NCBI GenBank assembly: GCA_002685655.1
Contig: NYXM01000033.1
Span: 1 to 34,621 of the forward strand
DNA length: 34,621 bases
Direction of reading: 5' to 3'
DNA from: Planctomycetaceae bacterium
GTDB lineage: Bacteria; Planctomycetota; Planctomycetia; Pirellulales; Pirellulaceae
Below, piece by piece: positions 1 through 34,621 of this stretch (positions within the stretch are counted from its first letter, which is position 1; each line of letters begins with the position of its first letter). The notes under the pieces were generated by a model that saw nothing but the letters and a program-made list of their open reading frames with translations, did not search any database and was not told the origin of the DNA. A program made the translations under genes and the position numbers.

Positions 1-16
1 AGAGGGAAAGGAAAAA

Positions 17-88
17 TGAACAGGAGGACGCAGAGGAAACAGAGACAGCAGAATCGGGAACTCTGCTTCCTCTGCGCTCTCCTGTTCA
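17..88. repeat. Imperfect 28-bp inverted repeat (hairpin)
   Basis: Arms 17-44 and 61-88 are reverse complements at 25 of 28 positions, around a 16-nt spacer. The arms are purine-rich (CAGGAGGACGCAGAGG type) on one side and pyrimidine-rich on the other. It sits upstream of the nitrilase-family gene, with no T-tract right after either arm, so it looks more like a dispersed intergenic repeat than a simple terminator. Whether it is repeated elsewhere in the genome cannot be seen here. Confidence 0.7.
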
Positions 89-151
89 AAACCTGCATTC
101 AGCCATGAGAACACAAACCTAGGATGCTCCGGCAATACAAACGTCTCAATT

Positions 152-157
152 AGGAGG
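152..157 (+). promoter_or_regulatory. Ribosome binding site of the nitrilase-family gene
   Basis: A perfect AGGAGG lies 7 nt before the ATG at 165. It fixes the start of the following gene. Confidence 0.75.
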
Positions 158-164
158 CCATTTA

Positions 165-1058
165 ATGCAATCGATTCGAGTCGCTGCAGTCAGCATGAAT
201 AGCCCGCTGGGTCAACAGGAAGAAACGCTTCAGCGAATTTGTGATTTTTGCGAAGGTGCGGCGAACGAAAAGGCCGAACTCGTGCTCTTTCCCGAACTCG
301 TCATTCATGGACACTGTACCCCCAATACCTGGGAAGTCGCGGAACCTATTCCGGACGGTCCGAGTGTTCAACGCCTTGCCGAGTTCGCAAGACGATTTGG
401 GCTTTTCCTTTCAGCCGGTCTGAGCGAAAAGGAAAACGACATTGTCTTCAATACACAAGTCCTGGTTGGCCCTGGTGGCTATATTGGCCGACAACGCAAA
501 CTGCACACGTCGCGTGATGAATCGTTCTTTTACAAAGGTGGACGTGACATTGAAGTATTCGATATCGGGAAGTGCAAGGTCGCCAGCGTTATCTGCTATG
601 ACAACCAGTTCCCGGAAATCGCCCGCATCGCGGCACTCAAAGGAGCAGACGTAATCCTCATGCCACACGCCGCACGCGAAGGACGCTGGGACGACACTCC
701 CGAATCCGAGGCCGCCGCACGACGCCACATCCTCGACTACTTCAGCGGGTATCGGCAGCGTGCACGTGAAAACGCGTGCTTTTGTGTCTACACAGATCAG
801 GCGGGCATCGCCGGCTACGTTGATTCCCTGCCGCGAGATCATCTCAATCAGCCGCATCATCCCGGCGGCGCAATGATCATTGCTCCCAACGGCACAATTC
901 TGAAGCACGCGCAGCTCGACAGAATCCGCGACGAGATGATCGTCCAGCAACTCGAATCCTCGCAACTTGCCGAATGCCGCAGCCATCCGAACTACACACT
1001 TCGCACGCGCCGACCGGAGTTGTTCGGCGAACTCGTGCGCGACCAACTGACCGGTTGA
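165..1058 (+). CDS. Carbon-nitrogen hydrolase (nitrilase superfamily)
   Basis: A 297-residue protein with the whole nitrilase-superfamily fold. The Glu-Lys-Cys triad is visible: E44 in LVLFPELVIHG, K112 in GRQRKLHTS and C144 in VASVICYDNQFPE. The family hydrolyses nitriles, amides or carbamoyl groups through a Cys thioester; the substrate cannot be told from sequence alone. The length is normal for single-domain amidases, and there is no signal peptide, so the enzyme should be cytoplasmic. The start is set by a perfect Shine-Dalgarno sequence. A penicillin-acylase-family gene follows within 40 bp on the same strand, so the two amide-bond hydrolases are probably co-transcribed and may work on related N-acyl or amide compounds (inference). 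Confidence 0.93.
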   Translation: MQSIRVAAVSMNSPLGQQEETLQRICDFCEGAANEKAELVLFPELVIHGHCTPNTWEVAEPIPDGPSVQRLAEFARRFGLFLSAGLSEKENDIVFNTQVLVGPGGYIGRQRKLHTSRDESFFYKGGRDIEVFDIGKCKVASVICYDNQFPEIARIAALKGADVILMPHAAREGRWDDTPESEAAARRHILDYFSGYRQRARENACFCVYTDQAGIAGYVDSLPRDHLNQPHHPGGAMIIAPNGTILKHAQLDRIRDEMIVQQLESSQLAECRSHPNYTLRTRRPELFGELVRDQLTG

Positions 1059-1094
1059 TACAAACTCGCTGCCGTTTCTCAGAGGGTGAAGACT

Positions 1095-3533
1095 ATGGAT
1101 GGTGTTGCCACCGAAATGCTCAAACAACTGGGCGCCGGAATCCCCATCGCTGCCGTTTGTAAAACTGCCGGTTGGACGCGCGCCGAATTCGATCAATGGT
1201 GGCGGGAGTGTGTCGCAAAGCGAGTACCAGTTGCCAGTGGAGACGTCCGCGCGGCGGTGAAGGCAGCAGTGAGCATCCAGCGCGATCAGCGAGGCATTCC
1301 GCACATCCACGCCGAGAACGACGAAGACTTGTTCGTAGGGTTCGGCTACGCCATGGCGCAGGATCGACTGTTCCAGCTGGATTACCTGCGACGCAAAGGC
1401 GCTGGAAGCCTGGCGGAAGTGTTGGGGGTGGAGGCTCTGCAATCGGATCTGCTCGCGAGGACGGTCGGCCTGCGCCGCATCGCCGAAACCGAATGGAGGC
1501 GGTTACCAGAAACAGTGCAGACGCTGCTGACTTCGTTCACCGCTGGTATCAACGCTGTCATCGAGCAATCGACGGGTAACCTGCCGATCGAGTTCGACTT
1601 GCTTGACTACCGGCCCGCACCGTGGACCGAAATCGATTGTCTGACAATTGAGAGCGACCTTCGCTGGTATCTTACTGGCCGCTTCCCTGTCATCGTCATT
1701 CCAGAATTGGTCAAACGAAGTTTAGGAGACGGCGATTTGAGACGGGAGTTTCACTGCGGTGAAGCGCTCGACGAGTACCTTTTGCCGCCTGACGGTTATC
1801 CGAAGACGAGGCCCGAGCGAACTACCGAATCCATTGGTCCGCCAATGGGCGGTTTCGACGATGGGACCGGTAGCAACAACTGGGTCGTCAGCGGAAAGTT
1901 GACCGAAAGTGGCAAGCCACTCGTCGCCAGCGACCCACACATTGCGATCGAGGCGGTATCCTGTTGGTATCAAGCCCACCTTCACGGCGGTTCGTTCAAC
2001 GTTGCCGGCATGACCCACGTCGGGATGCCGGCGATCATGTTCGGCCGCAACGAAAAGGTAGCCTGGGGCATTACGAACAACATCTGCTCGATCCGGGATC
2101 TCTATCAAGAGAAGACTGACCCCGATCACCCAGGCTGTTTTCTCTTTAATGGCCAGTGGGAGCCGTGGCGCGAACGCACCGAAGAGATCGTCGTTCGCCA
2201 TGCGGAGCCGGTCACGAAGACGGTTCGCTTTTCTCGCAACGGCCCAATTGTCGACGAACTGTTGCCATCACCCGCTGACAAGACCGGTCCAGTCTCATTG
2301 CGATGGCTTGGAAATCACGAGGGTGGCTGGCTGACGGCACTGCTTGGCATGGACCGTGCTCGCAACGTAGCCGATTTCAACGAGTCGTTGCGGCCGTGGC
2401 ACGTGCCGACATTTTCGCTTGTCTTTGCCGATACCGAAGGCCATATCGGCCTCAAGATCAGCGGTCGTATTCCAGTTCGCAATATCGTTGAGCGGGGCTA
2501 TCGCCCTGGATACGATCCGGCGCATCAATGGGGCGGTCTTATCTCCTTTGAAGACATGCCAGGTGTGATCGATCCCGATCAAGGGTTCGCCGCGACGGCC
2601 AACAATCCTCTCGCCACGACGGACTATCCGTATCCGCTTTCGTGTACTGCGCCTGCTGGATACCGCGCTCGTCACATTCGCGAGATGATCGAGTCCCACG
2701 AACCGGCAACCATCAATTCCGACGACTTCCGCAATATGCAATTCGATGTGCTCTCCCTTCGAGCCGTGAACTGCCTCCCGCCCCTTCTCGCCATCCTCGA
2801 TGCCGCGTCGGAAGAGGATGAACGAACTCGGTCAGCGATCGACGCGCTGAGCGCTTGGGACGGAAACGTACTTCCCAAGTCGATTGGCCCGACAGTTTTC
2901 AATGTTTTCTTCACCTATTGGACGCGAACGGTCGTTGCGGCGCGCTTTGACGAGGATGCTCGGCCCCTGGTAGCGATGGGTGCCGAAGGCCTTGCGGCAC
3001 GACTGCTTGCCGAAGACCAGCATGGGTGGTTTGCAGGCGGTGATCGAGACGAACGTGTTCGTGCGGCCTTTCAACAAGCACTGGCGGATCTCACGCAGCG
3101 GCTTGGACCATCCGTTGCTGACTGGCAGTGGGAGAGGTTGCACCGCTTGACGATGGGCCACGTTCTGGCCTCACGTGGCGATCTGGCGGAACTGCTCAAC
3201 TACGCTGGTATGGGTGTGCGGGGTGACATGCAATCGGTCTGTAACACCGGCAGTGGGCCCGACTGGTCGGCGACGACAGGTGGCGGCTTCCGCATGATTG
3301 CCGATCTGTCTGACTCGACGACGCTTCGAACCGTCGATGCACCCAGTCAGTCGGGACATCCCGGCAGCCCGCACTACGAGGATCAACTCGATGATTGGCT
3401 GGCGGGCAGCTACCACGACCTTCCGCTTGCCCGAGAACGCAATGCCGTTGACGCCAGCCTCACGTTGCAGCCAGGCTTCCCAAGCGCGGCCTCTGGCCGC
3501 GACCAAGGAGGGTCTTCGAACACCACAAAGTAG
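1095..3533 (+). CDS. Penicillin acylase family protein with HTH-like N-terminal extension
   Basis: An Ntn-hydrolase of the penicillin/acyl-homoserine-lactone acylase family, about 812 residues. The alpha-chain signature (VSIQRDQRGIPHIHAENDED ... GYAMAQDRLFQLDYLRRKG) begins near residue 60. The predicted self-cleavage site is GTG/SNNWVVSG, with the nucleophile Ser at about residue 260. A candidate oxyanion Asn lies in ATANNPLATTDYP near residue 503. Family members cleave amide bonds of N-acyl compounds and are usually exported, but here there is no signal peptide. Residues 8-37 (MLKQLGAGIPIAAVCKTAGW and onward) instead look like a small helix-turn-helix. ATG 1095 is preferred because GAGG lies 9 nt upstream; a GTG at 1086 overlaps that site and is the alternative. 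The gene follows the nitrilase-family gene and is probably in the same operon. The natural substrate is unknown. Confidence 0.92.
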   Translation: MDGVATEMLKQLGAGIPIAAVCKTAGWTRAEFDQWWRECVAKRVPVASGDVRAAVKAAVSIQRDQRGIPHIHAENDEDLFVGFGYAMAQDRLFQLDYLRRKGAGSLAEVLGVEALQSDLLARTVGLRRIAETEWRRLPETVQTLLTSFTAGINAVIEQSTGNLPIEFDLLDYRPAPWTEIDCLTIESDLRWYLTGRFPVIVIPELVKRSLGDGDLRREFHCGEALDEYLLPPDGYPKTRPERTTESIGPPMGGFDDGTGSNNWVVSGKLTESGKPLVASDPHIAIEAVSCWYQAHLHGGSFNVAGMTHVGMPAIMFGRNEKVAWGITNNICSIRDLYQEKTDPDHPGCFLFNGQWEPWRERTEEIVVRHAEPVTKTVRFSRNGPIVDELLPSPADKTGPVSLRWLGNHEGGWLTALLGMDRARNVADFNESLRPWHVPTFSLVFADTEGHIGLKISGRIPVRNIVERGYRPGYDPAHQWGGLISFEDMPGVIDPDQGFAATANNPLATTDYPYPLSCTAPAGYRARHIREMIESHEPATINSDDFRNMQFDVLSLRAVNCLPPLLAILDAASEEDERTRSAIDALSAWDGNVLPKSIGPTVFNVFFTYWTRTVVAARFDEDARPLVAMGAEGLAARLLAEDQHGWFAGGDRDERVRAAFQQALADLTQRLGPSVADWQWERLHRLTMGHVLASRGDLAELLNYAGMGVRGDMQSVCNTGSGPDWSATTGGGFRMIADLSDSTTLRTVDAPSQSGHPGSPHYEDQLDDWLAGSYHDLPLARERNAVDASLTLQPGFPSAASGRDQGGSSNTTK

Positions 3534-3980
3534 AGATCATTGTATGACGCAAAGAAATTGACCGTTAGTATCACGGAGTGTGCCTACTACCTTGGTGTGG
3601 GCGTCGACGCCCGTTGATAACGTTGATGTAAACCATGATAGAAACGATTGTTAGGAATATCCTTCGTCGCAAAGTGGCGCTGTCCAACTAAAAAGCTTGT
3701 ATCAGGTTCTTCTTTACAAATGAGTCAAGTTTTCAGCGACGGGCACCGACCGCAGGTTGGTCGGGGAGCGCGTCGCTGCAATCGAGCGATAGCTCGCGCC
3801 GGTCCGAGGCACAGCCTCGCAAGTTATAGTTAGACACAGCCACTCTTGTGCATGGTTACCGATACCTTCAACGACTTGAAGCGCCGGTGAGCACTTCGCG
3901 CGACCAAGCCTTCCGCGTTCGTTTGTCCACTTCGGAGAGGTGGAATTCGTTGAGAGGCGGACGAAACCTTCGTCTGGCAG
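3534..3980. other. Gene-free stretch with several hairpins
   Basis: I see no convincing coding region here. The stretch holds a perfect 14-bp palindrome (GGGCGTCGACGCCC, 3599-3612). It also has an 8-bp stem pairing 3734-3741 with 3771-3778, which encloses a 6-bp hairpin (3746-3764), and small perfect hairpins at 3783-3796, 3805-3819 and 3866-3881. It lies between the 3' end of the acylase gene and the 3' end of the anti-sigma-like gene, which converge. It could be 3' structured RNA, a REP-like repeat or an unknown small RNA. Confidence 0.5.
3734..3819. repeat. Cluster of tandem hairpins, REP-like or structured RNA
   Basis: The stem CAGCGACG (3734-3741) pairs with CGTCGCTG (3771-3778) and encloses CCGACC/GGTCGG (3746-3751 with 3759-3764). 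Next come CGAGC-GATA-GCTCG (3783-3796) and CGAGGC-ACA-GCCTCG (3805-3819). Such packing of short perfect stems in about 85 bp suggests a structured or repeated element. There is no T-tract, so it is not a plain terminator. Confidence 0.4.
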
Positions 3981-5144
3981 TTACTTGTCGCCTGGTTTCT
4001 GAGCGTTCTCGGGAAAACCGCGGTTGAGATTGCGGCGGATCACCAGGATTTCGTAGACGGGCTCCCCAGAATCCTCCACGGTCTCATCGTTGGCAATGCC
4101 TTGCTTCGGTTGATTGCCACCGAAGTCCAATGGAATCGGAAAACTGAAACCAGTGGCTGATTCGCCGCGTTTCGTTTCATTCGGAACCAAACTCGCTTTG
4201 AGCCCTGGCGTAGGGAATTTGGCAAGGAAACCGCTCCGGCTCGAATGCAGCGTAACGCCAATATTCAATCGGTACGCATACGAGCCGGGCGACCCCGGAT
4301 TCTCGGACTTTGCCAACGACCACGAGCGTTCACCAATCGAATTCAAGCATCGTTTTGTTTCCGGCTTGAACGCAACGTCTATTACGATGTGAACTTGTTC
4401 GTCACGTCGCCAATTCCAGTAGATCTCGTCAATTTGAGCATCAGTCCCCTGAACGTAGACCATATCAACGACGTCGAATTGCTCGTTCGCTCTACTCGCA
4501 TCAGTCTGATTGACGCCCGCGGCAAACCGAGTATCCAATAGGTCCTTTTGAAGATCGTCATCCAATTGCACGCCTTCCCTACGCGGCTCAAAGGCAATTC
4601 CAGCCTGCCTCAGTGTCTTGCCAAATGCGTCTCCACGTTGGCCCTGATTCGTGATTGCCAAGTCGTACACCATGATCATCTTCGGCACAGGACGTTGTGG
4701 AGCGATCACCAGGATATTGTCCTCCGGCAACGGAGTGTCCTCCGACACGACCTCGGACCCGTTGGGATCTGGATTCTCGACAATCTCCTCGTCTCGCTGA
4801 TTGATAGCGATGACCAAGGCAACCACCAGCACGGCCGCAACCGTGGCTGCAATCGTGGCAATGCGGAGCCAATTTGCGGTAACGGCCGAGCCAGCCGTGC
4901 CTGTCGCGACAGCTTGGGTCGCACAACGCCGTTCTGCCTCTCGCACAACCCGTTCGTGAAAATCGTCTGCCAGGGTAAAACGGGGAATTGCACGCAAACG
5001 CGCTTGGACTTGCTTCAACGACTCAAACGACGTACGTGTTTCGGGCGAGTCCGCCAAGGCTCGCTCAACCTTGGCGCGCTCCTCGTCGGTCACCTCATTG
5101 TCGAGGTAAGCGCTTAGCAGTTCGTCGTTTACGCGGTCTGACAT
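3981..5144 (-). CDS. Membrane-anchored anti-sigma-factor-like protein
   Basis: A 387-residue protein whose N-terminus (ELLSAYLDNEVTDEERAKVE, with an aligned helix to about residue 75) matches the cytoplasmic anti-sigma fold of RseA/zf-HC2-type regulators. The zinc motif HxxxCxxC is absent, as in many non-zinc members. A single membrane segment spans about residues 93-113 (IATIAATVAAVLVVALVIAI), followed by an acidic linker and a roughly 230-residue C-terminal domain outside the cytoplasm that I do not recognise. In this family the N-terminus sequesters an ECF sigma factor until envelope stress or proteolysis releases it. Unusually, no sigma gene lies directly upstream; the neighbour is ruvX, separated by a terminator. 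The sigma partner is therefore unknown and the role is inferred. Confidence 0.75.
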   Translation of the reverse strand: MSDRVNDELLSAYLDNEVTDEERAKVERALADSPETRTSFESLKQVQARLRAIPRFTLADDFHERVVREAERRCATQAVATGTAGSAVTANWLRIATIAATVAAVLVVALVIAINQRDEEIVENPDPNGSEVVSEDTPLPEDNILVIAPQRPVPKMIMVYDLAITNQGQRGDAFGKTLRQAGIAFEPRREGVQLDDDLQKDLLDTRFAAGVNQTDASRANEQFDVVDMVYVQGTDAQIDEIYWNWRRDEQVHIVIDVAFKPETKRCLNSIGERSWSLAKSENPGSPGSYAYRLNIGVTLHSSRSGFLAKFPTPGLKASLVPNETKRGESATGFSFPIPLDFGGNQPKQGIANDETVEDSGEPVYEILVIRRNLNRGFPENAQKPGDK

Positions 5145-5218
5145 GACGTGGATTCCACCAAATTGAGGTGGCGTTTCAAATTAATGTCACGATTCTGGAG
5201 TTTATCGGTCAAATTTTC

Positions 5219-5244
5219 GACGCAGCGCCAAAATGAAAAGTTCC
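5219..5244 (-). promoter_or_regulatory. Possible ECF-type promoter of the anti-sigma gene
   Basis: Reading leftward, GGAAC (5244-5240) and CGTC (5222-5219) are separated by 17 nt, the classic ECF-sigma pattern. The expected transcription start is near 5212, about 70 nt before the ATG at 5144. A weaker sigma-70-like arrangement (TTGACC, 17 nt, TGACAT) also exists just downstream, so the assignment is tentative. Confidence 0.35.
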
Positions 5245-5252
5245 TCGACCCT

Positions 5253-5276
5253 TAAAAATATCGGCCGACTGGCCGA
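5253..5276 (-). terminator. Intrinsic terminator downstream of ruvX
   Basis: On the minus strand TCGGCC-AGTC-GGCCGA forms a perfect 6-bp stem with a tetraloop, followed directly by TATTTTTA. It lies about 180 nt past the ruvX stop and before the anti-sigma gene, so it should separate the two transcription units. Confidence 0.6.
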
Positions 5277-5459
5277 GTTTAAGTCGCCAGGCCCCATCTT
5301 TTCCCAGGATTGAATCTATGTCAATTAGATTGCGCATTAGCTCTTTTGAGTGGTTTTTCCAAGAGCCTCCAAGAACAAGGGGTTCTGCGGCTGTTATCCG
5401 CCATTATCCTTGCCAGCACTTACCCCGACCGGCCTCTCGCTAGCGTCTTGCAGCCCGGG

Positions 5460-5927
5460 TCAATCTGCCAACTGTCCATCATTTTCGGAAGAATTCTCTG
5501 GGCGCTCCATGAACGACGTGAGAATGATCTGGGCGGCAAGCATATCGCGGCGTTTCTTGCGCTGTTTGTGGGTCAATTCCGCCTCCCCCATCAACGCATC
5601 TGCCGCGACGGTCGAAAACCGTTCATCGTGGAATACGACGGGAGAACCAGTTTGGCGGGCAAGCCAAGCTCCAAAATCCCGCGCCTCCTTCGATTTCTGG
5701 CTTTCGTCGCCAGACATGTGAATGGGGAGGCCAACCACAAAACCAGCAACACGTTCTTCTTCGACAAGCCGCCGAAAATAGGTCGCATCGGCAACTTCTC
5801 CACGTCGCGTGTAGTTGTCCAACGGACTTGCGATTGATCGACTGGGATCCGTGATCGCGATACCGATTCGGACATGGCCAAAATCCACTCCTGCGATTCG
5901 GCCATCCGAGGGGAATTGATCCGTCAC
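5460..5927 (-). CDS. ruvX: Putative pre-16S rRNA nuclease / Holliday-junction resolvase-like YqgF
   Basis: A 155-residue RNase H-fold protein of the YqgF/RuvX family, which matures the 5' end of 16S rRNA and was earlier proposed as a Holliday-junction resolvase. Visible motifs are the first acidic site D15 in AGVDFGHVRIGIA, then VVGLPIHMSG, then FHDERFST with its Glu, and a late Asp in KKRRDMLAAQIIL. Length is typical (about 140-160). The start codon is GTG and shares GTGA with the TGA stop of the upstream hydrolase, so the two are translationally coupled. The C-terminal tail (PENSSENDGQLAD) is polar and probably disordered. Confidence 0.92.
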   Translation of the reverse strand: MTDQFPSDGRIAGVDFGHVRIGIAITDPSRSIASPLDNYTRRGEVADATYFRRLVEEERVAGFVVGLPIHMSGDESQKSKEARDFGAWLARQTGSPVVFHDERFSTVAADALMGEAELTHKQRKKRRDMLAAQIILTSFMERPENSSENDGQLAD

Positions 5928-6955
5928 GGTTGGTCACCAGGTCGATCGTCGGGTGGTGAGACGTCGATGGGGATCGGTTGTCGCTGATCACTGGCCACAA
6001 AATGACCATCTTGCAAGAACCGCAAAGTGCATTCCTGGACACGTTCATTTTCCATGATCGAACCGTGTAGCGCGGGAACAACCAGGAAGTCGCGGGCACC
6101 TGGCAAACGGGTTTCCTCGACGCTGACCACAAAGTCGTCGTCACCCGGGATCAACGGGTTGTTGCCATTTTCTGTTCCACGACCACCAGCGATGATGCCA
6201 AAACTTGGCGGCGTGGCGAGGTGCTTTTCAAGCTTGTTCAGTTCCGCAATCTCTATCCCGCTGATACCCCAAAACGACCGAAAGATGTTGTTTTCGCGAA
6301 ATCGTTCCGCCAGTTTTGATCCGTTGTTGGGTGGTGCCAACATCACCGTCTGTCTGGGCAATCGACGTTTCTTCGGTACCACGGCGCAGACTCCACCGAG
6401 GTATCTGCGTATCACCAGGTTTCCCATACTGTGGCCGACAAAGTTGATTTCCTTTACGTCATTTCCCAGGTTCGTGACGACTCGTGCCAGCGATGTTGCG
6501 TGCGCTGTCATATCCCTCCGCGAGCTGGCATACGAGACAGCCAGAACTTGAAAGTCCCCATTTTCCTCGAGATAGTCGCACATCGCCTGCATCGCCTGCC
6601 GTGATCGCAGCAAGCCATGCAGAACCAAGACAATTCGGCCTCGCATCGGCGGCATTTCCAGCTTCTGCTTCAACCGCTCCAGTTCTTCCTGGCATCCTGC
6701 AAAAGTCCCTCCGGCGCGGCGATAGTCTTCTTCATCCAAGAGTCGACAATAACTAGTCAAGGCATGACGCTGGATTCGCCATTCGTGGAAAATCAGTTCG
6801 TCCGACCAAAACTGTTTGCCGCCGAAGGTTGGTGATCGCTGGGGTTTCTTGCTTGCGGCAGGCGGATTGGTAACGTCATCAGCCATGGTCTGTGTGGCAA
6901 TCAGGCACAACACCGCCAGGATCAGGACGACACTGTTTCGAAGGAGGGGGTGCAT
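5924..6955 (-). CDS. Secreted alpha/beta hydrolase (lipase/esterase-like)
   Basis: I place the start at 6955, where MHPLLRNSVVLILAVLCLIA begins a clear signal peptide ending near TMADD, giving 343 residues. The frame stays open upstream to a possible start at 7165, but those codons run through an intergenic inverted repeat and are unlikely to be translated. The core shows GRIVLVLHGLLRSRQAMQ (oxyanion strand), the nucleophile elbow VGHSMGNLVIRRYLG (GxSxG), an Asp-rich loop PGDDDFVVSVEE as the acid, and the His in VPALHGSIMENERV. This matches PGAP1/class-2 lipase-like esterases acting outside the cytoplasm. The substrate is unknown. It overlaps ruvX by 4 nt, an arrangement with no obvious functional link. 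Confidence 0.88.
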   Translation of the reverse strand: MHPLLRNSVVLILAVLCLIATQTMADDVTNPPAASKKPQRSPTFGGKQFWSDELIFHEWRIQRHALTSYCRLLDEEDYRRAGGTFAGCQEELERLKQKLEMPPMRGRIVLVLHGLLRSRQAMQAMCDYLEENGDFQVLAVSYASSRRDMTAHATSLARVVTNLGNDVKEINFVGHSMGNLVIRRYLGGVCAVVPKKRRLPRQTVMLAPPNNGSKLAERFRENNIFRSFWGISGIEIAELNKLEKHLATPPSFGIIAGGRGTENGNNPLIPGDDDFVVSVEETRLPGARDFLVVPALHGSIMENERVQECTLRFLQDGHFVASDQRQPIPIDVSPPDDRPGDQP

Positions 6956-7010
6956 GGAGAACCTCTTCCCTGGCTGGACCGCGCCACTTTGACGTAACCC
7001 GCGGCCGATC

Positions 7011-7166
7011 AATGACGAATGACGAAACACCCAATGACGAAGGAATGAGGAAATCCGAAGCCCGAAGTAGTCAGCTAACATGGTACAGCTCTGATTTCGT
7101 TCCTGGCCGTTTTCGGCAATGGTCATTCGGGCTTCTTTCGTCATTCGTCTTTGGTCATTCGTCATT
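7011..7166. repeat. Degenerate inverted repeat built of GACGAAT units
   Basis: The left arm (7011-7066) is made of repeated AATGACGAA units ending in GAAGCCCGAA. The right arm (7126-7166) is the inverse, TTCGGGCTTC then TTTCGTCATTCG units ending GTCATT. Both arms carry internal short direct repeats and differ by small indels. It sits between manC and the hydrolase gene and makes artificial N-terminal extensions of reading frames in both directions. Confidence 0.75.
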
Positions 7167-7203
7167 TACGATACAGGTGAAACTCTAAAGTTGCGTCGTC
7201 TCC

Positions 7204-8277
7204 CTAGAGGTATTCGTGCCAGCCTTTATCTTGCAACTGCTGGACAACCTGGCGAATCGCTTCTTCGTCATGTTTACGTGCCACGAGTGTCGCATCGGGC
7301 GTATGCACGACAATGCAGTCTTCCATACCGACGGTCACGATCAGATGGTGGTCCTCACTGCTGAGAATGCACCCTCGCGAGTCAACGCTCAGGTGTTTCC
7401 CACTCACTGTGTTTCCGTCGTCGTCTGATTCTCGCATCCGCGCCAGCGACTGCCAATTGCCGACGTCGTCCCAATCGAACGGCGCTTCGATGACCACTAC
7501 ATCATCGTGCTTTTCCATCACGGCATAATCAATCGACTTCCCTTTGATGGCCGTAAACTCTGTTTCAAACACGTGTGAATACTCTGCCGTGTCCTGGCTA
7601 TCGGCAATCGCCTCGATATGCCCATACATATCTGGTTCAAACCGTTGAAGCGCTTGCAGAATCGTGGCAGCCTTCCAAACAAAAATCCCGGCATTCCAAT
7701 AAAAGTTGCCCGAGCCAAGATATTGTTCGGCGATTTCGACCGTAGGCTTTTCGCGGAACATCTCGACACGAAACACGTCCGTGTGATCCGCCACCAATTC
7801 TCCCCGTTCGATATACCCGAACGACTCTGATGGAAACGTGGGCCGAATACCAAATGTGACCAATCGCGAAGGATGTTCTTCCACGAGGGCCGTCGCCTGG
7901 CGCACCGCATCACGGAATCGGTTTGGCGTTTGAATCGCATGATCGGCCGGCATGACAACCATGGTGGCATCCGGATCGGTCCGCTGAATCAACGCCGCTG
8001 CCAAGCCAATACAAGGTGCCGTATCGCGTTTGCACGGTTCACCAATAATCGACGTCTTGTCCAGCGCCGGCAATTGTGCGGCAATTGGCTCGACCAACGA
8101 CTGATTGGTCACGATCAGGACGCGCTCGCTCGGAACCAAGTCACCTAATCGATCAACGGTGTCTTGAATCATGGTGCGATCTCCGACCAAACGGAGCAGC
8201 TGTTTTGGTCGAGCCGTTCTGCTGGCGGGCCAGAATCTCGCGCCGACTCCGCCTGCCATAATCACTGAATGCAGCAT
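7204..8277 (-). CDS. manC: Mannose-1-phosphate guanylyltransferase
   Basis: A 357-residue nucleotidyltransferase making GDP-mannose from mannose-1-phosphate and GTP. The signature is MAGGVGARFWPASR followed by RPKQLLRLVG, and later VVMPADHAIQ, FGYIERG, FYWNAGIFVWKA and the late motif IDYAVMEKHDDVVVIEAPFD. The protein is the short monofunctional form, without the phosphomannose isomerase half found in AlgA-type enzymes. GGAGG lies 8 nt before the ATG. It starts only 16 bp after the UDPGP-family gene, so both nucleotide-sugar enzymes are probably one transcript feeding polysaccharide or glycan synthesis. The product is cytoplasmic. Confidence 0.93.
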   Translation of the reverse strand: MLHSVIMAGGVGARFWPASRTARPKQLLRLVGDRTMIQDTVDRLGDLVPSERVLIVTNQSLVEPIAAQLPALDKTSIIGEPCKRDTAPCIGLAAALIQRTDPDATMVVMPADHAIQTPNRFRDAVRQATALVEEHPSRLVTFGIRPTFPSESFGYIERGELVADHTDVFRVEMFREKPTVEIAEQYLGSGNFYWNAGIFVWKAATILQALQRFEPDMYGHIEAIADSQDTAEYSHVFETEFTAIKGKSIDYAVMEKHDDVVVIEAPFDWDDVGNWQSLARMRESDDDGNTVSGKHLSVDSRGCILSSEDHHLIVTVGMEDCIVVHTPDATLVARKHDEEAIRQVVQQLQDKGWHEYL

Positions 8278-8293
8278 ACAAGCGGCCTCCCCG

Positions 8294-9676
8294 CTAATGA
8301 AAATAGGTGGGCTGCGTGACGTGAAGCCCTGGTTGGATTCTACGCGCGGCTTCTTCCGAGTCGAGCGCCCACAACGGGTTTACTTCGACGGCGACGTCGT
8401 CGACGATGGCTCCGGAATTCCTCAACAACTCGCCGTCGCGTCGAATCATGCCTTGCCTGGCCGTTTCCGGAGAGTTAGCGCCTTCGGCGTTCTTGACCGG
8501 TGCAAAGGCATCTTCTTTGGCAGCTTCCACGACCAAAGCGTTCTTTGCCGCAGGCAAGAGATCAAAAATAAACCGTTCGAATTTGATCGCGTTCTCCACT
8601 TCAGGCTCAACGAGGTTTCCGTCTTCACCGACGTAATTGATCCTCTTCTTCGCCTGATGAAATGGTAGCGCATCCGTGTCGTCCGCCATCCGCGTCAAAA
8701 AGTCCAACCCAAACACATGCACACCCAGATTGCCGGCCCAGAGCCGGATGTCACCTTTTTCGTCACGACTCCGAGCGATCGGATCAGGCAAGTCGGAGTA
8801 TTCGATAATTCGAGTTCGCTCGTTCAATTCCACGACGTTGCCGACTTTTTCCAATGGATCACGTTTCTTGACGACCTGCGTTGTGAGTTCCGAACCCGCC
8901 AATAAATGGTAGCCGATTAAAGTCGGGTCACATACATTCAACAGCGGGTTGTCGATCTGGCCGTAGAACAACTGGCTAAGGCCACGCTGATGCGCATCTT
9001 GCAGACAGTCCGATGCAACGAACGCTTCGAGCATACCGCCATGTCCGTTGGGGCTCAGGGCCACTTTGCCTTTGGATTCAAGCAAGATGCTCCAGTTCTT
9101 GCGATCAACTGCCGGCATGGTTCCCTGGCAAAAAACGTATAGATCTGCCTCGTCCAATCCAAAGCGTTCGTGATCGTTCAAGAACGTGATCAGTTCTTCG
9201 TGCGTGGCGGGGCTGGTCATCATGTAGAGCGGGATCCGAGTCGCATAGCGTCGGGCAACCGCCAACTGCCGTTCGATCAACACCTGTAGCAACGTACGTT
9301 TGGAGATCGGCCCGATTTCGAAAAGTCCCTTGGCGTGCGCAAAGTTCAAACGCGACCCTTGGCCACCCGCGACCAGCAACATGCCGATCTGGTGGTCACG
9401 TAGCGCTTGTTTTCCGCGCCGCAGCGCGTCTGCTTGCGAAATTGGATTCTCCACTCCATTCAACTGGATCGCCTTCGGCGGATTCGCCTTCTTTGCGAGT
9501 TCCGCCCAATCTGGCGTGTCTGACGTCCCTTCCATCAGCCGCGCCAGTTGTGCCAGGTCGATCGAATCGATCTGACGACGCAGCCGATCTCGCGCATCTT
9601 CGTCCAAATCGTCCCAGAACCGCAACAGCTGCTCTTGGTCGAATTCGTCCAGATGTGATCGCAATGTTGATTCCAT
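8294..9676 (-). CDS. UDPGP-family UDP-sugar pyrophosphorylase (UDP-N-acetylhexosamine type)
   Basis: A 460-residue protein of the UDPGP type 1 family, which in eukaryotes includes UAP1 (UDP-GlcNAc/GalNAc pyrophosphorylase). Key stretches are MLLVAGGQGSRLNFAHAKGL (nucleotide-binding loop, with K of the xKG pair), VALSPNGHGGMLEAF (the P-G-GG motif), FYGQIDNPLLNVCDPTLIGY (UAP-like VDN..L..v.DP) and LWAGNLGVHVF. The N-terminal 90 residues are helical, as in eukaryotic UAP. Most bacteria make UDP-GlcNAc with GlmU, which is unrelated in overall layout. The exact sugar (GlcNAc, GalNAc or Glc) is not decidable here. It is co-directional with manC and the small membrane ORF upstream. Confidence 0.88.
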   Translation of the reverse strand: MESTLRSHLDEFDQEQLLRFWDDLDEDARDRLRRQIDSIDLAQLARLMEGTSDTPDWAELAKKANPPKAIQLNGVENPISQADALRRGKQALRDHQIGMLLVAGGQGSRLNFAHAKGLFEIGPISKRTLLQVLIERQLAVARRYATRIPLYMMTSPATHEELITFLNDHERFGLDEADLYVFCQGTMPAVDRKNWSILLESKGKVALSPNGHGGMLEAFVASDCLQDAHQRGLSQLFYGQIDNPLLNVCDPTLIGYHLLAGSELTTQVVKKRDPLEKVGNVVELNERTRIIEYSDLPDPIARSRDEKGDIRLWAGNLGVHVFGLDFLTRMADDTDALPFHQAKKRINYVGEDGNLVEPEVENAIKFERFIFDLLPAAKNALVVEAAKEDAFAPVKNAEGANSPETARQGMIRRDGELLRNSGAIVDDVAVEVNPLWALDSEEAARRIQPGLHVTQPTYFH

Positions 9677-9697
9677 CAGTGATTCCAGGCGGAGGCT

Positions 9698-9814
9698 TCA
9701 GGAAAACCACCCGTTTACAAAACCGTAAGCCAGCAGTGCCAAGAGCGGAAACAGCACGAATATCGAGCCGTAGGTGAAGATCGTCGTCCAAGCGTGGCGA
9801 GGCCAGCGTGCCAT
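9698..9814 (-). CDS. Probable 38-residue membrane microprotein
   Basis: An ATG at 9814 opens a 39-codon frame ending with TGA at 9698. The product starts MARWPRHAWTTIF and continues as a hydrophobic stretch (YGSIFVLFPLLALLAYGFV) with a short NGWFS tail. This gives one transmembrane helix with a basic, tryptophan-rich inner end, as expected of a small membrane protein. It lies 21 bp before the UDPGP-family start on the same strand. The Shine-Dalgarno is poor (GAG about 11 nt upstream). I do not recognise a family. The alternative is a chance frame in the leader of the sugar operon. Confidence 0.45.
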   Translation of the reverse strand: MARWPRHAWTTIFTYGSIFVLFPLLALLAYGFVNGWFS

Positions 9815-9865
9815 CTGTTATCACTCGTTTCAAGGCCAGATTTGTCCAGCAGAAGCTCCGTTGTT

Positions 9866-9894
9866 AACATAACGGTCGCCTCACAACGCTCCAA
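9866..9894 (-). promoter_or_regulatory. Weak candidate promoter of the nucleotide-sugar unit
   Basis: On the minus strand TTGGAG (9894-9889) and TATGTT (9871-9866) are spaced by 17 nt, upstream of the microprotein start at 9814. Only the -10 is a fair match, so this is tentative. Confidence 0.22.
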
Positions 9895-9956
9895 TACCAC
9901 CCCTAGGCCGCACGATCCTCCCTGCGGACACGCCCCACCGAAGGATACCCCAATCA

Positions 9957-12900
9957 ATGAACGCTGGACAAAAAAGAGAACATGCGCCAAGCCAGGATTT
10001 TCCAGGAATCGTGCTGTCGTCTCGTGTCAATTCCGTGCGAATGCTCTTACCGGCGGCGTGTTGCCTGAGTACGCTATTCTTCGCGTTGATGTGCCCGTTG
10101 GCAACCGCTGACTGGCCGATGTACCGCAACAATGCAGGGCGCACCGGCTACACCGCCGCAACGCTGCCCAATCAGTTGGCGCTGCGGTGGTCCGTCAAGT
10201 CTGAGCATCGGCCGCAACCAGCCTGGCCGCGCAGCGATCGTATGCTGTTCGATCGTGCATTTCAGCCGGTTGTGGCGGGCGGGCGTCTATTCTACGGCGA
10301 TTCGGTCGACGGTTCCGTCACGGCACGTGATCTGAAGTCGGGTAAGTTGCTGTGGAAGTTCCACGCCGAAGGTCCGATTCGATTCGCACCCGCCGTGTGG
10401 CAAGATCGACTATTTGTCGCCAGCGACGATGGTCGACTGTACGCGTTGACAACGGAGACTGGCCGCCTGCTATGGAAACAACAGGGCGGACCTGATCAAC
10501 GTTCAATCTTGGGTAACGAACGACTCATTTCAAAATGGCCAGCGCGAGGCGGCCCTGTGGTGGTCGAAGACACCGTCCTGTTCGCAGCCGGGATTTGGCC
10601 CACCGACGGTATCTACTTGTACGCCTTGGATGCTCGCAACGGAGACGTCTTATGGAAGAACGATCAATCTGGAAGTATCTACATGCCGCAGCCTCATGGA
10701 GGTGCCAGCGCGGAGAGCGGAATCGCCGCGCAAGGATATCTGGCGGCGACGGCCGATCGTGTGTTCGTGCCGACCGGTCGAGCGGTACCGGCCACGTTTG
10801 ATCGACGTGACGGACAACTTGCATTCTTTCATCTGCAAAAGTACGGCCATAACGGCGGCGCCTCGATCATGGCAGCTGGCGATCAGTTCTTCAACGGTGG
10901 CCTGAGCTTCGATGCAGCATCCGGTTTCAGCGTCTCGAAACTCGGAGACGGGCAATTGGCGATTACTCCCAATGGCCTCGTCCGCAACGTTGGCGATTCG
11001 GTGATTGGATACAAATGGGTGGATGCGGAAAAGGCAGATCGCAAAGGCACTGTGGTCAAGACAAAGGCCCTTAAATCTGAATGGTCCGTCAAGGGCCGGG
11101 CTGACGCAACGGCGCTAGTGGTTGCTGAAGACCAGGTCGTCACTGGCGGCGCCGGCTACGTGCAAGTCGTTGACGCGAACGAACAGCGGATTGCCTGGAC
11201 TGCCGACGTGGCCGGCACGGCGTACGGCCTGGTTATCTCTGACGGCCGACTGCTGGTTAGTACTGATCTTGGCACGATCTACTGTTTTGACGCCAGCGGT
11301 GATCCCGTCGCCGACATTCACGATGATCGCAAAACAGCTGCCCTGGTCAACTCGGCCTATCAACAATTGGCTGAGGAGATTATCCGGCGCAGCGGCATAA
11401 CGCGCGGTTTCTGTCTCGATCTTGGCTGCGGCAATGGTCAACTCACAATGGCATTGGCCCAGCAAACCGAACTGCAGATCATTGCGGTTGACGACGACAT
11501 CGCTGCCGTCGCTCAGACACGCAATCAACTCGCCGCCGCCGGCTTGCTTGGCACACGTGTCACCGTGCACCATCGCGAACTTGCCGCCACGGGATATCCC
11601 AAGTACTTCGCCAACCTGCTTGTCTCGGGACGTTCTGTCATAGAGTCCGAAACCGTTTTGCCTGAGGAAGCAATGGGGCGGTTGTTGCGGCCGTACGGCG
11701 GCATTTCTTGCGTGGGCCCGCGCGACGCGTTGCAGGTTGTCACCCGTGGCGAGTTGGCCGGCGCGGGTTCGTGGACGCATCAGTACGCGAATCCCGCCAA
11801 CACGCTCAACAGCGAAGATGAATTGGTGCAGAGCGGGCTGACCATGCTGTGGTTTCGCGATGTCGATTTTGAAATTCCTCAACGGCACGGCCGTGCGCCG
11901 GCACCGTTGACCCATCGAGGACGGCTGTTTCATGAAGGTCTGGACGGACTGGTTGCGGTCGATGCTTATAACGGTCGCGAGCTGTGGCGGTACGACGTGC
12001 CCAACGTGCTGCGTGCATACGATGGCGATGAATTAATGGGTGTCGCGGGCACGGGCAGCAACTTCTGCTTGGACGACGAGAGTGTTTACGTGCGGCACGA
12101 ACAGCGCTGCTTGCGGTTGTCCGCCGATGAAGGGACGTTGCAACGCGAATTCCCCACGCCGCCACGAAAAAATGGTGGCCCCGGGACGTGGGGCTACATT
12201 GCGGTGGAAGCCGGAGTGTTATTCGGCTCGGTGGCCCAGCCCGACCACGTCGTAACTTACCGCTATCGCAATACTAGCGGCGACATGAGCAAACTGCTGA
12301 CGGAATCGGAGAGCTTCTTCGCCGTGGATTCGGAGACAGGTGACCTGATCTGGCGATACGACGCTCAACATTCCATTCGGCACAACAGCATCGCGATTGG
12401 CGACGGCCTTGTGTTCTTGATTGATCGGCCAGTCGCACTGCATGATCGCGAAAAGAAGCCCAAAACGAAAGAGCATCCTGTCGGTCGGCTGGTCTGCCTG
12501 GACGCCGCGACGGGCGTCGTCAAATGGCGCAACGATGACGATGTCTTTGGTACCGTGCTTGCCTTCAGTACCAGGCACGACGCGCTGCTGATGAGTTATC
12601 AGCCGACGCGTTTTCGCTTGGACTCCGAGATCGGAGGCCGAATCCGGGTGTATCGAGCGAGCACGGGTGAACCGATGTGGGAAGCCGAGGCCGACTACGC
12701 ATCGCGACCGATGATCAACAACCGCACGATCTACGCCCAAGGCGGTGCCTGGGACTTGCTGTCCGGCAAGCCGCAGCCCTTCCAGTTCAGCCGATCTTAC
12801 GGCTGCGGGATTCTGGCCGGCTCGCAAGACTTGCTACTGTTTCGCTCGGCGACACTTGGGTATTTCGATCTGAAGTCCAACGACAAGATCGCTAACTTCG

Positions 12901-13031
12901 GCGGAATGCGACCCGGCTGTTGGGTCAATGCGTTGCCGGCTGGCGGCATTGTGCTCGTCCCGGATGCGTCCGCCGGTTGTCGCTGTAGTTACTTGAACAA
13001 GGCCTGGGTCGCGCTGGATTCGCAACCGTAG
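9957..13031 (+). CDS. Exported PQQ-like beta-propeller protein with an internal methyltransferase-like domain
   Basis: A 1024-residue protein. A hydrophobic signal (MLLPAACCLSTLFFALMCPL) begins at residue 29, so ATG 10041 is an alternative start; 9957 has GAAGGA 11 nt upstream but gives a long n-region. From WPMYRNNAGRTGYTA onward, PQQ/pyrrolo-quinoline-type blades are seen (GKLLWKFHAEGPI, GRLLWKQQGG, GDVLWKNDQSGS). Residues 470-610 form a class-I SAM-methyltransferase-like domain: motif I LDLGCGNGQ at 487-495, the acidic end of strand 2 in IIAVDDDIAAV, then NLLVSGR and RPYGGISCVG. A second propeller follows (GRELWRYDVPNV, GDLIWRYDAQHS, GEPMWEAEADYA). No dehydrogenase acid/Cys motifs are obvious. 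Exporting a SAM-domain is odd, since SAM is cytoplasmic; the domain may be structural. The zincin-like gene 47 bp downstream is probably co-transcribed. Confidence 0.88.
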   Translation: MNAGQKREHAPSQDFPGIVLSSRVNSVRMLLPAACCLSTLFFALMCPLATADWPMYRNNAGRTGYTAATLPNQLALRWSVKSEHRPQPAWPRSDRMLFDRAFQPVVAGGRLFYGDSVDGSVTARDLKSGKLLWKFHAEGPIRFAPAVWQDRLFVASDDGRLYALTTETGRLLWKQQGGPDQRSILGNERLISKWPARGGPVVVEDTVLFAAGIWPTDGIYLYALDARNGDVLWKNDQSGSIYMPQPHGGASAESGIAAQGYLAATADRVFVPTGRAVPATFDRRDGQLAFFHLQKYGHNGGASIMAAGDQFFNGGLSFDAASGFSVSKLGDGQLAITPNGLVRNVGDSVIGYKWVDAEKADRKGTVVKTKALKSEWSVKGRADATALVVAEDQVVTGGAGYVQVVDANEQRIAWTADVAGTAYGLVISDGRLLVSTDLGTIYCFDASGDPVADIHDDRKTAALVNSAYQQLAEEIIRRSGITRGFCLDLGCGNGQLTMALAQQTELQIIAVDDDIAAVAQTRNQLAAAGLLGTRVTVHHRELAATGYPKYFANLLVSGRSVIESETVLPEEAMGRLLRPYGGISCVGPRDALQVVTRGELAGAGSWTHQYANPANTLNSEDELVQSGLTMLWFRDVDFEIPQRHGRAPAPLTHRGRLFHEGLDGLVAVDAYNGRELWRYDVPNVLRAYDGDELMGVAGTGSNFCLDDESVYVRHEQRCLRLSADEGTLQREFPTPPRKNGGPGTWGYIAVEAGVLFGSVAQPDHVVTYRYRNTSGDMSKLLTESESFFAVDSETGDLIWRYDAQHSIRHNSIAIGDGLVFLIDRPVALHDREKKPKTKEHPVGRLVCLDAATGVVKWRNDDDVFGTVLAFSTRHDALLMSYQPTRFRLDSEIGGRIRVYRASTGEPMWEAEADYASRPMINNRTIYAQGGAWDLLSGKPQPFQFSRSYGCGILAGSQDLLLFRSATLGYFDLKSNDKIANFGGMRPGCWVNALPAGGIVLVPDASAGCRCSYLNKAWVALDSQP

Positions 13032-13078
13032 CTTGTGTTCTGAGCGCACGACACATTGAACGATAAGGACACTGGGCA

Positions 13079-14053
13079 ATGAAGCTCATCTCGCCAATGC
13101 TGGGCCTGTGCCTTTCTGTAGTTTGTTTCTCAGAGGCGGCTGCGGATGATGCCAGATTGACGACTGCCAGCACCGTGCAATTCGCGACGGTCGAGCAAGG
13201 CGCTGTCCTGCTGGCCAAGGAAGATCGATTCCTGAAATCGCTGAGCCGATTCGACTGCCAGGCGCGGCTGCAAACGGATCGAAAAGTCGCCGGAAGCGAC
13301 GTGGGAAAATTCGCGGCTGATCAGGTCGTCGCTTGGACCGGGGACGAACAGGCCAAGTTGCGTGAAGCCGTTGCGGTTGTAAGCGAGAGAATGAAGCCTT
13401 TCGATCTGCCGTTCCCCAGCACGATCCGCCTGGTGAAGACCACAGGCAAGGAAGAAGGGAATGCGGCGTACTGTCGGCGGAATGCAATTGTATTGCCTGA
13501 ACGGAACACGAAACAGCGACCGGCCTCCCTCCAAAGACTGCTGATCCACGAACTGTTTCACGTGCTGAGCAGTCATAATCCAGGATTGCGAAGCAAACTG
13601 TACACAATCGTCGGATTCACGACATGCCAGCCGATTCAGATGCCGCCGTCACTACGAGACCGCAAGCTGACGAATCCGGACGCGCCGCAGCTGGATGCTT
13701 ACATCAAGCTGACCGTCGATGGCCAACCAGTGACCGCCGCCCCCGTCTTGTATGCATCGACGGAAGCCTACGACGTGAAGCGTGGCGGGACGTTTTTCGA
13801 CTACCTTACGTTCCGCTTGATGGCAGTCGAACCCGTTGGAAACCGATGGCAGCCGGTGCTTTTCGATGGCCAGCCTCAGTTGCTCGACCCAAAGTCAACG
13901 ACTTCGTTTCACGACCAGATTGGGAAAAACACGGGCTACATCATCCATCCTGACGAGATCCTGGCAGACAACTTCGTGCACCTGGTCAATCAGACCAAGG
14001 GCCTCGCGTCACCAGAAATCGTCGTCGCGATGCGAAAACAACTGGCTCGATAA
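13079..14053 (+). CDS. Secreted zincin-like metallopeptidase candidate
   Basis: A 324-residue protein with a signal peptide (MKLISPMLGLCLSVVCFSEA, cut near AAADD). The HExxH zinc motif is H157-E-L-F-H161 in RLLIHELFHVLSSHN. A later EILAD (E293-xxx-D297, in HPDEILADNFVHLV) fits the gluzincin third-ligand motif ExxxD, so a complete thermolysin-like zinc site can be proposed. I cannot name a characterised family. Shine-Dalgarno AAGGA lies 9 nt before the ATG. It follows the propeller gene by 47 bp on the same strand and ends 9 bp before the convergent secretin gene, leaving almost no room for separate terminators. It probably acts in the periplasm or outside. Confidence 0.78.
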   Translation: MKLISPMLGLCLSVVCFSEAAADDARLTTASTVQFATVEQGAVLLAKEDRFLKSLSRFDCQARLQTDRKVAGSDVGKFAADQVVAWTGDEQAKLREAVAVVSERMKPFDLPFPSTIRLVKTTGKEEGNAAYCRRNAIVLPERNTKQRPASLQRLLIHELFHVLSSHNPGLRSKLYTIVGFTTCQPIQMPPSLRDRKLTNPDAPQLDAYIKLTVDGQPVTAAPVLYASTEAYDVKRGGTFFDYLTFRLMAVEPVGNRWQPVLFDGQPQLLDPKSTTSFHDQIGKNTGYIIHPDEILADNFVHLVNQTKGLASPEIVVAMRKQLAR

Positions 14054-14062
14054 TCCCCGCAA

Positions 14063-17000
14063 TTATTGAGTCAGCTCGATGCCCAACTTCTCTTCCTCTT
14101 CTTCCTGAATGATGATGCGTGGAGTGACCATCAACATCAGGCTTTGCGATTCTCGCCCAATACCGACGTTCTTGAACAGGCGGTTGATGTAGGGCAGCTT
14201 GCTCAACACCGGCACTCCTTGCTCATTACGTCCTTCGCGAAGTCGCTTGATGCCACCCAACAACACGGTACCTCCGTCAGGCACGCTGACGGTGGTAGAG
14301 ACCGTGGTGAAGGCGAACGTCGGCAACTGTACCGTCGTTCCTGCGGTGGTGGTGGTTACGTTGTCCTGTGCCGTCGGATTACCGTCCGGGTCAACAACAT
14401 TGGACCCTGAATCGGTCGTTGTGGTTCCGTCAAAGGTGAACTCTTCCACCTCACCGATCTGGCTGAAGAAGGGCACCAAGGTGAGACGGACGAATCGACG
14501 ATCCGACGAGACGACCGCTTGCACGCTGAGCGATGTTCCTTCGCTGAGCACCACGATGACGGGTTGATGGGCGGCGGCAAAGTCCCCGACCACTGGAATC
14601 AAGCTCGTCACGAACGGTCGCTGTGACGTATCGCTGACCGACGCCTGTTGGCCGTTGAATAAGGTCACTTTGGGTGCTTGCAGCACGTTACTGCGCTGGT
14701 CACCCTGAGCGGCCTGGAGCACGAAGAACGCCTCGATATCGCTGAGGATCGCAAATCCGATACTGGCCGCACTGGCGGCATCGAAACCGCCGAACGCTGG
14801 CTGACTGGCCGCGAAACTCCCTTGATTGAACGAGATGTCCAAGTCGGCTGTGGGGATGCCGGTCGCATCCAAGCCGATGGTCACACTATTGCCCGAATCG
14901 TCTTGCGGCAATTGCGTGACGTTATCGTCGATGTCAAAGTCGAAATCTATGCCCATCTGCTCGAAGAAGTCATCACGCAGCGTGATGAAGCGAACCTCAA
15001 TCGTCACCTGCAAGTCTTGCAGTCGACGCAACTGCTCCAGCAAGTCGGCAATTTGATCGTGAACGTCCTGCGTTTGGCTGATGACCAAACTCAAGTTGGT
15101 GGGGAAGGACTCGATGGCACCCGGGCCACCGACGTCGTCCCACGTGTCCGGTGCGATCGTCGACGTAATCAATTCAATGAGCGTGTCAAAGTCCGCCAAG
15201 GCGGCTCCGCCCATGCTGCCATTGCCGTAGCCCAATGGCGTCGACGGTCGCGATCCGCTCCGTGATTGCAAGCCGAAGGAATTTGACTGCGCGAGCACCG
15301 ACGCGCTGGTCGACACACTACCTTGCAGGTCGGTGGGTGCGATCGTAAAGGGACCCATTGCCGAGGGGATTCCATCACCGTAGCCCAACGCGCGATGCGC
15401 CTCGCGAATCGCGGCAGGCAGGCCAACATTGTATCCCGGTACGAAATTGGGAATGGGAATCACCAGGTCCGCCACGTTGTAGACGTCCGTATACACATTG
15501 GCGTCACCCGATTGTTCGCTAGTGACGCGAAGCACTTCGTGTTGAATGACGTAGCTCAGCCGTAACGGCTCCAAGATTAGCTTCAAGGCACTTTGAAGTG
15601 AAACGGCTTCAGTCAAGTTGATCGTGATCGGTGTATCCGACGTCACACCTTCGGCACTGAGCCCTTGTGGATCGGCGTAGATGTTCACGTTCGACATGCT
15701 GCCCAGGTCATCGAGGACTTCCTTGAGCGGCCGGTTGGTAAACCTGACCTGCACCTGTTCTTTCAATGCAGCCTGAATCTTGATTTCCGTGGGTGACAGT
15801 TGACGGTGTTTCATTTCTCCACCGCGGTATGGGCTTTTGTTGAGCGCCATCCAGTTGTCCACGTTGCCGAAGTCGATCGGATTGTTATCGTCGAAGGGAG
15901 TTGCCGACGCGCCGACATTCGACAATGCGCGATACACGCCTTTCTCGTTGAGCTCAGCGATATTCTGCTGCTCGCGAATTCTGTAACCAAAACTAGCGTT
16001 GATCATCAGCGTGCGGGCGATCGGCGAATCCGGATCGAGCGCCCGAACTTGTTTGGCGCGAACCTCCGCTTCCTTCCATCGTTGCTCTTCGATCAGGTCG
16101 TTGTACTCTTCGACCAGTTGAGCGATCTTGTTTTGAGTTTCAGATTTGATCGCTTGATCGCGATCGATCGAGGCCAGGATCGCGGCGTTGCGATCGTCCT
16201 GTTCAATCTCGGACCGATGTTGATCGATGTAGGAACGAAACTGAATGGTCTTCCGATCGATTAAGGTCAGCAGCTGTTTTTGCGAACCGGGGCTCAAGTC
16301 AGACGCACCAACCTTGGCACGGATTTTCTCCATGCGTTCTAGTGCTGCGAATGGTTCCGCCTTCATCTGCTTGTCCGCGGCTTTCCCCTCAATGGAGAAT
16401 TCGCCATAGAGTTGTTGACGCAAGAGTTCCTGGGCGGTATCGACTTGCTCCAACGGCGAAGGTTCTCGACCGCTGGATACGATGTCTCGTGCAGAACTCA
16501 GCAGGCTGAGCTTGTCCGTGAGTTGCTGGCGCGTTGACGGATCAAGATCACTTTGGTGTTGCCAGGCTTCGCGAAAGAGCTGGAGGGCGCGACCGCGATC
16601 TTGACCTTCCAATGCGGCCATCCCTTGCTCGAATAGCTGACGTCCCAATGGCTGAACCGATGGTGGTCCCGCGGGCGTGGGAACACGGATTTGCGCCCGC
16701 ATGTTGCTGGATGGATCGGTGTTGGGATTGTAGATCCCTCGTTGCACGGGAAACCCAGCTGCCCGTTGGGGTAATGTAAACTTGCTGGCCGGTACGACAC
16801 CCTTCTGGCGTCGCTCGATCTCCATGAGGACTTGCCAGGGTCGCATTTCCTGTGGCCCGAAGGCCTCTTTGGGAACTTGCAATCGTTGTGCTTGTTCAGC
16901 CAGTCGCAAGGCTGAATCCAGTTCGCCTCGCAACAGTTGCTGTTGGGCCTGGAAGACAAGCTGCGAGGCGCGGTCTTTGGCTGGATGCGAAACGACGCGT

Positions 17001-17326
17001 CCACCAGCGAGCGGTCTGCCAGAGGAACTGAACGGCCGTGGCGCCGCGGCGACCGATGGCAGGCGACCAATTCCGTCTCGGCCAGCTGGAGCTGAGCCCA
17101 ACGGCGTAAAGCGGGCACTGGGAGGCGCAATGATCGGAGGCGCACTAGCCCCTGAAGTGACCGCCGGTGACGTGACCGGGTACCGGTCGCCGTCAGACGC
17201 CGTTTGACCGACTGATGCGGTCGCTTGTGCCAGCTGTGTTGTGAGAGGATGAGCCGTCGCCGGACTGGCCAACGCAAGCCCCAGGGATAGGGTGACAGTC
17301 AACGACAAATAGGCGATCGCTTTCAA
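14063..17326 (-). CDS. Secretin of a type IV pilus / type II secretion-like system
   Basis: A 1087-residue outer-membrane secretin. The start is TTG with AAGGAG 7 nt upstream. The signal peptide is MKAIAYLSLTVTLSLGLALA, cut near PATAHP. A Pro/Ser-rich stretch follows (about 30-110), then TPR-like helices (about 110-450: LLRGELDSALRLAEQAQ, GMAALEGQDRGRALQLFREA). An N0/STN-like domain is at about 515-600 (RFTNRPLKEVLDDLGSMSNV), then an N-domain with SLVISQTQDVHDQIADLLEQ. The secretin core runs from about 840 and contains VSVPDGGTVLLGGIKR and GVPVLSKLPYINRLFKN, the family signature, ending LMVTPRIIIQEEEE. It should form the outer-membrane pore for the PilM/PilO-like proteins encoded upstream. 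It is nearer Amuc_1098/PilQ-like systems than a classic GspD locus (inference). Confidence 0.92.
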   Translation of the reverse strand: MKAIAYLSLTVTLSLGLALASPATAHPLTTQLAQATASVGQTASDGDRYPVTSPAVTSGASAPPIIAPPSARFTPLGSAPAGRDGIGRLPSVAAAPRPFSSSGRPLAGGRVVSHPAKDRASQLVFQAQQQLLRGELDSALRLAEQAQRLQVPKEAFGPQEMRPWQVLMEIERRQKGVVPASKFTLPQRAAGFPVQRGIYNPNTDPSSNMRAQIRVPTPAGPPSVQPLGRQLFEQGMAALEGQDRGRALQLFREAWQHQSDLDPSTRQQLTDKLSLLSSARDIVSSGREPSPLEQVDTAQELLRQQLYGEFSIEGKAADKQMKAEPFAALERMEKIRAKVGASDLSPGSQKQLLTLIDRKTIQFRSYIDQHRSEIEQDDRNAAILASIDRDQAIKSETQNKIAQLVEEYNDLIEEQRWKEAEVRAKQVRALDPDSPIARTLMINASFGYRIREQQNIAELNEKGVYRALSNVGASATPFDDNNPIDFGNVDNWMALNKSPYRGGEMKHRQLSPTEIKIQAALKEQVQVRFTNRPLKEVLDDLGSMSNVNIYADPQGLSAEGVTSDTPITINLTEAVSLQSALKLILEPLRLSYVIQHEVLRVTSEQSGDANVYTDVYNVADLVIPIPNFVPGYNVGLPAAIREAHRALGYGDGIPSAMGPFTIAPTDLQGSVSTSASVLAQSNSFGLQSRSGSRPSTPLGYGNGSMGGAALADFDTLIELITSTIAPDTWDDVGGPGAIESFPTNLSLVISQTQDVHDQIADLLEQLRRLQDLQVTIEVRFITLRDDFFEQMGIDFDFDIDDNVTQLPQDDSGNSVTIGLDATGIPTADLDISFNQGSFAASQPAFGGFDAASAASIGFAILSDIEAFFVLQAAQGDQRSNVLQAPKVTLFNGQQASVSDTSQRPFVTSLIPVVGDFAAAHQPVIVVLSEGTSLSVQAVVSSDRRFVRLTLVPFFSQIGEVEEFTFDGTTTTDSGSNVVDPDGNPTAQDNVTTTTAGTTVQLPTFAFTTVSTTVSVPDGGTVLLGGIKRLREGRNEQGVPVLSKLPYINRLFKNVGIGRESQSLMLMVTPRIIIQEEEEEKLGIELTQ

Positions 17327-17525
17327 CGCGATTCTCCTTCTTTGAGGTGCTTCGAATCGAAGAGGCCAAGTTTCAACTTCTGATACGCTGCTTCATTCTT
17401 GTCGTTTGCGTTCGCGAGAATTCGCGTCTAAGCAACTCAAAGACAAGCGTTGACGTACCACAACAGTCAGTGACCACCGCGATTTGACAACCGTGACAGG
17501 GTTTTCTCCGTAGATGAGAGCGGGA

Positions 17526-17554
17526 TAAATACTGGCAGTCCAGACGACCGTCAA
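17526..17554 (-). promoter_or_regulatory. Candidate sigma-70 promoter of the secretin gene
   Basis: On the minus strand TTGACG (17554-17549) and TATTTA (17531-17526) are separated by 17 nt. It starts a few bases past the terminator hairpin. The predicted leader to the TTG start is about 190 nt. The -35 is good and the -10 only fair. Confidence 0.38.
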
Positions 17555-17565
17555 GGTCACTTTGT

Positions 17566-17605
17566 CAAGAAAAAGAAAACAGCCACTGTTTTGCAGTGGC
17601 TGTTT
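17566..17605 (-). terminator. Intrinsic terminator of the pilM-like operon
   Basis: AAACAGCCACTG (minus strand, 17605-17594) pairs perfectly over 12 bp with CAGTGGCTGTTT (17588-17577) around a 5-nt loop. On the minus strand the stem is followed by TTTCTTTTTCTT. This is a textbook rho-independent terminator, 57 nt after the TAG of the second Gly/Met-rich gene. Confidence 0.88.
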
Positions 17606-17661
17606 GAATCCAAAAGCATTTTGATACGACCGTTAGAGCAGTCGTTTCACTGGGACTGGTG

Positions 17662-20124
17662 CTATTCGTCGTCGCTACCGCCTCGACCCCTGCGGCCTCT
17701 ACCACGGCCACCCTCACCGTCGTCACCACCTTCGTCGCCTTCACCATAGCCACCTTCACCATAGCCTCCCATGCCCTCCATATCTCCCATGCCCTCGCCG
17801 TCGCCGAGGCCGCCGAACATCGAGTCGTCGGTGGCGGCGGGTACCGGTGGCAATCGTTTCTTGAACCCGTCCCAGTCGTCCAATTCGTTCTTGACAAAGA
17901 ATTCACCCTTCTCGTTCAAGAATAAGAATTCGGCAGGCGAGAAAAGCGGATTGTCTTCTTGCTCGTCCTTGGGAACAGGTAGCGGCCTGCCACCGATGAA
18001 GTCCAAGACCATGCGATTGGTCTTAAAAGGATACTCCTTGATCGTCTTGTACTGAAGTGAAACTGGATGCACCACATCCGCGTCCAGATCGAAGTTCAGA
18101 AAGGTGCCGCGATGGGCGTCCACCAAACCAGGAACTTCGATGGCGCGTTTTGCGTCCCAAACGACCGACATGACTTTTGCAGATCGTTCGACGGCCATCA
18201 GGTCGAATTGGTTACCAAACGAATCGTTGATCACCTTTGGTTTTTCCATCGAGATTTCACCACCCAGCGTTTGGTTGCTGGGTCCGAACGAAACAACAGC
18301 ACTCGGTTCGCTGAACTCTGTCACGCGAAAATAAGATAAACGGCTCTTTGCTGCAGCTTCCTTGGCCTTGACGTCCGTGATACGAGTTCGGACGGCCGTG
18401 GAAAGTGCTCGCACATTCGGTTCGGCGAGAGGATTCTTGGGATGATTCGGGTCTTCCACCCAGAGCTGGATGCGATAGCGGTATTTCTTGGTCGTGTCTT
18501 TGATGGAAAGGTCAAAGAAGCGAACCATCAGATATTCGACGGTGGGGCCAAATGTGGGGATGCCGCCCATGCCATCGCCCATGCCGCCATACCCGCCATA
18601 CCCGCCGCTACCTTCCTCGCCATATCCACCCATTCCTTCCATGCCAGACGCACCCATGCCAGGTGCACCCATACCAGGTGCACCCATGCCAGACGCACCC
18701 AAACCAGGTGCACCCATACCAGGTGCACCCATACCAGGTGCACCCATGCCAGGTGCACCCATGCCAGGTGCACCCATGCCAGGCGCACCCATGCCATATC
18801 CATTCATACCTTGCATACCAGAGGTACCTTCACCGCTGAAACCCGCCTGCAAACCAGGACCACCGGTCAGCGACGGGCCGCTGTTGATACCCTGTGGCTC
18901 GTCTGAATCCTCAGGTGCGTCTTGTGCGTCATCCGTGTCGGGAATTTGTGGCGCGACCTGATATCGAGGAATCTTGCTGTGAATGGCAATATCATCGTAC
19001 GACTTCGACACAATTGGCGGTATAGGCATCGTCAGTATGCCGGGCATAACGTACCGTGGATCCGCGATTTCCGCGGGAAACCCTGCCCATCCGCCATAGG
19101 GTCGTCGCCTATCGTTCATCTGTTTCACAACAAATTCGGAGGTCGAAATCGCCTTCCATTCAAATTCCGTTTCGGTTTCGTCTTTAACTTCGGCGCGTTC
19201 CGCGTAGAAGCCCAAGTACGTTGGCACATCGCGCGACCTGGTGTAGCCCATGGCATTGGATAATTTGACATCGAATTCGTCCCACTGCTTCTTGTACGGA
19301 ATTCTCGCGGTCACACCAACCACGTGTCTCGTGATAACAAGCGCGCCGGATTGTGGTCGATAACCTTCGATGTTCGCTGGGTCCGCCATGCCCGCCACAC
19401 CGCCACCTCCTCCATATCCGCCCATTCCAGATCCGCCCATTGCAGATCCGCCTGGCATGGCACCGAGCATACTGCCTTCGTCACCTTCATCGTCCATCCC
19501 TCCGAATTCGCCAAGTCCGCCAAGAGCACCGGAACCTGAGCCCATTCCGGGAATGCCGCCATCCTCATCACCGTAGCCACCTAAGCCACCATAGGGATCA
19601 TTCTTGTCACGCTTCTTGCGCTTTTTTCGTTTCTTTTTGACCTCTTTCGCTTTCTTTGGCTCCATGATCTCATCGTCTTTGAGCGGATCCACTTCGCCTC
19701 GAACCGGCACATAGGCGACGGGGCCGTTCGACATCGCCACAGCTTCAATGTCCATCGGCGGATAGAGATCCGGATCCGTACGTTTTCGCCCTGACGGCTT
19801 TTGCGGGCCAGGATACACTGGGGCCGGATAGCCAATAGCGTTGATCGGTGCCTGGCCGGCGGTGGTTCGTTGAACGAACTCGGTCGGTCGTTCGTTCTCC
19901 GCCACGATCGTCGGAACGGGCAGCGGATCTGTGATGAATTTCTTGACTTCAACCGCCTTCGTCCTCAAAACGTCAGGACGCTTGTCACTGGCCAGGCCTT
20001 CGAGGCGTGAGCCTCGGTAGACAAACAAAACCAGTACCAAAACGACGACGCCGAGTACAATCTTCTCGACGTGCAGGGAAAAGAATCGCTTAAAAGCGTC
20101 TTTGTCTAAGCCAAGTTTCGCCAT
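17662..20124 (-). CDS. Large Gly/Met-rich single-pass membrane protein of the secretin locus
   Basis: An 820-residue protein. A short cytoplasmic head is followed by one membrane helix at residues 21-37 (KIVLGVVVLVLVLFVYRG). Next come a Pro-rich region, a Lys/Arg cluster at about 152-172 (KKRKKRKKRDK), a Gly-rich stretch to about 260, and a folded alpha/beta region to about 410. Residues about 443-492 are ten tandem pentapeptides of GMGAP type, followed by more Gly-rich sequence. A second folded region (about 535-770) precedes a C-terminal acidic Gly-rich tail. The start has GAGGAG 9 nt upstream. It occupies the place between the PilO-like gene and the secretin, as PilP (or Amuc_1099) does elsewhere, so a periplasmic connector to the secretin is the best guess. 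I do not recognise a named family. Confidence 0.8.
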   Translation of the reverse strand: MAKLGLDKDAFKRFFSLHVEKIVLGVVVLVLVLFVYRGSRLEGLASDKRPDVLRTKAVEVKKFITDPLPVPTIVAENERPTEFVQRTTAGQAPINAIGYPAPVYPGPQKPSGRKRTDPDLYPPMDIEAVAMSNGPVAYVPVRGEVDPLKDDEIMEPKKAKEVKKKRKKRKKRDKNDPYGGLGGYGDEDGGIPGMGSGSGALGGLGEFGGMDDEGDEGSMLGAMPGGSAMGGSGMGGYGGGGGVAGMADPANIEGYRPQSGALVITRHVVGVTARIPYKKQWDEFDVKLSNAMGYTRSRDVPTYLGFYAERAEVKDETETEFEWKAISTSEFVVKQMNDRRRPYGGWAGFPAEIADPRYVMPGILTMPIPPIVSKSYDDIAIHSKIPRYQVAPQIPDTDDAQDAPEDSDEPQGINSGPSLTGGPGLQAGFSGEGTSGMQGMNGYGMGAPGMGAPGMGAPGMGAPGMGAPGMGAPGLGASGMGAPGMGAPGMGASGMEGMGGYGEEGSGGYGGYGGMGDGMGGIPTFGPTVEYLMVRFFDLSIKDTTKKYRYRIQLWVEDPNHPKNPLAEPNVRALSTAVRTRITDVKAKEAAAKSRLSYFRVTEFSEPSAVVSFGPSNQTLGGEISMEKPKVINDSFGNQFDLMAVERSAKVMSVVWDAKRAIEVPGLVDAHRGTFLNFDLDADVVHPVSLQYKTIKEYPFKTNRMVLDFIGGRPLPVPKDEQEDNPLFSPAEFLFLNEKGEFFVKNELDDWDGFKKRLPPVPAATDDSMFGGLGDGEGMGDMEGMGGYGEGGYGEGDEGGDDGEGGRGRGRRGRGGSDDE
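18646..18795. repeat. Tandem repeat, ten 15-bp units
   Basis: Ten consecutive copies of a 15-bp unit, aggtgcacccatgcc with variants at three positions (agacgc, aggcgc, ataccn). They lie wholly inside the coding region and encode GMGAP/GMGAS/GLGAS pentapeptides. Because the unit is a multiple of three, copy-number change by slippage would keep the frame. Confidence 0.95.
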
Positions 20125-20177
20125 CGTGTGGCTCCTCGTGTCGTTGCGAGGTACGTCCTCGATTTTGTCTTTTTCGC

Positions 20178-20199
20178 ACGCCGTCGTTCCTAACGGCGT
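20178..20199 (-). other. Hairpin in the leader of the Gly-rich gene
   Basis: ACGCCGT (20199-20193 on the minus strand) pairs with ACGGCGT (20184-20178) around an 8-nt loop. It begins right after the predicted transcription start of the -10 element at 20208-20216. No T-tract follows, so it is more likely to stabilise or regulate the mRNA than to end it. Confidence 0.4.
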
Positions 20200-20207
20200 A
20201 CGAATTC

Positions 20208-20232
20208 AGTATAGCAGTTCGACCCTTGTCAA
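20208..20232 (-). promoter_or_regulatory. Candidate internal promoter with extended -10
   Basis: The minus strand carries TGCTATACT (20216-20208), a strong extended -10 (TGnTATAAT type). A TTGACA (20232-20227) lies upstream, but only 13 nt away, too short for a normal -35, so the extended -10 would have to carry the activity. It sits in the 152-bp gap between the PilO-like gene and the Gly-rich gene. Confidence 0.42.
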
Positions 20233-20276
20233 GCAGGCTCAGATCGCCCGATTCGTTGGTTTTTACTCATGTGCTC

Positions 20277-22277
20277 TTAGCCACCAGCCTGCGCAGGCTG
20301 ATTCAATTGGTCGCCAATTTCCGGGTCTGCTCCTCCAGCCGCCGCTCCAGCTCCAGGAGCAGCGTCTGCCGGTGTCGTTGCGTCGGTCGCAGGTGGTGCA
20401 CTGGTATCATCGACCGGTGCTGTGGGCGTTGTCGTGCTGCCTTCCAGATCCGTATCCGCCGTGACCTGACTTGTCGCCTCTTGTAAACGCAGGCTAATCG
20501 GATTGTAGATGTACACCATTCCGTAGATTTCGACAGGCAGATCGTAGGGTGAAACGTCACTAAACGCGCCGCTGCTTCCATCACCGCCCTCGTAACCACC
20601 GGGACCTTCTCCCATCCCGCTTCCCATTCCGAACGAACTTCCCTCGCCGGCCGCTCCTTCATCGCCGAAGCCGGCACCAAGACCGCCACCAAGGCCGCCA
20701 CCAAGGCCACCGCCAAGACTCCCACCCATTCCACCAGACATCATTCCCCCGCTCATTCCGCCGCCCATTCCGCCAGGATATGAACCTCCCATGCCCCCAA
20801 TCATGCCGCCATTACCGCTGGAACCACTACCGATTCTGTTAACGCGCACCTGCCGAACTTCAACCACTAAGTTCGAGCTTCCACAAGCTGCGATAAAATT
20901 GTGCAGTTTGCGCTGATCAATGACCATACCCATCCGAATGGGAATCCGTTTGGCGACCACCAGGAAGGCGTTCGCAGGTGCTGGGTTTTCTGACTCCATC
21001 ACCTCGCGCAATCGACTGGCGGCGATTGGAACATAGTTGTTGTCGACGTATCGGTTGTGTGCCGGATCGTTGCTTGCGACCGCCATCGCCCCGCCTTCGC
21101 CAAGCATACCAGAGCCTTCCATACCAGAGCCTTCCATACCAGAGCCGTCCATGCCAGAGCCTTCCATCCCGCCGGTTTCACCATCCATGCCAGCACCGCC
21201 CATCGCGCTGGCTCCTGACCCCATGCCTGATTCACCGTAGCCTTCCATCCCGCTGCCGGGTCCTCCCATCCCGTCCATCATTCCAAGCCCGCCTTCGCCA
21301 CCGGTGCCACCGGCAGCAGCTTGAAGACGCTGCACGCGGCTGGTTGTAGGTCCAACTTCTCGTCCCATCTGGATATATTTGATTTCCTTGACCGTCGCGT
21401 TGTAACGCGCCGTTGCGCCCTGGTTCGTGGTGGCCACAATTCGCATCAAGGCTTGCATGACCCAGAGATTCTCTTGGGCGTACAGAATGTCCAAAGTCCC
21501 AGGTTTTCCGCCAGGCAATCTTCTCCAATCAAACCTCATACTTTGCAATCGCGTTTGGTCCGATGGATCCCATGTGACGATCGCCGTTGAAACAGCACCT
21601 AAACCTGTGCCTGGTAAACCAGACTGACCGCCCATCCCACCGCCAAAAACTCCGCTCGCGCCGCTGCCAAAACCACCATCGCTGCCACCGCCATAACCAC
21701 CTTCGGTGTCACCACCAAAACCACCTTCGCCAAGACCACCTTCCATGCCACTGCCCCGCATGCCTTCACCACCACCTCCGGCCCCCGAAGGCAACCAATC
21801 GGCACCGATGATCTGGGCTAGTTTTGGCAGTTCTTCCTGGATGTAATTTCGATAAAGTTCGCGAAATTGGACATCGATTTCGTTGGTCGGATCGTTGGGG
21901 GCGTATTTCAGTTTCTCGATCGGACGATACTCGTCCACTTGAGCAATGAACTCGTCCCCCAGCTCTTCAGGCCAGACAAGGAATTTGCGTTGCTGCTCGT
22001 ATTGAATCTTCCATGCAGCCACGACTTCCGCGATGATCTCTTTTTCTAATTTCTCCAACCCTTGCTGGGATAGAGAATTGGGATGAGCGGGTGTTTTCCT
22101 AATGGCAGTGTCGATGCTAAAAGCTTTATCGATCCGACTTTTCCCTTGCTTGGTGGCATCGTTCATGCCGGAGGTGGTGACAAACCAACCGCCCAACAGC
22201 AACGGCACCATGATGCTACAGACGACCCAAAACCAGTGCTTGACGAGTTTTGATAAAATCAGCTTGACTTGATCCAC
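20277..22277 (-). CDS. Gly/Met-rich single-pass membrane protein at the PilO position (Amuc_1100-like)
   Basis: A 666-residue protein. The GTG start lies 2 nt past the TAA of the pilM-like gene, with GGAAGGGAG just upstream, so translation is coupled. A membrane helix spans about residues 15-33 (WFWVVCSIMVPLLLGGWFV) with a long helical region after it, as in PilO/Amuc_1100 proteins. Gly-rich segments (about 165-225, 325-395, 465-575) separate folded pieces, among them ALMRIVATTNQGATARYNAT and PANAFLVVAKRIPIRMGMVI. Tandem 15-bp units (GSGME type) lie at 21106-21165 and 12-bp units (GGGL) near 20680-20716. The C-terminus is Ala/Pro/Thr-rich. Expected role: inner-membrane alignment subunit joining the PilM-N fusion to the secretin. 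The PilO assignment rests on topology and gene order, not on clear motifs. Confidence 0.75.
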   Translation of the reverse strand: MDQVKLILSKLVKHWFWVVCSIMVPLLLGGWFVTTSGMNDATKQGKSRIDKAFSIDTAIRKTPAHPNSLSQQGLEKLEKEIIAEVVAAWKIQYEQQRKFLVWPEELGDEFIAQVDEYRPIEKLKYAPNDPTNEIDVQFRELYRNYIQEELPKLAQIIGADWLPSGAGGGGEGMRGSGMEGGLGEGGFGGDTEGGYGGGSDGGFGSGASGVFGGGMGGQSGLPGTGLGAVSTAIVTWDPSDQTRLQSMRFDWRRLPGGKPGTLDILYAQENLWVMQALMRIVATTNQGATARYNATVKEIKYIQMGREVGPTTSRVQRLQAAAGGTGGEGGLGMMDGMGGPGSGMEGYGESGMGSGASAMGGAGMDGETGGMEGSGMDGSGMEGSGMEGSGMLGEGGAMAVASNDPAHNRYVDNNYVPIAASRLREVMESENPAPANAFLVVAKRIPIRMGMVIDQRKLHNFIAACGSSNLVVEVRQVRVNRIGSGSSGNGGMIGGMGGSYPGGMGGGMSGGMMSGGMGGSLGGGLGGGLGGGLGAGFGDEGAAGEGSSFGMGSGMGEGPGGYEGGDGSSGAFSDVSPYDLPVEIYGMVYIYNPISLRLQEATSQVTADTDLEGSTTTPTAPVDDTSAPPATDATTPADAAPGAGAAAGGADPEIGDQLNQPAQAGG
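21106..21165. repeat. Tandem repeat, four 15-bp units
   Basis: Four adjacent copies of ataccagagccttcc, with single-base variants in the last two, lie inside the PilO-position gene and encode GMEGS/GMDGS pentapeptides. They are frame-neutral on expansion or contraction. Confidence 0.9.
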
Positions 22278-22279
22278 AA

Positions 22280-24706
22280 TTAGCTCCCTTCCTCAGTTTC
22301 GGATGCATCCCCTGCTGCGGGTGTTGCTGGATCACTTCCAGCCTGTTCGGCGGCTGCCTTTGCGGCGTCGGCTGCTGCCTTTTGCAACGCTTTTTCCCGA
22401 TCCTCGCGCTCTTGAACGCGAGTGGTCAAGCGGTTTTCCTGCCACACAAACTGGACCGTGAACGAGTGTTTTTTGACGGAAAAGAACTGGGGTTCCACCT
22501 CTGCGCCCTCGGCTGCCGGGCCACCCGGTCCGGCTGGACCACTACCGGCAAGTGATCCGGGTCCGGCAAGACCGCCTGGCGCTCCACCAAGCGCGCCCGG
22601 CGCATCACCGAATTCACCAGACGCTCCACCAAACCCACCCTCGCCCAAACCACCATTGGTACCGCCTGTGGTTGGGGCAAAATCAGGATTGGGGACTGGC
22701 GTCAATACTGGCTGACCGCTTTCTACGGCTAGGATGGGAAAGCCGATTCCCAGCTCTTTCATTGTGAACTCCGTCTGCGTTCCCGTTCCATCGCTCTTAT
22801 TTGGAAGAACAACGCTACCTCGCTCGAGTTCTTTCAGCAGGGTGCTTCGTACGTGCACGGCACCTCCCAAGCTGAGCGACTTGTTGAAGTAATGGTAGCC
22901 TTGGATTTCGATGATCCAGCCAGGGCCTGTGGGGCCAGGCAAGTCGAGTCCAGCGCCACCCGAATCTGCCCCGTCTTGCTCGTCCAACGTGCCTAGCTCG
23001 TCCAACATGTCTGACGAATCACTGTCACCTGTCTCTACCCCGGCAACGTCGTTGTCGCCGACCACCGGTTCGGCGATTGGAAATCTCTTCTTGAGAAACG
23101 CCATCAGCTCGTAGTTCTTTACCTGCACCTGATTGTTGGCCCACCATGTGGACAGATCGGGGAAGTACTCGGACTCGATATGATCGATGTAAAGCTCTCG
23201 CCGCTCGTCCAACGCCGTGTCTTTATGGCTTACGTACTCGCCAACCGGCATGTCTTGCGTAACGGGAAGGGCGGCGGTGATCGCCTTCATGAGCTCCAGC
23301 CATTGAATGCGACGGTCACCTGATCCGACAACTTCTTCGCCAACCTGGGTCATGAATTCCAGTTTGGCGACCTGGTTCTGATGCTCGGCTTTAAATCCAT
23401 CACTAGTTGTCTTGTGGCCTGCCATTTCGGCTTCCGCAGCTTCCCAAGTTACGCCGTTCGTGGCAGCGTTTTCCTGGACCTCGGACCAAACGCTGTACGT
23501 GAACACGAAGCTGAATGCACACGCCAGCATCAACGTGCTGAGCGAAGCAATGGCCCACGGTTTCTTCGCCCGCACGATCCTTGCCGTAGTAATCTCACGA
23601 GGCAAGAGGCTCGTCAGCAATCGGGCTTTCTTCAGCCCCTGCAAACACAATCCGTAGCTCACACCGAAGGCCAGAACGTTGTCTGTAAAAGCCGGTGAGG
23701 AGACGACTGACGGACCACCCAACAAGTTGTATTTCTCGAACTCAATGACTTCGTAGCCAAGGTTCTTTGCCACATACTGCTGGAGCCCCGGCAGCTTGAC
23801 CGTATTACCCAATAGGACCACACCACGAATCTTCGCCTTGCGATCAATTCCTTGGAAAAAGCCGATCGATCGCTGAACCTCGGTCACCAAATCGTTGAAG
23901 ATCGGGCGCATGGCTTGGAACACCGCCTTAGGGTCTTCCGCCTGACGCGCGTTTCGTTTGAGATGTTCGGCCTTGGCAAATGTCAGCTTGAGTTCCTTGG
24001 TAAGCTGTTTGGTGAAATGGTTACCGCCGAGCGGGATACTGCGTTGCCAGACACGAAAACCATTCGTAATCACCAAGTCCGTCGCGTCGGTTCCCATCGC
24101 CAGGATGACGATGGATTCGGGGGGCTCGTCCGGGTCGAATTCATCGGGATCGGGACCATCCGAAAGAATGTCGTACGAAACGAAATTGTAGATTGACAAC
24201 GGCGCCAACTGGACGATGTCCAATTCGATCTCGGCCTTGTCAAACGGCTGCAAATAGCGATAGACCTGCTCGCGTTTCATAGCGAACAAGCCAACCTCGG
24301 TATCAATGGCAAAACCATCAACTTCCGTGCCACCGGCCATCTGTTGGAAATCCCAGATGACCTCTTCCAGCGCAAAGGGAATCTGTTGTTTCGCTTCGTA
24401 TTGAACGATGTCCGGAATCCGTTTGACATCGACTGGCGGTGGCTTGAAGAACTTGGCGAGGCCGCTTTGGCCAGGCACCGAAATCGCGACCTTCGCGTCA
24501 ACGACCTCGTTCCGCGACAGAAACTGTTCCAGTGCCTCCTGAACGAGGGCCTCGGGATCAGCTTCGGGCTGGCTGAGAATCTTGGGATATTCGATGTAAT
24601 CGAATGCATCCGCGACAACCTGGCCATCTTCTTCCACGCACCGCAACGCCTTCAGGCCACATTGTCCTATGTCGATTCCCCAAACGTAATTTGGCTTTTT
24701 TGCCAT
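22280..24706 (-). CDS. pilM: PilM-like ATPase fused to a PilN-like membrane domain
   Basis: An 808-residue protein, far longer than a lone PilM (about 350). The N-terminal half is an actin-fold PilM/FtsA-like ATPase: phosphate-1 loop YVWGIDIGQCGLKALRCV at residues 8-25, phosphate-2 ILAMGTDATDLVI, and adenosine motif VVLLGNTVKLPGLQQYV. Near residue 367, LTSLLPREITTAR recalls the NLLP motif by which PilN binds PilM. A membrane helix follows (PWAIASLSTLMLACAFSFVF), then a periplasmic coiled-coil/alpha-beta region as in PilN, and a Gly/Pro/Ala-rich C-terminal part (about 680-740) with an Ala-rich charged tail. AGAGGA lies 8 nt before the ATG. It is the first gene of the operon, coupled to the PilO-position gene. 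It would recruit or align the pilus/secretion machinery at the inner membrane. Confidence 0.87.
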   Translation of the reverse strand: MAKKPNYVWGIDIGQCGLKALRCVEEDGQVVADAFDYIEYPKILSQPEADPEALVQEALEQFLSRNEVVDAKVAISVPGQSGLAKFFKPPPVDVKRIPDIVQYEAKQQIPFALEEVIWDFQQMAGGTEVDGFAIDTEVGLFAMKREQVYRYLQPFDKAEIELDIVQLAPLSIYNFVSYDILSDGPDPDEFDPDEPPESIVILAMGTDATDLVITNGFRVWQRSIPLGGNHFTKQLTKELKLTFAKAEHLKRNARQAEDPKAVFQAMRPIFNDLVTEVQRSIGFFQGIDRKAKIRGVVLLGNTVKLPGLQQYVAKNLGYEVIEFEKYNLLGGPSVVSSPAFTDNVLAFGVSYGLCLQGLKKARLLTSLLPREITTARIVRAKKPWAIASLSTLMLACAFSFVFTYSVWSEVQENAATNGVTWEAAEAEMAGHKTTSDGFKAEHQNQVAKLEFMTQVGEEVVGSGDRRIQWLELMKAITAALPVTQDMPVGEYVSHKDTALDERRELYIDHIESEYFPDLSTWWANNQVQVKNYELMAFLKKRFPIAEPVVGDNDVAGVETGDSDSSDMLDELGTLDEQDGADSGGAGLDLPGPTGPGWIIEIQGYHYFNKSLSLGGAVHVRSTLLKELERGSVVLPNKSDGTGTQTEFTMKELGIGFPILAVESGQPVLTPVPNPDFAPTTGGTNGGLGEGGFGGASGEFGDAPGALGGAPGGLAGPGSLAGSGPAGPGGPAAEGAEVEPQFFSVKKHSFTVQFVWQENRLTTRVQEREDREKALQKAAADAAKAAAEQAGSDPATPAAGDASETEEGS

Positions 24707-25055
24707 AAGTCAGTTCCTCTGCCGGAGAATTGCAGTCCGTACGCTCGGAACGATAATCAGTGATCACCGCCTACCGCGTTACGGGTCGGGTTTTTGAATT
24801 GCTGTAATGTCAAACGGCGCACAGATTTGGTGCCGCAAACCCCTGCTATCATTAATTCATCCTACTGACGCCGGTTTGCGATTGTCAACTAATTACTGGC
24901 CGCGAGTTTACAGATTTCCACCCATTGGTGGCGGCGATTCGTGTCTGAACCGGCCCAAATTTTGACCGCCAGCGGTCGACGCACCTCAATTCCGGAGCTA
25001 TCGTGGAGGGCCCGATGCCACCTCTCAGAATAGATCCCGATCGGCGCCAAGCAGC
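24707..25055. other. Divergent intergenic region between pilM and the GH38-like gene
   Basis: No coding region is visible. It carries the pilM-side promoter (24859-24888). I see no good promoter or Shine-Dalgarno for the rightward gene. Confidence 0.55.
24859..24888 (-). promoter_or_regulatory. Candidate sigma-70 promoter of the pilM-like operon
   Basis: On the minus strand a perfect TTGACA (24888-24883) and TAGGAT (24864-24859) are spaced by 18 nt. The predicted leader is about 145 nt. It is the best housekeeping-type promoter match I see in the window. Confidence 0.55.
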
Positions 25056-27950
25056 ATGAAATTCCAAGAACTTGTAATTCTTCTGCCGTGCCACAGCCTC
25101 GAAGACTTTCCGCATCACCATGAAGGGGATGAAGCGGCTGGGCTCTTGGCCGCCTGGACCTCCCTTTGGCATCCCGCCCTGGTCGCTTCGGCAAACGCGG
25201 CTCCCACTTGGTCCCGGGTGGACGACACACCCGAAAACCTGGCTGATCGACTGCTGATTGTCCCTTCGGTCAGCGAGAACGAACTGCCCACAGGCTTCGT
25301 TCAGCGGGCTCAAAGTGAGGGCGCCTGCTTGATTCGCAACCAAACTGACCGAGCTCGCATTGTCGCTGCGGCCCTCGAGCAGCTTGATGGCGGAGATCGG
25401 GGCATCGACTCGGAACTCGCCGCGGACTTCCACGCTTTGGGTTACGGTTTCCTGCAGATCCAGTTGCTTACCCGACAAATGAGGTATTCGAGCAACCTTG
25501 ACGAATACCATTTCAATACACAACTCGTTGCTGGGGCACAGGCTGCGGCCAGCGGCGACGCTGCTTTGGCAGGTGAGAAACTGACCGCTTGCTTCGATCT
25601 GTTGGGCGAAGAACGTGATCATTTTTACTCAGTGGACGCTTTCTTGATCGACATCACGATGGTCGAATCCTCCACGTTGGGCGAATCGATGCGTACCAGC
25701 ATTGACAGTGCGACACCCAGCAATTTCATGATCCGCGGCGAACTGCTAGATCATTTGGCCGAGCACTCGCCGGAGACCATGCAGGCTCTGTCGGCGGCGG
25801 TGGCGGCGGGTAGCGCAGGGTTGATTGGTGGCGAAGACATCGAGTCACGGTTGCCGTTGCTTTCGCAAGAATCGGTGCTCAGCACACTTCGTCGCGGCGG
25901 GCAGCGCTATGTCGAGCGGCTCGACCACCGGCCAACCGTTTTTGGACGACGCCGTTTTGGCCTGACGCCTTGCTTGCCCCAAATCCTCAGCAAGTTCGGG
26001 TTTGCCGGGGCGTTTCATGTCACATTGGATGATGGTCGATTCCCACAAGGCGCGCAGATCAAGACCCGGTGGGAGGGCACCGACGGATCGGCAATTGATT
26101 CAATCGCCAAAGTGCCCCTCGATGCGACCAAGCCAGAAACATTCTTGGGATTAGCGCAAAAGCTCGGCGAATCGATGGATATGGATCATGTCGCGTCGAT
26201 TTGCCTGGCCCACTGGCCCGGGCAGGACAGCGACTGGTTCGAAGACCTCAAACGATGCGCCAAATATGGATCGGCATTGGGAAAATTCGCCACCGTTGAG
26301 GCCTATTTTCGCGATACTTACATGCCAGGACAGTTGGATCGATTCGAGGCAAGTCAGTACCGCTCGCCCTACCTCAAGCAAAGCGTCATTCGTCGTCAGG
26401 CGGATCCGATTTCAGCGATTCAGCGTTATTGGCGAAGGCGTTTCACCTGGGACGCCGCGAGCAACCTGCGAGCTCTGTCGCACTTGATCACCGGCGACTC
26501 GTCTGGCATTCGTGACGACCTGGAAGCGTCGATCGATCGACTCGCGGAACCGCCTCAAGCGGTTGCCCAAGACCCCTCGGACGCGGACGCAAAGCAGAGC
26601 GACTCGCCGGCCGCAGATCCGGTCGACGACAAGCTCGAAGACTCGCTTACCCATGCCCTCCAACAATTTGCCGAAAGTCTACCGCCGCAGGACACGCCAC
26701 CGGAGAAGGGCTATCTGATCGCCAATCCGCTGAATCACGCCCGCCGCATGTTGATTGATATCAGCGAATTGGATCGGCTACCCGAAGCCGCCAAGCCGGT
26801 CTATGCCGTCGGCGAAGCGGATGGTTGCAAGCTGGCGGTGGTCGACGTGCCGTCGATGGGATTCGCGTGGCTGGCGGCGTCGGCAACGCAGCGGACCGCC
26901 AAGCAGACGAATCCAGCCATGGCCGAAGAAAGCGATGGCGCGTTACTGCTCCGCAACGATTTCTTTGAAGCGAGTATCAATCCGACGACTGGCGCGCTGC
27001 AATCGATGCAGGATTACCAGACGCGTGGCAATCGTATTTCCTATCAGTTGGCGTTGCGGTGCTCTGGTCCACAGCAACGACCAGGCGAGGCGGGGTGCGA
27101 TGCTGATGAGGCTGCCGTTTATTCGGTCATGGTGGCTGAGTCCGTTGATCTGCACTGCGTGCCTGGTACGCGCGGTGAAATCCTGGTGCGCGGAAAACTA
27201 GTCGATCGTAATGGCCAGCTGCTGTCCCATTTTTCTCAAACATATCGAGCTGTGCGGGGCAGTCGCGTGCTGGAGCTGGAAATCGAACTGGACCCGCAAA
27301 ACGAACCTGCAGCCGATCCGTGGAGTTCATATTATGCTGCCCGGTTTGCCTGGAAAGACGAAGGGGCCGAGCTGTTCTATGATTGCCAACAGACTCGACA
27401 TCCTGTCAGCCAAAAGCACATCGAGGCCTGTCAGTTCATTGAAATCGATACCGGCGACTCACGAACAACGCTGTTGACCGGCGGGCTCCCGTATCACCGT
27501 CGGGCCGGTCATCGGATGCTGGATAGTCTGTTGGTCGTCCGAGGTGAACGAGCACGAACATTCCGCCTGGGAATTGGTGTCGAGCTGGCCAATCCAGTCA
27601 ATGATGCGGTCTCGCTGATATCGCCCACGCTGTCGATTCTCCGCACTGTTGCACCTCCCGCACCGGCGACGAGCAGCTGGTTGTTTCACTTTGACGCCAA
27701 AAGCTTGTTGGCCACACACTGGGAAGCGCTGTGCGAAGAAGGGCGGATCGTCGGTTTTCGTGTCCGGGTTCTGGAAACAAGTGGCAAGGCGACTCGCGCA
27801 AAGCTGCGTAGCTTTCGACCGGCTGTCGCCGCCAAACACATTGACTTTGTGGGCGAGACAATCGGCGACCTTCAGGTTGAAAATGGCATTGTCTGTTTGG
27901 AGATGACGGGCCACGAATGGGTGGAAGTCGAGGCGCGTTTCAGCACATGA
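25056..27950 (+). CDS. Divergent GH38-like (alpha-mannosidase-fold) protein
   Basis: A 964-residue protein with no signal peptide. The overall plan resembles glycoside hydrolase family 38: an N-terminal barrel-like region beginning at a His-rich strand (LVILLPCHSLEDFPHHHEGD), then FGLTPCLPQILSKFGFAGAF near 300-320. A charged linker near 490-540 is followed by a beta-rich C-terminal half, with NDFFEASINPTTGALQSMQD at about 632, like the conserved GH38 C-terminal strand. The usual GH38 HsHxDpgW motif is not present in that form, so activity on mannosides is doubtful. It starts a rightward run with cmk 23 bp downstream. I see no strong Shine-Dalgarno; ATG 25056 was chosen because the first strand of the fold starts there. 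Function unknown, possibly glycan-related. Confidence 0.72.
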   Translation: MKFQELVILLPCHSLEDFPHHHEGDEAAGLLAAWTSLWHPALVASANAAPTWSRVDDTPENLADRLLIVPSVSENELPTGFVQRAQSEGACLIRNQTDRARIVAAALEQLDGGDRGIDSELAADFHALGYGFLQIQLLTRQMRYSSNLDEYHFNTQLVAGAQAAASGDAALAGEKLTACFDLLGEERDHFYSVDAFLIDITMVESSTLGESMRTSIDSATPSNFMIRGELLDHLAEHSPETMQALSAAVAAGSAGLIGGEDIESRLPLLSQESVLSTLRRGGQRYVERLDHRPTVFGRRRFGLTPCLPQILSKFGFAGAFHVTLDDGRFPQGAQIKTRWEGTDGSAIDSIAKVPLDATKPETFLGLAQKLGESMDMDHVASICLAHWPGQDSDWFEDLKRCAKYGSALGKFATVEAYFRDTYMPGQLDRFEASQYRSPYLKQSVIRRQADPISAIQRYWRRRFTWDAASNLRALSHLITGDSSGIRDDLEASIDRLAEPPQAVAQDPSDADAKQSDSPAADPVDDKLEDSLTHALQQFAESLPPQDTPPEKGYLIANPLNHARRMLIDISELDRLPEAAKPVYAVGEADGCKLAVVDVPSMGFAWLAASATQRTAKQTNPAMAEESDGALLLRNDFFEASINPTTGALQSMQDYQTRGNRISYQLALRCSGPQQRPGEAGCDADEAAVYSVMVAESVDLHCVPGTRGEILVRGKLVDRNGQLLSHFSQTYRAVRGSRVLELEIELDPQNEPAADPWSSYYAARFAWKDEGAELFYDCQQTRHPVSQKHIEACQFIEIDTGDSRTTLLTGGLPYHRRAGHRMLDSLLVVRGERARTFRLGIGVELANPVNDAVSLISPTLSILRTVAPPAPATSSWLFHFDAKSLLATHWEALCEEGRIVGFRVRVLETSGKATRAKLRSFRPAVAAKHIDFVGETIGDLQVENGIVCLEMTGHEWVEVEARFST

Positions 27951-27973
27951 TGTCCCGCTCTGAGGAATGAGTG

Positions 27974-28633
27974 ATGATCGTGACCATTGATGGGCCAGCC
28001 GGCGCCGGTAAGAGTACGGTGGCGCGAATGTTGGCCCAACGGCTGGGATTTCGCTTTCTGGATACTGGTGCCATGTATCGCGCGGTTGCCTGCGGCGCGT
28101 TGCGTACCGGTGTCGACATGAACGATGCCGTAGCGATGGTGCGAATTGCTCACAGCCTGCAGATCGAACTGGAGCCAGAACGCGTCAGGATAAACGGCGC
28201 GGACGTGACCAAAGAACTGCGCTCGGCAGCCGTCACTGCGGCCGTCCATTTTGCGGCCGATTTGCCAGAAGTTCGACATCGACTGGTCGAATTGCAGCGC
28301 CAAACGGCGACCAGTACGGACATTGTCAGCGAAGGTCGTGACCAGGGCACTGTCGCCTTTCCTGACGCGGAATGTAAGTTGTACCTTTCTGCGTCACCCC
28401 GAGAACGCGCCAAGCGTCGTCAGCTGGAAATGGAGCGACGTGGCGAACAGGTGGATTTGGACGAATTGCTGCAGCAGCTAGACGAACGGGACAGGCGCGA
28501 CGCGACTCGGCGCTTCGGCCGAATGCAAAAAGCCGACGATGCGATCGAGGTGGATACCGACGGCATGACGTCTGAGCAGGTTGTCGACCGGCTCGAAGAG
28601 ATCGTCCGATCACGTCAGACTGCGACTCGCTAG
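27974..28633 (+). CDS. cmk: Cytidylate kinase
   Basis: A 219-residue (d)CMP kinase that phosphorylates CMP/dCMP with ATP. The P-loop is DGPAGAGKSTVARMLAQ, followed by the NMP-binding FLDTGAMYRAVACGALR, the family motif SEGRDQGTVAFPDAECKLYL (canonical GRDIGT, here Gln for Ile) and the LID Arg cluster DERDRRDATRRF. Length is normal. ATG 27974 is preferred over the GTG at 27971 because AGGA then has a 7-nt spacing. It leads the cmk-plsC-rpsA order found in many bacteria, consistent with a housekeeping operon. Confidence 0.95.
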   Translation: MIVTIDGPAGAGKSTVARMLAQRLGFRFLDTGAMYRAVACGALRTGVDMNDAVAMVRIAHSLQIELEPERVRINGADVTKELRSAAVTAAVHFAADLPEVRHRLVELQRQTATSTDIVSEGRDQGTVAFPDAECKLYLSASPRERAKRRQLEMERRGEQVDLDELLQQLDERDRRDATRRFGRMQKADDAIEVDTDGMTSEQVVDRLEEIVRSRQTATR

Positions 28634-28650
28634 TCCGGGTCATGCGTAGT

Positions 28651-28702
28651 GCACGCTGCCAGGGTGCCAACAAACGAGTGTGAATGCACGCTGGCAGCGT
28701 GC
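28651..28702. repeat. Inverted repeat between cmk and plsC
   Basis: GCACGCTGCCAG (28651-28662) is the perfect reverse complement of CTGGCAGCGTGC (28691-28702). The right arm is also half of a tighter palindrome, GCACGCTG-G-CAGCGTGC (28686-28702), so two mutually exclusive hairpins can form. No T-tract follows. It fills most of the 92-bp cmk-plsC gap. Confidence 0.8.
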
Positions 28703-28725
28703 TCTAGAAATCGCTTGAGCTCGCC

Positions 28726-29433
28726 ATGCAACGCCATTGGTTTAAACGCATCGCTTATCGAGCAATCCGCTTGATGGTGAGGCTCATGGCGGTTGCCTCG
28801 TTTCGCTTTCGCAGCTTCGGCTCGCGAAACATGCCGCCCGAGGGCCCGGTGCTTGTTTGCTCCAACCATCAAAGTCACTTGGGTCCTGTGCTGGTGGGGA
28901 TGGTCTTTGGGCGTCGATTGAATTTTGTCGCCCGCAAGTCTCTGTTCAAGTTTGCCCTACTTCGGTGGCTGATCCAATTCCTGGATGCGATCCCAATCAA
29001 CCGGGACGGAATGGGGCTGGAAGGCATTAAAGAGTCGATTCGCCGTCTCCGCCGTGGCGAGGTGGTGTTGATTTTTCCCGAGGGTACGCGAACGACTGAC
29101 GGAGAATTGGCCCAACTAAAGCCCGGTTTCTGCGCCCTCGCTCGACGTACCAAAGCCGCGTTGCTGCCAGTTGCAATCGACGGCGCCTATCAAGCGTGGC
29201 CGCGAAATGCCAAGACGATCAGTTTCTGCCAGATCCAGGTTTTTGTCGGAGAACCGATTCACTTCGGTGATTACGAGCAGATCGACGATAAGCAACTCGT
29301 CAGGGAACTTCACCAGCGAATCAAGACCTGCCATTTGTCGCTGCGCGGCGACTACGATCTTAAAGCTGTACGATCTCCGAAGGGTGGGCGGGGTTACCCG
29401 AGCGAACTAAAGACCCGGCTGCGGTTGTTCTAG
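28726..29433 (+). CDS. plsC: PlsC-type 1-acylglycerol-3-phosphate acyltransferase with altered HX4D motif
   Basis: A 235-residue member of the PlsC/LPLAT family, which transfers an acyl group to lysophosphatidic acid in membrane lipid synthesis. Motif II (FLDAIPINRDG), motif III (FPEGTRTTDGELAQLKPGF) and motif IV (LLPVAIDGAYQAWPR) are clear. Motif I reads NHQSHLGPV: the His is present (H48), but the Asp that should follow four residues later is Gly53 (codon GGT at 28882). In characterised LPLATs the HX4D His-Asp pair is catalytic, so this copy may be impaired or rely on another acid. Only a weak GAG precedes the ATG. Placement between cmk and rpsA is a common bacterial order. Confidence 0.9.
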   Translation: MQRHWFKRIAYRAIRLMVRLMAVASFRFRSFGSRNMPPEGPVLVCSNHQSHLGPVLVGMVFGRRLNFVARKSLFKFALLRWLIQFLDAIPINRDGMGLEGIKESIRRLRRGEVVLIFPEGTRTTDGELAQLKPGFCALARRTKAALLPVAIDGAYQAWPRNAKTISFCQIQVFVGEPIHFGDYEQIDDKQLVRELHQRIKTCHLSLRGDYDLKAVRSPKGGRGYPSELKTRLRLF

Positions 29434-29573
29434 GTACATGAATTTGCTAGATTTGCAGGCTTCGTCTCGCCTTTAGGGCAGGGCCGGTTAGGTTGTGAAG
29501 CAACCCGTGCATGAGCCTTGCCACGCCGCAAAACAGAACCTTTCACCCTCAACCCCCCCCTTGTGACATCCCG

Positions 29574-31532
29574 ATGGTCAATCGAAACCTCATTCGCGAT
29601 TTAGAAGACGTAGATCTGCAAACACTATTGGACGCCGAAATCGGTGCGATTGACGAGGGCGACGATATGTTGCCTTTGATCGAAACTGAAGGCTCGTTTG
29701 ATGTAAACAGTATCGTTGACGGCAAGATATTGCGGATCGATGACGAACATGTGCTGGTCGATGTCGGATTCAAGAGCGAAGGCAGCATTCCGCTCAATGA
29801 ATGGGATGAAGATGAAGCGCAACCCGAAGTAGGCGAGATCGTCAAGGTTCTGATTGAGGATGTAGAAGACGAACACGGGATGACGGACGATCCGCACGGC
29901 CTCGTCTCGTTGAGCAAGCGCAAAGCGGCGAAGATTCTGGTCTGGCAAGAGATGATGAAGACCGTTCACGAAGGCCAGGTCGTGACCGGTACGGTGACGC
30001 GAAAGATCAAAGGCGGATTGCTGGTCGACATCGGTGTCAACGTGTTTCTTCCGGCCAGTCAGGTCGACATCCGACGACCTGCGGATATCGGCGATTACAT
30101 TGGCCGCGCAGTGCAGTGCGAAGTCTTGAAGATCGACGAAGCACGCCGCAACATCGTGGTCAGCCGCCGGTCGCTAATCGAAAAACAACGCGAAGAAGAT
30201 CGCGAACAACTGCTTTCCGAATTGGAAGTCGGTCAGGTCCGCAAGGGCCAAGTCAAGAACATCGCCGAATTCGGCGCGTTTGTCGACTTGGGCGGAATCG
30301 ACGGCTTGCTCCATATCACGGACATGAGCTGGGAACGGATCGGTCATCCGTCTGAAATGGTCGCCATCGATCAAGAGATCGAGACGATGATCTTGGGTAT
30401 TGATCGTGAAAAACAAAAAATCGCTCTGGGCCTAAAACAGAAGAGTGAAAATCCGTGGGACACCGTCGAAGAGAAATACGACGTCGGCCAGAAGTACAAC
30501 GGCGAAGTCGTGAATGTGATGAGCTATGGTGCGTTCGTGAAGCTCGAACCAGGCATTGAAGGCTTGGTACACATCAGCGAGATGTCCTGGACGAAACGCA
30601 TCAACCATCCCAATGAACTGCTGCAGATCGGCGACGAAATCGATGTGGTGATCTTGTCGATCGACAAGGCGGGCCAACAGCTTTCGCTGGGCATCAAACA
30701 GACCCAGGACAACCCGTGGGACCGCGTGCTGGAACGCTACCCCGCGGAAACATCCGTCAAGGGAAAAGTCCGCAATCTGACCAACTACGGTGCGTTTATC
30801 GAGTTGGAAGAGGGGATCGATGGACTCTTGCATGTCTCGGACATGTCTTGGACACGCAAGATCAGTCATCCCAACGAAATGTTGGAGAAAGGGCAAGACG
30901 TCGAGTGCCGCGTCTTGTCGGTCGATCAGGACCGCCGCCGCATTGCCTTGGGTCTCAAGCAATTGGAAGGTGATCCTTGGGCGCACGACATCCCCAGTAA
31001 GTACCAACCGGGTCAAGTGATTTCAGGCACGGTGACCAAGATCACGAACTTCGGCGTCTTTGTTGGCTTGCAGGATGGTCTGGAAGGTCTCCTGCATATT
31101 TCGGAGTTGGCGGATCACAAGGTCGAGAATCCCGAAGACGTCGTCAGTGTGGGCGACGAAATCGAAGTTAAGATCCTCCGCGTCGATACGGAAGAGCGAA
31201 AGATTGGTCTGTCCCGCAAACGTGTCGAATGGGCCGAGGAAGAGGCTGGCGCGGCCGGTGAAGCTGGCCAAAAGGATCGCCCTGGACCGCGTGAAGATCT
31301 TAAGGGTGGGCTGGGCGAGGCCGGCCCCTTATTCAAGGCCGGCGAGGCGGAACCTCCCGCGGAAACACCTCCTGAGACGGCTGCGGCAGCTGATGAAGCG
31401 GCTGTGGATGCGCCTGCCGATGAAGCGGCTGTTGACGTACCTGCTGCCGAATCGACTGCAGGCGATGAAGTGTCAGCTGCGGATGATGCTGCACCATCCG
31501 ACGAATCCGCCAAGACCGACTCGCCTGAGTAA
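29574..31532 (+). CDS. rpsA: 30S ribosomal protein S1
   Basis: About 652 residues from ATG 29574 (MVNRNLIRDLEDVDLQ); an in-frame ATG at 29511 would add 21 residues rich in Pro/Thr/His and spans a run of eight C. Six S1 (OB-fold) domains are visible: GKILRIDDEHVLVDVGFKSE, GTVTRKIKGGLLVDIGVNVF, GQVKNIAEFGAFVDLGGIDG, GEVVNVMSYGAFVKLEPGIE, GKVRNLTNYGAFIELEEGID and GTVTKITNFGVFVGLQDGLE. S1 helps the 30S subunit bind and unfold mRNA. After about residue 550 a roughly 100-residue tail rich in Ala, Glu, Asp and Pro follows, absent from E. coli S1. No good Shine-Dalgarno precedes either start, as is common for S1 genes. It is downstream of cmk and plsC. Confidence 0.95.
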   Translation: MVNRNLIRDLEDVDLQTLLDAEIGAIDEGDDMLPLIETEGSFDVNSIVDGKILRIDDEHVLVDVGFKSEGSIPLNEWDEDEAQPEVGEIVKVLIEDVEDEHGMTDDPHGLVSLSKRKAAKILVWQEMMKTVHEGQVVTGTVTRKIKGGLLVDIGVNVFLPASQVDIRRPADIGDYIGRAVQCEVLKIDEARRNIVVSRRSLIEKQREEDREQLLSELEVGQVRKGQVKNIAEFGAFVDLGGIDGLLHITDMSWERIGHPSEMVAIDQEIETMILGIDREKQKIALGLKQKSENPWDTVEEKYDVGQKYNGEVVNVMSYGAFVKLEPGIEGLVHISEMSWTKRINHPNELLQIGDEIDVVILSIDKAGQQLSLGIKQTQDNPWDRVLERYPAETSVKGKVRNLTNYGAFIELEEGIDGLLHVSDMSWTRKISHPNEMLEKGQDVECRVLSVDQDRRRIALGLKQLEGDPWAHDIPSKYQPGQVISGTVTKITNFGVFVGLQDGLEGLLHISELADHKVENPEDVVSVGDEIEVKILRVDTEERKIGLSRKRVEWAEEEAGAAGEAGQKDRPGPREDLKGGLGEAGPLFKAGEAEPPAETPPETAAAADEAAVDAPADEAAVDVPAAESTAGDEVSAADDAAPSDESAKTDSPE

Positions 31533-31804
31533 GCCGATTTTGCTGCCGGAACTTTCGTTTCAACTGACAACGCAGGCGCGCTGAGAGTGGCTCGGGTTCC
31601 GGTTCTTCCGAGCTTGGCCCTTAGGATGCGTCGTGTCGCGCTATTCGTTACCGCCCGAAACGCGTGAATATCTCGCGCACATCATCGGTGTTGTGTGAAC
31701 ATGAAGAAGGACTCGCCGGTCCGACGATAAATGTCTTGTTCAAGGCGGGTGTCTTTGTCAATGGATTGGCAACTCACGATCCTTCTCCGGTGATAGACCT
31801 CAAG
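31533..31804. other. Spacer between rpsA and the sigma factor gene
   Basis: A 272-bp stretch. GCTCGG (31590-31595) and CCGAGC (31608-31613) form a 6-bp hairpin without a T-tract. The sigma-factor frame stays open leftward to a GTG at 31664, so part of this region could code if that start is used. Confidence 0.4.
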
Positions 31805-32722
31805 ATGCCAACAGCCCGCACCCAAAAATCCAACTCCACTGGTGAACCAACCTTCCGCTCGCGAAGTTCCGGTTCTGCATTGCAATCACCGCTGGAAACC
31901 TATCTCCGGGAGATCAACGAAACGGCGCTCTTGACCGCGGCCGACGAACAGGAACTGGCGGGGAAAATCTCCCTTGGCGACGTGCGAGCTCGCGACCGTA
32001 TGGTTCGCGCCAACCTCCGGCTCGTGGTCAATATCGCCCGAGGTTACACCGGCAAAGGGTTAGGCCTGCCGGACTTGATTGAGGAAGGAAATCTGGGGCT
32101 GCTCCGCGCCGTTGAAGGGTTTGACCCGGGGATGGGTACCCGGTTCAGCACCTACGCCAGTTACTGGATCAAGCAATCGATCAAACGGGCACTCATCAAC
32201 TCGGCCAAGACGATTCGAATCCCAGCCTACATGGTCGAACTTCTTTCCAAGTGGCGACGAGCAAACGCTCGGTTGACCGAAGAACTTGGCCGCACGCCAA
32301 CGCCGGAAGAGATCGCTCGCGTTCTGGGGCTGCCAAAAAAGAAGTTGCCCATCATCAAGAAAGCGATTCGTATCTACAACTCCACACCACAAACCGATCA
32401 GGCGGAGGCAGGCTGGTCGCTGGGTGAAATGGTCACGGACGAGCGAATGAAGAGCCCGGAAGAAGAATTGGTGGAACATGACGTGCTCAAACATGTCATG
32501 GAGATGCTCGACACGATGGACCAACGTGAGGCGACGGTGCTGCGGATGCGGTTCGGCCTACATGACATGGAGCCGCATACCCTCAAAGAAATTGGGGAGG
32601 AGTTGGGGCTGACGCGCGAACGGGTCCGTCAAATTGAGACCGAGGCGCTAAACAAACTGGGAGATGGACTTAAAGACCCTCACGAGCGCGCCGAAGAAGG
32701 GCTTGGCAGCGAATTTGCCTAG
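31805..32722 (+). CDS. RNA polymerase sigma-70 family factor (group 2-like)
   Basis: A 305-residue sigma factor from ATG 31805 (MPTARTQKSNSTGE); a GTG at 31664 would add 47 residues of non-conserved sequence. Region 1.2 is SPLETYLREINETALLTA, and region 2 is NLRLVVNIARGYTGKGLGL with DLIEEGNLGLLRAVEGFDP. RFSTYASYWIKQSIKRAL covers the -10-recognising and melting part. Region 3 is IRIPAYMVELLSKW, and region 4 ends TLKEIGEELGLTRERVRQIE with the -35-binding helix-turn-helix. Region 1.1 and the non-conserved insert of primary sigma factors are missing, so it is a group 2 type, possibly stationary-phase or stress related, rather than the main RpoD. No clear Shine-Dalgarno is seen. It converges on the aminotransferase gene 39 bp downstream. 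Confidence 0.93.
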   Translation: MPTARTQKSNSTGEPTFRSRSSGSALQSPLETYLREINETALLTAADEQELAGKISLGDVRARDRMVRANLRLVVNIARGYTGKGLGLPDLIEEGNLGLLRAVEGFDPGMGTRFSTYASYWIKQSIKRALINSAKTIRIPAYMVELLSKWRRANARLTEELGRTPTPEEIARVLGLPKKKLPIIKKAIRIYNSTPQTDQAEAGWSLGEMVTDERMKSPEEELVEHDVLKHVMEMLDTMDQREATVLRMRFGLHDMEPHTLKEIGEELGLTRERVRQIETEALNKLGDGLKDPHERAEEGLGSEFA

Positions 32723-32761
32723 TCTGAGAGTAACAGCCCGCAGCCGATCCACGTTGCCAAT

Positions 32762-33940
32762 CTATGCAGCCGATGCACCGCGCGTCGCAAAGAACTCACT
32801 CAGCCGCGCGACAACGCATCGCTGCTGGTCGACGCTGAGCCCCGGGAAGATCGGCAGATTCAAGATTTCGTTGGCGACACGTTCGGTTTCGGGAAGGCTT
32901 CCCTCAGCATAGCCAAGCTGTTCGAAACATGGTTGCAGATGCACCGGCAGCGGATAGTAAATCTCTGATCCAATCTGGCCCTCCGAAAGCCATGTCCGCA
33001 GTTGATCGCGACCACCATTGGGCAGGCGGATCGAATACTGATTCCAAACGTGCCGAGACGCCTTGTTGTGGGTCGGCAATTCAAGCTGACCGTCGAGACC
33101 AACTTCCTTCAACAGTTGATTGTATCGCGCGGCATTTTGCTGTCGCGATTTCGTCCAACGATCCAAGTGCCGTAACTTGACGCGTAACAAGGCCGCTTGC
33201 ATTGAATCCAAACGGCTGTTGATCCCGACCACGTGATGGTGATACCGGGGGCTCATCCCGTGTGCGGCGAATAAACGTAACCGCTGTGCCAGGTCCGCGT
33301 TGTTGGTGGTCAACATGCCGCCATCCCCGCAGCCGCCAAGATTCTTGGTGGGGTAGAAACTCAGACAACCTACGTCACCCCAGGACCCTGCCGCGCGACC
33401 TTCGTAGTTGGCTCCGATGGCTTGGGCGGCATCTTCGATAACCAGCAAGTTGTGCTTTTTCGCAATCGCACAAATGTCTGGCATTTCAGCGCACTGACCA
33501 AACAGGTGAACGGGAATGATCGCTTTGCTGCGTGGGGATACAACGGCCTTGATCGCGGCGGGATCGATATTGAAGCTGGCAGGGTCGATGTCGGCAAAGA
33601 CAATGGTCGCTCCCAAGCGCCAGACGGCGCTGGCTGTCGCAAAAAACGTGAAACTCGGCAGGATGACTTCGTCGCCTGGTCCGATATCCAACGCCATCAG
33701 TGAGAGCAACAAGGCGTCGCTACCGGAGGCGCAGCCAATGGCGTGCTCCGTCTGACAATAGCTGGCGATTTCCCTCTCCAATTTGGAAACATCTGGCCCG
33801 TGCAAAAACCGGCCTGAATCGACAACTTCCGCTAGCGCCGCTAGCATCTCTTCGCGAAGCGGTTCGTTGTCACACCGTACATCCAAGAGAGGAACAGGTT
33901 GGTTTTTCTTTCCTGAAGCAGCGTTAGACGAATTGATCAT
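32762..33940 (-). CDS. DegT/DnrJ/EryC1/StrS family sugar aminotransferase
   Basis: About 392 residues from ATG 33940; an in-frame GTG at 33991 is an alternative. This PLP-dependent fold type I family transaminates nucleotide-linked keto-sugars, typically with Glu or Gln as donor, for surface polysaccharides or lipopolysaccharide. Seen: GCASGSDALLLSLMALDIGP (PLP phosphate region), GDEVILPSFTFFATASAV, VIEDAAQAIGANYEGR with the Asp that contacts the PLP ring nitrogen, and the Schiff-base Lys (K199) in SFYPTKNLGGCGDGG. The C-terminus has SEIYYPLPVHLQPCF and ERVANEILNLPIFPGL, typical of WecE/ArnB-like enzymes. The exact sugar is not decidable. No sugar-biosynthesis partners are next to it, apart from the more distant manC/UDPGP genes. 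Confidence 0.93.
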   Translation of the reverse strand: MINSSNAASGKKNQPVPLLDVRCDNEPLREEMLAALAEVVDSGRFLHGPDVSKLEREIASYCQTEHAIGCASGSDALLLSLMALDIGPGDEVILPSFTFFATASAVWRLGATIVFADIDPASFNIDPAAIKAVVSPRSKAIIPVHLFGQCAEMPDICAIAKKHNLLVIEDAAQAIGANYEGRAAGSWGDVGCLSFYPTKNLGGCGDGGMLTTNNADLAQRLRLFAAHGMSPRYHHHVVGINSRLDSMQAALLRVKLRHLDRWTKSRQQNAARYNQLLKEVGLDGQLELPTHNKASRHVWNQYSIRLPNGGRDQLRTWLSEGQIGSEIYYPLPVHLQPCFEQLGYAEGSLPETERVANEILNLPIFPGLSVDQQRCVVARLSEFFATRGASAA

Positions 33941-34225
33941 GGATGTCGCCGAGAAAAAGGGTTCTAACTGATGGGAGAGTTGCGATGGCACCGCAAAAAC
34001 CGATATCCCAACCGACCGGGGTCAGCAGAATAGATTCGGGGACGTGGAGCCGTCAAGATCGTTCGACCAGACGAATCGCGATCCCACAAAACAGCATCGA
34101 GAAGTTCTCGCGCGTTCAATGTTCGCGACCGTACTCTGATGCGGGATCCACGTCTCCCAAGGCCGCTGCCGTTGAGTAACGACGGGCAAACGAGGAACCG
34201 CGAATAAATCGATTATTAGGCCGTC
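33941..34225. other. Spacer between the aminotransferase and sialidase-like genes
   Basis: About 285 bp. I see only a small perfect palindrome (CGAGAA-G-TTCTCG, 34098-34110), and no convincing promoter, terminator or gene. Confidence 0.4.
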
Positions 34226-34621
34226 TCATGGCCCATTTTTTACCGGCAGTAACCTAATCCCGGTTCGTGCTTCATTGATTTGGAACCGGACCAGGTAAAT
34301 CCGGTTTGGCGCACGACCGCTGGCGCAATAGGGCAACAGGATGGACTGGTCGTCGTCGAGAATCCAAGAACCCGGATAGCCGTAACTCGACGTGTCCAAC
34401 GAACGATCTTTCGACCAGGTCTTTCCGCGGTCGGTGCTGATCCAGATGCGCAGGTTGCCGCACGTGGCAACGGCGACGATCGTTCCGTCTCGCAGGACGA
34501 TCAGTTGAGGCGCCTTAAACTTAGGACTTGCCGGTGGAACAACGCGTGAACCGGAATCAATCCACGTTACACCTTTGTCATTGGAATAGAACACGGCACC
34601 GTCAGGCCGCGTGATTAGGAT
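34226..34621 (-). CDS. Sialidase/BNR-repeat-like protein, 3' part only (cut by window edge)
   Basis: The frame is open from the right edge (first codons ILITRPDGAVF) to a stop at 34226, giving the last about 131 residues. Two Asp-box (BNR) motifs are seen: SNDKGVTW and STDRGKTW, the S-x-D-x-G-x-T-W pattern of six-bladed sialidase-fold propellers. SWILDDDQSILLPYCA and NRIYLVRFQI fit blade strands. This is the family of exo-alpha-sialidases and related glycan-acting or sensing proteins, common in planctomycetes and usually secreted. The N-terminus, signal peptide and catalytic Arg triad lie outside the window, so activity cannot be judged. Confidence 0.8.
   Translation of the reverse strand: MLITRPDGAVFYSNDKGVTWIDSGSRVVPPASPKFKAPQLIVLRDGTIVAVATCGNLRIWISTDRGKTWSKDRSLDTSSYGYPGSWILDDDQSILLPYCASGRAPNRIYLVRFQINEARTGIRLLPVKNGP

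Follow-up and report, generated by a model that had tools for sequence, protein, structure and literature searches.

A conserved PilM-type gene run and a separate secretin in Planctomycetaceae as probable parts of a type IV pilus-type machine with Gly/Met-rich disordered stretches

Genes and features of the locus

The window, the whole 34,621-nucleotide stretch of Planctomycetaceae DNA that was analysed (contig NYXM01000033.1), contains four genes of interest, named A, B, C and D, which all lie on the minus strand and follow one another in this transcription order. The ORF calls agreed with the original prediction on the four genes and their order. The span given there, 14063..24888, covers all four genes; at its upper limit, 24888, lies the first base of a promoter-like site rather than the end of a gene. 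The features are listed below in transcription order.

24859..24888, minus strand: promoter-like site TTGACA-N18-TAGGAT upstream of A (consensus match only)
22280..24706, minus strand: gene A, PilM-PilN-like fusion, 808 aa (PilM_2, Amuc_1101_fam)
23627..24706, minus strand: PilM (actin-like) half of A, residues 1-360
22496..22681, minus strand: Gly-rich insert in the second half of A, residues about 676-737
20277..22277, minus strand: gene B, Amuc_1100/PilO-class protein by predicted fold, 666 aa
21582..21791, minus strand: disordered stretch 1 of B, residues about 163-232, between the helical part and the core domain
21066..21359, minus strand: disordered insert of B, residues about 307-404, from core strand 1 to the short helices before strand 2
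20535..20837, minus strand: disordered insert of B, residues about 481-581, between core strands 3 and 4
17662..20124, minus strand: gene C, beta-rich domains and one N-terminal hydrophobic segment, 820 aa
19378..19644, minus strand: Gly/Met-rich stretch 1 of C, residues about 161-249 (Gly+Met at least 0.3 in 32/43 rows)
19609..19638, minus strand: Lys/Arg cluster KKKRKKRKKR at C residue 163
18544..18966, minus strand: Gly/Met-rich stretch 2 of C, residues about 387-527 (Gly+Met at least 0.3 in 35/43 rows)
18639..18796, minus strand: GMGAP tandem array within stretch 2 of C
17577..17605, minus strand: terminator-like hairpin between C and D, 12-bp stem and T-rich tail
14063..17326, minus strand: gene D, secretin of 1087 aa with TTG start, hydrophobic N-terminus and an extended TPR-like N-terminal region
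14111..14710, minus strand: secretin domain of D, residues 873-1072 (Pfam Secretin)

A and B are separated by 2 bases. Because a hairpin lies between C and D, and because the TTG start of D is directly preceded by AAGGAGAA, a good ribosome-binding sequence, A-B-C and D are probably transcribed separately. The terminator scan returned 12 sites against 11.4 expected in shuffled sequences, with the C-D hairpin having the longest stem of the 12, and the consensus search for promoter-like sites returned one against 4.9 expected. A, B and C each contain a single strongly hydrophobic segment (at residues 385, 16 and 17, respectively), which we take to be membrane helices.

Gene A matched Pfam PilM_2 over the cut-off across residues 10-356 (E 1.1e-28). 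Its NCBIfam scores were 125.6 bits with TIGR01175, under the curated 133, and 162 bits (2e-47) with Amuc_1101_fam (NF045709), far under the curated 650. The second half, at the PilN position, carries the hydrophobic segment and conserved blocks and showed no PilN family match in Pfam or NCBIfam. Its insert had a Gly+Met fraction of at least 0.3 in 13 of the 19 rows with at least 15 residues there (21 rows in all). Of the 7999 candidates scored, 5876 were homologs of A at E<=1e-10.

Gene B had no Pfam or NCBIfam match at E<=1. Its predicted structure has the Amuc_1100 fold, in the second position of the locus, and the PilO rows were middling. By this fold B is identified as an equivalent of Amuc_1100 in planctomycetes; Amuc_1100 itself attracts broad interest in Akkermansia. 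Among the B relatives, T2SSM_b was matched weakly in 1/49 (0.054), and T2SS_GspM gave 0.056 for the B protein of one distant locus (L131).

As originally proposed, composition counts showed long Gly/Met-rich stretches in both middle subunits. The fractions over whole B were 0.207 for Gly and 0.054 for Met, and its three stretches reached Gly+Met of at least 0.3 in 28/49, 38/49 and 41/49 rows, in that order. The last two are predicted to sit inside the Amuc_1100-like core with both ends held. Whole C had fractions of 0.162 for Gly and 0.048 for Met, and its tail was also Gly/Met-rich (at least 0.3 in 21 of the 30 tails with at least 15 residues). Ten GMGAP-like units in C correspond to a 15-bp DNA repeat in 10.5 copies. 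C had no Pfam or NCBIfam match at E<=1, and the kinship to PilP suggested for it was not supported. The Lys/Arg cluster reported for C was confirmed, and a comparable cluster occurs in 10/43 rows, the window included.

Gene D matched Pfam Secretin over the cut-off (E 4e-24). It scored alike with GspD (2.2e-27) and PilQ (8.9e-27, under the curated cut-off) in NCBIfam, and matched the Amuc_1098 model at 5e-17. TPR was detected in window D at 0.024 only, and TPR_2 in 5/14 members of the D family.

Conservation of the gene order

A profile of 21 A homologs retrieved 520 relatives in GTDB species genomes, and the best 80 of the 520 were opened. Among these, B followed A in 59/59 loci with at least 2.3 kb after A (gap of -139 to 151 bases), and B and C both followed in 56/56 loci with at least 5.2 kb. 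Many of the same loci (48 and 42) had gone into the B and C models, so recognition by them was not independent; the single B and C queries from the window alone recovered 56 B and 54 C ORFs, in a pass where two loci gave C in two pieces and one B was a 132-aa fragment. D was located within 9 kb in 12 of the 49 loci with at least 9.5 kb and was not found there in the other 37. The original prediction had called for a survey of gene order in Planctomycetota; the A-B-C order proved to be conserved.

A search of 148 Planctomycetota genomes with A gave a match at E<=1e-10 in 125, and many of the weak matches, with frames of 350-460 aa, are probably ordinary PilM proteins. From these matches, 20 further regions were picked by hand. 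B and C were recognised in 11/11 of one set (L113-L123). In a second set (L124-L128), the C model matched in 5/5 and the B model in 0/5; four of these loci have a 403-482 aa ORF at the place of B, and the genes of L126 were masked by the ORF caller. L129 had a recognised B only. L131 had B, C and D, and L132 had D, with B not recognised and a weak C match (1e-4) that did not pass in a second scan. These two compact runs of other Planctomycetota have the same A-B-C-D order as the window and differ from it in their short B (301-303 aa) and C (266-269 aa), with Gly+Met of 0.05-0.08 and without comparable stretches. L130 had D only, with two unrecognised ORFs between A and D. The protein at the C position of L130 (5140-7140, minus strand) gave a weak match (0.002) to XopAW, a calcium-binding effector model, and contains DKDGNG-like runs that read like EF-hands.

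Two neighbouring genes of the window were also observed. A GH38-like gene (25056-27950, plus strand; Glyco_hydro_38N, 2.2e-6) lies divergent to A; of the 64 loci with upstream room and A called, 58 have a homolog placed likewise. A PQQ/BamB-type beta-propeller protein (9957-13031, plus strand) apparently carries a methyltransferase-like domain within it (Methyltransf_25, 2e-7, residues 487-557, amid propeller repeats), and the ORFs of the 80 related loci contained no homolog of this protein.

Specificity and co-variation of the Gly/Met-rich stretches

The striking part of the system is its machine-specific, co-varying disordered stretches. With an ORF matched by two queries counted twice, a 60-aa segment with Gly+Met of at least 0.4 was present in 49/59 B, 49/58 C, 13/72 A and 1/11 D proteins. 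The same count gave 0/440 flanking ORFs of at least 200 aa, a set from a greedy ORF caller that may include spurious frames and has at least one unrecognised C, in L062. A fraction of 0.3 was not reached in any folded part that was counted. In a distant lineage (L128, 5391-10942, minus strand), GMGMPGM-type runs occur in the A and C proteins.

Co-variation was measured by independent contrasts on an A tree (42 loci including the window, 528 columns). The Gly+Met contents of B loops and C loops were correlated (r 0.77; p 0.0002, the lowest value that 5000 permutations allow); r was 0.76 with GC removed and 0.72 without the two largest contrasts, and the rank version was weaker (0.46). A inserts gave 0.58 with B loops (rank 0.25) and 0.57 with C loops (rank 0.28). 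The controls were 0.06 for folded B against folded C, 0.00 for B loops against folded C, 0.24 for folded B against C loops, and 0.23 and 0.17 for flanking proteins against B loops and C loops (40 tips). Since the B and C loops covary while folded parts, cross pairs and flanking proteins do not, this result speaks for a common pressure acting on the partner proteins' loops; it is also compatible with a general disorder tendency of some lineages.

The stretches might instead have grown almost neutrally, through slippage of repeats in loops that tolerate it, and serve no function themselves, an explanation that we consider possible but somewhat short of an even chance. Several of them are built on DNA tandem repeats of 12-24 bp, the stretches differ greatly in length and sequence, and the Gly/Met bias is missing from four loci. 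The Gly/Met content of B also tracks GC (rho 0.57 raw, 0.48 in contrasts). However, slippage alone fits poorly with the lack of any such stretch in the flanking ORFs and with a B/C loop correlation that persists after removal of GC, beside controls from folded and flanking proteins of 0.24 at most.

The idea that the Gly-rich parts span a wide periplasm is a poor fit for B, as two of its three stretches lie inside one domain with their ends held; for C the misfit is less certain. A gasket role is possible, and the coupled loop composition speaks indirectly in its favour. A more specific and rather unlikely proposal is that the stretches on A, B and C make up one soft, compositionally tuned collar round the filament path, a disordered periplasmic gate. 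Planctomycetota would then have re-engineered the inner-membrane ring with subunits that co-evolve in composition and not in sequence, which we put forward just as tentatively. Disordered stretches inside a pilus or secretion scaffold whose composition changes in step between partners are unusual, and they allow a test of whether selection acts on composition and not on sequence.

Dispersed motor genes and the proposed machine

The PilB, PilT, PilC and pilin families were absent, as originally stated, from the 17 window ORFs scanned with Pfam, a set that excludes the 220-aa ORF at 27971 and smaller ORFs. The flanks of 100 related loci gave 0 motor matches in 2214 ORFs, with 6/6 clusters found in the positive control. 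In all ten named relatives, a T2SSE-type trio with a long-short-long pattern lies within 5 kb, away from A-B-C. Five more conserved genes follow the ATPase trio in 6/6 clusters opened, and a PilC-type gene is present in each. In one cluster (L134) the order is PilB type, PilT (over the cut-off), PilB type, PilC/GspF type and four prepilin-like genes; the motor genes were named by family model in this cluster and by size and place elsewhere. Three of its four prepilins matched TIGR02532 over the cut-off, and the fourth matched only PilV (0.0015). A prepilin-like motif was found at 24/24 positions in the six clusters, with G, A or R allowed at -1 and within the first 120 residues.

One strong D ortholog per genome was present, at another place, in 10/10 genomes. 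In nine of the ten (G001-G010), a second family with frames of 1321-1622 aa matched the TPR-like part of D (E 6e-24 to 4e-35); most members also match a short piece of D near residues 915-975, and this family is possibly a second secretin. Each of the ten genomes holds 8-17 T2SSE matches, among which we infer the motor cluster's ATPase to be the one working with A-B-C. DUF1559, a family whose members bear prepilin-type N-termini, gave 41-108 matches per genome, with the counts in G006 and G008 being lower bounds.

The missing motor of the window is therefore explained by genes dispersed to other loci in the relatives, and presumably here too. The original idea, a trans-envelope machine peculiar to this lineage, with no motor or pilin and with Gly-rich parts that span a wide periplasm, draws on the lack of motor genes in the scanned window ORFs and related flanks but is highly improbable given the motor and prepilin-like clusters in the relatives' genomes and the two B stretches inside one domain.

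The best-supported account, which we regard as likely, is that A-B-C and D form the alignment subcomplex and secretin of a type IV pilus-type machine. The PilM domain of A, the secretin domain of D, the predicted fold of B and the conserved A-B-C order support the view of a conserved pilus/secretion-type unit. A-B-C would be one operon for the inner-membrane alignment subcomplex, and D its separately transcribed outer-membrane secretin. The PilM part of A would be cytoplasmic and connect to the PilB/PilT motor, and the second half of A, B and C would extend from the inner membrane toward the secretin D. The motor, PilB-PilT-PilB2-PilC, and the four prepilin-like proteins would be supplied from elsewhere in the genome. 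A prepilin-type filament would be pushed through D and, given PilT, pulled back. The Gly/Met-rich stretches of A, B and C would project into the periplasm, where they may form a shared flexible collar. Confidence is kept down by further PilM_2 matches in 6/10 genomes and by the middling PilO rows.

A type II secretion-like base uses the same parts, and its likelihood overlaps with that of the pilus account; taken by itself, it is possible though doubtful. The four prepilin-like proteins would then build a short pseudopilus driving enzyme export through D, with PilT either serving another system or acting only in regulation. The weight of this alternative is raised by the first prepilin of L134, which scored best with GspG (1.8e-10, under the cut-off), and the run of four prepilin-like genes behind PilC is reminiscent of GspG-H-I-J. 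In L134, the PilB and GspE models give the ATPases similar scores, and the PilC-type protein matched PilC at 1e-108 and GspF at 1.9e-107, none of them over an equivalog cut-off. D likewise shows parity between GspD and PilQ. In addition, a ten-gene locus of P. limnophila, Plim_0410-0401, has been called secretion-related, and the passage on that locus does not call it essential (PMC10632474); our guess is that it is the same cluster as the motor-prepilin cluster. Against secretion stand the PilT-type gene inside the motor cluster (identified by family model in L134 and from size and place in 10/10) and the PilM-type nature of A. The pilus is favoured for these two reasons, whereas the GspG-like prepilin and the GspD/PilQ parity of D keep secretion open.

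The pilus-type assignment was compared with known systems. The order of the locus matches Amuc_1101-1100-1099-1098 of Akkermansia muciniphila, as originally noted, in the succession by locus number within Amuc_1098-1102 given in a passage of PMC5332112, with Amuc_1098 compared only via its NCBIfam model. In contrast to that region, window B and C carry Gly/Met-rich stretches, C has no assigned family, and D was not found within 9 kb in 37/49 loci. Compared with the type IVa PilMNOP and PilQ of Myxococcus, Thermus and Pseudomonas, PilM is fused to a second half, PilP is not recognised, long disordered stretches are present, the secretin has a TPR-like extension, and the genes are split over three places in the ten relatives. 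Unlike type II GspL-GspM-GspD, the locus has a PilM-type protein, the motor cluster of the relatives has a PilT-type ATPase, and GspC is not recognised.

A possible link of planctomycete crater-like structures to such machines is already in print, in a passage that compares them with the type IV pilus machine (PMC8303584). Part of another report describes the deletion of three putative pilQ genes of P. limnophila, which were dispensable (PMC11958385), and pili genes of Singulisphaera rise on chitin in a list of mostly Tad genes (PMC11279305). Among the literature matches listed, mostly from non-subscription journals, none assigned a gene set to planctomycete surface fibres or crater-like pits, and none of the listed titles concerned A-D-type genes in planctomycetes. 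A-B-C, D and the motor-prepilin cluster provide a concrete candidate set for these fibres or pits, which can be deleted in culturable strains.

Two PilB-type ATPases flank the PilT-type one in all six opened clusters (L133-L138, with names by model only in L134), which is an unusual doubling. Both PilB-type ATPases of L134 (6596-8350 and 10113-11831, plus strand) matched an MshE-type c-di-GMP-binding model at the N-terminus, one of them with 46.2 bits, over the cut-off of 38, and the other slightly below it with 34.2 bits, which hints at c-di-GMP control.
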